Positions 1 through 64,000 of a DNA stretch of 64,000 nucleotides are shown here, piece by piece. The stretch lies in NCBI GenBank assembly GCA_017858515.1, contig JAFMBM010000001.1, positions 62,001 to 126,000 of the forward strand, in the 5' to 3' direction. A program made the translations under genes and the position numbers. The notes beneath the pieces were generated by a model that was not told where the DNA came from, made no database searches, and saw only the letters and a list, made by a program, of their open reading frames with translations. Positions within the stretch are counted from its first letter, which is position 1. Each line of letters begins with the position of its first letter. Origin of the DNA: Cryomorphaceae bacterium (GTDB taxonomy: Bacteria; Bacteroidota; Bacteroidia; Flavobacteriales; Schleiferiaceae).

Positions 1-348
1 ATGCCTTTTGCCTTCGAAACTTTGAAAATGCTTCAAAGAGATGGCCATCGTCTAATTCTTTGGACCTACCGTGTAAACAAGAGGCTACAAGATGCAGTCG
101 ATTTCTGTTTGGAAAATGGTATCGAATTTTACGCGGTGAACAAAGGATTTCCAGAGGAAGATCTAAATCATCCAGAAACGGGTAGAAAAATTCACGCAGA
201 TCTGTTTATTGACGACCGCAATTTTAATGGATTTCCAGGTTGGGGTGAGATTTATCAAAATTTAAGTGGACAAGATTCCTCTAGAGAGCAGATGAACAAG
301 GACTTCGGTGCAAAGAAGAGAAAAGGACTATTTAGATTTGGTAGATGA
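1..348 (+). CDS. HAD-like hydrolase, BT0820 type (5' truncated)
   Basis: The C-terminal part of a small HAD-superfamily hydrolase resembling the BT0820 family. The visible protein opens with MPFAFETLKMLQ and has LILWTYR (HAD motif II region) and LFIDDRN (the acidic motif near the C-terminus). The DFDGT nucleophile motif of this family normally lies just upstream of PFAFETLK and is missing, so the Met at base 1 is probably internal and the true start is outside the window. The substrate is unknown; the family is related to small-molecule phosphatases. The gene ends in an ATGA overlap with map, suggesting co-transcription and translational coupling. Confidence 0.8.
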   Translation: MPFAFETLKMLQRDGHRLILWTYRVNKRLQDAVDFCLENGIEFYAVNKGFPEEDLNHPETGRKIHADLFIDDRNFNGFPGWGEIYQNLSGQDSSREQMNKDFGAKKRKGLFRFGR

Positions 349-1130
349 TTCGATATAAGTCGTTAGAAGAAATTGAGATAATGCGTGAAAGCGCGATGTT
401 GGTTAGTGAGACTTTAGGGATGCTAGCGGCAGAGGTAAAGCCTGGAGTGAGTCCGTTGGCGCTAGATGCCCTTGCAGAACAATTTATTAGAGATCACAAT
501 GCGGTGCCTGGTTTCCTAGGTCTGTATGATTGTCCGAACACCCTTCTCACCTCTGTAAATGAGCAGGTAGTACATGGTATTCCAACCGATAGACCTTTGG
601 AAGAAGGCGATATTGTTTCCATAGATTGTGGAGTGTTCAAGAATGGTTTTTACGGAGATCAGGCTTTTACCTTTATGGTTGGAAAGGTTTCAGACGAGGT
701 TTTTGCACTTTTAAAAACTACCTATGAAGCCCTTTATCTCGGTTTAGCAGAGTTAAAAGTGGGAAACAGAATTGGTGATATAGGCAATGCCATCGAAACC
801 TATGCTACTTCTAAAGGATATGGAGTTGTGAAAGAGTTGGTTGGTCATGGACTGGGGCAACAGCTACATGAAGAACCTCAGGTTCCCAATTTTGGAAAAC
901 GTGGAAAGGGGAAGAAAATTCAAGAGGGATTAGTCGTAGCAATTGAACCTATGATAAATATGGGTACCCATCGTGTAAAACAACTGAAAGATGGATGGAC
1001 AATTGTTACCCATGATGGTAAACCCAGCGCGCACTATGAGCACGATGTGGCCGTGGTGAATGGTCTGCCAGAGATTCTCTCTTCCTTTGAACCTGTTTTT
1101 AGAGTGACAGGAAATCCATTTGGATCATAA
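345..1130 (+). CDS. map: Type I methionine aminopeptidase
   Basis: Removes the N-terminal methionine from nascent cytoplasmic proteins. The 261-residue length is normal for the short bacterial type I enzyme. All five metal ligands of the pita-bread fold are visible: Asp94 in VSIDCG, Asp105 in FYGDQ, His168 in GHGLG, Glu201 in AIEPM and Glu232 in YEHDV. His77 in VVHGIP is the conserved substrate-side histidine. The ATG overlaps the stop of the upstream hydrolase by four bases (ATGA). The downstream methyltransferase starts one base after the map stop, so the three genes probably form one transcript ending at the hairpin near 1950. Confidence 0.96.
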   Translation: MIRYKSLEEIEIMRESAMLVSETLGMLAAEVKPGVSPLALDALAEQFIRDHNAVPGFLGLYDCPNTLLTSVNEQVVHGIPTDRPLEEGDIVSIDCGVFKNGFYGDQAFTFMVGKVSDEVFALLKTTYEALYLGLAELKVGNRIGDIGNAIETYATSKGYGVVKELVGHGLGQQLHEEPQVPNFGKRGKGKKIQEGLVVAIEPMINMGTHRVKQLKDGWTIVTHDGKPSAHYEHDVAVVNGLPEILSSFEPVFRVTGNPFGS

Positions 1131-1131
1131 T

Positions 1132-1902
1132 ATGGGGTCCAAAGTTTTTTCTTTTCTTCTCAATACTATTCCGAGGCCACTGCTTATTCGTTTGAGTTAT
1201 GTTTTTAAATACATAGCGCCTATTTTTTTAGCTGGAAACAACTTTGAGGATCCTATCGATGGTAAGAAATACAGAAAGTTGCTACCGTATGGCTATGGCG
1301 AAGTTCAAAGAGAAAACGCTTTATCTCCGTCTTCACATAGTTTAGAAAGGCACCGGTTAATGTGGCTTTATTTAAAAAGAGAAACGGATTTCTTTCACAA
1401 GAAGAGAAAGCTTTTACATATTGCGCCCGAGCAATGTTTTCTTCCTCTTTTTAGAAAAATGAAGAATTTGGATTATATCACTGCAGACCTTGTGTCGCCC
1501 ATCGCAGACGTAAAAATGGATGTGCAGAATATGCCTTTTGAGAATGAATCTTATGATGTGGTCTTTTGCAATCACGTTTTAGAACATGTTCCTGACGACA
1601 AAAAAGCATTGTCTGAAATATATAGAGTTTTAAGAAAAGATGGTTTTGGGATTATGCAAGTTCCTTTGCGTTCTGATTGGGCAAAAACCCTCGAAGATCC
1701 CACTATAACCGACCGAGAAGAGAGAATTCGTTTATTTGGCCAATATGATCATTTGAGAATGTATGGCCAAGATTATCCAGAGCGATTAGAGGAGTCAGGT
1801 TTCAAGGTAGAAACCTATGATATTTCAACTTACTTATCGGCAGAAGATTTTAGGAGATATGCTCTGCCAAAAGGTGAAATGTTATACGTAGTGCGTAAAT
1901 AG
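1132..1902 (+). CDS. Class I SAM-dependent methyltransferase
   Basis: A 256-residue methyltransferase of the Methyltransf_11 type. The SAM-binding fold is recognisable from ITADLVSP (end of strand 2), VKMDVQNMPF (motif II), SYDVVFCNHVLEHV (motif IV) and EIYRVLRKDGFGIMQVP (motif V). The N-terminal ~70 residues are hydrophobic and basic and lack a clear signal peptide. The substrate cannot be read from sequence. ATG at 1132 is preferred over an in-frame TTG at 1120 that would overlap map. The gene converges on dnaK across a shared bidirectional terminator. Confidence 0.82.
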   Translation: MGSKVFSFLLNTIPRPLLIRLSYVFKYIAPIFLAGNNFEDPIDGKKYRKLLPYGYGEVQRENALSPSSHSLERHRLMWLYLKRETDFFHKKRKLLHIAPEQCFLPLFRKMKNLDYITADLVSPIADVKMDVQNMPFENESYDVVFCNHVLEHVPDDKKALSEIYRVLRKDGFGIMQVPLRSDWAKTLEDPTITDREERIRLFGQYDHLRMYGQDYPERLEESGFKVETYDISTYLSAEDFRRYALPKGEMLYVVRK

Positions 1903-1931
1903 GCAGATCTTCCATAGAAACTAATAAAACC

Positions 1932-1965
1932 AAAAGAGGCTGCCTTATCGGGCAGCCTCTTTTTT
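1932..1965. terminator. Bidirectional Rho-independent terminator
   Basis: A perfect GC-rich stem (AGAGGCTGCC paired with GGCAGCCTCT, loop TTATC) is preceded by an A-run and followed by six T residues. It lies between the convergent methyltransferase and dnaK genes and can serve both strands. Confidence 0.9.
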
Positions 1966-1990
1966 ATTAATGAAAAGTCTAAATCAGAAT

Positions 1991-3895
1991 TTACTTCTCG
2001 TCATTCACCTCCTCGAAATCTACATCCGTAACGTCAGCAGATGAATCAGTTCCTGCACTTGGGCCTGCTTGTCCGGCTCCACCTTGGGCAGATTGTTGAG
2101 CTTTATACATTTCTTCTGAGGCATTTTTCCATGCTTCATTGATTTGTTCCATTGCGGCGTCAATTGCGCTTATTTCCTGACTGGCATGTGCCTTCTTTAA
2201 GGAGTCTAAGGCAGTTTCAATCGGAGCTTTTTTATCATCACTCAATTTGTCACCAAATTCAGACAATTGCTTTTCTGTTTGGAAAATCATAGAATCAGCA
2301 GCATTCAACTTATCTGCTTTCTCTTTTAGCTTTTTGTCTTCGTCAGCGTGAGCTTCTGCTTCTTGCTTCATTTTCTCAATTTCATCCTTAGAAAGTCCTG
2401 AGGAAGCTTCAATTCGTATGCTTTGTTCCTTACCTGTTGCCTTGTCTTTCGCTGAAACATTTAATATTCCATTGGCATCGATATCGAAAGTCACTTCAAT
2501 CTGAGGCACTCCTCTTGGGGAAGGTGGAATTCCATCTAAATGAAAACGGCCGATGGTCTTATTGTCTCTAGACATGGGACGCTCTCCTTGAAGGACATGA
2601 ATCTCTACAGTAGGTTGGTTGTCTGCAGCAGTAGAGAATACCTCGGATTTTTTGGTAGGAATGGTGGTATTGCTTTCGATTAACCGAGTCATAACGTTGC
2701 CCATAGTCTCAATTCCGAGAGAAAGTGGAGTAACATCTAACAACAATACATCCTTAACCTCTCCACTTAGAACACCTCCTTGAATGGCGGCTCCAATCGC
2801 TACTACCTCATCTGGATTAACCCCTTTAGAAGGCTCTTTTCCGAAGAATTTCTTAACGGCTTCTTGAATAGCCGGAATACGAGTAGATCCACCAACTAGA
2901 ATTACTTCATCTATATCGCTTGTACTTAAGCCAGATTTCTGCAATGCAGTACGGCATGGTTCTATAGTTCTATCAATTAAATCTTGAGCAAGCTTCTCAA
3001 ACTGAGCACGAGTTAGTGATTTAACTAAGTGCTTAGGTCCACTAGCCGTTGCGGTTATGTAGGGAAGGTTTATTTCGGTTGATGTGCCAGAAGACAACTC
3101 AATCTTTGCTTTCTCAGCGGCTTCCTTCAATCTTTGCAATGCCATAGCATCTGCACGTAAATCAATTCCCTCTTGGGTTTGAAACTCAGAGGCTAACCAA
3201 TCGATAATCTTTTGATCAAAATCGTCTCCTCCAAGATGCACGTCACCATCGGTTGCTTTTACCTCAAATACTCCATCTCCAAGCTCGAGAACAGAAACGT
3301 CATGTGTTCCACCTCCACAGTCGAAAACAACGATTTTTTCGTCTCTACCTTTTTTGTCGATGCCGTAAGCTAAAGCAGCGGCGGTAGGCTCATTAATGAT
3401 CCTCCTTACTTTAAGTCCTGCAATTTCACCGGCCTCCTTAGTAGCTTGACGTTCGGCGTCGTTGAAATAAGCGGGAACCGTAATAACAGCTTCAGTAACA
3501 CTTGTGCCTAAGTAATCTTCTGCTGTTTTCTTCATTTTTTGAAGAACCATAGCAGAAATTTCTTGAGGAGTATACATCCTGCCGTCAATTTCGATGCGTG
3601 GGGTGTTATTCTCACCCTTCACAACTTTGTACGGAACTCTACCTGCTTCTATGTTGGAATCTGAATAGTTCTTACCCATAAATCGCTTTATGGATGAAAT
3701 AGTCTTTGTTGGATTTGTAATGGCCTGACGCTTTGCTGGGTCGCCAATTTTTCTTTCTCCACCTTCAATAAAGGCGATAATGGATGGAGTGGTCCTGCGA
3801 CCTTCACTGTTTGGAATTACTACGGGTTCGTTACCTTCCATAACGGCAACACAAGAATTGGTCGTCCCTAAGTCTATTCCGATGATCTTACTCAT
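1991..3895 (-). CDS. dnaK: Molecular chaperone DnaK (Hsp70)
   Basis: ATP-dependent Hsp70 chaperone that folds and protects cytoplasmic proteins with DnaJ and GrpE. The 634-residue protein opens with the nucleotide-binding signature [17 protein letters not shown]. It has phosphate-2 motif [16 protein letters not shown], the adenosine-loop region [16 protein letters not shown], the linker [17 protein letters not shown], a beta-sandwich substrate-binding domain, and a helical lid ending in [11 protein letters not shown], the EEVD-like bacterial tail. The usual Asp-rich GGGT motif reads DCGGGTHD, a slight variant. No dnaJ or grpE is adjacent. No CIRCE element was seen upstream. Confidence 0.98.
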
Positions 3896-4013
3896 TCTAG
3901 TCGATTAATTTGCGGGTTTATACTCCCCAATTAGTCAACTGTTATGCCACAGGGTTTTTGGCTGTCAATCTGTTACTAGATACTTATTTATCTGACAAAC
4001 TGTCCTAAAAGAA

Positions 4014-5072
4014 TCAATTGCATTGTCCATTTCCTGTACAATAGCAAGTGTCTGCGCCAGAGGGAGAAAGGAAGATTCTTCCAAATTGAAGTTCGCAGCT
4101 AATGTCGTTTAATACCAGCTGCAGTAATCCAGTCTCCGTTAATTCTTTATTGTACCTACCATTTAATGCGCTACTAGCAAATAGGCCATATCCGCCTTCT
4201 ATATTGCTAAAATCAGGTCGCTCAGTCACAATGCCAGTGGGGGGTTGGTTTACGTTTATATACGTGTGCATGTCTTCCGTTCCAGCTCTTACCTCAAAGT
4301 CAATTCCAATGACAAATCGTCGCACATCTGCATCTGTAGGAATTTGACGTTTCCATCCTTCTAGAAGGGATTCTGTGGTGTACCCTGAAATAATACCAAC
4401 ACCACCATTCGTATTGATGGATTCTTTTGCAGGAAGGAAAAAACGGGCTTTGTGATAACTAACTAAGGATGGATTGTTGATGTTAAACTCTTTGTAGTTC
4501 AGAGAAATAACAGGTTGAAAGATTTTAGAATTTTCTTGAGAGGTATATTCAAATCCGTAATTAATAAACGGCTCGAGATTGATCTTCGCAACGGAACTGG
4601 GCCTGGTGATGTTTAAGCTATTGTTCAGAACAACAGTTTCGGAGCTAATAATAGCAGCGCCATCTCCCTTGTCAATACGCAGGCGGTAGCTGTAATTTGG
4701 ATCAATGGTTTCAAGTGTGCGGTAGAGGTGGTATCCATCGGTTGTAAAATAACCGTCATTGAGCTGTCTGCTTTGATCATCATAACTCAAAACAATTGTT
4801 TTCCGCACAACAGAACCATCCATCTCGTCCAAGAAAACGGAAAGAACTTGACTGTAATAAATGGAATCAGGACTTTGTGCACCGATTAAAATGTCGTCTG
4901 TTCCAAGCCAAGCTCGGTTAATACGTACCCATTGAGTGTCTTGGCTTTTGTCTAAGACACTAAAAGCTACCGTTATGTCCGTCCATTTATCATTGACGTC
5001 CAGAGTGTTGTCGCAAGAAATGAGCTGAAAAAAGGTGAGGACAATGAAGCCGTATTTTAAAAAATTCTGCAT
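4014..5072 (-). CDS. DUF4249-like outer-membrane lipoprotein
   Basis: A 352-residue predicted lipoprotein. From the ATG at 5072 the leader MQNFLKYGFIVLTFFQLISC ends in a lipobox-like LISC, and Cys20 would be lipidated. An in-frame upstream start at 5171 would bury this signal, so 5072 is chosen. The all-beta composition, the early tract about value pairs, and FSNIEGGYGLFASS near the C-terminus resemble the DUF4249 family of Bacteroidota lipoproteins, which often sit next to TonB receptors; none is adjacent here. The final residues are unusually Cys-rich (DTCYCTGNGQC). The function is unknown. The start is 61 bp from the divergent panB start. Confidence 0.7.
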   Translation of the reverse strand: MQNFLKYGFIVLTFFQLISCDNTLDVNDKWTDITVAFSVLDKSQDTQWVRINRAWLGTDDILIGAQSPDSIYYSQVLSVFLDEMDGSVVRKTIVLSYDDQSRQLNDGYFTTDGYHLYRTLETIDPNYSYRLRIDKGDGAAIISSETVVLNNSLNITRPSSVAKINLEPFINYGFEYTSQENSKIFQPVISLNYKEFNINNPSLVSYHKARFFLPAKESINTNGGVGIISGYTTESLLEGWKRQIPTDADVRRFVIGIDFEVRAGTEDMHTYINVNQPPTGIVTERPDFSNIEGGYGLFASSALNGRYNKELTETGLLQLVLNDISCELQFGRIFLSPSGADTCYCTGNGQCN

Positions 5073-5133
5073 GGGTAATATTGAGTACAACGACAAAGAT
5101 ATTGTATAGCTTTGGTAGACTTTGTTAAAACCT

Positions 5134-5952
5134 ATGTCAGCAGCAACGAAAGAGTTCAAAAAAGTTACCACCGCCTCGGTACAAGAGATGAAAAAGAGGG
5201 GCGAGAAAATAGCAATGTTAACGGCTTACGATTTCACGTTAGCTCGAATGGTGGACCAAGCGGGAGTGGATGTTATCCTCGTGGGCGATTCGGCCAGCAA
5301 TGTTATGGCAGGACATGAAACCACTCTTCCCATAACACTTAGTCAAATGATTTACCATGCATCTTCCGTAGTACGCGCGGTAGAAAGGGCTTTGGTTGTG
5401 GTGGATCTTCCTTTTGGTAGTTATCAAGGAAATTCTAAAGAGGCACTGAGCAGCGCCATCCGAATAATGAAAGAAAGCGGAGCTCATGCGGTGAAATTAG
5501 AAGGTGGAAGCGAAATCATTACTTCCGTTAAGCGCATACTTACGGCGGGAATTCCAGTGATGGGCCACTTGGGGCTAACTCCGCAAAGTATTTACAAATT
5601 TGGTACTTATACGGTTCGCGCAAAGGAGGAAGAAGAAGCAGAAAAACTAATCGAAGATGCTTTGCTTCTGGAAAGTACGGGGTGCTTTGCCATTGTTTTA
5701 GAGAAAATTCCAGCGAAGTTAGCTACACGTGTGGCCGCAGCAGTGCATATTCCTGTTATTGGCATTGGTGCCGGAAATGGTGTGGATGGTCAAGTCTTAG
5801 TCTTGCATGATATGCTGGGTATGACACATGAGTTTTCCCCAAGATTTCTTAGAAGATATTTGCATTTATATGAGAGTATAACAGGAGGTATTCGCCAGTA
5901 TTGTGAAGATGTGAAGAGTCTGAATTTCCCAAATGAATCTGAGCAATATTGA
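5134..5952 (+). CDS. panB: 3-methyl-2-oxobutanoate hydroxymethyltransferase
   Basis: First committed step of pantothenate synthesis: transfers a hydroxymethyl group from 5,10-methylene-THF to alpha-ketoisovalerate to give ketopantoate. The 272-residue length is normal. Family signatures visible are [28 protein letters not shown] (metal-binding Asp), [24 protein letters not shown], and [21 protein letters not shown] at 5134 (MSAATKEF) is preferred over TTG at 5122. The gene overlaps the downstream pseudouridine synthase by 20 bases, implying co-transcription. No panC or panD is nearby. Confidence 0.96.
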
Positions 5953-6628
5953 TTCTTTAGAATCTCGTATTCTTTTTATCGATAACCATCTAATTGTTAT
6001 CAATAAGCTTCCAGGCGAGTTGGTTCAGGCCGATAAGACCGGAGATCAATGTTTGGCAGATTTAGTGAAGCTCTATTTAAAAGAGAAATTCAATAAACCT
6101 GGCGATGTTTACCTTGGATTATTGCATAGAATAGATCGGCCCGTTTCAGGTATTGTAGCTTTTGCCAGAACCAGTAAGGCCGCAGCGAGGCTTTCTCAGG
6201 CTATTCAAGATCGAAAGTGGCATAAGGAATATCACGCCATAACTCTTCCTTGGAAAGCGGAAGCTTTAGGTGTTTTGGAGCATTGGTTGAGAAAAGATGC
6301 TGCTAAGAATAAGTCTTTTGCTGTTTCTGAATCCGATTCGAATGGAAAAAGGGCCGTGCTTCACTTTCAACTTCTTAGACATTTAGATCGCTATTCTGTT
6401 ATGAAAATCATTCTAGAAACCGGTCGTCATCATCAGATTCGCTGTCAGTTATCCTTGGCGGGGTTTCCTATAAAAGGAGATCTAAAATACGGGGCAAAGA
6501 GATCCAATCCAGATTCAAGTATTTCACTTCATGCAAGAAGACTTGTCTTTGAGCATCCCGTGCAAAAAATTACTATCGATATTCAAGCAGATTATCCAGA
6601 ATATTGGCTTGATAAAGAAGCGAAATAG
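5933..6628 (+). CDS. RluA-family RNA pseudouridine synthase
   Basis: Isomerises specific uridines in rRNA or tRNA to pseudouridine. The catalytic Asp sits in [12 protein letters not shown] (around residue 67), the RluA-family signature. [17 protein letters not shown] at the N-terminus and [22 protein letters not shown] near residue 160 are the other family motifs. There is no N-terminal S4 domain, so this is the short RluA/TruC-like form; the target site is not predictable. The ATG lies 20 bases inside panB, in another frame. No recognised gene follows for about 390 bp. Confidence 0.92.
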
Positions 6629-6942
6629 GTCTATAATTTTTAAAATACGTGATTCATTTTCGGTTATTTAGAATGAAAACTCCCATTGAATCACAATTTA
6701 TTTGGTGAATTTTATGTCAGGATTTCTTTCAGCAAGCTTAAAGATTCTCGTTTAAGCTTTTCGATTCCTACCTAGGGTTAGAATGAAAAAAACACATTGT
6801 TTATAGGGCTTTTCGCGCTCCATCAATACTCCCATTTTGAGACGAAGTCTATAAGATGGATAAATGTTAATTTTCTGTCATTCCTACCCTACAAAAGGCA
6901 GCCATCTGTTATGGTTAATTGAATGGCTTGATATGGGTATAT

Positions 6943-6971
6943 TTTGGTTTTCAATTAGTTCGGTAGTTTTG
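6943..6971 (+). promoter_or_regulatory. Bacteroidota-type promoter for the NHL/PKD gene
   Basis: TTTG at 6943-6946 is followed after 17 bases by TAGTTTTG at 6964-6971, a full match to the Bacteroidota -7 element TAnnTTTG. The start of the downstream gene is at 7018, giving a leader of about 40 bases. The rest of the 6629-7017 gap is AT-rich with no convincing gene. Confidence 0.55.
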
Positions 6972-7017
6972 AGTGATAAAAGTTGTTAACGTGCTCACTT
7001 GTTAAAAACCTTGTCCT

Positions 7018-8184
7018 ATGAGAAAATTTGATACTCTATTTATTGGCTTAAGTCTGCTCTTTGGAGGCGTTTCGCATGCACAGTCTATCTCTGTTGCTGC
7101 TACTCCAAGTTGCCAAGAAGAAGTACTTACAATAGACAATGCGAATCAGGTGATTGTTCAAGTTGACTGGCTGAAAGATGCGGTTAACTATTTCTCTGAA
7201 TCGGCCTATTTGCGAACGGATGGACTCTTAGTAGGCGGCGGTTCTCAAGGCGGATTGAAGAGTCAGATGCGTTTTCCACAAGATGTTGCCCATGACAATG
7301 CGGGAAGAACTTATGTTGTAGACAAGAATAACAACCGCGTGGTTCGATGGTCTCCAGGTGCTATTGAAGGGGTTGTAATCATCGGTGCAAACGGACCCGG
7401 TTCTGGTTTGGATCAATTGAGAAATCCACATGGCATCTATAGAACCAATAATGGAAGTTTATATATTGCTGACCGTCATAATCATAGGGTTGTCCGTTGG
7501 GATGAAGGAGCCGTTCAAGGTGTTGTGGTTGCTGGGGGAAATGGTGCTGGTCCGGACTTAGATCAATTAGACAATCCTACTTCGGTAGTAGTTGCAGCCA
7601 ATGGGGATGTGTATGTTTCAGATATGCGAAACGATCGTGTGATGAAATGGGCAGTAGGAGAGGTTGTAGGAGTTGTTGTAGCAGGTGGAAATGGACATGG
7701 CCAAGACGATAACCAACTCAGAGAGCCAATGGGGATTGCTCTCGATGCTGCAAACAATTTATTTGTCGCAGACAGGAAGAACAACCGCATTGTGAAGTGG
7801 GAGCCAGCCGCTACTAATGGATCTGTAGTAACAGGAGGATTAGTGGTAGGAACAGGTTTAATGGAGTTAAATAATCCAATGGATGTTCAGATCGATGCAG
7901 ACGACAATATGTACGTTGCAGATTATGGAAATCATAGAGTGTTGAAATACGCATCAGGAAATCCAGTAGGAAGTCTCATAACAGGTCAGTCTCAAGGAAA
8001 TTCTTTAGAGAAGTTGAGTTTTCCAACAGGTATATCAATAGATTCTCTAGATGGGGTCTATATCACAGACAGTTGGAATCATAGAACGGTTAAATGGGGG
8101 ATTCAACTCCCATCACTTACCTATTTAACGGACGGAGATGGCAGTTACTCAGCTTCTGTTACTTTAAGACCGGTGGAGGAGTAA
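7018..8184 (+). CDS. Giant NHL/PKD surface protein, N-terminal piece
   Basis: The N-terminal part of a secreted protein broken by a frameshift. A signal peptide (MRKFDTLFIGLSLLFGGVSHAQ) is followed by six NHL repeats at about residues 85-365, each with a [VI]-x-D-x-x-N-[HN]-R-[VI] core such as VVDKNNNRVVRW and IADRHNHRVVRW. Six repeats make a closed six-bladed beta-propeller. The last genuine residues are about SASVT; then three T bases at 8163-8165, where four are needed, throw the frame into RPVEE-stop. Restoring one T continues as TFKTGGGVITN in the frame of the next piece. Transcription is probably from the promoter at 6943. The likely role is cell-surface adhesion or binding, an inference from architecture only. 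Confidence 0.8.
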   Translation: MRKFDTLFIGLSLLFGGVSHAQSISVAATPSCQEEVLTIDNANQVIVQVDWLKDAVNYFSESAYLRTDGLLVGGGSQGGLKSQMRFPQDVAHDNAGRTYVVDKNNNRVVRWSPGAIEGVVIIGANGPGSGLDQLRNPHGIYRTNNGSLYIADRHNHRVVRWDEGAVQGVVVAGGNGAGPDLDQLDNPTSVVVAANGDVYVSDMRNDRVMKWAVGEVVGVVVAGGNGHGQDDNQLREPMGIALDAANNLFVADRKNNRIVKWEPAATNGSVVTGGLVVGTGLMELNNPMDVQIDADDNMYVADYGNHRVLKYASGNPVGSLITGQSQGNSLEKLSFPTGISIDSLDGVYITDSWNHRTVKWGIQLPSLTYLTDGDGSYSASVTLRPVEE

Positions 8185-11100
8185 TTACTAATTCTGTAAG
8201 CTATACCCGCATTCCTCTGCCTATATCAAGTTATACAAGTGTGCGTTCAAATATGGAATACACATTTACAAACGCATCAACGAATGCTACTTCCTATTTG
8301 TGGGAGTTTGGCGATGGCAATACTTCTACCGCTCAAGACCCAGTTCATAATTTCACCTATACAGGTACATATGAGGTTTGCTTAAATGCATACGATGCAT
8401 GTGGCCACGTTGATACCTATTGCGATACATATGTTATTGTTACAGACTATGCCTCTGCGCAGAATGACAGTCTTTATTTACATGAGGTATCATGGTGCAA
8501 TAATTCGCCTCTTGATATCCTCGGTGTAGAGCAACTACTTGTTCAGCAGACGAAGTGGTTCAGAGATGGAGCGCCTTTCCATACCAGTAATTTGAGCTAT
8601 GCAAGTTCAGGAACTAGAGTTGCTGGTAGCACTGGACAAGGAGGACAGAATTATCAGTTGCGTTTTCCTCAGCAAGTTCAAGTTGTTGGAAACAATATGT
8701 ACATAGTAGACAGGAACAACAACCGTATTGTTAAATGGGTAATTGGTGCCGGCTCAGGAACTGTGGTTGCGGGTGGAGTAAATCAAGGGCCTTTTGCAGC
8801 TATGAATCGATTGAGAGATCCTAGAACTGTAATAGCAGATAATGCAGGCAATATGTACATCTTGGATAGAAATAACCATCGTGTTTTATATTGGCCAGCA
8901 GGTGCTCCGGCCGCAACTCAGGTAGTTGCGGGTGGCAATGGCTCCGGTATCGCTCTAAACCAGCTCAAAGATCCTTCAGATATGGCAATCTACGATGGAG
9001 CACTCTATATTGCTGATGAAGACAATCATCGTATTGTTAAATGGGTGATTGGTGAAGCTCAGGGTACTCTCTTTGCAGGTCAAAGTGGTATTACGGGCGA
9101 TAGCTACGATTTATTCAACAATCCTGTAGGTATTGATGTAGATGCAGACGGTTCTGTTTACGTTGTAGACATGGAGAACAATCGCGTTTTACGATTCGAT
9201 CCAGGAGAAACAATGGGTGTTTTAGTTGCTGGAGGAAATGGAATTGGAATTGGTTTAAATCAATTGTGGAAGCCTTATGATGTTCAAGTGGATGCAGCCA
9301 AGAATATTTTCGTGGTAGACCGTGAGAACCATAGGATCATGAAGTACGAGCCTTTTGAAAAAGACGGTATCGTGGTAGCTGGAGGTAATGGCGAAGGAAA
9401 TGCAAACAATCAGTTCGATTTTCCTACAGGATTCTTTATTAAAGGCAATCGTATTTATGTTGCCGATAACAACAACCATAGAATAATGCGTTGGAATATC
9501 CATCTTCCAGCCATGTCTAAAGAAACGATAGAAACGGTACAGGGCGATGCAGACTATCATGTGGAAATTACCATGACAGATGGTACAACGCTAACCACCA
9601 ACACAGAGAACTTTACATATAATGTGGTCGTGGCAGATTATGCCTATTCGGTAAACAATCTTGACTTAACGGTTACCAATAACTCCATTCATGGCGAAAC
9701 CTATGCTTGGAATTTCGACGATGGTGCTTCTAGCACATTGGAAACTCCATCGCACCACTACAGATACAACGGCACCTATAATGTGTGCCTAACGACTACG
9801 GATTCATGCTCAAAGAGCGATGTGCATTGCGAATCGGTTGTTATCAATGCTCCTCTAAACATAGTGTTCGCCGCTGCTGATTTAGATCCACTTAACGTGG
9901 TTGCTGGTTGTGGTCAGAGAGCATTAACTGTTAGGGGGGTATTTGTAGCTTCAGACATTCAAAGTATCGATTGGAAGAGAGATGGAATTACTTACGCTAC
10001 GACAGGAGCGGGAGATTCTACTCATATAACAGATGGTACTGGTGATTATACTGCTGAAATAACCTTTGTAGATGCTACAACTTTAACCACTCCAACTATT
10101 CCTAACTATGTTCAAGATGTTGCTGTTTCAGCTGGATGGACCCACGTAGTTGCAGGAGCGGGCGATTTTAGAACGACTACTTTCACCAACACCTCTACGG
10201 CGAATACCACTTTCGTTTGGAACTTTGGAGATGCAACACCTACTTCAACGGATGCAAATCCAGTTCACGTCTATGCAAACCCAGGCACCTATAGCGTAAG
10301 CCTTACTGCAACAGACTCTTGTGGACTACAAGATGTAAGTACTCAGAATGTAACGATAGATACCTATGCTACGGCTTATGCTGCAGCAGCTTTGAGTATT
10401 CCTTCAAATAGAAGTTGCAATGGGCAAGTAACGATTTCAGTTTCTGGAATTTCCGACGCGAGCGATGTAAGTACAACGCAATGGTTTAAAGATGCGGTAA
10501 GCGAAGGAGCGGCTTCTGTTGGTTTAACAAGCCATTTAACCACAACGACCAATAACGATGAGGATGATTACACAGCCACTATAATCTTTACAGATGGTTC
10601 TACTTTAATTACAGGCTCTGAGAATTTTGAGCGTTATACTGCCTCGGCAGATTGGAGTCACTCGGTTGGAGTGGACAACGTGACGGTTAATTTTACGAAT
10701 GCCTCTATTGACGCAGTTAGTTATTCTTGGGATTTTGGAGATGGATCACCTATTTCTACAGACACTAATCCAGTACATGTCTATGCAATCGCAGGTCCCT
10801 ATACAGTAATTTTAACATCCACCGATGCTTGTGGCACAGATTATATTTCTGAACAACTAGTATTTACTATCCCTCTATCTACATTTTATTCAGCTACTAC
10901 TTTGAGTGTAGATGCTTATACTCTTTGCGATGACGATTTTACCCTAAGACTTAATGGAATATCGAATCCAAGTCATGTAGATTCAACTGTTTTCGGTTTG
11001 ACCTTTGCCCCTCTAGTGGATGGAATATCCTTAAGTGCAGTATTAGACGCATATTATACTCATCTTGGAAATAGTTATGTGGCTCATGTAGGTTTTATTG

Positions 11101-11684
11101 ATGGTTCGAGTCTTAATACCAATCAGGTGACTGTAAATCACATGTATATTGTTGATGCACATTTTGCTCAAGGAATTACCAATTTATTGGAAGTGAGTTT
11201 TGATAATAATTCGGTTGATGCAACAGATTATTCGTGGGACTTTGGAGATGCAAGCTCATCCACTGATTTCGAGCCAACTCATACATATTCAAGTGCAGGA
11301 ACATACACGGTTTGTCTTACTGCTTCCAACTCAATATGCGGTACATCGGAGTTTTTCTGCGATGATGTAACTGTTGTTGCCGTTCGCACAGACAATCCGA
11401 ATAATAACGGTACTGCTACTGAAGACCGCAGCCAATTGGGAATGCAGGAATGGGAAAAGGCTATCTCACTGTATCCAAATCCAACTTCTTCCGTTTTCAA
11501 CCTTGAGCTTACAGGTCTAGAGACAGGAATCCAACTTATGGATGCCAACGGTCGCTTACTAGCGCAGAGGGATGGAGGAGAAGAACAAATGCAATTCGAT
11601 CTTTCCAACTTCGCCAAGGGAATGTATATGGTTGTTATTGCAACAGATCAAGGTATTATTACAAAGCGTATACTGCGCAACTAA
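8094..11684 (+). CDS. Giant NHL/PKD surface protein, C-terminal piece with T9SS tail
   Basis: Continuation of the 7018 gene after the frameshift near 8165; residues before about 8166 in this frame are not genuine. Order: a PKD domain (YLWEFGDGNTST), a second six-repeat NHL propeller (about residues 180-470), a second PKD (YAWNFDDG), then three more PKD or Ig-like units (FVWNFGDA, YSWDFGDGSP, YSWDFGDASS), a linker, and a type A T9SS C-terminal domain starting ISLYPNPTSSVFNLEL and ending ITKRILRN. The repaired protein would be about 1,555 residues with the plan propeller-PKD twice. The tail predicts export by the type IX system and attachment to, or release from, the cell surface. A terminator follows at 11706. 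Confidence 0.82.
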   Translation: MGDSTPITYLFNGRRWQLLSFCYFKTGGGVITNSVSYTRIPLPISSYTSVRSNMEYTFTNASTNATSYLWEFGDGNTSTAQDPVHNFTYTGTYEVCLNAYDACGHVDTYCDTYVIVTDYASAQNDSLYLHEVSWCNNSPLDILGVEQLLVQQTKWFRDGAPFHTSNLSYASSGTRVAGSTGQGGQNYQLRFPQQVQVVGNNMYIVDRNNNRIVKWVIGAGSGTVVAGGVNQGPFAAMNRLRDPRTVIADNAGNMYILDRNNHRVLYWPAGAPAATQVVAGGNGSGIALNQLKDPSDMAIYDGALYIADEDNHRIVKWVIGEAQGTLFAGQSGITGDSYDLFNNPVGIDVDADGSVYVVDMENNRVLRFDPGETMGVLVAGGNGIGIGLNQLWKPYDVQVDAAKNIFVVDRENHRIMKYEPFEKDGIVVAGGNGEGNANNQFDFPTGFFIKGNRIYVADNNNHRIMRWNIHLPAMSKETIETVQGDADYHVEITMTDGTTLTTNTENFTYNVVVADYAYSVNNLDLTVTNNSIHGETYAWNFDDGASSTLETPSHHYRYNGTYNVCLTTTDSCSKSDVHCESVVINAPLNIVFAAADLDPLNVVAGCGQRALTVRGVFVASDIQSIDWKRDGITYATTGAGDSTHITDGTGDYTAEITFVDATTLTTPTIPNYVQDVAVSAGWTHVVAGAGDFRTTTFTNTSTANTTFVWNFGDATPTSTDANPVHVYANPGTYSVSLTATDSCGLQDVSTQNVTIDTYATAYAAAALSIPSNRSCNGQVTISVSGISDASDVSTTQWFKDAVSEGAASVGLTSHLTTTTNNDEDDYTATIIFTDGSTLITGSENFERYTASADWSHSVGVDNVTVNFTNASIDAVSYSWDFGDGSPISTDTNPVHVYAIAGPYTVILTSTDACGTDYISEQLVFTIPLSTFYSATTLSVDAYTLCDDDFTLRLNGISNPSHVDSTVFGLTFAPLVDGISLSAVLDAYYTHLGNSYVAHVGFIDGSSLNTNQVTVNHMYIVDAHFAQGITNLLEVSFDNNSVDATDYSWDFGDASSSTDFEPTHTYSSAGTYTVCLTASNSICGTSEFFCDDVTVVAVRTDNPNNNGTATEDRSQLGMQEWEKAISLYPNPTSSVFNLELTGLETGIQLMDANGRLLAQRDGGEEQMQFDLSNFAKGMYMVVIATDQGIITKRILRN

Positions 11685-11705
11685 GGCTTTTATTTAACAG
11701 CAAAG

Positions 11706-11738
11706 AATCCCTCCAAGAAATTGGGGGGATTTTTTTTG
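11706..11738 (+). terminator. Rho-independent terminator, copy 1
   Basis: AATCCCTCCAA, loop GAAA, TTGGGGGGATT, then eight T residues. The 11-bp stem contains one G-T wobble. It follows the NHL/PKD gene and is nearly identical to the terminator at 18870. Confidence 0.88.
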
Positions 11739-11754
11739 GATATTGCTTTCTATT

Positions 11755-12891
11755 ATGAAATCTATGCTTCTGCGATTCACTTTATTTTTCTTGTTCAGCG
11801 TACAAATGAGTGGGCAGAATTATTCTCATGAAAAGCTCGACTCTTTAAATCAACACATTTCTGAGGTCATTCTTTCACGAGAAGCTATTTCAAGGGTAGA
11901 GTTAGACCATGCCATTCATCTCTCAACAAAGGCACAGTATTCAGAAGGTATAGCTCTCGGATACAAGAACATCGGTAATTTTTATTACTTCCAATCAAAA
12001 CACGATAGTGCCATTCTCTTTTTAGAAAAAGGAATTAGGAGCCTGAAAGAGCCCTACAGCCCTGTTCGCTCAAGACTTCTTATGAATTTAGGTGTGAATA
12101 ATGAAAAGTTGTATAGGTTTGAAGAGGCTATTTCCTATTATCTTAAAGCACTTAGGGTATCGAAATACAATGCCGACTCTGCAAGTGTGGCCATTACTTA
12201 TCAGAATCTTGCTCAGGTAAAATCAAGGGTGCAAGATTATTCGGAAGCAAAACTGGCTCTTGATTCGTGCTTAGAGTGGGCGCCAAGCCTTGGCTTTAAC
12301 AAAGCAGCAGTATACTCAAGTTTGGGGTCTATTCTAAATTCTTTGGGAGATACATCTTCTAGTATAAATTCATATCAGAAGGCATTGAAAACTTGGCCGG
12401 TCAATAAGAATCTTCGTGAAAAGGCCCTACTCTTAAATAACTATTCAAATCTGTTAGTCGAAAAAAAGAAATTCAACCAAGCTAGGGAAAACTATTCCGC
12501 GGCAAGAATAGTTTTTGAGCAATTAAATGACCACGAGGGTTTAGCTTCCAACATAATCGGATACGCAAACCTTGAATACTTTGATTCCAATTATTCCAAA
12601 GCCTTGACTTTGTATCAAGAGGCGTACGAATTAGAAAACATTGGCTCACAACTTCAAATAAGTCTACTCACGAACATTGAGCTTTCCGCCTTCAAACTAG
12701 GGGAATATGAAATTGCACATACCGCACTAGCTAAAAAATTTCTTTTAGTCGATAGTATTGCTGTTTTTGATTCCAGAGCAGCCTTGGATAGCATTCAAAG
12801 TGTTTATGCCATCAATGATTTAAAGGAGCAGGCAAAGGAGGAAGAGTTATTATCAGAACAAGAGAAACTAAAGCTGTCTAGAGCTATATAG
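11755..12891 (+). CDS. TPR sensor histidine kinase, periplasmic part (frameshifted)
   Basis: N-terminal half of a TPR-containing sensor kinase. A signal peptide (MKSMLLRFTLFFLFSVQMSG; ATG 11755 preferred over TTG 11743) is followed by about seven tetratricopeptide repeats at residues 50-330, for example YYFQSKHDSAILFLEKGI and GDTSSSINSYQKALKTW. A helical segment ending EQEKLKLSRAI reaches a stop at 12889. The bases just beyond, in the frame starting at 12882, encode the expected transmembrane helix (WLSTILLIISILVFIL) leading straight into the kinase. One base appears to be missing near 12880-12888. Such TPR domains sit in the periplasm and are thought to sense ligands or protein partners. Confidence 0.8.
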   Translation: MKSMLLRFTLFFLFSVQMSGQNYSHEKLDSLNQHISEVILSREAISRVELDHAIHLSTKAQYSEGIALGYKNIGNFYYFQSKHDSAILFLEKGIRSLKEPYSPVRSRLLMNLGVNNEKLYRFEEAISYYLKALRVSKYNADSASVAITYQNLAQVKSRVQDYSEAKLALDSCLEWAPSLGFNKAAVYSSLGSILNSLGDTSSSINSYQKALKTWPVNKNLREKALLLNNYSNLLVEKKKFNQARENYSAARIVFEQLNDHEGLASNIIGYANLEYFDSNYSKALTLYQEAYELENIGSQLQISLLTNIELSAFKLGEYEIAHTALAKKFLLVDSIAVFDSRAALDSIQSVYAINDLKEQAKEEELLSEQEKLKLSRAI

Positions 12892-12938
12892 GTTGGTTAA
12901 GTACGATACTTCTGATCATTAGCATTCTGGTTTTCATT

Positions 12939-13598
12939 TTGGTTCAAAGAAGAAAGTACTTAAAGCTTCAGTTGAGCGAGGCGGAAAAAGCGGGTGAGTT
13001 GGCACTTTTACAGGGTATAAGTAGAGGGGAAGATGCCGAAAGGCAACGCTTTGCAGAGGAGTTACACGATAGTCTTGGAAGTCAGATAGGGGCTTTGCAC
13101 CTAAAGTTGAATTCCGATAATGTGGATGAAGAAAAGTTGAAACAGCTGGAGAGCATTGGCGACGATGTTCGAAGAATTTCGTACGATTTACTTCCACCTC
13201 AAATTGAGAATGGCAATCTCTCTCTGGCCTTAGAGAAATTGTTCCTGTTTAACCATTCGGAAGAATGCTCTTTCTACTTCCATAGCCACAATGATCTCAA
13301 CAGCCTTGGCAATGCCCATTTTGATTTGCAACTCTACCGAGTTTTTCAAGAACTTATTCGAAATACAGTGAAGCATTCGAAAGCAAAAGAAGCACACTTG
13401 AGTGTTTGGAAGGAAGAAGAAAAGTGGGTGTTTGAATACGAAGACAATGGTGTTGGGATGCCTGAAAATGCAACTCCTGGTTTAGGAACTCAAACCATCC
13501 AATCAAGGTTGAATAAGATTGGCGCTTCTTTTCATTTAGATTCCAAACCCAATAAAGGAATACGTATAGGAATTGCTGTAAACCTAGATCATGCATAA
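12939..13598 (+). CDS. Sensor histidine kinase, cytoplasmic part (HisKA_3)
   Basis: Cytoplasmic half of the kinase begun at 11755; genuine coding in this frame starts at about 12882 with the transmembrane helix, and the TTG at 12939 is only the first available start codon. A short coiled coil is followed by a HisKA_3 dimerisation domain with phospho-acceptor His43 in ELHDSLGSQIG. The HATPase domain has the N box in QELIRNTVKH (Asn142), G1 box DNGVGM and G2 box PGLGTQTIQSR. It belongs to the NarX/LytS-like class that pairs with LuxR-type regulators. Its end overlaps the next gene's ATG by eight bases, so the pair is translationally coupled. Confidence 0.85.
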   Translation: MVQRRKYLKLQLSEAEKAGELALLQGISRGEDAERQRFAEELHDSLGSQIGALHLKLNSDNVDEEKLKQLESIGDDVRRISYDLLPPQIENGNLSLALEKLFLFNHSEECSFYFHSHNDLNSLGNAHFDLQLYRVFQELIRNTVKHSKAKEAHLSVWKEEEKWVFEYEDNGVGMPENATPGLGTQTIQSRLNKIGASFHLDSKPNKGIRIGIAVNLDHA

Positions 13599-14220
13599 AC
13601 TAATACATATTCTAATTGTAGACGATCATCCGCTTATGGCAAGAGGGCTGCAAGACTCCCTTCCATCTACTCTTCAATTTCAATCGGTCTTGGCGCATTC
13701 GGTTTTGGAAAGTTTTACTGCTCTAGAAAACAGAAGCTTTGATTTACTCATTGTCGATTATCGCCTTCAAGACGGCACTGGACTGGAAATTATTAAAAGG
13801 GCAAGAAAAAGAGGGATAGAGGCCTGCATCCTCATTACGTCCTTCGAAGAAAGCGGCATTTTTCGTGAAGCCTTGCGCCTTGGATGTTTGGGATTGCTGA
13901 TGAAAACGAGTGGCTCAGAAAAACTTAAGAAGTGCATTGAGCAGGTCTTATCAGGTAATAAATATCTCGACCCCAAAATAGAACAGATGGTTATGCAGCA
14001 GCAATTGGGTGCAAGTACAACATCGGAGATAGTTTTGACACCTAGGGAAAAAGAAGTGATTTTTAAGATTGCTGAAGGATTGAATACGACTAAAATTGCG
14101 GAGGCACTCTTCATATCTGAGAATACAGTAGAGTCGCATCGAAACCATATCATTCAGAAGACAGGAGCAAAAAATTCAGCAGAACTCATTCGCATTGCAA
14201 TGGAGAAAGGCTGGATTTAA
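13591..14220 (+). CDS. NarL/FixJ-type response regulator
   Basis: Two-domain transcription factor. The receiver domain has the acidic pair Asp11-Asp12 in IVDDHPL, phospho-acceptor Asp56 in LLIVDYRLQDG, Thr83 and Lys105 (LLMKTSGS). The C-terminal LuxR-type helix-turn-helix is at about 145-205: LTPREKEVIFKIAEGL, then KIAEALFISENTVESHR. It is encoded directly after, and overlapping, the TPR kinase, so it is almost certainly the cognate partner. The two giant T9SS genes on either side are the obvious candidate targets; this is inference from position. Confidence 0.93.
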   Translation: MHKLIHILIVDDHPLMARGLQDSLPSTLQFQSVLAHSVLESFTALENRSFDLLIVDYRLQDGTGLEIIKRARKRGIEACILITSFEESGIFREALRLGCLGLLMKTSGSEKLKKCIEQVLSGNKYLDPKIEQMVMQQQLGASTTSEIVLTPREKEVIFKIAEGLNTTKIAEALFISENTVESHRNHIIQKTGAKNSAELIRIAMEKGWI

Positions 14221-14325
14221 TACCTAACGGTTTTCCGTGATTTTAGCCAATAACATTTAGCGGGGATACGGTATTTCAGAAGATCATAGACTTTAGTTTC
14301 TGATTTTAACCAATACCTAATTGCC

Positions 14326-16452
14326 ATGGAAACATCTTTACTCAAGAAAGTTTTTGGTCAGACCAGAGACCTTCTTAGCCGCTTTGCTTTCTTTCTATTC
14401 TTAGTATCATCCATCCCCATTCTTGCTCAACAACCCAATATGGTAGAGAGCTATACCACGGCGAATGGCTTGGGAAATTTGGGTTGTAGCGATGTGCTAA
14501 GGGAGCCAAACGGAACCCTTTGGGTAGTTCACAACTCGTCTACCAGCCCGTACAATGCTCAATTCCCTATTAGAAAGCGCGACAATGCCGGCAATTGGAG
14601 CTATCCAGATCTTGGCATCCTTCCAGCCGCCACCGTAAATGGAACATCCTATACATCCAATGTAAACTATCAATTCAATTCCATCTTCAAGGCATCGAAT
14701 GGAGATGTTTGGTTTCTTCCAAAACATCATACTTCACCAAATAGTGATTTTAATAAAACTCCGCCTGTTGTAAAATTCGATGGGATAAACTGGTCGGTTT
14801 ACCATTCCAGCTTAGGTAGTTTCCCAAATAAGGGTACTGTTCTTTGTATGGATGAGGACGCTCAAGGCAATCTTTGGTTCGGTTGTGCGGATGGACTTGT
14901 GGAGCTAGATAATACAGGCACTTTTACCACTTTTAATCCTCCTGCCGTAGTGTATTCTAATGGCCAAACGAAGCAAGCTACGAATGTAAATTCTATAACC
15001 ATGGATGCAAACGATAATGTAGTAATGGTTACAAGTGAAGTCAAAACTACATTTGGTGGTGGATTTTTCAATTGGTCTTGCGTCCGCAAATACGATCCTG
15101 TGGCTGCAACATGGGCAGATTGGCATTTAAGCGATGCCCCTTGGTGGAACGCCATTCAGGCCTATTACCATCCTAGGTATGTTGTGGCCATGCACGATAC
15201 GGCAAATACTATAAACGTTTCAACCTTCGGAGGAGGGATGTACTATATACCAAGCGCACAGTTCGGCAGCAAGAATAGAACTCAGATTGCCAATTTCCTA
15301 AAATACAGCAATGGGGGCTGGGGCGCATGGGGATGGCCAATGGAGAATGTTTACACCAATCTTCCCGATTTTACAGAGCGTGTTTTTAAAAGCAATTCCA
15401 ATCGTTTTTGGATCATAGGATCGCCTACGAGTTCAAATCAATACAAAGCCTATCGATTTGAAAACGCAAGTCCAGCACAATGGGCTGGACTGCCTGTTAC
15501 CCAATATGCCTTTTCGAATTGGGAAAGCAAGTTGTCCCGCGTTCAAGCGGGAACAACCGTTAAGGCAAAAATCGTATCCATGAGTTTTGTAGATGACGAT
15601 ACCGAAATTTGGTTCGCTACCGATCTTGGTGTGGAAAGATGGTATGCAGATTATCCCAATCCGGCCTCCGATTTTATCGGATTAGAAGGAACGGGGCCAA
15701 ACAATAATGGAATCGTGGCCTGGAATAATTTCAGCTTTAACAATCCAGAACCTGTTCGAGATGGTCACATCCTAGTTCCAGGTACGCCCAGTATTAGCAT
15801 AGATTCTGCCTATTATTATATCGCTACCCGCGACTATGACAATATTGATCCAAATGTAGATGCCGGTTTAAGAGGCGATGGAGTTGTACAAGGTTTTGGC
15901 CTTACACAAGCTGCATTAGCGGCTGCAGGTTTGGGTTTTGAAAATATCGAAATTCGGTTTACTCCCATCGATTTGGGAAGAGATCTTAGGGGTGCAGATG
16001 AAGATTGGACTTACATCAATAAACTTGAGAAAAGGCGCTATCAGAGAAGAATACTGGATGAAAAGGATACTACTTTCGAAGTTCTTTCCAACTACAGCAT
16101 TCTGGTAAACAATCAAGTAATCTTCCATGGTCCTATGCCTTTGGTAAACCTTTCTATCCGGTATAATAAGTATGGCTATTTATTCGATAGCATCGCGGGT
16201 GTCTCAAGCTATGTTCACCTTACTTCCAATCCTTTGGTTACAGATCCCACGCTTCTTTCTATACAACAGGCTTTATTACAAGATGTTGGTCAACATGGGG
16301 TGCGTTTCCAATTCCGAAGCATCGAATCAGCCAACGACGAATCCCTAGATTCTCCAGGCAGACAAGGGGGCTTTTTGAAATTCACCATGCTATGCTCGAG
16401 AAGGGAACCATTATCCTTCCACCTACTCCCTTGGCTGGTAAATACATTGTAG
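14326..16452 (+). CDS. Secreted propeller/beta-helix protein, N-terminal piece
   Basis: N-terminal part of a second giant secreted protein. A signal peptide region (FAFFLFLVSSIPILAQQ, residues 20-36) is followed by a beta-propeller of the two-component-regulator type, with blades such as GTLWVVHNSS, GDVWFLPKHH, GNLWFGCADG and TEIWFATDLG (residues 35-450). A further domain near 470-690 contains QIRFTPIDLG-like text and resembles a calcium- or carbohydrate-binding beta fold, not assigned. Near residue 685 the frame is lost at a G5/C/T5 run (16366-16376). Adding one base continues into the next piece as LFEIHHAMLEKGT. Confidence 0.75.
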   Translation: METSLLKKVFGQTRDLLSRFAFFLFLVSSIPILAQQPNMVESYTTANGLGNLGCSDVLREPNGTLWVVHNSSTSPYNAQFPIRKRDNAGNWSYPDLGILPAATVNGTSYTSNVNYQFNSIFKASNGDVWFLPKHHTSPNSDFNKTPPVVKFDGINWSVYHSSLGSFPNKGTVLCMDEDAQGNLWFGCADGLVELDNTGTFTTFNPPAVVYSNGQTKQATNVNSITMDANDNVVMVTSEVKTTFGGGFFNWSCVRKYDPVAATWADWHLSDAPWWNAIQAYYHPRYVVAMHDTANTINVSTFGGGMYYIPSAQFGSKNRTQIANFLKYSNGGWGAWGWPMENVYTNLPDFTERVFKSNSNRFWIIGSPTSSNQYKAYRFENASPAQWAGLPVTQYAFSNWESKLSRVQAGTTVKAKIVSMSFVDDDTEIWFATDLGVERWYADYPNPASDFIGLEGTGPNNNGIVAWNNFSFNNPEPVRDGHILVPGTPSISIDSAYYYIATRDYDNIDPNVDAGLRGDGVVQGFGLTQAALAAAGLGFENIEIRFTPIDLGRDLRGADEDWTYINKLEKRRYQRRILDEKDTTFEVLSNYSILVNNQVIFHGPMPLVNLSIRYNKYGYLFDSIAGVSSYVHLTSNPLVTDPTLLSIQQALLQDVGQHGVRFQFRSIESANDESLDSPGRQGGFLKFTMLCSRREPLSFHLLPWLVNTL

Positions 16453-18848
16453 GTCCAAGTGCTCATGCCGACTATCCTGATCTTACCCTCGCCCTGAATG
16501 ATCTTCACCTGAGAGGCTTAGACAGCTGGGTTGGATTTAGCCTTGAGCCAGGAATCCATTCTGGGCAGTATGTTCTCGGAACCATTCCCGGTCAACAGGG
16601 CTTTAATCACCGTTTTGTTATCATTAATTCGGTTGGAGGGGATTCTTCTGCTGTAACGCTTGAGTACAATCCTCAACATGCCGACTCTAGTTTTATCTTC
16701 GAATTGAAGGGTATACAACAGTTTAAACTCCAAGGGCTGAAGTTCAGAAATCTATCAACTGCCCAATCGGGAATTATTAAAACAACCAATGCCTGCTCAA
16801 ACCTAGAAATAAGTCAGTGCACTTTTATGGCAAACCCGGCTTCTGCAAAGCCTTTATTGAGCGGACTTCAAGTAAACATGAATTCTTTTGATGTACGGGA
16901 ATGCAATTTTATAAATGGTACAACTGCTCTTTCGATTGGAGGGAATAGTGGAATTATTGAGGAATGCGTCTTCCAAGGCCAAACCGATTATGCCATTAAA
17001 GCCCTTTTTGGAAGCGATATGAGAATTGCAAACAATCGCATTCTAGGAACCGATACAGGAAGCTTCAGTGGAATTCACTTGGTTTCTGTTAAAGATGCCT
17101 TTAAAGTCTACAACAACCGAATTACCAATTTAACTTCCGTATGTAAAAGAGGGATTTTCGTTGCAGCCAATTCAACAGGATTTGCCTTTGCAAATGAATA
17201 CGGGGAGTTGTACAATAACGAGATAAATGTATTAGGAGGGACGAATTCTACAGGTCTAAGTCTTGAAGGAGTAGAGGTTAAGTATTACCACAATACTGTG
17301 CGTATTCACGGAGGCCCCCAGAGTTCTACGGCTTTAAGAGTGGGTTGGGCCAATCAGCCTTTAGACATACAGAGATCTATTTTTGCCTCAGAGAATGGTT
17401 CTGCTATTCTATCGGCCTCCTTCCCAGGCTTTGAAGCAGCTACGAATAACAATATTTATTACAGCCAGAACTCAGATGCATTTGTTGTTGATCCTGCTGG
17501 TCCTGTGCGTCTAACTTTCAACGATCTCAATTCTTTCGCCGCAGTAGCTGGTACAGATGCACAATCCATCCTCCTAAATCCGCAGTTTATTTCAGACACA
17601 GTAAGCGTGCCCAATAATCCGCTTGCGTGGGATAGGGTAGCAGCCTTAGCCGGATTTGAAAACGATATTGCTGGAATGCAAAGAGCCGCCCTCTGCGAAC
17701 CCGGTGCGTATGAGTTTGATAGCACCTATCTTTTTGTTGCTCCACCTGTTGTGAACTATTGTGAGAGCTTCGGATTGCTTATCGAGCAAAATAGAAGACA
17801 GCTAAAGTTTGAATGGGAGTCTAGAACCAATGCCACGAAATACAGAATTTTAAGAAGGCCCATCGGCACCTCTGCTTGGTTTTATGTAAATGGAAATATT
17901 GATACCAATGCACTTTTTGTTGTTCGAGATACTCGAACTTGGCAAGTAGTGATTGTACCCTTCATCGGAGGTCAATGGACAGATAGCAGCTGCGTTGCTC
18001 AGTACACCATCAATTGCTTACCATTGAATCTTGGCTTCAACGCCCTGCATCCTTTTGGTGTTTTTCCAGACAGTTCGGGCTCTATTCTTGTGCGCAATGT
18101 TCGCGGTGGAACAGGGGCAGCACCATTTGATCTAAGCCTTTGGAATACATCTGACAGTGCCTCTACTTGGCAAAATATTCAGGCTGTGAATGCGCATGCT
18201 TTTGAACATCTACAAGGCGGAACCTATGTCTTGAAAACCTCCGACGCCATCGGATGCTATCGATTGGATACCTTCCATCTAGATCTAAACCAATGGGTGC
18301 CTAATACGCCTGTACTACTCTCTGCCCAAGCCATGAGCTCTACTTCTATTCAGGTAGATTGGAATCCTATCCTTATTCCTGGCATTAGAAGATATAGAGT
18401 GGCCTACAGAAATGAAACCGACGGACAGATTCAGCGTTCTACCCAAGTGGTTCAAGCCGGCCAGAATAGCTTGTTGGTTGGAGGATTAATTCCAGGCAAG
18501 ACCTATCAATTTTGGGTTCAGGCCAGAATTGATAGCGGAATGGGTCCTCAATGGGGATTGTATTCGGCTGGTATTGCAGAACAAACACCCATGGGTGCCA
18601 AGTACATAGCAGCTGCTACATTAGGTGAACTGAAAGTGTATCCCAATCCATTTCAAAATAGTCTTCGCATTCAGTTTGCGGAGGAGGGCAACTTTGAAAT
18701 TGGCGATGCCTTGGGTAGAATCATCTACAGTGGAACAGCGCAACAAGGAGAAAATCAATTGAATACAGAGCACTGGCCCGTTGGAGTGTATTGGTTGCGG
18801 TATACAGAAGGCGGAAGTCTTAAGACCCAAAAGATTATAAAACAGTAG
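16392..18848 (+). CDS. Secreted propeller/beta-helix protein, C-terminal piece with T9SS tail
   Basis: Continuation of the 14326 gene after a one-base frameshift. AGKYIVGPSAHADYPDLTLAL opens a right-handed parallel beta-helix like those of pectate lyases or NosD (about residues 15-400), with repeated lines such as NLEISQCTFM, SFDVRECNFI and SGIIEECVFQ. A fibronectin type III domain follows at about 640-730 (STSIQVDWNP ... YQFWVQARI). A type A T9SS C-terminal domain (LKVYPNPFQNSLRIQF ... KTQKIIKQ) closes the protein. The repaired protein would be about 1,507 residues. A carbohydrate-related surface role is plausible but unproven. Confidence 0.8.
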   Translation: MLEKGTIILPPTPLAGKYIVGPSAHADYPDLTLALNDLHLRGLDSWVGFSLEPGIHSGQYVLGTIPGQQGFNHRFVIINSVGGDSSAVTLEYNPQHADSSFIFELKGIQQFKLQGLKFRNLSTAQSGIIKTTNACSNLEISQCTFMANPASAKPLLSGLQVNMNSFDVRECNFINGTTALSIGGNSGIIEECVFQGQTDYAIKALFGSDMRIANNRILGTDTGSFSGIHLVSVKDAFKVYNNRITNLTSVCKRGIFVAANSTGFAFANEYGELYNNEINVLGGTNSTGLSLEGVEVKYYHNTVRIHGGPQSSTALRVGWANQPLDIQRSIFASENGSAILSASFPGFEAATNNNIYYSQNSDAFVVDPAGPVRLTFNDLNSFAAVAGTDAQSILLNPQFISDTVSVPNNPLAWDRVAALAGFENDIAGMQRAALCEPGAYEFDSTYLFVAPPVVNYCESFGLLIEQNRRQLKFEWESRTNATKYRILRRPIGTSAWFYVNGNIDTNALFVVRDTRTWQVVIVPFIGGQWTDSSCVAQYTINCLPLNLGFNALHPFGVFPDSSGSILVRNVRGGTGAAPFDLSLWNTSDSASTWQNIQAVNAHAFEHLQGGTYVLKTSDAIGCYRLDTFHLDLNQWVPNTPVLLSAQAMSSTSIQVDWNPILIPGIRRYRVAYRNETDGQIQRSTQVVQAGQNSLLVGGLIPGKTYQFWVQARIDSGMGPQWGLYSAGIAEQTPMGAKYIAAATLGELKVYPNPFQNSLRIQFAEEGNFEIGDALGRIIYSGTAQQGENQLNTEHWPVGVYWLRYTEGGSLKTQKIIKQ

Positions 18849-18869
18849 CGCGTCAATGCGTTTTTTTAC

Positions 18870-18903
18870 AATCCCTCCAAGAAATTGGAGGGATTTTTTT
18901 TTT
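18870..18903 (+). terminator. Rho-independent terminator, copy 2
   Basis: Perfect 11-bp stem AATCCCTCCAA / TTGGAGGGATT with GAAA tetraloop and a ten-T tract. It matches the terminator at 11706 in all stem-loop positions except one. Confidence 0.92.
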
Positions 18904-19222
18904 GAATGAAACTACCTTTTTCAAAATACTTCTCTATGGGCAATTGATGCACTTACTAGGTCTTTGGTAAAAAGAACTGTATAAAAACTCAGAAGTCAAA
19001 CCCTATGCGCAGCCCAACTTGGAGTCTAGTGCTAGACCGTTTGTACATTCAACGTATTTATCGCGATACTAGCAATCCAGATTTAGAAGGATGGACTAAA
19101 ACGCTTGATCTGTAAGTCATTTACTACATACATTGCTGCATATCCTTTAAGTAAGACGGTTTAGAATGCTGTTAATGATATTTTGAAGACAACAAACCAA
19201 GTTCATAGCAGCTTCAAACGAT
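18904..19222. other. Intergenic stretch without a clear gene
   Basis: AT-rich gap between the convergent 14326-18848 and 19223-21493 genes. A 36-codon open frame at 19005-19115 (+) is present but has no recognisable motif and no ribosome-binding site. Nothing else was seen. Confidence 0.4.
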
Positions 19223-21493
19223 TCATCGAATCACAACAAGCTCCCCATAATGTACTTTATCGAAGGAGTAACCTACGGGTTCACTTTCAGGGAAGTGATA
19301 GCGGAGGCTGTATTGATACACACCCGGCGGTACGGCTTGCCCTTTGTTTTGTCCGTTCCAAAAGGGATTTTCTGGGTTGAGTTGGGCTATGGGTTCTCCC
19401 CATCGGTTGTAGACGATCAATTCCCAGCGCATATCGCTGCAGTTGGAAACAATGCTAAACTGCTCGTTTTTGCCATTTCCATCGGGTGTAAAGGCCTGTG
19501 GGATATAGAGTTTGCAGTCGCAGGGACGGGTTTCAATACGCGCAAAGGCGGTGTCTGCTCCGCAAGGATTGGAAGCAATAACCGAATACAAACCCATTTG
19601 AGATGCGTAGATGGATGAGTCTGTACTTCCAGTATTCCATTGGTATTGTGCCAAGGGAGCGGAGACAGAAAGAACGGTAAAGTCTTCTTCGCACAAGAGG
19701 GTGTCTCTTAAGCTAATTTCGGGTTTTTGAGTGTAGCTCAAAACCAAGGTATCGCTAACGCTTCCACACGAATCGCTGTGGATTTGCACCCAATAGGTTC
19801 CAGGCGTGGTGGCTAAATAAACCGAATCGGTAGAGCCATCTTGCCAGAGATAAGAAGCAGGAAAACCTTGTTGCACTTCCAATAAAAGCATATCGTCTGT
19901 GCAAAGAAGGGTATCGGCTGGGAGTTTTACCTCAGGAACGGGAAGAACTACAACGGTATCGGACCATTCGGAGGCAAAGCCGTATTGGTAGCCTTTCCAC
20001 TGGACAAAGAATTTGCCATGGGTGGAGTAGGAATGCGAAGGATGCAGGAGGCTGGAGGAATTGGAAGCTCCCGAAGCAGGATCTCCAAAATCCCAGCGAA
20101 CACTGTCGAGCATAGCGGTATAGCGGGTTCTGAAAGCCACAGAATCTCTACAAAAATGCTGGACTGAAAATCCGCCTTTGTAGAGATAGGAGGCTACATA
20201 ATTAGAGAAGAAGCGAAAAGTTCTATTTCCTTTTGAGAGGAAAAAGGGATCAAAGCCATGCACACTGCTATCGGGATATTGAATGCAGCCGAGATAAGAG
20301 GTGGTTTGGGAACCACTCTTGTCTATGGCTACATAAATTTTTAGATCGGGCCCGTATTGAAAAGCAATAGGAAACCAACCATTGGAAGTATTGGAGGCTG
20401 GGACATCTAAAAGAACCTCAGTATTTTGGTAAATGAGAGCGGTGTCTTGCAAGGAAAGATCATAACGCACTAAACGACTTCTTCCGCTATGCTGAAGCAT
20501 AATGTGGTATAGATAGCGATTGTTGGGACTTAATATTAAGTCGGATGTTGTCCATGAGGGATAAAACGGGATAGTATCTATTGGTTGGGAGAGGTTAAGT
20601 GATTGATCTCTTGGCTTACGGATGAATATTTGGGGAGAAAAGAGCGTGTCTTCGGGTCTAAATGTAGAAATCGTTACATAAGATGTATAGGGTATGCCTT
20701 GAGAAAAAACACCTGTAATTAGATTCAATGTACTAGATATCCGCCTTGGGATAGCTATCGACAACATGAGGTTACCGTCTATATTAAAGCGATTTGAGCC
20801 ATGAAAATAGGAGCTGATGAAAGAACCAAAATGTTCTACTGTGCCATTTGTGTCAATAGAGAATATTCTGGAACGAAATTGCCGAAATAATGGATTGGGG
20901 TTTTGAAGTATGGAATCCTGAATCCAACCAAAGTATCTATTCGATTGAGGTCTTGCGATTAAATGTATGCTACTTGATTGCTCTCGACCATGAATACCAA
21001 AACCAATATCACCAGCTACGGTTGGGGAAACAACTTTTCCAACAATATTTTCCTTAGATAAGACCACCAAGTTATTTCTATCTAGAGTAGTAATAGTGGT
21101 ATAAATATAATTTATAGTTGGAAGTAAGTTTCCGTTTTTGGGTTTGAAAATCAATACTTTGTTCTTGGTAAGATTTATCATCACGCTGGAATGGGTACCA
21201 TAACCCATAGTAATCATTGTATTGCTAGGATCTGGATAAGTACCATTGGGTATGGGTGAAAAGGTAGAGTCGAATAAATTATTGGGGTAGTTAAACACTC
21301 GTATTAGCCCTCTTTCGTTCCATAAAATACTGTTGCAAGGGGCACCAAACCACTGGTCGGGCAGAAAACGAGGATAGCCCAAAGTAAAATCTAAAATGCC
21401 TTGTTTGCCTGCAAATAGTTGCAAAGGCGGTCCCTGCTGAGCAGAGACCGTCCATTGCAGTACTATGAAAAGAAATAGAATTCTACTCTTCAT
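19223..21493 (-). CDS. PKD-containing protein with type B (CHU_C) T9SS tail
   Basis: A 756-residue secreted protein. A signal peptide (MKSRILFLFIVLQWTVSAQQ) is followed by a ~430-residue region rich in beta strands that looks like a propeller (for example NRYLYHIMLQHSGRSRLVRYD). A PKD domain (SVRWDFGDPASG ... HSYSTHGKFFVQW) is at about 475-540, and two Ig-like repeats contain LLCTDDMLLLEVQ and LLCEEDFTVLSVS. The C-terminus is the gliding-motility type: CKLYIPQAFTPDGNGKNEQF, ELIVYNRWGEPI, FWNGQNKG, VPPGVYQYSLRY. This type B tail differs from the type A tails elsewhere in the window and marks a separate T9SS cargo class. The gene is intact. Confidence 0.9.
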   Translation of the reverse strand: MKSRILFLFIVLQWTVSAQQGPPLQLFAGKQGILDFTLGYPRFLPDQWFGAPCNSILWNERGLIRVFNYPNNLFDSTFSPIPNGTYPDPSNTMITMGYGTHSSVMINLTKNKVLIFKPKNGNLLPTINYIYTTITTLDRNNLVVLSKENIVGKVVSPTVAGDIGFGIHGREQSSSIHLIARPQSNRYFGWIQDSILQNPNPLFRQFRSRIFSIDTNGTVEHFGSFISSYFHGSNRFNIDGNLMLSIAIPRRISSTLNLITGVFSQGIPYTSYVTISTFRPEDTLFSPQIFIRKPRDQSLNLSQPIDTIPFYPSWTTSDLILSPNNRYLYHIMLQHSGRSRLVRYDLSLQDTALIYQNTEVLLDVPASNTSNGWFPIAFQYGPDLKIYVAIDKSGSQTTSYLGCIQYPDSSVHGFDPFFLSKGNRTFRFFSNYVASYLYKGGFSVQHFCRDSVAFRTRYTAMLDSVRWDFGDPASGASNSSSLLHPSHSYSTHGKFFVQWKGYQYGFASEWSDTVVVLPVPEVKLPADTLLCTDDMLLLEVQQGFPASYLWQDGSTDSVYLATTPGTYWVQIHSDSCGSVSDTLVLSYTQKPEISLRDTLLCEEDFTVLSVSAPLAQYQWNTGSTDSSIYASQMGLYSVIASNPCGADTAFARIETRPCDCKLYIPQAFTPDGNGKNEQFSIVSNCSDMRWELIVYNRWGEPIAQLNPENPFWNGQNKGQAVPPGVYQYSLRYHFPESEPVGYSFDKVHYGELVVIR

Positions 21494-21504
21494 ACATTCT
21501 GTCT

Positions 21505-22800
21505 TTATTCAAGAATAAAGGAGTGAATGTGTTGCTGGTTAATACGCATCCAATAGACACCCTTTGGCCAGCTTTGAACCGAAAGCATATAACTTTCTAC
21601 AGAAGTGTGTTTCTCTGTTAAAACCGATTTGCCTTGGGCATCTATAATTTCAACAAGCTGAATTTTTTCTGCCTCTGGAGCAAGAATAGTAATGAAATCA
21701 GTAGTAGGATTTGGGAAAACTGTAAAGGCGGCATTCTTGGTGCTTTTACCTTTCAGATTTTGCTCAGTGGGCTCGTTTGATTTGTACCGTATTGTATTGT
21801 CGCCTTCATTCACCCAAGCATAGCCAAATAAGGCATTGTATTCTACTTGTACATCAATACCGGAAATAGATACTATGCTTTGGTTGAATCCCACATCCAT
21901 ATTGGCTCTACTCCAATCGCCTGGAAAATACGCCACGCCCATATGATCTCGTTGGGCAACGATAATGTCTTTTTTGTCGGTTAAGCTGGCATCGTCTACC
22001 GTATAGGCAATGTTAACATAGGGATCTGAAATCCAATCGATGGCGGGGTTGTAGGTAGATTGTCCGTTTGTATTCAGCCAATCTACCATATTGGTTGCGC
22101 CCGATTGTCCGAAGTAAGTCCAAATCTGCTGAGCTGCACTATTGTTAAAACCTTTTGCACTCACATAATTGGTGGTAAAAACCCCAGCCGTAGGCGCGGC
22201 AATGCGCGGAGGGCATTCACTTGAGCATTGATGGTGCTTAGTAAGAAAATCTGGATACATATTAAAAGCATTACCACTAGATAACAAAATTTGAAATCCT
22301 CCGGTCCACCATAGATATCCACCAGGAACAACCTCATTGAAGGCGGGGTATATATAGAATTCATCCCCATTGTCCGTACCAATGGCAACATCAGGCTGAA
22401 CACAAGGGGCAGTATTGGTTCCCAATGTGAAATCCTCCGCATACACTAGTTGGGCAAGATTGTCTTCAAGTTGCGCCATCGGGCTTCCAAAAGTTCTTGT
22501 AAAAATGGGCAGTCTTTCATTATTAGGCCCTAGATTAATGGTGCTTTGGCAGATGAAGGCAATTCGTTCTCCATTTAAATCGATATTCGGATGGATGGCA
22601 TTTTCAACGACCACCGTTTGGGTGTGGCTTACTATGGCCAAGGTGATTGGGTTTAAGACAAAATCTATTTGGAGGATGTCGTTGCCGAGTTCAAAAACCA
22701 CTCGGGCATCGTAGGAGCCCTGCCCTAGAATAATGTCAGGATCATGCGCACCTTGAGGTAGATTGAATACAGTAGTTAGAATATCATCTGTAAAAGCCAC
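21505..22800 (-). CDS. T9SS cargo protein, mature part (5' end interrupted by a stop)
   Basis: A 431-residue open frame from a GTG at 22800. It has no signal peptide, but the same frame continues upstream (residues CASCNKGVAAAICWDG) to an in-frame TAA at 22867-22869, beyond which lies a signal-peptide-like segment. The mature region has beta-rich text (DARVVFELGNDILQIDF) and no family I recognise. The C-terminus is a type A T9SS domain: FTVFPNPTTDFITILAP, VEIIDAQGKSVL, WPKGVYWMRI. It lies 11 bp upstream of the 19223-21493 gene on the same strand, probably in one operon. As written the product could not be exported unless the stop is a sequence error or is read through. Confidence 0.75.
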   Translation of the reverse strand: MAFTDDILTTVFNLPQGAHDPDIILGQGSYDARVVFELGNDILQIDFVLNPITLAIVSHTQTVVVENAIHPNIDLNGERIAFICQSTINLGPNNERLPIFTRTFGSPMAQLEDNLAQLVYAEDFTLGTNTAPCVQPDVAIGTDNGDEFYIYPAFNEVVPGGYLWWTGGFQILLSSGNAFNMYPDFLTKHHQCSSECPPRIAAPTAGVFTTNYVSAKGFNNSAAQQIWTYFGQSGATNMVDWLNTNGQSTYNPAIDWISDPYVNIAYTVDDASLTDKKDIIVAQRDHMGVAYFPGDWSRANMDVGFNQSIVSISGIDVQVEYNALFGYAWVNEGDNTIRYKSNEPTEQNLKGKSTKNAAFTVFPNPTTDFITILAPEAEKIQLVEIIDAQGKSVLTEKHTSVESYMLSVQSWPKGVYWMRINQQHIHSFILE

Positions 22801-22866
22801 CCCGGGTTCAGCACCATCCCAGCAAATGGCGGCGGCTACGCCTTTGTTGCAGCTGGCACAGTGGTT

Positions 22867-22989
22867 TTAAAAAAGACCGGTGTTTTCTACATCGCTTGCA
22901 CTGGCAATTTTGATGTCTGCGGTTCCAGCTGAAATCATATTCTGTGCTTGCAAATAGCTCAAAGAGCTGAGTAGAATTCCGGCAGCCAT
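22867..22989 (-). pseudogene. Detached signal-peptide segment of the 21505 gene
   Basis: From ATG at 22989 the frame reads MAAGILLSSLSYLQAQN, a plausible signal peptide, then ISAGTADIKIASASDVEN, then GLF and TAA at 22867-22869 in the same frame as the downstream protein. The stop lies in a T6A4 run; a T5A5 run would read GLFKNHCASC without a stop. So this is either a nonsense mutation or a base-call error at a homopolymer junction. Confidence 0.65.
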
Positions 22990-23556
22990 AGTGCTAAATC
23001 GACTTAAAGCCTTTGGCCGCCTGTTGTGCGTTGTGCGTTGTGCGTTGTCATAAGAATTGAGGTTAAATTAAGAAAATTTTAGGTCCAATGAACCTTGTGA
23101 ATGTAGGGATTATTTTTATTGAAAAAGAGGGCATTTTCAACTTTAACATTTGTAGGAATCGCCCATTCTCATTGACTTCTAGAGTACTACAGAAAAAGAG
23201 TACAGAGAAAAAAGAGCGTATTCCATCCTTTTCAACGGCTTTGTAAGTGCATTCTTTACAAGGTGTTTTTTCGATTTTGCGTCTTTTGCTTGGCGGAGAT
23301 GGTGAAGGAGCTGCTGCGTAAATAAGTCTTAGAGTAAAAGAATGGAAATGACTCTTTTCTTTCACCTGCATACCTCTTCTTCAAGCAATGGCCATGTGCT
23401 TCCTTGCATTCTAGTCAAACAGAATCTGAATAGAGCATCTACCTTGTATTTCGTCTGTTGCTTCCATCCAACCAAAACCAACCAAAGATTTTAGTGATCT
23501 TTGAACTCTTTGCTATGAGTTCTCTGCATTCTATCTACACTTCACATGATTTCTAA
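22990..23556. other. Intergenic stretch with heptanucleotide repeat
   Basis: Divergent upstream regions of the 21505 gene (-) and the flavoprotein gene at 23557 (+). It contains three exact tandem copies of TTGTGCG at 23024-23044. A 102-codon open frame at 23063-23371 (-) has low-complexity text (Ser/Pro/Lys-rich) and no recognisable domain, and is not called. Confidence 0.4.
23024..23044. repeat. Tandem heptanucleotide (TTGTGCG)x3
   Basis: Three perfect head-to-tail copies of TTGTGCG, followed by TTGTCAT. It sits just inside an upstream ATG (minus strand, 23051) that is out of frame with the 21505-22989 protein by a shift that one more 7-bp unit would correct. Confidence 0.75.
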
Positions 23557-24774
23557 ATGAGAATAGCCATTATTGGTGCAGGTGCTGCGGGCTATTTTGC
23601 AGCCATTTCGGCCAAAACCCATCACCCTAAGGCAGAGGTTTGTCTTTTTGAAAAGTCGAGCCAAACCCTTGCGAAGGTGCGTATTTCTGGAGGCGGGCGG
23701 TGCAATGTTACCCACGCTTGTTTTTCTATATCTGAGCTGAGCAAAGCCTATCCGCGCGGTGGGAAGAATCTAAAGAAACTCTTCCCCATTTTCAATGTTG
23801 CCGATACCATTGAGTGGTTTGAGAAAAGAGGCGTGCCTTTAAAAGTAGAGGAAGATGGAAGGATGTTTCCGCTCAGCAATTCTTCGGAAAGCATCATTCA
23901 ATGTCTTCAAAAGGAAGCAGATAGATTAAAGATTAAATTGTTTCTTCAATCGGCTATTGTGGCCCTTCGCCAAGCAAACAATACCATCGAACTTTCTTTT
24001 CAAAGGAAAGATACATCCACCCAAAACTTTGATAAAGTAATTGTTACCACAGGCGGATCGCCCTCGCTAAAGGGCTTGGCATGGCTAGAAGAATTGGGAC
24101 ACACCATTGCACCACCCGTTCCTTCTTTGTTCACCTTTAATATGCCCAAGAACCCCATAACTCAGCTTATGGGATTGGTGGCCGAGAAGGTTCAGATTCG
24201 CATTCAAGGCACTAAACTAAAATCAGAAGGCCCTTTGCTTATCACTCATTGGGGAATCAGCGGACCGGCGGTACTTATCCTTTCTTCTTTCGGCGCACGC
24301 ATATTGAGCGATTTAAATTATCAATTCAAAGCCCAAATTAACTGGGTGAATGAAAACAACAGCAACAGAATCGTAGAACATCTGCAAGAGATCATTCAGC
24401 TTCATCCCAAAAGAAAACTCAGCAATGAAAGACCCTATGCGTTGCCTGACCGACTTTGGACTTATTTATTGACTAAGATTGAAGTATCTCCTGATAAGAT
24501 TTGGGGAGAGATGGGCGGCAAGGCGATGAATAAAATGGTGAGTATCTTAAGCAATGATGTCTATGAACTCAATGGTAAAACCACCTTTAAAGAAGAGTTT
24601 GTGACCTGTGGGGGCCTCTCGTTTGAAGATATAGATGGATCTAGTCTGCAAAGCAAAAGGATAAAAGGACTGTATTTCGCGGGGGAAGTATTGGATGTAG
24701 ACGCCATAACAGGCGGGTACAATTTTCAAGCCGCATGGACCACCGGTTTTATAGCCGGAAAGCTGTTGGAATAG
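23557..24774 (+). CDS. BaiN/HI0933-family flavoprotein oxidoreductase
   Basis: NAD(P)/FAD-dependent oxidoreductase, 405 residues. The FAD Rossmann motif is at the very N-terminus: IAIIGAGAAGYFAAISA, then CLFEKSS. The family hallmark VRISGGGRCNVTHA follows at about residue 45. VIVTTGGSPSLKG (~155) and the C-terminal GLYFAGEVLDVDAITGGYN, which contacts FAD, match the BaiN/HI0933 family. The physiological substrate is unknown in most members. The last 29 bases of the gene, including the stop, lie inside a 31-bp sequence repeated at 26924-26954. Confidence 0.93.
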   Translation: MRIAIIGAGAAGYFAAISAKTHHPKAEVCLFEKSSQTLAKVRISGGGRCNVTHACFSISELSKAYPRGGKNLKKLFPIFNVADTIEWFEKRGVPLKVEEDGRMFPLSNSSESIIQCLQKEADRLKIKLFLQSAIVALRQANNTIELSFQRKDTSTQNFDKVIVTTGGSPSLKGLAWLEELGHTIAPPVPSLFTFNMPKNPITQLMGLVAEKVQIRIQGTKLKSEGPLLITHWGISGPAVLILSSFGARILSDLNYQFKAQINWVNENNSNRIVEHLQEIIQLHPKRKLSNERPYALPDRLWTYLLTKIEVSPDKIWGEMGGKAMNKMVSILSNDVYELNGKTTFKEEFVTCGGLSFEDIDGSSLQSKRIKGLYFAGEVLDVDAITGGYNFQAAWTTGFIAGKLLE

Positions 24775-24776
24775 AA
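24746..24776. repeat. 31-bp direct repeat, copy 1 (3' end of the flavoprotein gene)
   Basis: GTTTTATAGCCGGAAAGCTG followed by TTGGAATAGAA; it encodes the final residues FIAGKLLE and the stop. The other copy, at 26924-26954, differs at one base (A to T). The 2,147 bp between the copies carry two lipoprotein genes and a T9SS-tail remnant. Confidence 0.9.
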
Positions 24777-24912
24777 CTCAATTGTGCGGATAGAGATCAA
24801 GTAAAATAAACCCATACATTGCATACAATGTATGGAAACTAGACATTAAACGAGCCTACTTGAGTATAAATGAAACAGCGGGGTAGTGCGGCTCACTTAT
24901 GAGTTTTAGATA

Positions 24913-25053
24913 CTAATTTCCTGTTGTCAAAGGGTCTAGGCCTACAAGTCCTTTCATACCAACGTTGCCTGTTAACACAAGCCTGCCTACAGAGTCGTAG
25001 ACTTCAAATTCAGTAATATGTCTTCTATCTCGGAGGCGGTAATTCAAAGGGTT
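24913..25053 (-). pseudogene. Remnant of a T9SS type A C-terminal domain
   Basis: Directly after the TAG of the 25054 lipoprotein, and in its frame, the minus strand reads NPLNYRLRDRRHI, TEFEVYDSVGRLVLTGNVG, then MKGLVGLDPLTTGN and TAG (24913-24915), then YLKLIS. This fits the T9SS tail pattern: YPNP, VYDxxGRLV, Lxx-L-xxGxYxL. It is either a separated tail of the lipoprotein gene or debris from another cargo gene. Two in-frame stops bracket it. Confidence 0.65.
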
Positions 25054-26166
25054 CTAATAGTACAAAGGCATGAGTACATCTAGATAAACCTTGTTGCCAA
25101 CGGTGTTTTCTGCATTGATAAAATTTAGATGACACAAGCCTCTTTCAATGCTGTACCATTTATCTAAATTTCCATACAAGTTGCCAGGTAGAATTAGAGG
25201 ATCCAAAGAATTGCCATCAGAGTCTGTTGCCAATAGTTTTATAGGATGCGATACTAGGTCTATTAAATCTTGCTCCAAACTATACTTAGGTAGAAATAGG
25301 AAACGAGTTGAAATCGCTGTTCCATCATTAACAATTAGACTAAAAGTCTTGCCGTATGAATAAGAATGGGCATTTTCTACACGATTGTAGTAGAGTCCCA
25401 TGGGATCGGTTTTTTTAGGCTGAGTGAAATCCGAAAGCTTAAAATGCTTTCCCCAATGTGTGTATTGAATGCCCATTTTTTGGTTGAGTGAAACGGCAAT
25501 AGTTGTATCTGACTGAGATAAGCTCACGTGTAGAATGTTGTCCTTTGAAATAGTAAAATAGGCTTCGGTTTCTACCAATTTACCATCGCCATAACCCTTT
25601 GATACTTTGTAATCTAAAGTATGCATTGTACCCAGTGAGTCTATGATACCAACAATATTGTGGTCCATGGTGTAGTTGCGCTTCTGTTTTTCTCTGAAGT
25701 CTAATAAGCGAACCACCAAATACTTGGTTTTAAAATTGTACTCAAAAGGGAATCGCTCTTCAATATGTACAGATTCTGGGGCAAAGGACTTGCTTATGTA
25801 TCGTTTGGCCTTGGCTTCTTCGTACACATTGAATCCGTGTTTTCCTTCCACAACAAACTGATTGGCATTGGTTGCAACAATTCTATAGGGTTGATAAAGC
25901 GTGTCCAGGGTTTCTAAATCAATGGTATTGGTTTTCGGATTAAAGACTTTTATTTTTCCATTAGATGAAAGGGTTAACAGAATAGGATTTCGCACTTCGG
26001 AAGATTTTGAAGTGATATAGTAATCAACAACCCCATTTAGTATTGAATCTGGAATAGAATAGGTTTCTTTGAACCAATGGAGGTTTTTTGAGTTTTGATT
26101 TCGGCTAAGGTTACTACATGAATAATAACAGGCGAAAGCAATTAGCAAGAGTTCTTTTCTGAACAT
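25054..26166 (-). CDS. Putative lipoprotein, propeller-like (DUF4221-like?)
   Basis: A 370-residue predicted exported protein. The N-terminus MFRKELLLIAFACYYSC offers two possible lipobox cysteines (Cys13, Cys17). The body is beta-rich, with short repeated strands such as NPILLTLSSNGKIKVFN and TYFTIS-like text, suggesting a beta-propeller of the kind found in DUF4221/BF3164-type Bacteroidota lipoproteins; this family assignment is tentative. It ends LMPLYY-stop, followed in frame by a T9SS-tail remnant. It lies in the segment bounded by the 31-bp repeat, 61 bp downstream of the small Cys-rich lipoprotein gene on the same strand, and the two are probably one operon. Confidence 0.7.
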   Translation of the reverse strand: MFRKELLLIAFACYYSCSNLSRNQNSKNLHWFKETYSIPDSILNGVVDYYITSKSSEVRNPILLTLSSNGKIKVFNPKTNTIDLETLDTLYQPYRIVATNANQFVVEGKHGFNVYEEAKAKRYISKSFAPESVHIEERFPFEYNFKTKYLVVRLLDFREKQKRNYTMDHNIVGIIDSLGTMHTLDYKVSKGYGDGKLVETEAYFTISKDNILHVSLSQSDTTIAVSLNQKMGIQYTHWGKHFKLSDFTQPKKTDPMGLYYNRVENAHSYSYGKTFSLIVNDGTAISTRFLFLPKYSLEQDLIDLVSHPIKLLATDSDGNSLDPLILPGNLYGNLDKWYSIERGLCHLNFINAENTVGNKVYLDVLMPLYY

Positions 26167-26227
26167 TTATTCGGAATAAATAGAAGTGATTCGTATTGAA
26201 ATGAATCACTTCTAGTTGTTTAGTAGA

Positions 26228-26656
26228 CTAATTGATTATTGGATGACCATCTCGTTTCATAGCATCGAGCAGTCTTTGATCAGTTATTACATCTCCTTCA
26301 CTAAGAGGAGAGATTTCACCATTATCAATCAAGTATGCGTACACATCAGCAAAAGTACCTGTGGTTAGAGACTGAATACCATCTTCGATTCTTTCACCAT
26401 AACAAGGGGTCTCTTCGTAACACTCTCCATGATTTGTAATGCCACATTTCGCACCACAGCCTGTATCACCTCCTGGTTCTTCGGCAGGAGTCGCACATAT
26501 TACGGGGCCATATTCACCTGTATTTTGCCCTTGACTCAATTCCAAAAATATATCTGAATCATCTGGTATTACATCTTTTGAGCAAGACACTAGCAAAGCA
26601 AATGCTGCTGTAATAAATACTGTCATTGAGACAGTTCTAAATTTTGTTGTTTTCAT
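26228..26656 (-). CDS. Small Cys-rich lipoprotein
   Basis: A 142-residue predicted lipoprotein. The leader MKTTKFRTVSMTVFITAAFA is followed by the lipobox LVSC (ATG 26656 chosen over an in-frame start at 26707 that would place 17 residues before it). An acidic linker (DVIPDDSDIFLELSQ) leads to a Cys-rich segment: CATP, CGAKCGITNHGECYEETPC (seven Cys in total after the lipidated one). The layout, a propeller-like lipoprotein next to a small Cys-rich exported protein, recalls the NVEALA/BF3164 gene pairs of Bacteroidota, but I see no NVEALA motif. The function is unknown. Confidence 0.68.
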   Translation of the reverse strand: MKTTKFRTVSMTVFITAAFALLVSCSKDVIPDDSDIFLELSQGQNTGEYGPVICATPAEEPGGDTGCGAKCGITNHGECYEETPCYGERIEDGIQSLTTGTFADVYAYLIDNGEISPLSEGDVITDQRLLDAMKRDGHPIIN

Positions 26657-26923
26657 TGTAATGAAGTTTAATATTACAATGGTAAATTTAGTCTTTACCC
26701 CCCCCATATGTTAATGACTTGTTAATTAACATTCATAACTACTTAGAATAGAAACAATAGCTTTTGTTGAGATTTTGAGTTGTACATAAAATAAAAGTAT
26801 AGTTGAGATGACTCGATCCTACAAGATTTAACTTTTACAGTTTCTTTATTACACTGAAATAATTTGATGTAAAGAAGCGATAGAGTAGCTCATTCACTGC
26901 ATTCCACAGCATCTCCCCTATAT
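26657..26923. other. Intergenic stretch upstream of the Cys-rich lipoprotein
   Basis: AT-rich; includes a run of eight C residues at about 26698-26705 and no open frame of note. A TAAATTTA sequence on the minus strand near 26673 is one base from the Bacteroidota -7 element, too weak to call. Confidence 0.35.
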
Positions 26924-26954
26924 GTTTTATAGCCGGTAAGCTGTTGGAATAGAA
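26924..26954. repeat. 31-bp direct repeat, copy 2
   Basis: Matches 24746-24776 at 30 of 31 positions. Here it is not coding: it sits ten bases from the stop of the winged-helix gene. It is the orphan copy of the flavoprotein gene's 3' end. Confidence 0.9.
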
Positions 26955-26964
26955 TCAGCCTGCT

Positions 26965-27873
26965 TTATTTATCAATGATAAACTTATAGCCAATCCCCCT
27001 AATGTTCACAATCTTGAGCTTGGTATCGTAGGCGAGTTTCTTGCGAAGTTTAGACATAAAGACATCTAAGGTTCTTCCAACATAATCCCCTTGGTCGCCC
27101 CAAATGATGTTCAATAGGGTATCTCTCTCTAAAACCTGATTCTCCGATTGATATAAAAGATACAGAAGATCGGCCTCCTTGCTGGTTAAATCGGTCTTTT
27201 CTTCTTTGTAATACAAGGTCATATTTCTTTTATCGAAGCGGTAATCGCCCAAATGCAGAAGATCTGTTAGGTCTTCATCGGGCTGTTTCTTCTTGCGAGT
27301 AAAGAGAAAGAAGCCCAAGCCTATGCCACACAAGGCCAATGCAATTAAGATTGGAATAAGCAGACTTTCTTCTGATTCAGCCCTCGTTCCTATTCGGTTT
27401 TCTGTTGATGCGGTGGTGCTGGTATCGTTTGAAATATATGGAGGAAGTGCGCCTTCTAAAAAGAGCACTTTTACAGTGTAACAGGCCTTGGCAGTTTCTC
27501 TTTTAGAACAAGAAATATTCTCTGTGCTCTCTCTTCTAAACTCATAGCTGTAGGCCACCTCTCCACTTGTGCAATGCAGTACTTCTACCAGATAATCTTC
27601 AAAAACCTGGGCCTTTCGCAATGCCGCCATCACAGTGACAACCAATTCCTCTGGCTTAAATTGAAATTCAGCCTCAAAGGAAACCGTATAGGTATTTCCT
27701 TCGCGCACAACGGGTAGCACCTCAGAAATAGAATCGCCTGAGCTTATGAGCAATGCATGCCCTACTTCTCTAAGCGCTACTTTTATTCTGCTTTCTGTTA
27801 ATTCAGAATCCATAGCATGGCCTGCAATAGAAAACAGAGAAAGAAGAATAAGGTGGATGTATATTTTGCGCAT
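26965..27873 (-). CDS. Membrane-anchored OmpR-type winged-helix regulator
   Basis: A one-component transcription factor of 302 residues. A signal peptide (MRKIYIHLILLSLFSIAGHA), a ~140-residue periplasmic domain with two Cys (HCTSG, SCSKRE), one transmembrane helix (LLIPILIALALCGIGLGFFLF, about 170-190), a basic stop-transfer, and a C-terminal OmpR/PhoB winged helix (YRFDKRNMTLYY ... LTSKEADLLYLL ... VGRTLDVFMSKLRKKL ... IRGIGYKF). The topology is the reverse of ToxR: sensor at the N-terminus, DNA-binding domain at the C-terminus. There is no receiver domain or kinase partner. It is divergent from a periplasmic propeller protein (28003) across 129 bp, and that shared region is a likely binding site. 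Confidence 0.88.
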   Translation of the reverse strand: MRKIYIHLILLSLFSIAGHAMDSELTESRIKVALREVGHALLISSGDSISEVLPVVREGNTYTVSFEAEFQFKPEELVVTVMAALRKAQVFEDYLVEVLHCTSGEVAYSYEFRRESTENISCSKRETAKACYTVKVLFLEGALPPYISNDTSTTASTENRIGTRAESEESLLIPILIALALCGIGLGFFLFTRKKKQPDEDLTDLLHLGDYRFDKRNMTLYYKEEKTDLTSKEADLLYLLYQSENQVLERDTLLNIIWGDQGDYVGRTLDVFMSKLRKKLAYDTKLKIVNIRGIGYKFIIDK

Positions 27874-28002
27874 TCAACAAATTTATTCTAATACATCGTC
27901 TCAATGGGAAGTTTTACACTTCATTTACCTTATTTTACAGTTTGTTAAATCTTTTAATATCAATCAGATATAATTTTACATGATCAGATTAAACAGATTA
28001 AA

Positions 28003-28815
28003 ATGAATAATAAAATCATCCTCTCTTCTGTTAGCACCTTAGTATTACTGCTCTTTCTACCATCTTATAAAGCTGAGACTAACGATCGTCTTCTTGAGGT
28101 AGAAACAAGCAGCAGCCCTTCACACTGCAGCTATCTCACCCAGTATACGATGGATACAAACTATCAATTTGTACGTACTATTAATCTGCTGTATAAAGAT
28201 AGCAAGGGTACTATGTGGATTGGTTCTGAATTCGAAGGACTTTGCAAGTACGACGGACAAGTGTACACCTATTATTCTATTAAAGACAAGAAAGGTAATC
28301 AATCGATTCTTGACATACAGGAAGATGCGAAAGGAAGTATTTTGGTTCAAACTCGGTTGGGCATTTGTCGTTTAAGGGAAGGGGTATTTGTGCCGGTGTT
28401 GCCAGCTGAGAAGACTGATTCCAGTACTCCTTGGATTAGCGCTAAGGAGGACCTTTGTTTTAAGACAGGTATAAAAGGTGAAATTTATAGATGGAATGGC
28501 TCTGTATTAACTCATCACTATTTACCTTCATTTAATAGTCCAAATGAAGAGAAGAAACACATAGCCTATCCGAATCAGGTGTATTCGACCCTAAAAGACC
28601 AACAGGGAAATCTATGGTTGGGTACAATGGCAGCAGGAGTACTTCAATACCAAGACAAAAGCTTAATACAAATTGCCTCTAAAGGGTTGGCTCATACCGT
28701 AAATTCATTGTTTAAAGACAGCAAGGATAGACTTTGGATCGCCAATAATGAAGGTGTTTTTTTTATACGAGAACCAGAACATATTTCCTGTTTTAAAAAG
28801 CGAACCCAAATCTAA
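28003..28815 (+). CDS. Periplasmic regulator-propeller protein, N-terminal piece
   Basis: A signal peptide (MNNKIILSSVSTLVLLLFLP) is followed by beta-propeller blades of the two-component-regulator type, each with a GxxWxG core: LYKDSKGTMWIGSEFEGL, LKDQQGNLWLGTMAAGV, FKDSKDRLWIANNEGVFF. At a run of eight T (28757-28764) the frame changes; this piece then runs out in about 17 residues of unrelated text. With seven T the reading continues as GVFLYENQNIFPVL into the next piece. Such propellers normally head hybrid two-component sensors, but no transmembrane helix or kinase follows. Confidence 0.75.
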   Translation: MNNKIILSSVSTLVLLLFLPSYKAETNDRLLEVETSSSPSHCSYLTQYTMDTNYQFVRTINLLYKDSKGTMWIGSEFEGLCKYDGQVYTYYSIKDKKGNQSILDIQEDAKGSILVQTRLGICRLREGVFVPVLPAEKTDSSTPWISAKEDLCFKTGIKGEIYRWNGSVLTHHYLPSFNSPNEEKKHIAYPNQVYSTLKDQQGNLWLGTMAAGVLQYQDKSLIQIASKGLAHTVNSLFKDSKDRLWIANNEGVFFIREPEHISCFKKRTQI

Positions 28816-29104
28816 GCAAGGGGTTATTTCAGCAGGAAATCAAAGTTTAGCAAAGGTATTTACAATAGAAGAAGACAAGAGCGGAGCTATTTGGTTTGTT
28901 ACATTAGATTCAGGGGTGTGGCTGTATAAAGAAGGGCAACTGTCTCAATTACAATCAAAAGAATATTCCATAGGAAAGGATGTGCGATCTATTGAGAGAG
29001 ATAATAAAGGATTGTTATGGATTGGCTTTGCGAATGGGGCACTGAGTACCTACGATGGAAAGACTTTTAAACAGATAAACGCCAGGGAGATAGATGGTTG
29101 CTAG
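28748..29104 (+). CDS. Periplasmic regulator-propeller protein, C-terminal piece
   Basis: Continuation of the 28003 protein after the T8 frameshift. It has two more propeller blades (EEDKSGAIWFVTLDSGVWLY and ERDNKGLLWIGFANGALSTYD) and then ends at INAREIDGC. There is no Y_Y_Y domain, transmembrane helix or kinase, so the repaired protein (about 366 residues) is a free-standing or truncated propeller. About 130 bp without a gene separate it from the convergent 78-residue gene. Confidence 0.68.
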   Translation: MKVFFLYENQNIFPVLKSEPKSKQGVISAGNQSLAKVFTIEEDKSGAIWFVTLDSGVWLYKEGQLSQLQSKEYSIGKDVRSIERDNKGLLWIGFANGALSTYDGKTFKQINAREIDGC

Positions 29105-29232
29105 TTTAAGAGAAAGAGTTTGAGCGCTCAGAGCTGCCTTTTACACCGTAAGATATTTCTCTTCTCTGAGAAGCAAGGGTCTTTTTTATTCGGGCTTTTA
29201 GAGTGAAGAGCTTTGCTAGAGCACAGCCTTCT

Positions 29233-29469
29233 TCAGTCTTTAATTCTTTCCGACATGTCTTGGTACATCTCGTTAAAGCGGCTCTTTACCTTGGCAAGAA
29301 AGGGGACATCCAACACCAATTGAACGGCGGGAATGCCATTGAATTTGCTCTTCGGCCATTTGTAGCCCTGCTTCATGGGTCCGGCTTCAAACTCGGTATA
29401 CAAATGACTTTCCAATTCGTACACCACAATTCGGAACTCTGCGTTGGGGATGGTACCAAGTATGCGCAT
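29233..29469 (-). CDS. Conserved small protein coupled to a TonB receptor
   Basis: A 78-residue protein: MRILGTIPNAEFRIVVYELE, FEAGPMKQGYKWPKS, FNEMYQDMSERI. It looks like a conserved small protein known from many Bacteroidota genomes; its function is unknown. There is no signal peptide, so it is cytoplasmic. Its ATG overlaps the TonB receptor's stop by one base (TAATG), so it is the third gene of a translationally coupled operon. Confidence 0.75.
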   Translation of the reverse strand: MRILGTIPNAEFRIVVYELESHLYTEFEAGPMKQGYKWPKSKFNGIPAVQLVLDVPFLAKVKSRFNEMYQDMSERIKD

Positions 29470-31904
29470 TAGATAACAAAGGTGAGTTTAAGGTTGAGTA
29501 GCCTATTGGTGAGATAATTCGGTACAGCATACTGATTGCTGGTGCTCGCGTCTCTAATCCATAAGTAGCTCACCGTATTGCGAATCTCAAGAAGATTAAA
29601 TACTTCTAAGCCAATCCAAACGGTTTCAAATGAGTTGAGGAACTTCATTTTAGAATCTTTCCCTCTTTCTTTAAAGACCTTTATGAATCCGATATCAAAT
29701 CGTCTGTAACTCGGAATGCGAAGGGTTTGATCTTCTCTTGCGCTCTGCGGAGCCCCAAAGGGGAATCCCGTTCCATAGAACAAACTCATGCTAACTCTGA
29801 ATGTTGGATCGCCCGGAAAGTAGTCTTGGAAATACACAGCAAAGTTTACCCTTCTATCGGTTGGTCTTGGAATAAAGCCTGAATTATCTCCTTGAATATC
29901 TTCCTGTATGGTCATTACTCCAATACTTACCCAAGAATCTATACCGGGCACAAACTCTCCATTTATTCTCGCATCTATTCCCGTTGCAAATCCATTGGCA
30001 TTGTTAACAGCGCTGTATCGAAGGCGAACATTATCGAGCTCATAGGGAATGAGGTTGTTGAGGTCTTTGTAGTAGGCTTCCGTTACAAGGCGGAAGGGTC
30101 GGTCCCAAATTTTAAGCTTTAAATCATTGGCCAGAACAAAGTGTATGGCCTCTTGGGCCTGGATCTCTGGATTCACACCTCCATCTAAATTGCGCATTTC
30201 TCGGTAAATAGGAGGCTGATGGTACCAACCCGAAGAGAAGCGCCAAACGGCATCCAACTTAGAAATGGGTTTGTATGAAAATGTGGCCCGGGGCGAAACC
30301 GTAGCCTGACCATTGAATGTCCAATAATGGGTTCGTACTCCGGCTGTAAGGGCAATGCGAGCATCGTTCTTTAATTTCCAAGAACGACTGTCTTGAATAA
30401 AGGCAATCACTCTAGCACTTTGCACAGAGGCACGCGAATCGAAGTGTTCAAAGAGTTCTATTCCTTGAGCCGGATTAATAGGATAAACACCCGGCGGCGA
30501 TTGAGTAGGGCTGTGTGGAATATTGTAGCCGGCAGAATCTATTCTTTCCCACTCTTTGTATCGGTCAATGATGTCATCGCGCTGCACTTTCACTCCCCAA
30601 CTGAGGGCATGTGTTGGAAGGTATAGCGCACCGCGGTGCTCTGCTCCAAAAATGATGGCATCTAGTTTATTTCTTGCATAGTTCTGAAACTCTCCCGTTC
30701 CACGTTCTAAAGTAACCTGCCCAAAGTCATCGGAGCCCAGGTTCAGCTCCAGTTCTCCCAATCGATACGCACCAATGATATCAAAATACTCTTGTTCTAC
30801 GGCCTGATAGGCAAAGGCGGTATACTGCAACTCTAGATTGTCTTTGGGTTTGTTGATGGCCGTAAGCGATCCGAAGGCCGTTTGATAGGTATAGGATTCA
30901 GACCCATCAAAGAAGATGGTAAGCCGTAAAGCTTCTTGAATATTTCCAAAATCGGTTTGGCGGGTGGAGGGAGTTACCTCGTAGATATTATTGGCATAAC
31001 TGCCAAGTCCAGCCAGAGACCATTTGTCGTTTATCTTATAGGTGAGGTAGGTCTGCACATCCCAGAATTGAGGTCTAAAGTCTGCATCGGTATCTAGACT
31101 TCCAACCAAAAGAGTATTGGTACGGTAGCGAAAGCCGGTAATGGCGGTAAATTTCTTGTTCTTCGAAGCGCCTTCCACCGCAACCGATCCGCCCATAAAA
31201 GCCGCTTCACCTTGAACTCTAAACTGGGTAGGCTTTCGATATTGAATGTCTAGAACCGAACTCATTTTATCTCCATAGCTGGCTTCAAATCCACCTGCTG
31301 AAAAGCTAATGTCTTGCACCATTTGTGGGTTTACAAAACTCAATCCTTCTTGCTGTCCGGCACGGGCAAGAAACGGACGGTAGATTTCTATGCCGTTAAC
31401 ATAAACTAGGTTTTCATCAAAGTTGCCCCCTCTTACACTGTATTGAGAAGAAAGCTCGCTGTTGCTCACTACACCCGGTAAGGTCTTAATAAGGCCTTCT
31501 ACGCCTGTGTTGGGTCCGGATTGAAACTCGAGCATACGGGCATCGATATCAATTTTCGAATCTTCACGTGAGCGCTCATCAATTACATCAACGCCTGTAA
31601 GTATTTCGTTTTCCAGCTTAAGTCGGAAGTTGCGAATGAGGTTTTCATTGGCTTGAATATCTATGCGAATGGAATCTTGCCTATGCCCAATGGAACGAGC
31701 AATAACCCAGTAGGTGCCGGGAGTTAGTACCAACTCATACACTCCTTCTCCATCGCAAATCGTAGTTTGCTGCGCCACACGGATAACCGTTCCTGGAACG
31801 GGTTCGCCTGAAGTGTCGAATACCTTCCCTCTTAATTTGGCTGTTTGAGCTGTAGCCATCGAAACCGATAGCAAACTGAGAAGAGCACAAAATAAATACC
31901 TCAC
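29469..31904 (-). CDS. TonB-dependent outer-membrane receptor
   Basis: An 811-residue receptor. A signal peptide (RYLFCALLSLLSVSMATAQ) leads to a CarboxypepD_reg-like domain (KLRGKVFDTSGEPVPGTVIRV, about 24-105). The plug domain contains LIKTLPGVVSN, QYSVRGGNFDENLVYVNG and FSAGGFEASYGDKMSSVLDI. The C-terminal ~600 residues form the beta-barrel and end LLNLKLTFVI. The substrate is unknown and no SusD partner is adjacent. It starts with GTG, overlapping the upstream gene by four bases (GTGA), which points to translational coupling with the small CarboxypepD protein before it. Confidence 0.93.
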   Translation of the reverse strand: MRYLFCALLSLLSVSMATAQTAKLRGKVFDTSGEPVPGTVIRVAQQTTICDGEGVYELVLTPGTYWVIARSIGHRQDSIRIDIQANENLIRNFRLKLENEILTGVDVIDERSREDSKIDIDARMLEFQSGPNTGVEGLIKTLPGVVSNSELSSQYSVRGGNFDENLVYVNGIEIYRPFLARAGQQEGLSFVNPQMVQDISFSAGGFEASYGDKMSSVLDIQYRKPTQFRVQGEAAFMGGSVAVEGASKNKKFTAITGFRYRTNTLLVGSLDTDADFRPQFWDVQTYLTYKINDKWSLAGLGSYANNIYEVTPSTRQTDFGNIQEALRLTIFFDGSESYTYQTAFGSLTAINKPKDNLELQYTAFAYQAVEQEYFDIIGAYRLGELELNLGSDDFGQVTLERGTGEFQNYARNKLDAIIFGAEHRGALYLPTHALSWGVKVQRDDIIDRYKEWERIDSAGYNIPHSPTQSPPGVYPINPAQGIELFEHFDSRASVQSARVIAFIQDSRSWKLKNDARIALTAGVRTHYWTFNGQATVSPRATFSYKPISKLDAVWRFSSGWYHQPPIYREMRNLDGGVNPEIQAQEAIHFVLANDLKLKIWDRPFRLVTEAYYKDLNNLIPYELDNVRLRYSAVNNANGFATGIDARINGEFVPGIDSWVSIGVMTIQEDIQGDNSGFIPRPTDRRVNFAVYFQDYFPGDPTFRVSMSLFYGTGFPFGAPQSAREDQTLRIPSYRRFDIGFIKVFKERGKDSKMKFLNSFETVWIGLEVFNLLEIRNTVSYLWIRDASTSNQYAVPNYLTNRLLNLKLTFVI

Positions 31905-32548
31905 TTTTTACTTGATTTCAGGCTGTCGAACAATTGAAGCCACGAGAGTGGATTGGTAAGCGCTCCAAGAATGGCGGCCCCTCCATCGGCTCCGTAATAC
32001 CTGCCCGAATTATACATTTGATACTCGTGCATTTTTATCGCTATGTCTTGTATTTCTCCAGCATCGTACCCCATGGTAGCGGCTCGGTCTCTAAGCAATT
32101 GAATGGCTACGTTGCGCTGGGCAATATCTAGTTCTGTGGTTTCTAAACGCATTCCCAATAAATAGGCCTGCAGTTTGTCGGGGGTGGGCCAAGGGTATAA
32201 AACCACTTCAGATAATAGTGTGGTATCATAACGAAGGTGCACTTCAACCAAATACTCCTTCTTACTCAAAGAATCGGGAACAAACAGTCTTTCGGTTTGG
32301 AAGCCCAGATGGGTAAAGGCAATGGTGTCGCCTGGCATGGCTACCAGGCTAAAAAAGCCTTCATCATCGGCAACTGCACCGTTAGGCCGGCCGATCACGC
32401 GGGCATAGGCCAAGGGAATAAAACGTGGAATGGAATCATTCGTAAGCACCACTCCGCTGAGCTGAACGGGCTGCTGAGCTTCTGCTTCTTGCACCCCTAG
32501 AAGGAGAAAGAAGACAAACCCAATTAAGTAAAGTAGTTTTTGTTGCAT
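31901..32548 (-). CDS. Carboxypeptidase-like regulatory-domain protein
   Basis: A 215-residue exported protein. A signal peptide (LLYLIGFVFFLLLGVQEAEAQ) is followed by a CarboxypepD_reg-like domain (LSGVVLTNDSIPRFIPLAYARV ... DEGFFSLVAMPGDTIAFTHLGF) and a ~90-residue helical tail. It has no plug or barrel. It is the first gene of a three-gene operon with the TonB receptor and the 78-residue protein. On the minus strand TACCTTTG at 32557-32564 fits the Bacteroidota -7 element, but it lies only eight bases before the ATG and lacks a clear -33 partner. Confidence 0.85.
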   Translation of the reverse strand: MQQKLLYLIGFVFFLLLGVQEAEAQQPVQLSGVVLTNDSIPRFIPLAYARVIGRPNGAVADDEGFFSLVAMPGDTIAFTHLGFQTERLFVPDSLSKKEYLVEVHLRYDTTLLSEVVLYPWPTPDKLQAYLLGMRLETTELDIAQRNVAIQLLRDRAATMGYDAGEIQDIAIKMHEYQMYNSGRYYGADGGAAILGALTNPLSWLQLFDSLKSSKK

Positions 32549-32593
32549 GCGCGGATCAAAGGTAACAACTTCAGAAACGTGAAAGTGTTGTAT

Positions 32594-34225
32594 TTACCTT
32601 CGAAATTCTGCAGAAAAAGTGGCCAAATTACCTGCCTTATCGCTGGCTTCAAAAGCGAGACTGTGGGTGCCAGGGAAAATAGACTCTAAGGGAATAAGGA
32701 ATAAATTGCTTTTTGCGTCGTATTCGGCCAAATGCCATTTGCCATCAATGCTGCATCGGTAAGTATCCAATCCGCTTAAATTGTCGCTTATTTTCAATCG
32801 CAAATAGCTGGTTTTACTGAAGTCGTAGTCCTTTCCACTATGAGACAATGAGAGTTTAGGTGGAATGCTATCTACTGCCAAACCGTAAACTCCAAAAGAT
32901 CTTGAACTCGCTGAGATGGTATTCTTTTCTATCCGCTTTCCCTCATATACCAATCCACCATTTTCATTTATTCGAACCACTATGGTTCTCGAACGAAGTC
33001 GTTCGGGTACCGAGTCTAAAGAGAGAGTGAGGTTAAAGTTCTTCTGAGCTGGAATTTGGCTGTTTAGAATTTTATAGCGCGCGCCGAGGGTAGAACTTCC
33101 GCCCGCTAGCTGTTCTACATCTAGTATTTCATCTTTGTAAAAACAGCCTAAGGGTATGCGCAATTTGGCGTTGCCTACGGTAATATTGTGTTCGTGTTTA
33201 TGAGAGAGCCACTGCTTGGGCGCCTCTTCTAGGCTAGGTACCCCCGTGCCTTCAACGGTAAAAGACATACTTTGCTTATTTCCTTCAAAGTCGTAAACCG
33301 TAAGCATTAACTCGGCGGTTTGTCCTGAATCTAGCTCTATCAATCCCTCTTCGGCTCCGTACTTATAGAAGTCGAGTACGTTGCCTGGTAGGAGATACAT
33401 TCTACTATAGGTCTTTTTACAGCAGGCTTTTTCTTCGTAGTTAATGTGGGCGTTCAGATAGCGCGTTTCGTGGAAGGGAAAAGAATTTATGGTGAAGCTA
33501 AAGAGTGGAAGTCCGTTGCGTTTAAGCTCGATCTTGTTGGCGCCATTCTTATTCGAAGCTCCATTCAATCGGTCGAAGGCCTCAATCTCTATACCTATGG
33601 TCTTTCCTACCTTATAGGTCTGCGCATTACTGGCACTTTGAGCACCGATTAGCTGATAGCGCTCGTTGAGCTCTACAATACGTACCGATTGAATGCTGGG
33701 AGCAATATCGTCTTGAATTTCTATGCCGTGCAATAGCGGATTTACAGGGGTTTGGTCTGCAGTATTTCGCAATTCAAAATGCAGATGTGGTCCGCCTGAA
33801 CCGCCCGAATTGCCACTGAGGGCCACTATATCGCCCTGATTTACCCTGAATTTGCCTGTGGCCACCGGAATATCCAAGGCATAGGTCTCCTTGGCGTATT
33901 GCTGCTCACGCACATACGATTGTATGGCTGTATTAAACCGTTGCAAATGCGCATAAACCGAGGTAAGACCATTGGGATGGTCGATGTAGAGCGCATTGCC
34001 ATAACCATAAGGCGAAACCACAATTCTACTGACCGTACCAGACCAAACGGCGCTTACTATTTTGCCTTCTACTCCTTCGGTTTTAATATCCAGTCCAGAG
34101 TGAAAGTGATTTGAGCGCAATTCTCCAAAAGTTCCTGATAGATAGAGCGGAATATCGAGTGGAGCCTGAATGGGTTGGGCTTGTAGGCTCAATCCAAAAA
34201 GGAAAATAGCCGTCAAAAGGCGCAT
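32594..34225 (-). CDS. M23-family metallopeptidase (LytM-like)
   Basis: A secreted peptidoglycan endopeptidase of 543 residues. ATG 34225 gives the signal peptide MRLLTAIFLFGLSLQAQ; longer in-frame starts upstream add 93 residues of non-conserved text and are rejected. The M23 domain (about residues 20-190) has the zinc ligands HFHSGLDIK and PHLHFELRN, with YGNALYIDHPNG and VYAHLQ between. The C-terminal ~350 residues are beta-rich and end in an Ig-like domain (LRLKISDNLSGLDTY ... HSLAFEASDKAGNLATF). A role in cell-wall remodelling or cell separation is inferred. All catalytic residues are present. Confidence 0.9.
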   Translation of the reverse strand: MRLLTAIFLFGLSLQAQPIQAPLDIPLYLSGTFGELRSNHFHSGLDIKTEGVEGKIVSAVWSGTVSRIVVSPYGYGNALYIDHPNGLTSVYAHLQRFNTAIQSYVREQQYAKETYALDIPVATGKFRVNQGDIVALSGNSGGSGGPHLHFELRNTADQTPVNPLLHGIEIQDDIAPSIQSVRIVELNERYQLIGAQSASNAQTYKVGKTIGIEIEAFDRLNGASNKNGANKIELKRNGLPLFSFTINSFPFHETRYLNAHINYEEKACCKKTYSRMYLLPGNVLDFYKYGAEEGLIELDSGQTAELMLTVYDFEGNKQSMSFTVEGTGVPSLEEAPKQWLSHKHEHNITVGNAKLRIPLGCFYKDEILDVEQLAGGSSTLGARYKILNSQIPAQKNFNLTLSLDSVPERLRSRTIVVRINENGGLVYEGKRIEKNTISASSRSFGVYGLAVDSIPPKLSLSHSGKDYDFSKTSYLRLKISDNLSGLDTYRCSIDGKWHLAEYDAKSNLFLIPLESIFPGTHSLAFEASDKAGNLATFSAEFRR

Positions 34226-34814
34226 AAGAAGTGGGGCTTTTGAATATTGTTTTCTGCCAATTCGCTCCTCTTTCAGAAGGTCGCAAATCTGCTGCAATGA
34301 TACTGCAGATTTGCAGACTAGTAGCAAGCTTGGCCGCAAGAGTATGAATAGATTTTGGGGTTCATTTCGCATAGAAATCATGACTGAGTATTCGCCAATG
34401 CCGTGCCAAGAATGGGCTGGAAAAGAAGGCTTTGTTTTAGGCGGACTTTTCGAGCGAGTGCAAGGGCTAAAGGAGGATGGTTTGCTGCTTTTAAATTGCA
34501 GCATTGAGAAAAAGAGCCGATGGAAACAAGTCTGAGCTTGAGGTTATACAGCAAGCCATAGAATAATTAAAGTAGCCTTGCTGAGGATAGAAGAAAGAGA
34601 AGGAAGGAAAGCGAAAAGCCCATAGGAGGATGGAGATCTCCTTCGAAAAAGTAAGTTGGAAGAGTGCGAGAAGGAGGGAAGTCGGCAAAGAGAAGGTGAA
34701 GACGATTGCAGTATTGAGAAGAAGCAGTGAAGAAATAGGGAAGGTGGATGCAGACGAAAGCGAACACCTTCGAAGGCTTAGGAGCCAAGGCTGCGGAAAA
34801 GAAGAACATCGCCT

Positions 34815-35016
34815 AAGGATTGCGTTGTAAGCCTGTGGGCGAAAGGAACCTCGAGTGCAAGCTCGGACTACAAGACTGCGGAGATGAAGAACACGGCTGA
34901 AGGGTTGCGTATCGAGGCCGAAGGATTGCGTTCCAAGCCTGTGGGCGAAAGGAAGCTCGATTGCAAGCTCGGACTACAAGGCTGCGGAGATGAAGAACAG
35001 CACCGAAGGATTGCGA
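34815..35016. repeat. Tandem duplication, 106-bp period
   Basis: Two copies of a ~96-bp sequence starting AAGGATTGCGTT and containing GCCTGTGGGCGAAAGGAA and GCTCGGACTACAAG (34831 and 34937; 34861 and 34967). They are mostly identical with scattered substitutions. A shorter part, GCTGCGGA[A/G]A...GAAGAACA, also occurs before the first copy at about 34789. Confidence 0.85.
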
Positions 35017-35083
35017 AAAGAGTGAAGGAATACCCGAGCGGCATCGCACCCATGCAAGCAAAAAAGCCACTCCAACCTTAGTA

Positions 35084-35200
35084 TCATTGTGCCTTTGCGA
35101 GAAATAAAATCGAGAATCCACCCTTTGCGCCTTTGCTAGAAATAAAAGAGAATTCCAAGCTTAGCGTCTTTGTGTCTTTGCGAGAAAAAAAGAAGATCAA
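35084..35200. repeat. Degenerate CTTTGCG-type tandem repeat
   Basis: Three imperfect units of about 40 bp, each with TG[TC]G[CT]CTTTGC[GT]AGAAA followed by an A-rich stretch (near 35088, 35127 and 35172). CTTTGCGCCTTTGCG-type repeats are common in intergenic regions of Bacteroidota; no function is evident. Confidence 0.6.
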
Positions 35201-35260
35201 CTCTAATCGCCCTTGCACCTTAGAGAATTTGAATTATTGAGAGATTAACTGCGCCACATA

Positions 35261-35292
35261 TTGCGTAATAGCAAGGACAAAGTGTACCTTTG
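35261..35292 (+). promoter_or_regulatory. Bacteroidota-type promoter for the zapB-like/zapA operon
   Basis: TTG at 35261-35263, a 21-base spacer, and TACCTTTG at 35285-35292, a perfect TAnnTTTG element. Transcription would start near 35298, upstream of the ATG at 35319; this argues against a GTG at 35292 as the start codon. Confidence 0.6.
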
Positions 35293-35318
35293 TGCAAGAC
35301 CCCTTTTTTGTAGAATGT

Positions 35319-35609
35319 ATGGGATTGTACTCTGAGCGTTGGGAAGTACTTACTACCAAATTAGATGAAATGATTGCCCAATATCTTCTTCTTCGACAGG
35401 AGAATAAAGAGCTAAAAGGCAAGGTGGAAGGATTGAGTGAGTTGCTGGAAAAGAAAGAGTTGCATCTTCATCAACTGGAAAAAGAGGTCGAAGGCATGAA
35501 GGTAGCTGCAGCCTTATCGGGAGACGACACAAGACGTGCCACCGCCCGGGCTGAAGTGAACAAAATGCTACGGGAAGTAGAACAGTGTATTGCTTTGTTA
35601 AACGATTGA
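35319..35609 (+). CDS. Small coiled-coil protein (ZapB-like)
   Basis: A 96-residue, almost entirely helical protein with a heptad pattern at residues 10-60 (LTTKLDEMIAQYLLLRQENK, KVEGLSELLEKKELHLHQLE) and a conserved tail (RAEVNKMLREVEQCIALLND). Proteins of this type sit immediately upstream of zapA in many Bacteroidota and are thought to act in cell division, by analogy with ZapB. ATG 35319 fits the promoter at 35261. The zapA start is one base after its stop. Confidence 0.75.
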   Translation: MGLYSERWEVLTTKLDEMIAQYLLLRQENKELKGKVEGLSELLEKKELHLHQLEKEVEGMKVAAALSGDDTRRATARAEVNKMLREVEQCIALLND

Positions 35610-35610
35610 T

Positions 35611-35916
35611 TTGGAAGATAAAGACCTAAATAGACCCTTGAGGATTAAACTCGCAGTGGCCAATAGGCAGTATCCTATCAATACTAAGATGCAGGAGGAA
35701 GCAGGCTTACGCGCCGCTGCCAAACGCATCGAAACGATGGTTCGAGAGTTAGAAAGTGCCTATTCAGTGCAGGATCAGCAAGATTTGCTGGCCATGGTAG
35801 CGCTGCGTTTGGCCACCCGCTTAGAGGGAATGAACTCAGAACCGCAGATTAAGGAAAACAAGGCAGTTGTTCAAATAAACAAAATGGTAGAGAAGATTAC
35901 TTCCGCCATGATGTAG
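35611..35916 (+). CDS. zapA: Cell division protein ZapA
   Basis: FtsZ-ring-associated protein that bundles FtsZ filaments at midcell. The 101-residue length is normal. Typical features: an N-terminal strand region (LRIKLAVANRQYPINTKMQEE), then AAKRIETMVRELESAYSVQD and a long C-terminal helix with LLAMVALRLATRLE. The start is a TTG one base after the upstream stop; no ATG fits better. It lies between the coiled-coil gene and rny, the usual Bacteroidota order. Confidence 0.9.
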   Translation: MEDKDLNRPLRIKLAVANRQYPINTKMQEEAGLRAAAKRIETMVRELESAYSVQDQQDLLAMVALRLATRLEGMNSEPQIKENKAVVQINKMVEKITSAMM

Positions 35917-36100
35917 ACGTTCTTTTAAAGCTATTTCCCGCATCGGCTCTACGCTTTGGTAAACTCAACAGTCATCCAATAGAAGTCCAGCTCGGTTTGG
36001 AGAAATCAGGCCTCATCGCTTTGCGAATGCTCTCGGGCTACGGAGGAAGATTGACATAAACTGGTGGATTTCGTTCCTGTCATTCAGGAGTTTACGCGAA
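35917..36100 (+). ncRNA. ssrS: Candidate 6S RNA (6S-Flavo-like)
   Basis: The 185-bp gap between zapA and rny is where 6S RNA is normally found in Bacteroidota. It can fold into one long interrupted hairpin: GTAAACTC at 35959-35966 pairs with GAGTTTAC at 36088-36095, followed inside by ACAG/CTGT, CCAG (35987) / CTGG (36061), and a terminal CGC-TTT-GCG hairpin near 36018. The long rod with internal bulges is 6S-like. 6S RNA binds housekeeping RNA polymerase holoenzyme. The ends are approximate and no covariance search was possible. Confidence 0.5.
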
Positions 36101-36101
36101 T

Positions 36102-37685
36102 ATGGAGCAGGTGCGGGTTGTTTTTATACCACCAATTAATCTAGTTATGCTAATAACAACCCTTTCGATCTTTTTAGTTGCTGCGGCCCTTGGGGCGGCG
36201 GGAGCCATCTTTTGGACAAAGAAAAACGATGTAAAAAAAGCTTCTGAAATTATTCAGGAAGCCAATAAGGAGGCAGAGTCTATCCGAAAAGAGAAGATGC
36301 TCCAAGCAAAAGAGAAATTCATCGAGTTAAAGTCGGAACACGAGAAAATCATCCAACAAAGAGAACGCAAGATTCTAGATGCAGAGAATCGAGTAAAAGA
36401 CAAAGAATCTAGACTCAACAAGCAGTTGGAGGAGACTAAGAGAAAAGATAGAGACTTCCAAAGAGACAAGGAAAAACTCGATAGGCATACTGAAGCCATT
36501 GAGCTTAAGTTGGCAGAAGTAGAGAAAATGCATAAGATGCAGGTAGATCAACTCGAATCCATTAGCGGTCTTACGGCCGAAGAGGCCAAAAGTCAGATCG
36601 TTCAAGCCCTGAAAGATGAAGCCAGAACAGAAGCTTCGTCCATCATCCAATCTACCATTGAAGAAGCAAAGCTCAGTGCGAGCTCCGAAGCCAAGAAGAT
36701 TGTTATTCAGTCTATACAACGATTGGCTGCTGAGCAAAGCATAGAGAATGCCGTATCGGTATTCAATATAGACAACGACGATTTAAAAGGAAGGATTATT
36801 GGTCGCGAAGGAAGAAACATTCGCGCACTCGAAGCGGCCACGGGAGTAGAAATTGTGGTAGATGATACGCCAGAAGCCATCTTGCTCTCTTGTTTTGATC
36901 CCGTGCGAAGAGAAATTGCCCGCTTATCCTTGCACCGTTTGGTAGCCGATGGAAGAATCCATCCAGCCCGAATAGAAGAAGTAGTGGCCAAAGTAACCAA
37001 GCAGCTCGACGATGAAATCATTGAAGTAGGAAAGAGAACCATTATTGATCTTGGAATTCATGGTCTTCATCCTGAGCTTGTAAAGATGGTAGGAAGAATG
37101 AAGTACAGGTCTTCTTATGGTCAGAATCTACTTCAACACTCAAGAGAAGTAGCCAATCTATCCGCCATAATGGCTGCTGAATTGGGATTGAACACCAAGT
37201 TGGCCAAAAGAGCAGGACTATTGCACGATATAGGTAAAGTGCCGCAAGAAGAGTCTGAATTGCCGCATGCTATTCTAGGTATGCAGCTTGCAGAGAAATA
37301 TGGAGAGAAGCCCGAGGTGTGCAACGCCATTGGAGCCCACCACGACGAAGTAGAGATGACAGGCCTATTGTCGCCTATCATTCAGGTTTGCGATGCAGTA
37401 AGCGGAGCAAGACCCGGTGCTAGAAGGCAGGTAGTAGAATCGTATATCCAAAGGCTAAAAGATTTAGAAAATCTGGCGCTATCTCATAAAGGAGTGCAAA
37501 AGGCCTACGCCATTCAAGCAGGACGCGAATTGCGGGTAATGGTAGAAAGTGAAAAGGTGAGTGATGCTGAAGCTTCGTCTATGGCCTTCGAGATTTCTCA
37601 GAAGATACAAAATGAAATGACCTATCCCGGACAGGTTAAAATCACCGTGATACGCGAAACGAGAGCCGTTAGTATGGCTCGTTAA
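36102..37685 (+). CDS. rny: Ribonuclease Y
   Basis: Membrane-anchored endoribonuclease that initiates mRNA decay. An N-terminal transmembrane helix ([20 protein letters not shown], about 18-37), a long charged coiled coil (about 45-160, e.g. [20 protein letters not shown]), a KH domain ([19 protein letters not shown], about 220), and an HD domain ([25 protein letters not shown]) are present. The 527-residue length is typical. ATG at 36147 (MLITTLS) is an alternative start that would leave a longer leader and free the 6S candidate's 3' side. It overlaps the convergent phosphorylase gene by 17 bases. Confidence 0.96.
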
Positions 37686-38547
37686 TAAGCAGTTCAACCA
37701 CCGAGGAGATCATTTTATCAATGGTCTTTTCGGCTTGAGTAGAAAACTCTCCCGTAATGCGGTTGGCAAGTAAAGCCGAAACAGAGCGAACAGAGTGTCC
37801 AAACAGCCGCCCTAGGTGAAATAGGGCGGCTGTTTCCATTTCTATATTGGTGATTCTACTCTCACCGAAGCGATAATCGCAAAGTATTTTGCTGAGGTCC
37901 TTCTTCGGCTCCACTTCACCGAACAATCGTCTTCCCTGAGGAGCATAAAAGCCCGAGGCCGTATAGGTAACACCAAGAAGAGCACCTAGATTGTTGGCCA
38001 AAGAATTCGAGAGCTCTACATCGGAATTAAAGCAATACGGCCTCGGAAGATCCTGGGCTAGAAAGTAAGCTGAAAGATGTTTTTGCCAAGCTTCATTTTC
38101 ATTGGTAAGAGGATAAAAGGCATGCAGAGAGTCTACAGACAAAGCCTGCTGACTCACGAGAATAGAGTCTAAAGCTATATCAGGTTGTATGCTACCTGAA
38201 GTGCCCAAGCGAACCAATCGCAAAGATTGTCGTTCTGCCTTCGGGCTTCTTTCCTTGAGATTCCAATTGGTCACAAGATCAAGTTCGTTGAGAACGATAT
38301 CGATATTATCCGAACCCATACCCGTAGAAAGAACACTGATTTCCCTTCCACTTATTTTGCCTGTAACTGTAATAAACTCACGATAAGACTTGCGCAGGCG
38401 GATGGTATCGAAATAGCCAGCGATACGGTCCACCCTCGCCGGATCGCCAACCGTAATAATCAGGGGAGCAATGTCGCCCTCTTGCAAGCCCAGATGATAT
38501 ACACTAGAATCGGAATGAAGTATGATTTCGGTAGGGTTAATGCCCAT
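37669..38547 (-). CDS. Nucleoside phosphorylase (uridine phosphorylase-like)
   Basis: Cytoplasmic nucleoside salvage enzyme, 292 residues. PNP_UDP_1 family motifs: [13 protein letters not shown] (phosphate binding), [33 protein letters not shown], and [19 protein letters not shown] (ribose-binding Met-Glu). The class is closest to uridine phosphorylases, but the base specificity is uncertain. ATG 38547 (MGINPTEII) is preferred over an in-frame start at 38631 that would overlap the universal stress gene. TAACTTTG at 38578-38585 on the minus strand supplies a plausible promoter. Its 3' end overlaps rny. Confidence 0.88.
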
Positions 38548-38577
38548 ATCAACTTGAGTTTTAACGTATCTTCGCGC

Positions 38578-38614
38578 CAAAGTTAACCTCTTTAGTACGT
38601 ATGGAACTTTCAAA
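38578..38614 (-). promoter_or_regulatory. Possible Bacteroidota-type promoter for the phosphorylase
   Basis: On the minus strand TTTG (38614-38611) and TAACTTTG (38585-38578), the latter a perfect -7 element. The 25-base spacer is longer than usual, so the -33 assignment is weak. Confidence 0.35.
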
Positions 38615-39476
38615 GAAAATAGTAGTGCCAATAGGCTTTTCAGAGCAGTCGTTAATTGCCCTAGATGAAGCCATTATATTATGTAAAACCAATATGAGCA
38701 CCATTATTTTACTCAGTGTAATTGAGGAGAACTCATTGTTTTCCCGTCTCTTTTCAGACGATTCTAAAAGAGATAAGAAGCTTCAAGAAGAGCTTACATC
38801 CAAACTAAATGAATTAGCCCTTCGCAAAGAGAAAGAATCAGGACTTCGGATTGAAACGATGGTAGCTCATGGAACGATATACGAAGAGATCTCCCGAGTG
38901 GCCGAATTGGTGAATGCCGATTTAGTGGTGATGGGAACCAACGGCAGACCTTCTAACTTCAAGAAGAGAATGATTGGTTCGAATGCCTACAGAACCGTTT
39001 CAATGACGCATGCCCCTGTGATTACCACTAGAGGAATTAGGAGGTTAACCAAATTAGAGAATATAATATTCCCTGTAGTCTTAGACCGACAGTCGAAAGA
39101 GAAGGTGGGAATGGCATTGCATTACGGCAGGCTTTTTAAAGCGAAGATCACAGTAGTTGCCCTTCCTAAGAAAGAAAGTGAGTTGGCTCTATTGACCAAA
39201 CATTTGGATCAGGTAACCAGTTTCATCAATGAAAAAGGAGTGAAATGCGAGCGCCACGTACTTCCAGCCAGCGGTGAGAAGGTAACGGAGAAATTACTTG
39301 ATTTTGCCTACGAACAGAACGGAGACATGATTATGATCATGGACGAAGGCGAAACACCCGACATTGCGGTGAATTTAATCGGTAGTGAAGTGCAAGAGAC
39401 CATCTATTTCTCTGAGCTACCGGTAATGTGCATCACACCAAGGAAAGGAATTTATGTAGGGTTTTCGAATTGGTAG
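38601..39476 (+). CDS. Universal stress protein, tandem UspA domains
   Basis: A 291-residue cytoplasmic protein with two UspA folds. The first (residues 5-150) opens KKIVVPIGFSEQSLIALDEA and has the nucleotide-binding tract VVMGTNGRPSNFKKRMIGSN, close to the G-2x-G-9x-G-S/T-N ATP-binding pattern. The second (about 155-290) is degenerate (NIIFPVVLDRQSKEKVGMAL) and lacks that tract. Its start is 53 bp from the divergent phosphorylase start. The role in stress survival is inferred from the family. Confidence 0.9.
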   Translation: MELSKKIVVPIGFSEQSLIALDEAIILCKTNMSTIILLSVIEENSLFSRLFSDDSKRDKKLQEELTSKLNELALRKEKESGLRIETMVAHGTIYEEISRVAELVNADLVVMGTNGRPSNFKKRMIGSNAYRTVSMTHAPVITTRGIRRLTKLENIIFPVVLDRQSKEKVGMALHYGRLFKAKITVVALPKKESELALLTKHLDQVTSFINEKGVKCERHVLPASGEKVTEKLLDFAYEQNGDMIMIMDEGETPDIAVNLIGSEVQETIYFSELPVMCITPRKGIYVGFSNW

Positions 39477-39495
39477 AATAACAGAAATAAAATGT

Positions 39496-39537
39496 GAAAC
39501 CCCCATTCAGCCAACAGCCGAATGGGGGTTTCTTTTT
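39496..39537 (+). terminator. Rho-independent terminator
   Basis: A 13-bp perfect stem, GAAACCCCCATTC / GAATGGGGGTTTC, followed by a T tract, 20 bp after the universal stress gene. Confidence 0.9.
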
Positions 39538-39633
39538 AGGGTTCACTAATCAGCTCGCACATTATTCCCTTGGAGTAAAAGGCTTAGCAAGAATTTTAAC
39601 TCTGTAGGAGCTCAGCTTGTAAAAGAGCTAAGT

Positions 39634-42600
39634 CTAAGGCGTAAGAGTGAAGAAAAATACGCCTCCTCTCAGAGTAGATTTGGCAGACTTAGACAAAATC
39701 GATTGGTTTAAAGGTGCCCCAATTAGAATTTCTGTTCCTTTGGAGTGAATGGAGAAACCAAAACGATCTGCATTTGACAAGCCATTACCTACTATTTTTT
39801 GTGTTTGACTCCAATTTCCACTAAGGAATGTAAAGGAATAAACACTTCCGCCACCGTCTCCCTCAGATCCAATAAAGAGCTTTCCGTTGGCATTGAAATG
39901 TAACGAAGAGCCAAAGTAGTTTCCAAGGTTTTGATCCATGGCTTCGAGCGATGCTTCTGTCCATTGTCCTCCACCAAAAGAATAAGAGTACACTCTCTCA
40001 ACATCTGGATCGCCTATAAAACAACGACCGTCTCCAAGTAAAACAGCGTGTCCGAAGCTTGAACTAGCCGAAACAACAGAAGGAGTGAATTTATTTTGGA
40101 AATTCCAGTTCCCATTTTGATTTACGAAGAGATAGGCCGCTCTATTGCCTTCAGCGCCAATAAGAAGGCTGTCGTTTGAAAAAGACAATGCACTTCCAAA
40201 TCCATCTCCAATAAAACCATCGGCGGCTTCTAAAAGGCCAGCTGGATACCATTGGCCATTGGCCTTTCTTCTAAATAGCTGAACCTTACCTTTGCCATAG
40301 GCTGTTGAAGCCGCTGCAAGAGTATCGGATAATTCTACCTTACTTCCTAATTGGGCAGATGGATTTGTACTTCCACCCAAATGGGTTCTAACTACAAGGT
40401 TCCAATGATCGAAGGCATTTTTTTCATATATATATACAAACCCTGTTGAGTCTACTCCTTCCCCTGGCGCTCCGGCAATAAAGAAAGAGTCATTGCCTGA
40501 AACCGATTCGCCAAAGCGTGAGCCTTCACTGGCGGTTATTGGCTGTATGCGTTGCCACTCAATCCACTGTCCGTCTACTTTTCTATAAATGAACACGGCC
40601 CCCATTCGATTTTGTAGTCCTCCTTCATCGCCATCTGCAGATTCAGGTAAATAGCCGGCATAGGTTGGCGATCCGATAAAAGCATACTCGCTTCCTAATG
40701 AAACAGTCTTGCCGAATTGATCTCCGCTTGGAGAGTAGGCATAGGGCAGAGAAGGCAAGCTAGAACTAGCACAAGGCTTAATACTGTGACTGCCTAATGA
40801 ATCCGAAGTATTCGAAGGCAAGGCATACCATTGCAATCGCGATTTAGCCCAGGTTTTTCCTCCGTAGCGAACACTGTCTGCCCTTACCAAAGTGTAGTTC
40901 TGAGTATTTCCCGAACCACTGGGAATAGACCAGATGGTGTTGATTTGATTCGGATCTCCAATCCTGTCTAATGTATCACCGGTTGAGGTTTTCACCAAGC
41001 TTACAAGATCGTTTCCGTTGAAGTTTACAATGCTCTGACTGAGATTGATATTCGCTTTTTGAGTAAAATCACTTGTTGCCGAAGAATTACAGATAACATA
41101 AGTAGAACCAGCCGCTAGGCTTCCGGATAAAGTGTAATTGCTTGTTGTAGGGCCCGCATTAAACAAGGTATATATAGTTAATTCACTGAGATTAATAGTG
41201 CTGTCGCTTGCATTGAATAGCTCAAGACATTTGTTGTTTGAACTTCCCTCTATATATTCTGAGAAGAAAATTCCTCCCTCACAAGTGCTGGGTGCAGGCG
41301 GAACTACAATGATTGGATCAGTGCTAAATCCACTTTGAATACCCGTGCTGAAATCGTCGTTTCCAGAAACCAGCTTATAACACAAGGCATAAACATAATA
41401 ATTTGTGTTGGGTGTTAATCCGTTGATTGTGATCGAAACATTGCCAGCAGCTGCATTCTTAGCAACGCAATAGCCAGTTTGACCCAAATCTGAAACAACG
41501 CTACTTCCACTTCCAAATTGACTAGAGGGGGTATAGGTTGCTGCCTCCAAAGGATTGTTGAGGTTGAAATCTACAAAAGGGTGAGTACTTGCGAATACGA
41601 GCATTCCATTCCATAGAGTTCCATAGCCCGAGGTGGGTGCATCTATCTGAATGCTCAATTGTTGCGTTCCACTCGATAGAGCGCTTAGCTGAGAAGGCGA
41701 AGGAATGGAGCCCACAGGCGGACCACTTGAACTCCCTCTAGAGGCAACATACACGCTTAGATTCGAATGGCTGCTGGATTGGATGGTAACCAAAGTAGGT
41801 GAAAAAGACGAGTTGGTGGTCGCTTGAATCCGAATGCAAGTGGTTCTTCCGCTAGCAATGGTGTTGTTGGAAACGTTTAGGCTTATGGGCGCGCTGCTGT
41901 TGGTGCCACTAATCTGAGCGGTGGTATTGCCCGTGTTCTGAATACTCAAACAAGCTTCTATTCCACTTTCAACCCACAGGGTGTCGGTAAAAGCTCTCCA
42001 AGTGTTGAGGGTAGGAAGGGCACCGCTTCCTGAGAAAGAACCCAATCTTTGCGAAAACTGAGGATAGTCTACCAAAGGGTTTCGGTTATTTTGAACAACA
42101 TATACCCGATCGTTTCTTGATTTATTGTCTGAAGTGGGAGGAAATTGATTGTGCCAAGAGATCAAGTTCGATTCCATAGCAGCGATAAATCCACCGTAGT
42201 CTTGGTAACGCAAGAGAAAATAGAGAAGTGCTCTCGCTGCCGAGCCCTTATGAAAATCACGAGGTTCAAAAACAGAACTTCCATATTTCGATCCACCTAC
42301 ACTCCATGTAGGACTTGGCACATATCCGAAGGGATGATTATTCCTCACACTATTTGCACTCGCATCGCAAGGAAAGAGATGATGGATATCGCTTTGCATG
42401 GGTGAAGCACTGCCAAAAGTAGATTGGGGCATGGTGTGCTCTGCGTTGATATTATTCGCATTGGCACCTGCTCGTGTATTAAAAGTGGCGCTTCTGCCTG
42501 TGTAAACACAACTTACTTGCCCTCCAATATTATCTACATAGCTATACATTTCATCTCGGGCCGTATTGTAGCTCAGCTGATTGTAACCCGATGAGATTAT

Positions 42601-43050
42601 GTTGTGAAGGGTGCTTTTTAGTACTGATCCGCTTTGGTTTTGGGTGGATGCATAATACGTATTTGAAAAAGTGCCTTGTCCTTGAATTGAAATGGGTATG
42701 CTGCCAAAAGCTGAATCTGTATGAAGAACAAGATCGCTTTGATACAAAATATTATGAAGTGGTTGGAAGTAGACCGTTAGAGAATAACTGCCACCGGCAG
42801 GAATGGAAAAAATAGAATCATTCAATCTAAAGGCACGCTTTCCAAAGGGTGATATGGAACTGTAGCCTACAATATGCGCTGTTTTAGTTGAATTGTTTGT
42901 CAGCTGAACACTCAGATTTCGACTCTGAGATTCGTTTGCCGATTGGAAGATGTATTGTGTCTGATTGGTAATGATGTCTTGTGCAAGAGTCTCATTATGA
43001 AGACTAAATAAACTAAGTATGAGTAAAAAACGAAAGGGGAGCCTATACAT
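39634..43050 (-). CDS. Secreted endonuclease I multidomain protein
   Basis: A 1,138-residue exported protein. A signal peptide (MYRLPFRFLLILSLFSLHNE) is followed by an ASPM/Ig-like domain (about 25-125) and an endonuclease I domain (about 130-345) with the metal-binding cluster NINAEHTMPQS, DIHHLFPCDASANSVRNN and HPFGY. It resembles extracellular nucleases of the EndA/BsuII type. Ig-like linkers follow, then a lamin-tail (LTD) domain (GIFFSEYIEGSSNNKCLELF, about 590-700), and finally five or six FG-GAP blades (GDQFGKTVSLGSEYAFIGSP, SRFGESVSGNDSFFIAGAPG, DGFGSALSFSNDSLLIGAEG). It ends GGVFFFTLTP with no T9SS tail, unlike most large secreted proteins here. It probably degrades external DNA. Confidence 0.85.
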   Translation of the reverse strand: MYRLPFRFLLILSLFSLHNETLAQDIITNQTQYIFQSANESQSRNLSVQLTNNSTKTAHIVGYSSISPFGKRAFRLNDSIFSIPAGGSYSLTVYFQPLHNILYQSDLVLHTDSAFGSIPISIQGQGTFSNTYYASTQNQSGSVLKSTLHNIISSGYNQLSYNTARDEMYSYVDNIGGQVSCVYTGRSATFNTRAGANANNINAEHTMPQSTFGSASPMQSDIHHLFPCDASANSVRNNHPFGYVPSPTWSVGGSKYGSSVFEPRDFHKGSAARALLYFLLRYQDYGGFIAAMESNLISWHNQFPPTSDNKSRNDRVYVVQNNRNPLVDYPQFSQRLGSFSGSGALPTLNTWRAFTDTLWVESGIEACLSIQNTGNTTAQISGTNSSAPISLNVSNNTIASGRTTCIRIQATTNSSFSPTLVTIQSSSHSNLSVYVASRGSSSGPPVGSIPSPSQLSALSSGTQQLSIQIDAPTSGYGTLWNGMLVFASTHPFVDFNLNNPLEAATYTPSSQFGSGSSVVSDLGQTGYCVAKNAAAGNVSITINGLTPNTNYYVYALCYKLVSGNDDFSTGIQSGFSTDPIIVVPPAPSTCEGGIFFSEYIEGSSNNKCLELFNASDSTINLSELTIYTLFNAGPTTSNYTLSGSLAAGSTYVICNSSATSDFTQKANINLSQSIVNFNGNDLVSLVKTSTGDTLDRIGDPNQINTIWSIPSGSGNTQNYTLVRADSVRYGGKTWAKSRLQWYALPSNTSDSLGSHSIKPCASSSLPSLPYAYSPSGDQFGKTVSLGSEYAFIGSPTYAGYLPESADGDEGGLQNRMGAVFIYRKVDGQWIEWQRIQPITASEGSRFGESVSGNDSFFIAGAPGEGVDSTGFVYIYEKNAFDHWNLVVRTHLGGSTNPSAQLGSKVELSDTLAAASTAYGKGKVQLFRRKANGQWYPAGLLEAADGFIGDGFGSALSFSNDSLLIGAEGNRAAYLFVNQNGNWNFQNKFTPSVVSASSSFGHAVLLGDGRCFIGDPDVERVYSYSFGGGQWTEASLEAMDQNLGNYFGSSLHFNANGKLFIGSEGDGGGSVYSFTFLSGNWSQTQKIVGNGLSNADRFGFSIHSKGTEILIGAPLNQSILSKSAKSTLRGGVFFFTLTP

Positions 43051-43152
43051 GAATACCTTCTTTAAGAGAAATTCAAATCTAAGGTTTACAATGCGTCTTT
43101 CTCTACTTCAAAATGAACAATTCATTATGTTCTCCCTACGTCAACTCGATGA

Positions 43153-45474
43153 TTAGAATTTGAAGTTAAATCCAACCGTTGGCATAATAGGCAATTGATT
43201 CACACGCTTAAAATCAGTTCTATCGAAATAGAAAATATTTTCTCTATTGGCCATATTGGTAGCCCCTGCATTCAGCTCTAAAATGCTGTTTTTGCTGAAA
43301 ACAAAGGTTCGCTTTGCACTGATATCAAACCTGTGATAATTGGGCAGTCTTTTGGAGTTCAACTCACCATACAGCACTTTCACATCGCCGTTTTCTACGG
43401 TGTAATCGTAGTTTACATTCGGCGTTCCACTAGGATTAGTGAAAGGTTGATTGGGCACAAAGCCACGTGTTGGGGTGAAAGGGAAGCCAGAACCGAAATT
43501 ATACCGAACGCTAAACTCCCATTCTTTCTTTTCACCAGCAACATAGGTTCCAACTAGGTTTAGATTGTGCCTGCGATCGAAGTGGGGATTGTATTCACGC
43601 ACACCATCGTCTCGAGTTACAATGCTGTATGAATAGCCAGTCCATAAATAGTAGTTCTTGTATTCGAACTTCACTAAAACATCTACTCCTCTTGCCAAAC
43701 CAGTTTCAACAATAAAATCTTTCCTCAAGATTTCGGGCTTTGTAAAATCGTTGCTTTCGTAAAGCTTATTTCGGTTGATATTGGTGATTTGATTGAAGTC
43801 TTTGATATATCCTTCAACATTTAGGTCTACATAATTTCCAAGATCGTATTCGAATCCAAAGATTGCGTGACGCGCCAATTGAAGCTTGTTGTCTGAATAG
43901 GCTTCAGGAAGGTCATCTGGTCCAGAAAGGAAACCATAGAATAGATTTACCACATCCCTATCGGAGTTGGCAGCTACGAGGTTCTGAGAATAGAAACCAC
44001 CAGACGCTTTTAATCTAAGCTTCTCATTCAAATTATATTTTAGACCTATACGAGGCTCTAAAGAAAACTGACTTAAAGATCCATAGTAGTGGCCGTGCAC
44101 TCCAGGCTCTATCAATAAGCCGTTAACATCTATTTTATAGCGGAAGTAACCTGCTAATTCGGTCGTATTTTCTGTCTGATTGATAGTTCTACCCAATGAA
44201 TTGGTGTAGGAGAACATTGTTTGATACCCAATGGCCATAAAGCCATATTTCAACTCGTCGTTTTTTCTCAAGTAGTAGGTGAAATCCAATCCACCGTTAA
44301 AGCCTGAAATATCAGAGGTACGGGGTAATCCATCGCTTTGATTGCTAGCGATCGAATAATTAGAGTAGGCGAGGTTACCTTTTAACACCATGGCAGAGCT
44401 GCTTGGAATGGCTCTAAAATCTATTCCACCTCCATAGCTATCCCAAGAGACATCGTTGTTTGCGTCTATGGTAACCGCATCTGTAAAGTTAAATCCGAAG
44501 ACGTTTACCTGCGAACCATTTCTAGACGTATTGCTCAACTTGCCGTATAAATCGGCAAATCGGAAAGGAAGACCTCCAAATTCGGTTTCTACATAACTAT
44601 AGAAGATGGGGGCTGTTTGATCGAGATAGGAGGTTTTTCCAGAAATAAGGAAAGATGTGGAGGAGCGTTCACTGTCTTTTTTCTTGAAAAGAGGGCCTTC
44701 CAATAAAAGTTTAGCGCTATAGGTACTCATACTCACCTTCCCTCCAAAACGCTTCTGATCTCCTGCGCGGGTTTTTACATCCATAACCGAAGAAGTTCTT
44801 CCTCCGTATTCTGCGTTAAATCCACCAGTATAAACATCAGCACTTTGAAGGATGTCAGTATCGAAAACACTATAAAATCCGATCGAATGGAAGGGATTGT
44901 AAATGATCATATTGTCGAGTAAGACCAGGTTTTGTATAGGTGAACCTCCACGGATATAAAGCTGACCGCCTTGGTCTCCTGTAGTTACAACACCGGGAAT
45001 TACCTGGATAGCGCGAACTAGATCGGCATCGCCTCCAACTGAAAATTGTTCAATTCGCTTAGGAGAGAGAGTAACAACAGAGGTAAGTACTTGCTCCTTT
45101 TGCTGACTTCTTTGGGCATTCACTATCACGTCATCCAAAATCGTATTGCTCTCTTCCAGATAAACTTTAACATTGCTAATCCGGTTGGCTTTTACGATTA
45201 CTTTCAATCGTTGCGAGGCCATTCCCAAAACAGCGAATTCCAATTCCACCTCACCCAGGGGCACATCATTTAGAACAAAGAATCCATCGTTATTCGTTGA
45301 AGTTCCTGTTTTGGTGCCTACTATGGTAACAGCAGCAAAAGGAAGGGGTAGGTCGCTTGATTTTTCGTAGACAAATCCTCTGATTTTGCCGGTGCTCTGT
45401 GCTTCTAACGAAAAGCTATTGAGCAAAAGACTAAGAATTAAAAAGCAAAGGCTGTATAAAAATGTTTTTTTCAT
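43153..45474 (-). CDS. TonB-dependent receptor with CarboxypepD-like domain
   Basis: A 773-residue outer-membrane receptor. A signal peptide (MKKTFLYSLCFLILSLLLNS) is followed by a CarboxypepD_reg-like domain (GKIRGFVYEKSSDLPLPFAA, about 30-115). The plug (about 120-235) includes AIQVIPGVVTTGDQGGQLYI, RGGSPIQNLVLLDNM and ADVYTGGFNAEYGGRTSSVM. The barrel ends PIMPTVGFNFKF, an aromatic-terminal motif typical of outer-membrane insertion. No SusD gene is nearby and the substrate is unknown. The stop is 103 bp from the endonuclease start on the same strand; holA ends 20 bp upstream of its start. Confidence 0.94.
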   Translation of the reverse strand: MKKTFLYSLCFLILSLLLNSFSLEAQSTGKIRGFVYEKSSDLPLPFAAVTIVGTKTGTSTNNDGFFVLNDVPLGEVELEFAVLGMASQRLKVIVKANRISNVKVYLEESNTILDDVIVNAQRSQQKEQVLTSVVTLSPKRIEQFSVGGDADLVRAIQVIPGVVTTGDQGGQLYIRGGSPIQNLVLLDNMIIYNPFHSIGFYSVFDTDILQSADVYTGGFNAEYGGRTSSVMDVKTRAGDQKRFGGKVSMSTYSAKLLLEGPLFKKKDSERSSTSFLISGKTSYLDQTAPIFYSYVETEFGGLPFRFADLYGKLSNTSRNGSQVNVFGFNFTDAVTIDANNDVSWDSYGGGIDFRAIPSSSAMVLKGNLAYSNYSIASNQSDGLPRTSDISGFNGGLDFTYYLRKNDELKYGFMAIGYQTMFSYTNSLGRTINQTENTTELAGYFRYKIDVNGLLIEPGVHGHYYGSLSQFSLEPRIGLKYNLNEKLRLKASGGFYSQNLVAANSDRDVVNLFYGFLSGPDDLPEAYSDNKLQLARHAIFGFEYDLGNYVDLNVEGYIKDFNQITNINRNKLYESNDFTKPEILRKDFIVETGLARGVDVLVKFEYKNYYLWTGYSYSIVTRDDGVREYNPHFDRRHNLNLVGTYVAGEKKEWEFSVRYNFGSGFPFTPTRGFVPNQPFTNPSGTPNVNYDYTVENGDVKVLYGELNSKRLPNYHRFDISAKRTFVFSKNSILELNAGATNMANRENIFYFDRTDFKRVNQLPIMPTVGFNFKF

Positions 45475-45493
45475 TTTCCGTTGAGGCGGTAAA

Positions 45494-46516
45494 TTATTTG
45501 TTCAATGTTGAGTGGGCGCAAAAGTCGAGTTTCCAAACCAATTCTCGCAATAATTCGAAATCAGGAACCGTATCCGATCCTAATCCTTTTCCTTTTCCGT
45601 CGTATTCCTTAATTAAATGGATCGCTTCAACACAGGCGCGAAGGTCGAACCTTGAAGCGGCATATTGGTAATCTTTAACAAAATAAGGATTCACTTTTAA
45701 CAAAGCAGACATTTTGCTCGGATCTTTAGAAGGAGAGCTGTGGAATAAAACGAGTTTTTCAAAGAAGGAATATAGATTTCCTATCACCACAACGTAGGGA
45801 ATCTCCTTTGGGTTGGCTTGTGAATAGTTTAGGATACGTTGTAGCAACAATTTATCGCCTTTGCCCAAAGCATTGGCCAATTCAAATAAATTATAGTCTT
45901 TGTGTATGCCAACATTTTTAGCAATAAAGTCTTTGGTAGCTATTTCACCCTCATTTAAAAGCATTTTTAGCTTTTTCATTTCAGAATCGAGTCTTCCTAA
46001 ATCGCTTCCTAAAGAATCAGCCAGCAATTGCACTCCAAGATTGTCTATTCTAAAACCCAAGGTGTGCGAATGGCTGCTAATCCACTTTGGAATTTCATAA
46101 TCGCGAAGAGCAGTGCTGCTGAGGTGCACGGCATTCTTAGCCAGCAATTTTGCCAATTTCGATCGCTTGTCGAGTTTTTTGCCTTTGTATCCAATAGCCA
46201 AGACCGTTTGCGGATTAGGATTCTCTACATAGCCTTCAAATAACTCAATATTTCGAAGGTACTGCGCCTCTTTTACCAATACTAAAACGCGTTCAGCCAT
46301 CATTGGAAAGCGCTTTGCCTCTGAAATAATGCTGAGTACATCGCTGTCTTTTCCGTATAAAATGCTCTGATTGAAATCGCGCTCATGTTCTTGCAGAACA
46401 TTCGCTTCCAGTGCCTTGAGAACACTGTCGACATAGAAAGGCTCATCCCCATCTAAAAAATAGATCGGTCTAAATTGTCCTTGGCTTATCTCTCGAATAA
46501 TTTGCTCGTAGCTCAC
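45494..46516 (-). CDS. holA: DNA polymerase III subunit delta
   Basis: Clamp-loader subunit that opens the beta sliding clamp. The 340-residue length is right for the family. Typical features: FRPIYFLDGDEPFYVDSVLK at the N-terminus, EAKRFPMMAERVLVLVKEAQ (about 70-90), the AAA+ domain without a functional P-loop, and a C-terminal collar domain (FELANALGKGDKLLLQRIL). The start is GTG at 46516. It is divergent from the HsdR_N protein gene across 47 bp, a conserved neighbourhood in Bacteroidota. Confidence 0.92.
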   Translation of the reverse strand: MSYEQIIREISQGQFRPIYFLDGDEPFYVDSVLKALEANVLQEHERDFNQSILYGKDSDVLSIISEAKRFPMMAERVLVLVKEAQYLRNIELFEGYVENPNPQTVLAIGYKGKKLDKRSKLAKLLAKNAVHLSSTALRDYEIPKWISSHSHTLGFRIDNLGVQLLADSLGSDLGRLDSEMKKLKMLLNEGEIATKDFIAKNVGIHKDYNLFELANALGKGDKLLLQRILNYSQANPKEIPYVVVIGNLYSFFEKLVLFHSSPSKDPSKMSALLKVNPYFVKDYQYAASRFDLRACVEAIHLIKEYDGKGKGLGSDTVPDFELLRELVWKLDFCAHSTLNK

Positions 46517-46563
46517 GCCGCTAAGTTAGTTCGGAGCAGCGAAGCATTTAGCATCTTTGCCAG

Positions 46564-47010
46564 ATGTTGTTGCCTCAATTGAATTTTCCTGAATACGACT
46601 TCAAACTGCAAGAGTCTGAGGGGACTACTTATATTTTCGATCGATTTAGAAGGAAGAGAGTAGTGCTAACTCCCGAGGAATGGGTGAGACAAAATCTACT
46701 CGTTCACCTTTGTGAGGCCTTAGATTATCCATCTCAATTGATTGGTGTTGAAAATGGACTGCGTCTGAATCGCATGAGTAGACGTACAGATGCGGTTGTA
46801 TATAAAAAGGGAAAAATAGTGATGCTCATTGAGTGCAAGGCAGACCATATTTCGCTTACACAAGAAGTATTTGATCAAATATGCAGATACAATCAGGTGA
46901 TTCAAGCCCAATACCTTTTACTAAGCAACGGAACTCAACATATTATTGGATGTTTGCAATCCGAAACCCTGTTCTTTCTTCCGAACATACCTAAATACCA
47001 CGAACTTTGA
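46564..47010 (+). CDS. HsdR_N-fold (PD-(D/E)XK) protein
   Basis: A 148-residue protein with the fold of the N-terminal domain of type I restriction enzyme subunit R. The nuclease-type motif is present: RRTDAVVYKKG, then VMLIECKAD, fitting the D...ExK arrangement. There is no helicase domain or hsdM/hsdS nearby, so it is not a restriction enzyme. Proteins of this type are commonly next to holA in Bacteroidota; the function is unknown, perhaps in DNA metabolism. Its stop overlaps the next start by three bases (TTGA). Confidence 0.85.
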   Translation: MLLPQLNFPEYDFKLQESEGTTYIFDRFRRKRVVLTPEEWVRQNLLVHLCEALDYPSQLIGVENGLRLNRMSRRTDAVVYKKGKIVMLIECKADHISLTQEVFDQICRYNQVIQAQYLLLSNGTQHIIGCLQSETLFFLPNIPKYHEL

Positions 47011-48161
47011 AATTACCCTCTATCCATCTCCTTCCAGCCAAAGAAAAGGCTATAAAACGCGGCCATCCTTGGGTTTTTTCGGGCGCATTGAGCAAGCATT
47101 CTGTAAAGCCAGGCGAATGGGCTGAACTCTGCGATCACAATGGGCGCTTCTTGGCAATGGGCTTTGTAGAGCCGGGGAGTATTGCCTTTAAAATTGCCTC
47201 GCGTGAGGCCTATCAGCCTGAAGAGCTAATACGCTTGCGAATAGAAAGAGCCATTGCCTTTAGGCGAAAGGCAGGACTATTAGATCGCAAAGACCACCAG
47301 ATTTGTCGATTGTTCTTCGCAGAAGGAGATGGCCTACCGGGTTTAGTAATAGATGCCTATGGAATCCACTGTGTGGTGCAGTTTCATAGTAGGGCCGTTT
47401 TTCATTACCGTCATCTTATTGCAGAAATTCTGGCAGAGCAAGGATTTCCAAATGTATTTTCTAAGAGTAGAGAAAGTTTGCACGATAAAGGAATTGAAGA
47501 TTCGTACCTGCTCGGTGGAAAGCAAGAGGATGTTTTTCTAGAGTATGGATTAAAGTTTAAGGTGGATTGGGAGCAAGGTCAGAAAACGGGATTCTTTATC
47601 GATCAGCGCGAGAATAGAAGGTTGATTGGTACCCTGTCTAAAGACAAAAAAGTCTTAAATGCCTTCTCCTATACGGGAGGCTTTTCAATTTACGCACTTG
47701 CCGGTGGTGCCACCGATGTAGTGAGTCTCGACAGCTCGGCCAAGGCCATTGAGCTCGCTCATGAGAATGCCGTTTTAAATGGGTACGAATCGAAACATCA
47801 TGGAGTTATACAAGATGCCTTTGAGTACTTAAAAGATATGCCTAGCGATTTTGATGTGGTGGTTTTAGATCCTCCTGCTTTTGCGAAGAGTCAGCGCGTT
47901 ACTCACAATGCGGTTCAGGCCTATAAGCGAATTAACAGCATGGCTATGGAAAAGATGCCCGCGGGCAGCCAATTGCTTACCTTTAGCTGCAGTCAGCATA
48001 TTTCTAGAGAGTTGTTTACTTCAACCCTTCGGGCAGCGGCCATCGATTGTGGAAGATCAGTTCGATTGGTTCAGCACCTTCAACAACCGCTCGACCATCC
48101 TTCCAACCTCGTACATCCGGAAGGAGAATATTTGAAAGGACTTTGGCTGCAAGTAGATTGA
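47007..48161 (+). CDS. Class I SAM-dependent rRNA methyltransferase (RlmI-like)
   Basis: A 384-residue 23S-rRNA cytosine-methyltransferase-like enzyme. The N-terminal PUA domain is at about 2-75 (LLPAKEKAIKRGHPWVFSGA). An EEHEE-like linker precedes the Rossmann methyltransferase: KVLNAFSYTGGFSIYALAGG (motif I), DVVSLDSS (II), and the catalytic region VVVLDPPAFAKS (IV). RlmI modifies C1962 of 23S rRNA in E. coli; the target here is inferred. The start is TTG at 47007, forming a TTGA overlap with the preceding stop. Confidence 0.9.
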   Translation: MKLPSIHLLPAKEKAIKRGHPWVFSGALSKHSVKPGEWAELCDHNGRFLAMGFVEPGSIAFKIASREAYQPEELIRLRIERAIAFRRKAGLLDRKDHQICRLFFAEGDGLPGLVIDAYGIHCVVQFHSRAVFHYRHLIAEILAEQGFPNVFSKSRESLHDKGIEDSYLLGGKQEDVFLEYGLKFKVDWEQGQKTGFFIDQRENRRLIGTLSKDKKVLNAFSYTGGFSIYALAGGATDVVSLDSSAKAIELAHENAVLNGYESKHHGVIQDAFEYLKDMPSDFDVVVLDPPAFAKSQRVTHNAVQAYKRINSMAMEKMPAGSQLLTFSCSQHISRELFTSTLRAAAIDCGRSVRLVQHLQQPLDHPSNLVHPEGEYLKGLWLQVD

Positions 48162-48199
48162 TTCGGAGCGATTAAATCCATCCACCTAAAACACAAGCT

Positions 48200-49126
48200 A
48201 TGTATTCCATTGCCATTCACGGCGGGGCAGGCACCCTCACTAGAAACCAAATGACTGCTGAAAGAGAGCAGGCCTATCTGAGTGCATTAAAACATTCTAT
48301 AGATGCATCCACGCTTCTATTGATGGAAGGGAAATCTGCTTTAGACGCCGTAGAAGCCGCAGTGCGGTTGCTGGAAGATTCTCCCCTCTTTAATGCTGGA
48401 AAGGGCTCTGTTTTTACTCATACTGGAAAGCATGAAATGGATGCTTCTATAATGGAAGGGGCCCATAAAAGAGCAGGAGCGGTGGCCACGGTTTATGGAA
48501 TTAAAAATCCAATTTCAATGGCTCGCAGGGTAATGGAAGAAACAGAACATGTATTGCTTAGCGGAGAAGGAGCCATGCAATTTGCCATTGAAAATAATAT
48601 AGCCATGGAATCGGAAGAGTACTTCTACGATGAACTTCGCTATAAACAATGGCAAGAAGCTGTAAAGAAGGGCAGTATGCAATTGGATCATACGCCTCTA
48701 GATGAGAAGAAATTTGGTACCGTAGGTGCTGTAGCCCTCGACCGTCATGGAAATCTAGCCGCAGCAACCTCTACAGGTGGAATGACCAATAAGCGCTTTG
48801 GAAGGGTGGGAGACACTCCTATTATTGGTTCAGGAACCTATGCAAACAATAAAACTTGCGCCATTTCGTGTACAGGTAGCGGAGAGTTTTTTATGCGCGC
48901 CGTAGTGGCTTATGATGTCAGCTGTTTAATGGAGTATAAATCCCTCAGTCTACAAGAGGCTTGCGATATAGTGGTTCATGATCGATTGCTTTCGATAGGT
49001 GGAGATGGCGGCCTTATCGGAGTAGATGTACTGGGCAATATTTGCATGTCTTTCAATACAGAAGGGATGTATCGAGCTGCAAGGAATAGCGAAGGTCTTG
49101 AAAGCTTCGCTATTTATAAAGATTAA
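48200..49126 (+). CDS. Isoaspartyl peptidase / plant-type L-asparaginase
   Basis: An Ntn-hydrolase of 308 residues made as a proenzyme that cleaves itself. The nucleophile is the Thr in EKKFGTVGAVALD (about residue 176), which becomes the beta-subunit N-terminus. Family motifs: IAIHGGAGTL at the N-terminus, FNAGKGSVFT, HEMDASIMEG, ATSTGGMTNK and IGSGTYAN. No signal peptide, so cytoplasmic. With cyanophycinase (convergent, abutting) and CphA, its likely role is to hydrolyse beta-Asp-Arg dipeptides from cyanophycin; it may also repair isoaspartyl peptides. Confidence 0.93.
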   Translation: MYSIAIHGGAGTLTRNQMTAEREQAYLSALKHSIDASTLLLMEGKSALDAVEAAVRLLEDSPLFNAGKGSVFTHTGKHEMDASIMEGAHKRAGAVATVYGIKNPISMARRVMEETEHVLLSGEGAMQFAIENNIAMESEEYFYDELRYKQWQEAVKKGSMQLDHTPLDEKKFGTVGAVALDRHGNLAAATSTGGMTNKRFGRVGDTPIIGSGTYANNKTCAISCTGSGEFFMRAVVAYDVSCLMEYKSLSLQEACDIVVHDRLLSIGGDGGLIGVDVLGNICMSFNTEGMYRAARNSEGLESFAIYKD

Positions 49127-49990
49127 CTATAGATGAACGGTTAAGGGCCAAACTTTTATGGTTCTATTATCCACAGTAAACTCGTCGTTGGAGGCTAAAA
49201 TGTGAACCGAAAGATGGCACATACTCATAGGGGTGCCATCGGGTAAGATTGGATGATTGTTGTGCGTAAGTCCGCTGGGATCGAACACAATCACCATTCC
49301 TGAGCCAATGACCTTGAATTTGTTTCTATTCTTAATGATTAAGCCAGTGTCTTCTGCCAATCCAACTCCAATAAGAGTAGGATGCATGGCCACCGCTTCG
49401 GCCAATCTGCCAAATCTTCCTCGTCGAATGAAGTGAGTGTCGATAATAAGGCTAGGCATTAAACCCAAGCCTTTGCTCATTCCAATGGCTCCTTTTAGCA
49501 TCGATTCCTGAGCACTTCCACCGGTTATCATTTCTTCGCTCATAGCCATAGCACCAGCACTCGTACCCGCAATAACAAAAGGCTCTGTTCTATACCGTTC
49601 GGCTAGTAAGGAATGCAACTTTGTTCCACCGATCTTCTTTGCAATTTTACTCTGGTCTCCTCCAGAAAACATAACGCAATCGGCTTGTTCTACCAATGCA
49701 AGTATGTCTTTATCGTCGCTCTGTTTCCTTTTTCGGATGTCTGCAATAGTTATATGAGAAGATCCTAGTCGGTCAAAAGCCTCAAGATAGTGGTCGGAGA
49801 CTTCCACAGGAATGCTGGATGCAGTGGGGATAACCACCACTTTTGCTCTCTCACCACCTGCTTCTTTAACTACATGACTTAGGATTCCATCCTCCTCAAA
49901 TTCAAGGGGATGGAGCTTGCTGTTTTCGATTCCTTTGTCCTCATTCCCTCCAATAGGAATTAAGGTGCCCAGAACATTTTCACTTGACAT
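49127..49990 (-). CDS. cphB: Cyanophycinase
   Basis: An S51-family serine exopeptidase that releases beta-Asp-Arg from cyanophycin. It has 287 residues with no signal peptide, so it is the intracellular form. The nucleophile Ser lies in VIAGTSAGAMAMSEEM (about residue 143). Also present: IPIGGNEDKG at the N-terminus, VMFSGGDQSKI (the GGDQ substrate motif), and DTHFIRRGRFGRL, all characteristic of CphB. It abuts the isoaspartyl peptidase convergently and is divergent from cphA with about 100 bp between. Confidence 0.95.
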   Translation of the reverse strand: MSSENVLGTLIPIGGNEDKGIENSKLHPLEFEEDGILSHVVKEAGGERAKVVVIPTASSIPVEVSDHYLEAFDRLGSSHITIADIRKRKQSDDKDILALVEQADCVMFSGGDQSKIAKKIGGTKLHSLLAERYRTEPFVIAGTSAGAMAMSEEMITGGSAQESMLKGAIGMSKGLGLMPSLIIDTHFIRRGRFGRLAEAVAMHPTLIGVGLAEDTGLIIKNRNKFKVIGSGMVIVFDPSGLTHNNHPILPDGTPMSMCHLSVHILASNDEFTVDNRTIKVWPLTVHL

Positions 49991-50091
49991 AAAGTCGATT
50001 TTAGGATGCCGCTAAAGTATCTTATCTCGGGGTCTGAAAAATAATTACATTGGAAAAGGATTTTAACCCACTTTTTATACCTCATATAGCT

Positions 50092-52749
50092 ATGCGTATA
50101 CGCGAGATTAATGCCATGAGAGGACCGAATTACTGGTCCATTCGGAGACATAAACTAATCGTAATGGTGCTGGATCTAGAAGAATTAGAAGAAAGACCCA
50201 CCAATACCATCGATGGTTTCTTAGAGCGATTAACATCGCGCTTCCCTACTATGTATAGTCATAGGTGCTCTGAAGGCACCGAAGGTGGTTTCTTTTCAAG
50301 AGTAAAAGAAGGTACTTGGATGGGGCATGTCATCGAGCATATCGCGTTGGAGATTCAAACCTTAGCCGGTATGGATGTGGGCTTTGGTAGAACACGTGAC
50401 TACGGAGAGAAGGGAGTATATCATGTGGTATTCGCTTACACTGAAGAAAAGGTTGGACGATTCGCCGCTCAAGCGGCAGTGCACATTGCTGAGTCATTGA
50501 TTGAAGGATCTGAATATGATCTTGAAAGCGATATTCAACGTATGCGCGAACTAAGAGAGGAGAGCCGATTGGGCCCAAGCACTGGAAGCATTATTGAAGA
50601 AGCGGAGGCGAGAGGGATTCCGTGGATACGCTTGAATAAATACTCTCTTTGTCAGTTGGGATATGGCGATAAACAAAAGCGTATTCAAGCGACTGTTTCG
50701 AGCCAAACCAGCAGTATTGCAGTGGAATTGGCTTGCGATAAGGAGGATACTAAATTTATTCTCGAGCAAGCTGAAATACCCGTTCCTAAAGGAGAGATTA
50801 TTCGAACCGAATCAGGGCTAAAAGATGCTGTAGCTTATGTGAAGTATCCTTTGGTAATTAAGCCCATCAGTGGCAATCACGGAAGAGGAATTACAACCAA
50901 CATCAACAATTGGGATGATGCCCTAAAAGCCTTTGAGGCGGCCAAAGCGGTGTCTCGCTCTGTTATTGTAGAGCGTTATATAACTGGGGAAGATTATAGG
51001 CTATTAGTAATCGACTACAAATTGGTTGCTGCCGCGAAAAGAACACCCGCTGGGGTTACTGGAAATGGAAAGAGTAGCTTGAAGCAACTGATTGATGAGG
51101 TGAATGCAGATCCTCGTAGAGGCTACGGGCACGAAAATGTACTCACTCAAATCGATGTAGATTCTATGACCGAAGGCTTGATGAAACAGCAAGGATTGAC
51201 TCTTGATTCTGTTATTCCAGATGGAGAATGGATAAAGCTCAAAGACACGGCTAACCTTAGCACAGGCGGAACAGCAGAAGATGTTACGGATATCATCCAC
51301 CCCTACAATGTGTTTATGGCTGAGCGCATTGCTCGCTTGATTGGTTTGGATATATGTGGAATTGACATTATGACTTCGGATATGCGCATTCCTCTTCCTG
51401 AAACGGGAGGGGCGGTTCTTGAAGTAAATGCAGCACCCGGATTTAGGATGCATTTGGCGCCCACCTCAGGCTTGCCACGCAATGTAGCATCCAATGTGGT
51501 GGATATGCTTTTCCCTCCAGGAACCGAATCGCGCATTCCTATTGTGGCTGTAACAGGAACCAACGGAAAAACAACCACTACACGCTTGATCTCACACATC
51601 ATGAGAATGAAGGGATACAAAGTGGGATATACCACAACAGATGGAGTTTATATTCAGAATCGATTGTTAATGCAAGGCGATTGCACGGGTCCGGCGAGTG
51701 CCGAATTTGTGCTTCGAGATCCTACTGTAAATTTTGCGGTATTGGAGTCAGCTAGAGGCGGATTGCTTAGGGCTGGATTAGCTTTCTCTAGCTGCGATGT
51801 GGGTATTGTTACCAATGTTGCTCCTGATCATTTAGGGTTGAAGGGCATTCATACCATCGAACAGCTCGCAAAGGTGAAAGGCGTTATTCCTGAAACGGTT
51901 CGTCCGGGCGGCTATGCTATTTTAAATGCAGATGACGATTATGTTTATGCTATGCGCAAGAGCGTGTCTGCCAATGTAGCCCTCTTTTCTATGGATGAAA
52001 ATAGTCCAAGAATTAAGGCCATTGCCAAGGTAGGCGGATTGTCAGCCGTTTATGAGCAAGGATATATAACCATTTGCAAGGGCGAATGGAAGATGCGTAT
52101 CACCAAAGCCAGCAATGTGCCTCTTACTTTTGGGGGAAAGGCAGCTTTCATGATACAAAACGTGCTGCCTGCCGCTCTTACGGCCTATATACAAGGCTTG
52201 GGAATTGAAGATATTAAGGTGGCCTTAGAGTCATTTATTCCATCTCCAGCTCAAACACCAGGAAGGTTAAATCTATTCGAATTCAAAGATTTCAGCGTGC
52301 TTTTGGATTATGCCCATAATTCGGCAGGATTAAAAGCTTTGAAGAATATGCTGGAGCGAATGGATGGTCATCCGAAAATCGGCATCATTGCAGGTATTGG
52401 CGATAGGAGAGAGGAAGACAACAATGAGATTGGAAGCGTGGCAGCTCAGATGTTTGATGAAATCATCATCCGTCAGGATAAAAACTTAAGGGGTAAATCG
52501 GAGAAGCAAATCATAGATATGCTACTTGCTGGAGTGCATTCTATCGATCCAAATAAGAAGGTTCGAGTGATTCAATCTGAACGCGAGGCCATCGCGGAGG
52601 CCATCACCAACGCTACCAAAGGAAGCTTGATTACCATATGTAGTGATGTTATTCCCGATGCATTAGCTCAGGTAATCAATTACAAAGACGAAGAGGCCAA
52701 GCGATTGTACGAATTTGGTAAGAAGGATATTCCGAATCTGGATAGGTAG
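50092..52749 (+). CDS. cphA: Cyanophycin synthetase
   Basis: ATP-dependent polymerase that builds poly-Asp with Arg side chains, 885 residues. ATG 50092 (MRIREINAMRGPNYWSIRRH) matches the usual N-terminus; TTG 50050 would add 14 residues. Order: the N-terminal CphA domain with GHVIEHIALEIQTLAGMDVG, an ATP-grasp domain (about 205-460: PLVIKPISGNHGRGIT, LEVNAAPGFRMHLAPTSG), and a Mur-ligase-like domain with P-loop VTGTNGKTTTTRLI at about 485, NVAPDHLG and LLDYAHNSAGLKAL. Both catalytic halves look intact. Divergent from cphB. Confidence 0.97.
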   Translation: MRIREINAMRGPNYWSIRRHKLIVMVLDLEELEERPTNTIDGFLERLTSRFPTMYSHRCSEGTEGGFFSRVKEGTWMGHVIEHIALEIQTLAGMDVGFGRTRDYGEKGVYHVVFAYTEEKVGRFAAQAAVHIAESLIEGSEYDLESDIQRMRELREESRLGPSTGSIIEEAEARGIPWIRLNKYSLCQLGYGDKQKRIQATVSSQTSSIAVELACDKEDTKFILEQAEIPVPKGEIIRTESGLKDAVAYVKYPLVIKPISGNHGRGITTNINNWDDALKAFEAAKAVSRSVIVERYITGEDYRLLVIDYKLVAAAKRTPAGVTGNGKSSLKQLIDEVNADPRRGYGHENVLTQIDVDSMTEGLMKQQGLTLDSVIPDGEWIKLKDTANLSTGGTAEDVTDIIHPYNVFMAERIARLIGLDICGIDIMTSDMRIPLPETGGAVLEVNAAPGFRMHLAPTSGLPRNVASNVVDMLFPPGTESRIPIVAVTGTNGKTTTTRLISHIMRMKGYKVGYTTTDGVYIQNRLLMQGDCTGPASAEFVLRDPTVNFAVLESARGGLLRAGLAFSSCDVGIVTNVAPDHLGLKGIHTIEQLAKVKGVIPETVRPGGYAILNADDDYVYAMRKSVSANVALFSMDENSPRIKAIAKVGGLSAVYEQGYITICKGEWKMRITKASNVPLTFGGKAAFMIQNVLPAALTAYIQGLGIEDIKVALESFIPSPAQTPGRLNLFEFKDFSVLLDYAHNSAGLKALKNMLERMDGHPKIGIIAGIGDRREEDNNEIGSVAAQMFDEIIIRQDKNLRGKSEKQIIDMLLAGVHSIDPNKKVRVIQSEREAIAEAITNATKGSLITICSDVIPDALAQVINYKDEEAKRLYEFGKKDIPNLDR

Positions 52750-52883
52750 TTTTATTATAGTTAAGAGAGAGAAGATATAAACACAATATTTTCTTATCCT
52801 TTTGAAGCTTTTTGTAGTTATAGAATAGCATCTAAACTGGTCTTTTCTGGTTGATCTATTCGTAATGATTTAGGATTTTATAC

Positions 52884-52920
52884 TGTGAAAGTCTTTCCAT
52901 TCATTGGAAAGACTTTCACA
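52884..52920. repeat. 15-bp perfect inverted repeat downstream of cphA
   Basis: TGTGAAAGTCTTTCC, a 7-base loop, then GGAAAGACTTTCACA. There is no T tract on either side, so it is not a standard terminator; it may stabilise the 3' end or mark an operator-like site. Confidence 0.75.
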
Positions 52921-53598
52921 TATAATTTCTCATTATCGTTTTCAACGAGTTAACCTTTCCGCTCAATGGCTTCTCTTCAATCAGCTTTCTGAACAGTTAA
53001 ATATGCTACTTACGGTAGTTGCTGCACTTCAAATAATATTGAAAGTTCTCTAGTGATTTTACCATTGATGCCAATGGGTGTTCTTTAGAATTCAAAGCTA
53101 AAACTGACTATGAAATTCAATGAAAGATGGCGGCGTTCTAAAATAGTAGATAAGTATTGCTTCATTTTTAGAGGTTCTAGAGTCAAAATTATCCCAGAAA
53201 GAAGAATATCAAATGGCTAAACAGTAAGTTGTCATTTTCTCAATAAGTCTTATTTTATCTTTTTTGTTTGGCAAAAATTCTAAAGAGAGTTTTTTCCGAG
53301 AATGCATCCTTTCGTTATTATTTGCGTTGAATGAATGATTAGAGCATTGAACACTTAGTCTAAATTTTCTTCCATCTAGGCATTTCTTAATTATTCTTTT
53401 ATTTCAACTCTCCTTCGGCTTTTATTTTTTTAGAGAAGAGATTTAGACATTCCCAAATAGCCCATTTTCGGGCTTTATTCTTCTAACATAGAAATGCTCT
53501 AAATCGAATTGAAACGCAAGAGTGTTTAAGTTCAGGTTTTGTGAGTAGGAAATAGGAAGAAATATTTCTACTTGCTTGGGATGTATTACAGAAACCAT
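52921..53598. other. Intergenic, AT-rich, no clear gene
   Basis: With the cphA trailer, the gap from 52750 to 53690 is about 940 bp. A 36-codon frame at 53110-53220 (MKFNERWRRSKIVDKYCFIF...) has no recognisable motif. No tRNA or mobile element was seen. Confidence 0.4.
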
Positions 53599-53633
53599 AA
53601 AAAAAACTCCCCACCATTTCTGGTAGGGAGTTT
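53599..53633 (-). terminator. Rho-independent terminator for the FISUMP gene
   Basis: On the minus strand AAACTCCCTACCA, loop GAAA, TGGTGGGGAGTTT, then an eight-T tract, 58 bp after the stop at 53691. Confidence 0.8.
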
Positions 53634-53690
53634 CTATTAGTGCACTTATTATCTCAGTAGTAATCTATTACTGAGGTTTATGTCAAAAAA

Positions 53691-54749
53691 TTAATCTTGA
53701 GTACAACGAACTGAACCTGCAATGGCTCTTGCAATGGAGTTAATACTTGATCCTCCAGCATTGAAATAAAGTCCATTAGCATTAGTACCGCTGATAGTGC
53801 TACTCCAGTAGCTACCAACAATACCTACGTTGTTGATGGTTCCACTTCCAAATCCGCGACGACCAGCAGCTGGGAGTTTTAATGGAGATCCAAAAGCGCC
53901 AGCAGCAGCATTCATGCTCCAACTCAAACGCTCATTGTCTAACTCGGTATCAGTAGGCAATCTAAATCCGGTTGGACAAGGATTGTTCGTACCGTTAACA
54001 CCTTGCCATAGATTTACGTTTTCAGGACTGCGCCAGTTGTTAGGAGCTCCGCCTGTAAGGATGAAAAAAGCATGGCCTGGTTGATCAGAGGCACTCAAAA
54101 CGTTCAATGTATCTGAATTTCTGCACTGATGTCCGTCGGCTGCTCTTCCCCACTGGAATAAGTCGCCATACGAATCCATATCCGTACTGCTAGAAGCAAC
54201 TTGAGAAGCACCTAGGTTACGATCCATCCATGTTCTTCCAGTTGTTGGATTGGTAACTGCAACCACATCAGCCGCGCCAGAAGCACAGAATACTGAGCTA
54301 GAAGGATACGGATCAGATACAGTAAGATCCAGGTCGCAAGACTGTCCGCCAATGTTCAAAGCGAAGCTAGCAGTACCTACACTAGAAGGTGTTCCTGAAA
54401 TCGTATATGTTAAAGAACCACTGCCATTCGCAAAAGTACCGGCACTCAAAGTAGCTGTTAAACCGGTAACACCTGTTGAACTAACTGTTTGACCATTGTG
54501 TGATCCTCCAATTCCACCTGTATAAGGAACATCACTGCTTACTCCATTAGCAACATAACCAGAAGTTAAAGTGCCATTATTAACCGCGCTTCCACAATCA
54601 ATTGATTCAATCTCGTGCTTTAAACAACGAACCGAACCACCAATGGCTCTAGCGATAGAGTTTACGCTTGATCCACCTGCATTGAAATAAAGTCCGTTGG
54701 CATTGGTACCGTTTATTGTACTACTCCAATAGCTTCCAACTATACCCAC
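53691..54749 (-). CDS. FISUMP surface protein, second module (frameshifted)
   Basis: C-terminal half of a gene that begins at 56062. It opens with the end of the first FISUMP module (GIVGSYWSSTINGTNANGLY ... SVRCLKHEIES), then an Ig-like unit (NGQTVSSTGVTGLTATLSAG), then a complete second FISUMP module: GRTWMDRNLGASQVASS, YGDLFQWGRAADGHQCR, PNNWRSPENVNLWQGVNG, CPTGFRLPTDTELDNERLSW, VGSYWSST ... SVRCTQD. FISUMP modules are abundant in Bacteroidota and Fibrobacteres surface proteins; their ligand is unknown. The start GTG is only the first codon available after the frameshift at 54750. No T9SS tail. Confidence 0.75.
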   Translation of the reverse strand: MGIVGSYWSSTINGTNANGLYFNAGGSSVNSIARAIGGSVRCLKHEIESIDCGSAVNNGTLTSGYVANGVSSDVPYTGGIGGSHNGQTVSSTGVTGLTATLSAGTFANGSGSLTYTISGTPSSVGTASFALNIGGQSCDLDLTVSDPYPSSSVFCASGAADVVAVTNPTTGRTWMDRNLGASQVASSSTDMDSYGDLFQWGRAADGHQCRNSDTLNVLSASDQPGHAFFILTGGAPNNWRSPENVNLWQGVNGTNNPCPTGFRLPTDTELDNERLSWSMNAAAGAFGSPLKLPAAGRRGFGSGTINNVGIVGSYWSSTISGTNANGLYFNAGGSSINSIARAIAGSVRCTQD

Positions 54750-56062
54750 TTATTAATTGTTCCACTTCCAAAGCCACGACGACCGGCAGCAGTTAATTTT
54801 AACGGAGAACCGAAAGCACCTGCGGCTGAATTAGAGCTCCAGCTCATACGCTCATTGTCTAATTCCGCATCGGTAGGTAGTCTGTATCCACTTGGACATG
54901 GGTTGTTCGTTCCAGAAACGCCTTGCCATAGGCTTGCATTCTCAGGACTGCGCCAGTTGTTTGGAGCTCCACCAGTAAGTATGAAAAAGGCATGACCAGG
55001 TTGATCGGAAGCACTTAATACATTCAATGTATCTGAATCACGACACTGATGACCGTCTGCAGCTCTACCCCATTGGAATAAGTCGCCATAAGAAGTCATA
55101 TCAGTACTGCTTGAAGCAACTTGCGTTGCACCCATATTTCTATCCATCCAAGTCTTTCCAGTAGCTGGATTGGTTACATCCATAACAGCTGTTGGGCCCG
55201 ATGCGCAGAAAACCGTTCCACTAGGATATGGATCTGGAACAACTGTAATGTTTAAAGTACATATTTGACCTCCTATACTGAGTGCAAAGCTCGCTGTACC
55301 ACTTCCACTTGGCATACCTGTAATAGTGTACATCAAAGATCCAGAGCCATTAGCGAAAAGACCAGCACTTGCAGTAGCGGTTAAACCGGTTACACCTGTA
55401 GAACTAACAGTTTGACCATTATGAGTAGCCCCATTACCACCAGAATAAGGAACATTGCTACTAACACCTACCGCTGAGTAACCAGCAGTAATGGTTCCCA
55501 TATTGGTTGCACTGTCGCAATTAAGCGCGGCAATGGTACCTACAGGAAGGTTGGCAACACTTATTCCAGGTATGATAACCCAGCTGTTGGTTCCAAGATA
55601 TAAGGTATCTCCTGTAGTCGAAACGGTAGCTCCTGTGAGAGATTTAGCTTCATTAGCATGTAAAGCATAGGGAACACTTAACAACTGATTTGTTCCAGTA
55701 ATGGTATATGAATTACCACCGGCTGGATCTGTTTCAGACTTGATGAAATAAGGTCCATTCCCCCAGTCAATGGAAGTGAAAGTTCCACTCACCACCGTTC
55801 CTGTGCCTATTTGAATTGAAATTAATCCATTCGCATTTGTCATTGGCATCTGAGTCTCAACATATACAGCTGTACCTGATGAAGAACCTTGTAGAATACT
55901 TATTTGCATACCCACTGTACTCATCATGACAGGATTATTGCTTGCATCGCGGATAATGGCTTGGTAGCTCAATTCCTCTGGTGCTTGTGCCATAGCCTGA
56001 TGCGGTATGAACACAATCAGGGCCATCCATAAGGCGGCAAAAATTGTAAATTTCTTTTTCAT
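54740..56062 (-). CDS. FISUMP surface protein, N-terminal part and first module
   Basis: A signal peptide (MKKKFTIFAALWMALIVFIP) is followed by a domain typical of Bacteroidota secreted proteins (PEELSYQAIIRDASNNPVMM ... LLSVPYALHANEAKSL), an Ig-like unit (GQTVSSTGVTGLTATASAG) and most of a FISUMP module (GKTWMDRNMGATQ ... GRRGFGSGTIN). Then one base is missing: AATAA-GTGGGT should read AACGTGGGT as in the second module at the matching place (53827), where the base is present. Restored, the protein continues NVGIVGSYWSS into the 53691 piece, about 790 residues in all. ATG 56062 is chosen over TTG 56074. Confidence 0.78.
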   Translation of the reverse strand: MKKKFTIFAALWMALIVFIPHQAMAQAPEELSYQAIIRDASNNPVMMSTVGMQISILQGSSSGTAVYVETQMPMTNANGLISIQIGTGTVVSGTFTSIDWGNGPYFIKSETDPAGGNSYTITGTNQLLSVPYALHANEAKSLTGATVSTTGDTLYLGTNSWVIIPGISVANLPVGTIAALNCDSATNMGTITAGYSAVGVSSNVPYSGGNGATHNGQTVSSTGVTGLTATASAGLFANGSGSLMYTITGMPSGSGTASFALSIGGQICTLNITVVPDPYPSGTVFCASGPTAVMDVTNPATGKTWMDRNMGATQVASSSTDMTSYGDLFQWGRAADGHQCRDSDTLNVLSASDQPGHAFFILTGGAPNNWRSPENASLWQGVSGTNNPCPSGYRLPTDAELDNERMSWSSNSAAGAFGSPLKLTAAGRRGFGSGTINKWV

Positions 56063-56201
56063 GCTTCTTTTCAAGATTTATTATCGATTACAGGTTTGGG
56101 TTTTCATTTTTCACTTTATAAACCTCGGATCTCCTATTCTTAGGAGTCTTTGGCCTATTACTACACAGTTTTTCTCTTTTACCAGCTTGAGAATGTTGAT
56201 G

Positions 56202-56663
56202 TTAATTCCTAATTATTCTCTTAGTTTCCAATCCAAGTTCACTTTCCCATTCAAATAAGTACACGCCTTTACTCAAAGCAGACAAGTCAATTTGTTGCTC
56301 GGTACCCACAGCGTATTCTCCATTGAATAGATACTTTCCATCCATTCCTAATACTCTCCAACGACCATCAGTATCGGCACGCAAATAAGCGCTAGAAGAG
56401 GTAGGGTTAGGATAAATATTCCAAGTGAATGTTAGATTGTCAGAGTCAATCATCTTATTTCCAGAGCCATTATAGAATTTCCTATCTAAACAGGCATTCT
56501 CTGAATTGTAGATCGAACCATTATCGTTTACTCTAGCAAAAACAGTGAACTCATAGTTTGCATTGGGCAATCCACTAGATGTAAAATCTACTGTAGCTGT
56601 AGTGCCTGTAGTTAATGGAGTGGTAGACCATGGAGCCCCTACGCCTGCCTGACGGTAAATCAT
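56202..56663 (-). CDS. T9SS cargo gene, C-terminal piece
   Basis: Final part of a broken surface-protein gene. Its frame continues upstream without a shift (KPNAVTFTGNWTPATLESGV) to an in-frame TAA at 56742-56744. It holds the end of a fibronectin type III-like domain (NYEFTVFARVNDNGS) and a type A T9SS tail: NIYPNPTSSSAYLRADT, RVLGMDGKYLFNGE, LSKGVYLFEW, ETKRIIRN. The ATG at 56663 is not a likely true start. Confidence 0.72.
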   Translation of the reverse strand: MIYRQAGVGAPWSTTPLTTGTTATVDFTSSGLPNANYEFTVFARVNDNGSIYNSENACLDRKFYNGSGNKMIDSDNLTFTWNIYPNPTSSSAYLRADTDGRWRVLGMDGKYLFNGEYAVGTEQQIDLSALSKGVYLFEWESELGLETKRIIRN

Positions 56664-56741
56664 TCGATATCCAATTAAACTAACACCACTTTCTAATGTC
56701 GCAGGTGTCCAGTTGCCAGTGAATGTAACAGCATTTGGCTT

Positions 56742-57095
56742 TTATAGAATGAAGTTGCTTGGCGCATTTTGACTGTTTACTGAACTTGCCGTTATAGCTG
56801 CAGTTGCAGTAGATCCAGATTCATCTGTTACTGTTACAGTGTAATTCTGCCCTTGTTGTCCGTATATAAATCGTGTGGTTTCTCCAGTACTCCACAAGAA
56901 TGTTTTTGAATTATGGCCGCCATTTACATTCACCTTCAAGAAAGCAGAGTCTCCAGCGCAAAATGGGGATGTAGTTTCCACAGCACTTGCAGTCATTGGC
57001 TTGCAATCAGCATCGAAATTGAAAGGACATCCGTAAGTCCAATTACTTCCGTCAAAATGACCTAAACGGAGGCTGTTTACTTCACCAAAACTCAA
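56742..57095 (-). CDS. T9SS cargo gene, middle piece
   Basis: Middle part of the same gene. In this frame the text upstream of the nominal start reads LTAVLALSFGEVNSLRLGHF and joins the 57098 piece if one base is added near 57114. It contains an Ig/PKD-like unit (FCAGDSAFLKVNVNGGHNSK, FLWSTGETT, YTVTVTDESGS) of the kind common in flavobacterial surface proteins. It ends SNFIL at an in-frame TAA beyond which the same frame stays coding to 56202. Confidence 0.7.
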   Translation of the reverse strand: MSFGEVNSLRLGHFDGSNWTYGCPFNFDADCKPMTASAVETTSPFCAGDSAFLKVNVNGGHNSKTFLWSTGETTRFIYGQQGQNYTVTVTDESGSTATAAITASSVNSQNAPSNFIL

Positions 57096-57097
57096 GG

Positions 57098-57751
57098 CTA
57101 AAACAGCTGTAAGTTAAACGTTGGATCTGTCCATGTAGATGATGTTCTCCAAGCAGTATCGCTTTCTGATCTGATTTGCAAACGATATGCAGAGGCAGAG
57201 GCTGTATTAAAATTGACTCTATAGGATTTGGGATTGCCAATTTTGGTAACGGAGAAGATTTGCCCCGAATTTACAGTATCACAATATGAGGCTGTAGTGA
57301 ACATTACTTCGTTACCATATGCCGTTCCAATTGCATTGGTTGCATAGGCTCTAGCGTAATAGGTGGTAGACGGACTCAATCCGCTTAAACTGCTTGTAAA
57401 TGAACCACTACCAGTGCCATCAACTGTGAAAGAATGACTTAAATCTGGATTGGGATTGGTATGATAAACTACGCCTTTAGCCGAAATGTTAGATCCGCCA
57501 TTGTATATAATATTTCCTCCTAACTCAGCTGTATAACTCAGAATTGCACTAGGTGATGTTGTCGTTAAAGAGGCTAAATCTGCACTATGCTGTTGTACTC
57601 CTTCTTGAATACTTCCGGATGGAGCTGTAAGGGTAGCATAAAATAATTGCCCAACGCTTAAAGAGACACTTCCACCAGCAGTAATGATGTCGCCCCCTGA
57701 AGAAAAAGAATCTTGACCATAGGTTGTAATGAAGATTACAGAACAAACCAA
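57098..57751 (-). CDS. T9SS cargo gene, N-terminal piece
   Basis: First part of the broken gene. The signal-peptide-like text (LYKKALTLVCSVIFITTYGQ) begins upstream of the nominal TTG start, and the nearest in-frame ATG (57784) is followed two codons later by TAA (57776-57778). The N-terminal domain (SFSSGGDIITAGGSVSLSVG, EGVQQHSADL) is typical of Bacteroidota T9SS cargo. A fibronectin-like domain follows (GSFTSSLSGLSPSTTYYARA). The frame breaks at about 57114 after DPTFNL. The repaired gene would span 56202-57784, about 527 residues. Confidence 0.7.
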   Translation of the reverse strand: MVCSVIFITTYGQDSFSSGGDIITAGGSVSLSVGQLFYATLTAPSGSIQEGVQQHSADLASLTTTSPSAILSYTAELGGNIIYNGGSNISAKGVVYHTNPNPDLSHSFTVDGTGSGSFTSSLSGLSPSTTYYARAYATNAIGTAYGNEVMFTTASYCDTVNSGQIFSVTKIGNPKSYRVNFNTASASAYRLQIRSESDTAWRTSSTWTDPTFNLQLF

Positions 57752-57784
57752 TGTTAACGCTTTTTTGTATAACGTTTAAATCAT

Positions 57785-58275
57785 TTTATGGGGCGTTTAG
57801 GTTTTCGAATAAAAAACAAAAGTAAGTACTTATAAATAAGATTGCAATTATCACAAGGGGAAATTTTGAACTTCAATGCAATATAACCTTGGTGTTGTGA
57901 GTTGAGTAAGTTTTTGATTGGCAAATTAAAAAGCCATAGGCATCTCTTTATATACTGTAATTCAGACTTGTAAACTTATTTAATCTGATATTTCTTTGAA
58001 ACAGAAAGAATGGAAAAATTTATTTGAATCACTAATCCTTCAAGCCGCTTACTTTTTAGCCGCTTAAAATGTCGACAAATGAATGTTTATGTTCACGGTC
58101 AAGACAAATTTTGATTTTGTTTAGGTTTTTGTTTGGATTTGTTTTGAGGATAGCCACGATGATCCTGTCCTTTTTTAAAGTTTCGCTTTATCCGTTTTGT
58201 TATTCTGTAGTTCTTCAAACCCACGATATTGATACTAGAATAACTCCACTTTCATTGAATCTTTGCCCACTCTAA
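57785..58275. other. Intergenic, no clear gene
   Basis: About 490 bp of AT-rich sequence upstream of the broken T9SS gene. A plus-strand open frame at 58069-58275 shows low-complexity hydrophobic text and no recognisable domain. Nothing else was seen. Confidence 0.4.
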
Positions 58276-58310
58276 AACAATAAAGGCGGCCATTGGCCGC
58301 CTTTATTGTT
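58276..58310 (-). terminator. Strong hairpin after the 58317 gene
   Basis: AACAATAAAGGCGGC, a 5-base loop, GCCGCCTTTATTGTT: a 15-bp perfect stem six bases beyond the stop codon on the minus strand. The trailing sequence TTTATTGTTTTA gives only a broken T tract. Confidence 0.7.
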
Positions 58311-58316
58311 GTGTTC

Positions 58317-59705
58317 TTATCGAACCAATAACTTTTCGCAATAGCGTTGATCCTCAGTTACTAATTCTATATAGTACATTCCTAGTTCCAAGTTGTTAGT
58401 GGGCAGAACAATAAAATTTTGACCTGCTTCAAGAGCATCCAGCTTTCTACTTTCAACCAATATACCATTGGCTGAATACACATTTAGTTGTGCGGCTGTG
58501 CCCGTTTTTCTTGAAATGTCAATATTCACAAAACCGCTAGCAGGATTGGGATACAGAGATAAGCGATTGAAAAGTTCTTCAGGTATTCCAACGTTTGTTC
58601 CTACGGTTATTTCAAATAAGGCATCGTAGGTAAAAAGATAATCCGAAACACGCAGGACTACATTGTAGGGCTCCGGACGGAAGTCGCTTGCGGTTGGCAA
58701 CCAATCTAAAACCCCCACTATCTCTGAGCCATTTCCGGTAGCTGAGTAGTTAAAGCTGTAGCCAGGGTGATTCATCAACCTCAATTCTCCATAGTCTGCC
58801 ATGTCTAAAACCGCAGTAGAATCAGGGTGCTGACCTATTACTTGAATCTGAAGAGGCGTTCCGAAATAGGCTTGAAAACTTGGAACTCCATTGGCATTCA
58901 AATTCCAATTTGGGTTGTTCGCAATCATCGGAGAGCTTCCCGTTCCCACAACTATATATTGCATATCCCTGCGGATAGAACCAATCAAAACACCGTTTCT
59001 ATATTCATCCACCAATATACTAGCTACAAAATTCCCTATCATATCTGCGGTCCAGCTAATGGTTCCTGTTACTGGGTCAATACTGAAAGGGTTTGATGGA
59101 TTGGAACTCGGCAATACAAATCCGGCTACATAACCATTGGCTCCTAGTGGAGCATCGATGCTCCAATGCAACGAATCACCATCCATATCAAATGGAAGGG
59201 GATTGTACTGCCAAGGCGTGTTTACTGGTAGGAAAACAGCAGCAGGCACTAAAAAGAAAGGGGTTGAATTCGGTGTAGATGGAAAGACCTCGAAGTTGGT
59301 AATCAAGGTCATCGACTCACTAAAAGGATTGCTCAAGTTTTGGATGGCTCCGTTACGACAACAAAGCGTATGACTCAAGGTATAACTTCCCGGTGTGCTT
59401 ACAACAAAAGTGTCAACATATAAATGTACTTCAACTCCATATGGATATTGAGGCAATATGGTTCCTGAAATTGAACTTACAGTAGGCGCTGCTAAAGTTT
59501 GTACAACAGCACCATTCAACTCCAATTTTAGAGTTGCACTAAATGGAGCATTAATTCCAGTGGTATCTCTGTACAAAAGCATAGCAGCTACGTACGTATT
59601 GTTGGCTATTTGCTGGACGGTGATTTCGCCTCCCATTAAGTGGGTTGCCTTCATTTGCGGAATTCCGAATAAAGCAATAAGACAAACGAGTAGACTTTTC
59701 TTCAT
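58317..59705 (-). CDS. T9SS type A cargo protein (intact)
   Basis: A 462-residue secreted protein. A signal peptide (MKKSLLVCLIALFGIPQMKA) is followed by THLMGGEITVQQIANNTYVA, an opening motif common in gliding-associated surface proteins of Bacteroidota. The middle contains cadherin/Ig-like text (LPFDMDGDSLHWSI, SIDPVTGTISWTADMIGNFV, NVVLRVSDYLFTYDALFEIT). A type A T9SS domain closes it: RLSLYPNPASGFVNIDI, LNVYSANGILV, LELGMYYIEL, YCEKLLVR. Unlike its upstream neighbours the frame is intact. A binding or adhesin role is inferred. Confidence 0.88.
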   Translation of the reverse strand: MKKSLLVCLIALFGIPQMKATHLMGGEITVQQIANNTYVAAMLLYRDTTGINAPFSATLKLELNGAVVQTLAAPTVSSISGTILPQYPYGVEVHLYVDTFVVSTPGSYTLSHTLCCRNGAIQNLSNPFSESMTLITNFEVFPSTPNSTPFFLVPAAVFLPVNTPWQYNPLPFDMDGDSLHWSIDAPLGANGYVAGFVLPSSNPSNPFSIDPVTGTISWTADMIGNFVASILVDEYRNGVLIGSIRRDMQYIVVGTGSSPMIANNPNWNLNANGVPSFQAYFGTPLQIQVIGQHPDSTAVLDMADYGELRLMNHPGYSFNYSATGNGSEIVGVLDWLPTASDFRPEPYNVVLRVSDYLFTYDALFEITVGTNVGIPEELFNRLSLYPNPASGFVNIDISRKTGTAAQLNVYSANGILVESRKLDALEAGQNFIVLPTNNLELGMYYIELVTEDQRYCEKLLVR

Positions 59706-60042
59706 GGCTAGGGTTTAGGTTGTGGATGCATTCATTCATTCAACATCCTTTCATTTATTAACGAAAAACTAATCTACAAGCTTTCAAAAGGGAATAAGGA
59801 TTAAATTAGTTTTATGGTTGATTGCTCTAAACAACGCATGCTTTCAATGAGTTAAGGAGAAAGAAAGGAGGGCTTTAATTTTTAATTCATCCATTATTTC
59901 AAATGAATTCAGATTTGTGGCTTTTGTAAATTCTTAATTGATTCCCATTTTTCGCACCTCCTTTAAGCTTACATTTAAACCCATTCCTCACTTGCGTTAA
60001 ATGGATTCTGATTTTTAACTGCAACTAAATAAGAGATCTCAA
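59706..60042. other. Divergent intergenic region
   Basis: A 337-bp AT-rich gap between the divergent 58317 gene (-) and rmuC (+), with a short ATTC repeat near 59732 and no promoter strong enough to call. Confidence 0.4.
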
Positions 60043-61551
60043 ATGCTCACTTACCTCATCTACATTCTATTGGCTTTGGCCGCACTTCAAATTATTCTTT
60101 TACTTACCAAAAAGAGCTCCCTTCCAACCGAGTTTCAGAGCAAAGAACTTGAGCAGAATTTGTTCCAACTTCGACTAAGTCTTGAATCTCTTGAGAAAAA
60201 TGTGAAGGATGAGTTTCAACGCAGTAGGATGGAATCTCAAACAATTTCTCAGTCCAACCGCAGCGAGTTAGCGCTCAGACTCGATTCTTTCTCGATACAA
60301 TTCGACAAGAATGTAAAAGAATTGGCCGATTTACTTAAAAATAAACTCGATGAATCGAGAGAGCAACAGCAGCTTTTTAATAAGGAGATAACCGATAGCC
60401 ATGCACAAAATCGATTGGAGTTAAGTCAAAGCCTTAAAGCCTTTGAACAAAGCTTTACACAGAACACAAAAGATCTCAATGAGCTTTTGCGCCAAAAGTT
60501 CAACGATTTTGCTTTGCAACAACAAGAAGGAGCTAAACAAAGTATTGAGAGTGTAAAAGAGGTGCGAATTGCCATTGAACTTCAACTCAAAAGCATTAGG
60601 GAAGACAATGGCAAGCAGCTCGATGAAATGCGCAAAACGGTAGATGAAAAGTTGCAAAAAACACTGAACGAGCGGCTAAGTCAATCTTTTGAAACCGTAG
60701 GCAAGCAGCTACAGGCGGTACAGGAAGGATTGGGAGAAATGAAGAATCTCGCCTCAGATGTAGGGGGATTGAAGAAAGTTCTGAGCAATGTTAAAATGCG
60801 TGGGGGTATTGGTGAAATTCAATTGTCTATGCTCTTGGAACAAATTCTGGCTCCCGACCAGTATGAGGCCAATGTTAGAACCAAGGAGGGAAGCTCTGAT
60901 GTGGTAGAATTTGCAATTAAACTTCCAGGTAGGGACGATAATGGTAAGAATGTGTGGTTACCAGTGGATGCTAAATTTCCAAAAGACATCTACGAGCAGC
61001 TACAATTGGCCTATGATGAAGGTGATTTAGCTCAAATTGCCATTGCACAGAAGACTTTAGAAACCACCATCAAGAAGATGGCTAAAGATATTAGCGAGAA
61101 GTATCTAGATCCGCCCAACACTACGGATTTTGGCATTATGTTCTTGCCTTTTGAAGGCATTTATGCCGAAGTGGTGCGCAAAGCGGCCTTGTTGGAAGAC
61201 TTACAGCGCAATTATAAAATCATAGTAACGGGTCCAACTACCTTGGCGGCCATTCTAAATAGCTTGCAAATGGGTTTCAAAACCCTCACTATTCAAAAGC
61301 GGAGCAGCGAAGTTTGGCAAGTACTCGGCGCTGTTAAGAAGGAGTTCGAAAATTTTGGAGGAATGATGGATAAGGCTCAAAAGAATATACAAACGGGTCT
61401 CAACCAGCTCGATGATGTAATGGGTAAGCGCACTCGCGCCATCCAACGATCTTTAAAAGGTGTGCAAACCTTGAGCGAAGGGGAATCACAAAAAATATTG
61501 GGCGACTTCACCCAAACGTCAGAAGATTTGTCAGAGGAAGAGGATCTATAA
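60043..61551 (+). CDS. rmuC: DNA recombination protein RmuC
   Basis: Membrane-anchored putative nuclease that limits inversions at short inverted repeats in E. coli. An N-terminal transmembrane helix (LIYILLALAALQIILLL), a long Gln/Asn-rich coiled coil (about 30-230), and the RmuC domain (about 250-450): MRGGIGEIQLSMLLEQIL, LPVDAKFPKDIYEQL, FGIMFLPFEGIYAEV, VTGPTTLAAILNSLQMGFKT. The 502-residue length is normal for the family. Confidence 0.95.
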   Translation: MLTYLIYILLALAALQIILLLTKKSSLPTEFQSKELEQNLFQLRLSLESLEKNVKDEFQRSRMESQTISQSNRSELALRLDSFSIQFDKNVKELADLLKNKLDESREQQQLFNKEITDSHAQNRLELSQSLKAFEQSFTQNTKDLNELLRQKFNDFALQQQEGAKQSIESVKEVRIAIELQLKSIREDNGKQLDEMRKTVDEKLQKTLNERLSQSFETVGKQLQAVQEGLGEMKNLASDVGGLKKVLSNVKMRGGIGEIQLSMLLEQILAPDQYEANVRTKEGSSDVVEFAIKLPGRDDNGKNVWLPVDAKFPKDIYEQLQLAYDEGDLAQIAIAQKTLETTIKKMAKDISEKYLDPPNTTDFGIMFLPFEGIYAEVVRKAALLEDLQRNYKIIVTGPTTLAAILNSLQMGFKTLTIQKRSSEVWQVLGAVKKEFENFGGMMDKAQKNIQTGLNQLDDVMGKRTRAIQRSLKGVQTLSEGESQKILGDFTQTSEDLSEEEDL

Positions 61552-61613
61552 TTCAACTACTCAACGTGTTTTACCTAAGTGCTTTTAACACAATTAGTAG
61601 CTGAGAAAACAGT

Positions 61614-62459
61614 ATGAAGTACTCTAAGTCTTTAGGTTTTTTGGTTGGATGTGTTTTGCCTTTCTGTGGAGTGGCGCAGTTGGCCAAACTCCCTTGGATG
61701 CTCGAGGTGGATAGCCTTATCCATACACTTTCAAATTCGACAGAGCCGGCAAAGGCAGAAATGACAGATGTTGAATTTTGGGACTTGCCCGAATCTATCC
61801 AAAACCAAATACAAGCAAAAGGATTTGGCTATTTTTTAGAAAGTTCATTTAACCAAGACATTGAGCTGTTGCAACTGAGCATATTCTCAAACCCTTTTGA
61901 AGCATGGGATCGGTCTGGCTCTGTATTTCATCTTTATTATCAGAATGACAAGCCGCTGAAAGTAGAAGAAACCTATATCAATCGATCGAGAATGGGAAGT
62001 TGTGGAACCATTGATATTCGGCACGAATTGTACTTTCAGGCTGATACCGTTGTGAATATTTGCTCTACCGAATCGCCCTTTAGCTGCTACGGCGATTCTC
62101 CTAATACAGAATTAATGGAAGAATTAATTCGTCATTTCCAGTCTAAGCGGAAGCGGTTGGCTTTCGAAAACTTCCTCTATAAAATGGAGAAATTCAAAGC
62201 TGAACTTTCTCCCGAAAACGCATTATTCACAGATATTTCTCTCGATTCCATTGATATACATTCCTATGATTTAGTATGGATTGAAGATCAATACAATCAA
62301 GCCCGCCGAGCTCAGGGCAATCAGCCTATTTTTTTGTTTCGAAGTATTCATGTTCTCCAGAAAATGGGCGATGAATACATTGTGATACAGATCGATCAAG
62401 ACTATCCCCCTATGAGTATTACCCCTATTTCAATCTTTTATTATCAGAGAACAAGATAG
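61614..62459 (+). CDS. Secreted protein of unknown function
   Basis: A 281-residue protein with a signal peptide (MKYSKSLGFLVGCVLPFCGV, cleavage likely near AQ). Not recognised. The mature part has an acidic, mixed alpha/beta composition and two pairs of Cys (GSCGT, INICSTESPFSCYG) that could form disulfides. It lies 62 bp downstream of rmuC on the same strand and may be co-transcribed. No T9SS tail. Confidence 0.7.
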   Translation: MKYSKSLGFLVGCVLPFCGVAQLAKLPWMLEVDSLIHTLSNSTEPAKAEMTDVEFWDLPESIQNQIQAKGFGYFLESSFNQDIELLQLSIFSNPFEAWDRSGSVFHLYYQNDKPLKVEETYINRSRMGSCGTIDIRHELYFQADTVVNICSTESPFSCYGDSPNTELMEELIRHFQSKRKRLAFENFLYKMEKFKAELSPENALFTDISLDSIDIHSYDLVWIEDQYNQARRAQGNQPIFLFRSIHVLQKMGDEYIVIQIDQDYPPMSITPISIFYYQRTR

Positions 62460-62473
62460 TCTCAAGTAAGGGC

Positions 62474-63586
62474 TTAATTCCTCTTTTCCTTCAATCCGAT
62501 AAAAGGACGAATGAAGGGAATGCCTTTTAATAAGTGTACCAAAAGGGCAGTCAAACCAAAGGTGGAGGCCAGCAAAAATGCAAATTTTACTAGCGGATCT
62601 ATCTTCCATGATTGCATCCAAAAAGCAAGAAGGATGAGAATAGTTTGATGGAATAAATAATAGGGGTAGACCACTTCGTTGCGGTATTTCAGCAAGGCTG
62701 AATTTCTATCTAAGTATTTCGAAGCCCAAGCGAGGAGGCAAAAGATCCATGCCCAAAGATTAAGCACATGAAGAACAGCATCTCCCCAAAAAGGAAGGAG
62801 ATCTTTTGATCTATCGACAGAGAGACAGGCAAATAGGAGTACGGCAAGAGGTAGACTCGCCTTCCTCATTTTCGCAATGGCCGACCAGAAGGAAGAATCC
62901 ATCCAACAAAAGACGAAACCCGCAACATACATAGTACCGTAAAAGCCCATAGAGTACCAATCGTCTTTAAAGGCATAATTAACAGGGAAATACGGCTTTA
63001 GAATCCACTCAAAGACTAAGACTGGCAAAGCAGCCAGATAAAGAGCATACGGATTTCGTTCTACCCAAACCTTCCAACTTAACAACCAAGTCCTCGGGTT
63101 CTTTTTCCAACTTAAGAAAAAGGGCGCTGAAATGAGCGACATGATCAAGAGATAGGGCAAAAACCAAAGGTGGTTGAAGGCAAAAAAACCTTCAGGGTAG
63201 GGATGAAGAAAACTCTGCAAATAGTCTTTCCAGAAGCTAGATTCGGAAATGCCTTTGCTCAGATGTTCAACGTAAATCTGTGGCCGGGTAATAAATAATA
63301 TTCCAACCAAAAGTGGAAGTCCTATGCGGTATAATCGCTCTTTGGCAAATTCTCTTAGATTTCTACTTCCAAGGGCATAGAAAGACCCTATTCCAGAAAC
63401 TAGAAAAAGCAGTGGAATACGCCATTGACTGAGAAAGAACATGGGGTATTTAAGCCATTCGATAGACTCGTTATTCTTAATATGCCAATCCCATGGAACG
63501 AAGAACATACCAACATGGTAGAAGATAAGCAAGTCGAAGGCAAAAACCCGAATCCAGTCTATTTCATATCTTCTGTTTTTTTCCAT
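62474..63586 (-). CDS. Acyltransferase-3 family membrane protein
   Basis: A 370-residue integral membrane protein with about ten transmembrane helices. It opens with RYEIDWIRVFAFDLLIFYHV, containing the catalytic His of the acyltransferase-3 family (about residue 25), followed by SQWRIPLLFLVSGIGSFYAL and ERLYRIGLPLLVGIL. Members O-acylate sugars or glycans at the inner membrane; the substrate is unknown and no glycan genes are adjacent. Transcribed away from the truncated barrel gene, which ends at 63662. Confidence 0.9.
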   Translation of the reverse strand: MEKNRRYEIDWIRVFAFDLLIFYHVGMFFVPWDWHIKNNESIEWLKYPMFFLSQWRIPLLFLVSGIGSFYALGSRNLREFAKERLYRIGLPLLVGILFITRPQIYVEHLSKGISESSFWKDYLQSFLHPYPEGFFAFNHLWFLPYLLIMSLISAPFFLSWKKNPRTWLLSWKVWVERNPYALYLAALPVLVFEWILKPYFPVNYAFKDDWYSMGFYGTMYVAGFVFCWMDSSFWSAIAKMRKASLPLAVLLFACLSVDRSKDLLPFWGDAVLHVLNLWAWIFCLLAWASKYLDRNSALLKYRNEVVYPYYLFHQTILILLAFWMQSWKIDPLVKFAFLLASTFGLTALLVHLLKGIPFIRPFIGLKEKRN

Positions 63587-63602
63587 CTAGAGTGCTTGAA
63601 AA

Positions 63603-63646
63603 AGAACGCCCGAACTTCAGAATCCGTTCTGAAGTTCGGGCGTTCT
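63603..63646 (-). terminator. Strong hairpin terminator after the barrel gene
   Basis: A 20-bp perfect stem, AGAACGCCCGAACTTCAGAA with its complement, and a TCCG loop. On the minus strand it is followed by TTTTTC, fitting a terminator for the gene ending at 63662; it lies 17 bp before the acyltransferase start. Confidence 0.85.
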
Positions 63647-63661
63647 AATAGAATATTAGTT

Positions 63662-63991
63662 TTAGAAACGATGAAAGGCAAATCCAACGTTTATGGCAAC
63701 GAAAGACCTACCGTCTAAAGTATTATTGGAAAAAGCACCGTAGTATTTCGCGGAAATCCTGAAGTCTGTATCCATTCCAATTTCGTAGTTGGCAATCAGC
63801 TCAGGACGCATTAAGAACTGCCAGCTCGATTCAGATATGCGGTACTGGCCCATATCTACCGCTTGGTATTGTCCTGCTATACCCATTCCAAGTCCAAGAG
63901 CGAGATCTACTTCAGTAGTAGGACGGTAATGATATTGAGCACCCAATAAAATAGGGTAGCTGTTGAGGTATCTAAACTGTTCGCCAGTTAT
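63662..63991 (-). pseudogene. Outer-membrane beta-barrel protein, C-terminal end
   Basis: Only the C-terminal part of the gene lies in the window. The frame reads TGEQFRYLNSYPILLGAQYH, LALGLGMGIAGQYQAV, FLMRPELIANYEIGM, DFRISAKYYGAFSNN, FVAINVGFAFHRF. Alternating hydrophobic strands and a terminal Phe are typical of outer-membrane barrels. An in-frame TAG lies at 63992-63994, seven bases from the window end, while barrel text continues up to it, so either a frame lesion lies there or the gene is short at its start. A TTG at 63946 is the first start codon inside. Confidence 0.6.
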
Positions 63992-64000
63992 CTATTCGGT

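Follow-up and report, generated by a model that had tools for sequence, protein, structure and literature searches.

The analyzed window, a 64,000-nucleotide stretch of genomic DNA from a Cryomorphaceae bacterium, carries a two-gene cassette on its minus strand, in which the gene for a small Cys-rich lipoprotein is followed, after a gap of 61 bases, by the gene for a larger secreted protein (Table 1). Both open reading frames proposed by the first-pass annotation, which had described a larger and a small Cys-rich lipoprotein gene from the sequence alone, were confirmed on the minus strand, and each gene is present as a single copy in its own genome. The spacer between the genes is predicted to form a hairpin, and the pair as a whole lies within an AT-rich segment bounded by direct repeats.

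Table 1. Features of the gene pair and of the segment that holds it (positions in the window)
Feature	Position	Strand	Remarks
Direct repeat, copy 1	24746..24776		extends over the final codons of the flavoprotein gene (TIGR00275) and its stop codon
AT-rich repeat-bounded segment holding the pair	24777..26954		GC 0.368, compared with 0.421 for the window
46 codons in frame after the TAG of the large gene	24916..25053	-	resembles a degraded secretion tail on inspection by eye
Large gene; secreted, probable lipoprotein, read as divergent DUF4221-type	25054..26166	-	370 aa
Predicted hairpin, putative attenuator between the small and large genes	26175..26220	-	12-bp stem, 10-nt loop
Small Cys-rich lipoprotein gene	26228..26656	-	142 aa; ATG at 26656, stop at 26228
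C8 tract (G8 on the minus strand)	26698..26705		41 bases upstream of the small-gene ATG, within the possible longer reading
Direct repeat, copy 2	26924..26954		2178 bp from copy 1

The small Cys-rich lipoprotein

The small protein has a canonical lipobox (LVSC, Cys25). Beyond it, Cys residues 54, 67, 71, 79, and 85 form a five-Cys core that precedes a C-terminal tail, and the Cys-dense string quoted by the first-pass annotation, CGAKCGITNHGECYEETPC, was confirmed within the protein. A longer reading from an ATG at position 26707 would give a product of 159 aa. Searched alone, the protein reached no Pfam or NCBIfam cut-off. The absence of an NVEALA motif, already noted from the sequence, was borne out, as neither the leader motif nor a Pfam match to NVEALA (PF14055) was found in the small protein, and no NVEALA match was found across its own genome. 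An AlphaFold2 model built from a two-row alignment had a pLDDT of 41.2. The surface-export signal of lipoproteins has been described by the consensus C-X-K-(D/E)2-X (PMC5080379). Counted from the lipobox Cys, the small lipoprotein of the window reads C-S-K-D-V and its homologue in genome G013 (see below) reads C-T-K-E-S; each has one acidic residue and lacks the second one of the consensus, making the signal partial.

Conservation of the pair in a second genus

Homologues of each protein were sought in 60 genomes, including its own. A significant homologue of the large protein (E 1.6e-4) was found only in G013, a genome from a different genus of the same family, and the only convincing homologue of the small protein (E 2.3e-5) came from the same genome; two more matches of the small protein (E 0.03 and 0.08) were dismissed as chance. 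The two G013 homologues are adjacent, with order and strand as in the window, and the pair was thus present in 2 of the 60 genomes. Compared with 1000 shuffles, the window-G013 alignments scored at z = 17.1 for the small and 13.9 for the large protein. Four of the five core Cys residues (54, 71, 79, and 85) are kept in the small homologue, together with the blocks GEYGP and CYEET, and these four would allow two disulfides.

In G013, the pair has on one side an outer-membrane-type gene, itself downstream of alaS, and on the other a gene on the opposite strand (names assigned by eye). The locus is unrelated to that of the window, and its neighbors are unlike the flavoprotein and regulator genes found there. 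Because G013 keeps the two genes side by side, in the order of the window but at an unrelated locus, the pairing is not a matter of chance.

A profile of the small protein matched 2 of 88 family genomes and 2 of 395 order genomes, these being the window genome and G013; among wider genome contigs its sole match was WGMI01000043.1, counted as belonging to G013, and no homologues were found in viral contigs or plasmids. The two-row profile of the large protein revealed no further full-length member in 345 class genomes; one partial match outside G000 (68 positions with one stop inside) was regarded as chance. Nothing convincing for the pair came from PADLOC or PHROGs, and weak hits across Pfam, NCBIfam, PHROGs, and PDB (Chordopox_G2, phosphoglycolate phosphatase, phrog_25332, spectrin, xyloglucanase, and trypsin-like chains) were also judged to be chance. 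By sequence, the small protein is a new and rare family with two known members.

Relationship of the large protein to DUF4221

The large protein has a hydrophobic N-terminus and a Cys, and because AFAC/YYSC is no textbook lipobox, the protein is a probable rather than a certain lipoprotein. On its own it reached no Pfam or NCBIfam cut-off; in particular, it gave no DUF4221 (PF13970) match at E ≤ 1 and did not reach the gathering score of this family, and a PF13970 search of G000 returned no match. The G013 homologue, in contrast, passed the DUF4221 cut-off of Pfam (28.6 vs 23.4 bits). Aligned against 20 DUF4221 proteins, the two-row profile of the window and G013 large proteins gave a probability of 93.5% (E 2.4e-7), compared with 0.1% for the reversed DUF4221 family used as a control. 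Another set of 12 DUF4221 proteins gave 62.6% (E 7.2e-5) with the same profile, and the single window sequence gave 8.5% in hhalign, with a score of 27.5 compared to a maximum of 21.2 among 20 shuffles. We read the large protein as a divergent DUF4221-type protein.

The DUF4221 family has a solved member, 3s9j, and its profile weakly matches (E 2.2e-4) the surface-layer protein 1l0q, which we take to be a propeller. The beta-rich, propeller-like character initially ascribed to the larger lipoprotein is putative and follows from the profile-level DUF4221 link rather than from a structure, the AlphaFold2 model from the two-row alignment having a pLDDT of only 29.7; its lipid anchor is probable only. 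The 46 codons in frame beyond the large gene, which by eye resemble a type IX secretion tail, yielded nothing convincing from Pfam or from phmmer against local ORFs.

Small Cys-rich partners of DUF4221 genes

PF13970 was present in 16 of 295 class genomes, the source of the 30 DUF4221 loci compared here. A partner was defined as an ORF of 40-210 aa with a signal-like start, at least 3 Cys after residue 24, and an end at -50 to +250 of a start. Under this rule, whose thresholds were chosen after a first look at the loci, a small secreted ORF was found just upstream of the DUF4221 gene in 12 of 30 loci and in none of 30 beta-lactamase-family control loci from the genomes of the DUF4221 set plus G013 and G000; when relaxed to at least 2 Cys, the counts were 16/30 and 0/30. 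By the same rule, the other 18 DUF4221 genes were without a partner having at least 3 Cys. Among the 12 positives, L037 may be no partner at all, since it resembles the 5' half of a disrupted DUF4221 gene; conversely, the rule missed a 68-aa peptide with 6 Cys at L048.

In G477, the small gene that closely precedes a DUF4221 gene encodes a canonical NVEALA peptide. Other upstream partners include peptides of 59-82 aa and lipoproteins, the latter forming three mutually dissimilar sets: the window and G013 proteins; L031, L033, and L035; and L022, L023, and L036 (L022 and L023 adjoin longer proteins that score below the DUF4221 cut-off). The last two sets resemble the small protein of the window in being lipoproteins of ~140-200 aa with a Cys cluster, encoded upstream of a DUF4221-like gene, but no sequence similarity was detected between it and any of the six. 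Nine partner or neighbor proteins of DUF4221 loci had no Pfam family above the cut-off. To judge from the sequences compared, the small partners of DUF4221 genes are not one family.

The window pair fits this pattern in that a small secreted Cys-rich gene lies directly upstream of a gene that is DUF4221-type at the profile level only. The large protein shares with DUF4221 proteins its size, its secreted and probably lipid-anchored nature, the profile-profile match, and the upstream small Cys-rich gene, and the likeness extends through the G013 homologue, which is above the Pfam cut-off; it differs in falling below detection when searched alone and in having no third, CxxC-type gene downstream. 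The small protein likewise resembles NVEALA peptides in being small, secreted, and Cys-containing and in having its gene just ahead of that of its partner, as in G477, but it is a 142-aa lipoprotein rather than a peptide of ~70-90 aa, shows no motif or Pfam match, and has a different Cys pattern.

Other arrangements were also observed among the DUF4221 loci. A gene for a small CxxC-type lipoprotein directly follows the DUF4221 gene at L020, L032, L033, L035, L043, L044, and L048; three of these lipoproteins were scanned and had no Pfam family above the cut-off. Genes for RND efflux components (pump or adaptor, by eye) lie beside 4 of the 30 loci (L020, L029, L044, and L048). DUF4221 tandem arrays without a small Cys-rich partner were found at L026, L040, L045, and L049 (G530:C7) and at L025 and L041 (G665:C21).

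The intercistronic hairpin

RNA structure prediction gave the window spacer a fold of -16.2 kcal/mol with z = -4.77. Hairpins with z below -3 were predicted in 8 of 12 non-redundant pairs with spacers of at least 41 bases. In a control set of 39 spacers, drawn from 20 stretches of 11 genomes and each separating two other genes in the same orientation, 6 fell below this value (P 0.0014); in an earlier control set, 2 of 15 did so. The 12 pairs include L023, whose spacer had z = -2.02, whereas L050 was omitted as a near-copy of L030, and pairs whose spacers measure at most 16 bases (G013, L031, L034, L035, and L036) fell outside the comparison. The hairpin sequences differ among the pairs. No hairpin separates the G013 genes because they overlap; instead, their large gene opens with a strong predicted hairpin (z = -2.55 for this stretch). 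The predicted structures suggest that the hairpin would most likely serve to give more of the small product than of the propeller.

A repeat-bounded AT-rich segment

The two copies of the 31-bp repeat are identical at 30 of 31 positions, with 0 such repeats expected in shuffles. The repeat core occurs twice in the whole genome, where no third copy of its 21 bases was found with up to 3 mismatches. Shifted versions of itself aside, the segment is the lowest-GC 2.2-kb stretch of the window. We give slightly less than an even chance to its being an insertion that entered the 3' end of the flavoprotein gene through site-specific recombination, an explanation that is compatible with the cassette reading developed below. 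The repeat over the gene end with only two genomic copies, the low GC content, and the different location of the G013 pair are all consistent with insertion, whereas the segment contains no recombinase gene and no convincing regulator match was found beside nine flavoprotein loci. None of these nine relatives shows an empty site or a junction next to the flavoprotein gene, and no empty site appears among the genus mates because the flavoprotein match is also missing in all four of them. The earlier suggestion of movement as a unit agrees with the repeat, the GC content, and the patchy occurrence, but no recombinase gene in the segment, second copy in the genome, or empty site was found to go with it, and the mobility of the pair is putative.

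Proposed role of the pair and alternatives

We consider it somewhat more likely than not that the cassette couples a small disulfide-rich secreted protein to a DUF4221-type propeller lipoprotein, with the excess small protein being bound by its own propeller. We read the large protein as a divergent DUF4221-type propeller and the small one as its own ligand-like partner. A single transcript would begin upstream of the small gene, and the hairpin between the genes would stop or stabilize most transcripts, so that production of the small lipoprotein would exceed that of the propeller. The two proteins would be exported and lipid-anchored in the envelope, possibly at the surface, where the small protein may fold around two conserved disulfides and be bound by its propeller acting as a receptor, carrier, or neutralizer. 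The small partner would be the variable part of such a system, and the propeller would be the constant part.

Each half of the pair has a known relative in kind, and the two genes together resemble a two-gene kit that is widespread but unstudied in Bacteroidota, of which they would be a rare and distant form. The first-pass annotation had compared the pair to NVEALA peptides with BF3164-type propellers and allowed for a divergent or separate pair. This analogy was right in kind given the G013 pair, the DUF4221 link, the Cys-rich upstream genes, and the NVEALA peptide in G477, but the propeller family indicated here is DUF4221. The open-licence papers searched contained no mention of NVEALA or DUF4221, and BF3164 appears in one of them; on Cys-rich peptides and propellers, nothing relevant was among the papers listed. 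As a tentative generalization, DUF4221-type propellers could be the unchanging half of pairs whose other half is one of many small, secreted, Cys-rich proteins unrelated to each other, NVEALA being one of them, with hairpin-driven excess of the small product and with the window pair as a new rare class that includes a new small-protein family. If the propeller is indeed the constant half and the small half is exchanged, it would offer a way to find secreted Cys-rich proteins of Bacteroidota that are still unnamed and to probe their roles, and the window pair, having no third gene, would be a small version of such a system.

A redox or metal-handling unit of the envelope, in which the propeller serves as a dock for a Cys core engaged in metal binding or disulfide exchange, appears unlikely. 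The CxxC-type lipoprotein genes that often follow DUF4221 genes (seven loci) and the efflux genes near four loci speak for it; however, both the third CxxC gene and the efflux neighbor are absent from the window pair and from the G013 pair, and the Pfam searches returned no family linked to redox or metals. It is similarly doubtful that the small protein is secreted to act against neighboring bacteria, with the propeller providing self-protection. A small, Cys-rich product apparently in excess over its partner would suit this role, as would the replacement of partners between loci and the patchy, repeat-bracketed occurrence of the pair, but no toxin or defense family was matched, and lipid anchoring argues against a diffusible agent. 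That these are two unrelated envelope genes merely lying side by side would agree with the occurrence of the pair in two genomes only, yet it is very improbable given that order and strand are kept in a different genus with different neighbors and that each protein is rare alone.

Neighboring features

Three features beside the pair were recorded in addition. The C8 tract, which is the only G/C run of at least 7 in the window, lies directly after the ATG at 26707 and is a candidate slippage (on/off) site. A gene at 26965-27873, on the same strand and upstream of the pair, encodes a protein, secreted or anchored in the membrane, that ends in a winged-helix DNA-binding domain (Trans_reg_C) at its C-terminus, and this regulator-type protein may control the pair. 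Farther along, at 28003-29104, a gene for a Reg_prop propeller sensor is interrupted by a frame change and reads as two ORFs that overlap, which represents either a broken gene or a sequencing error.
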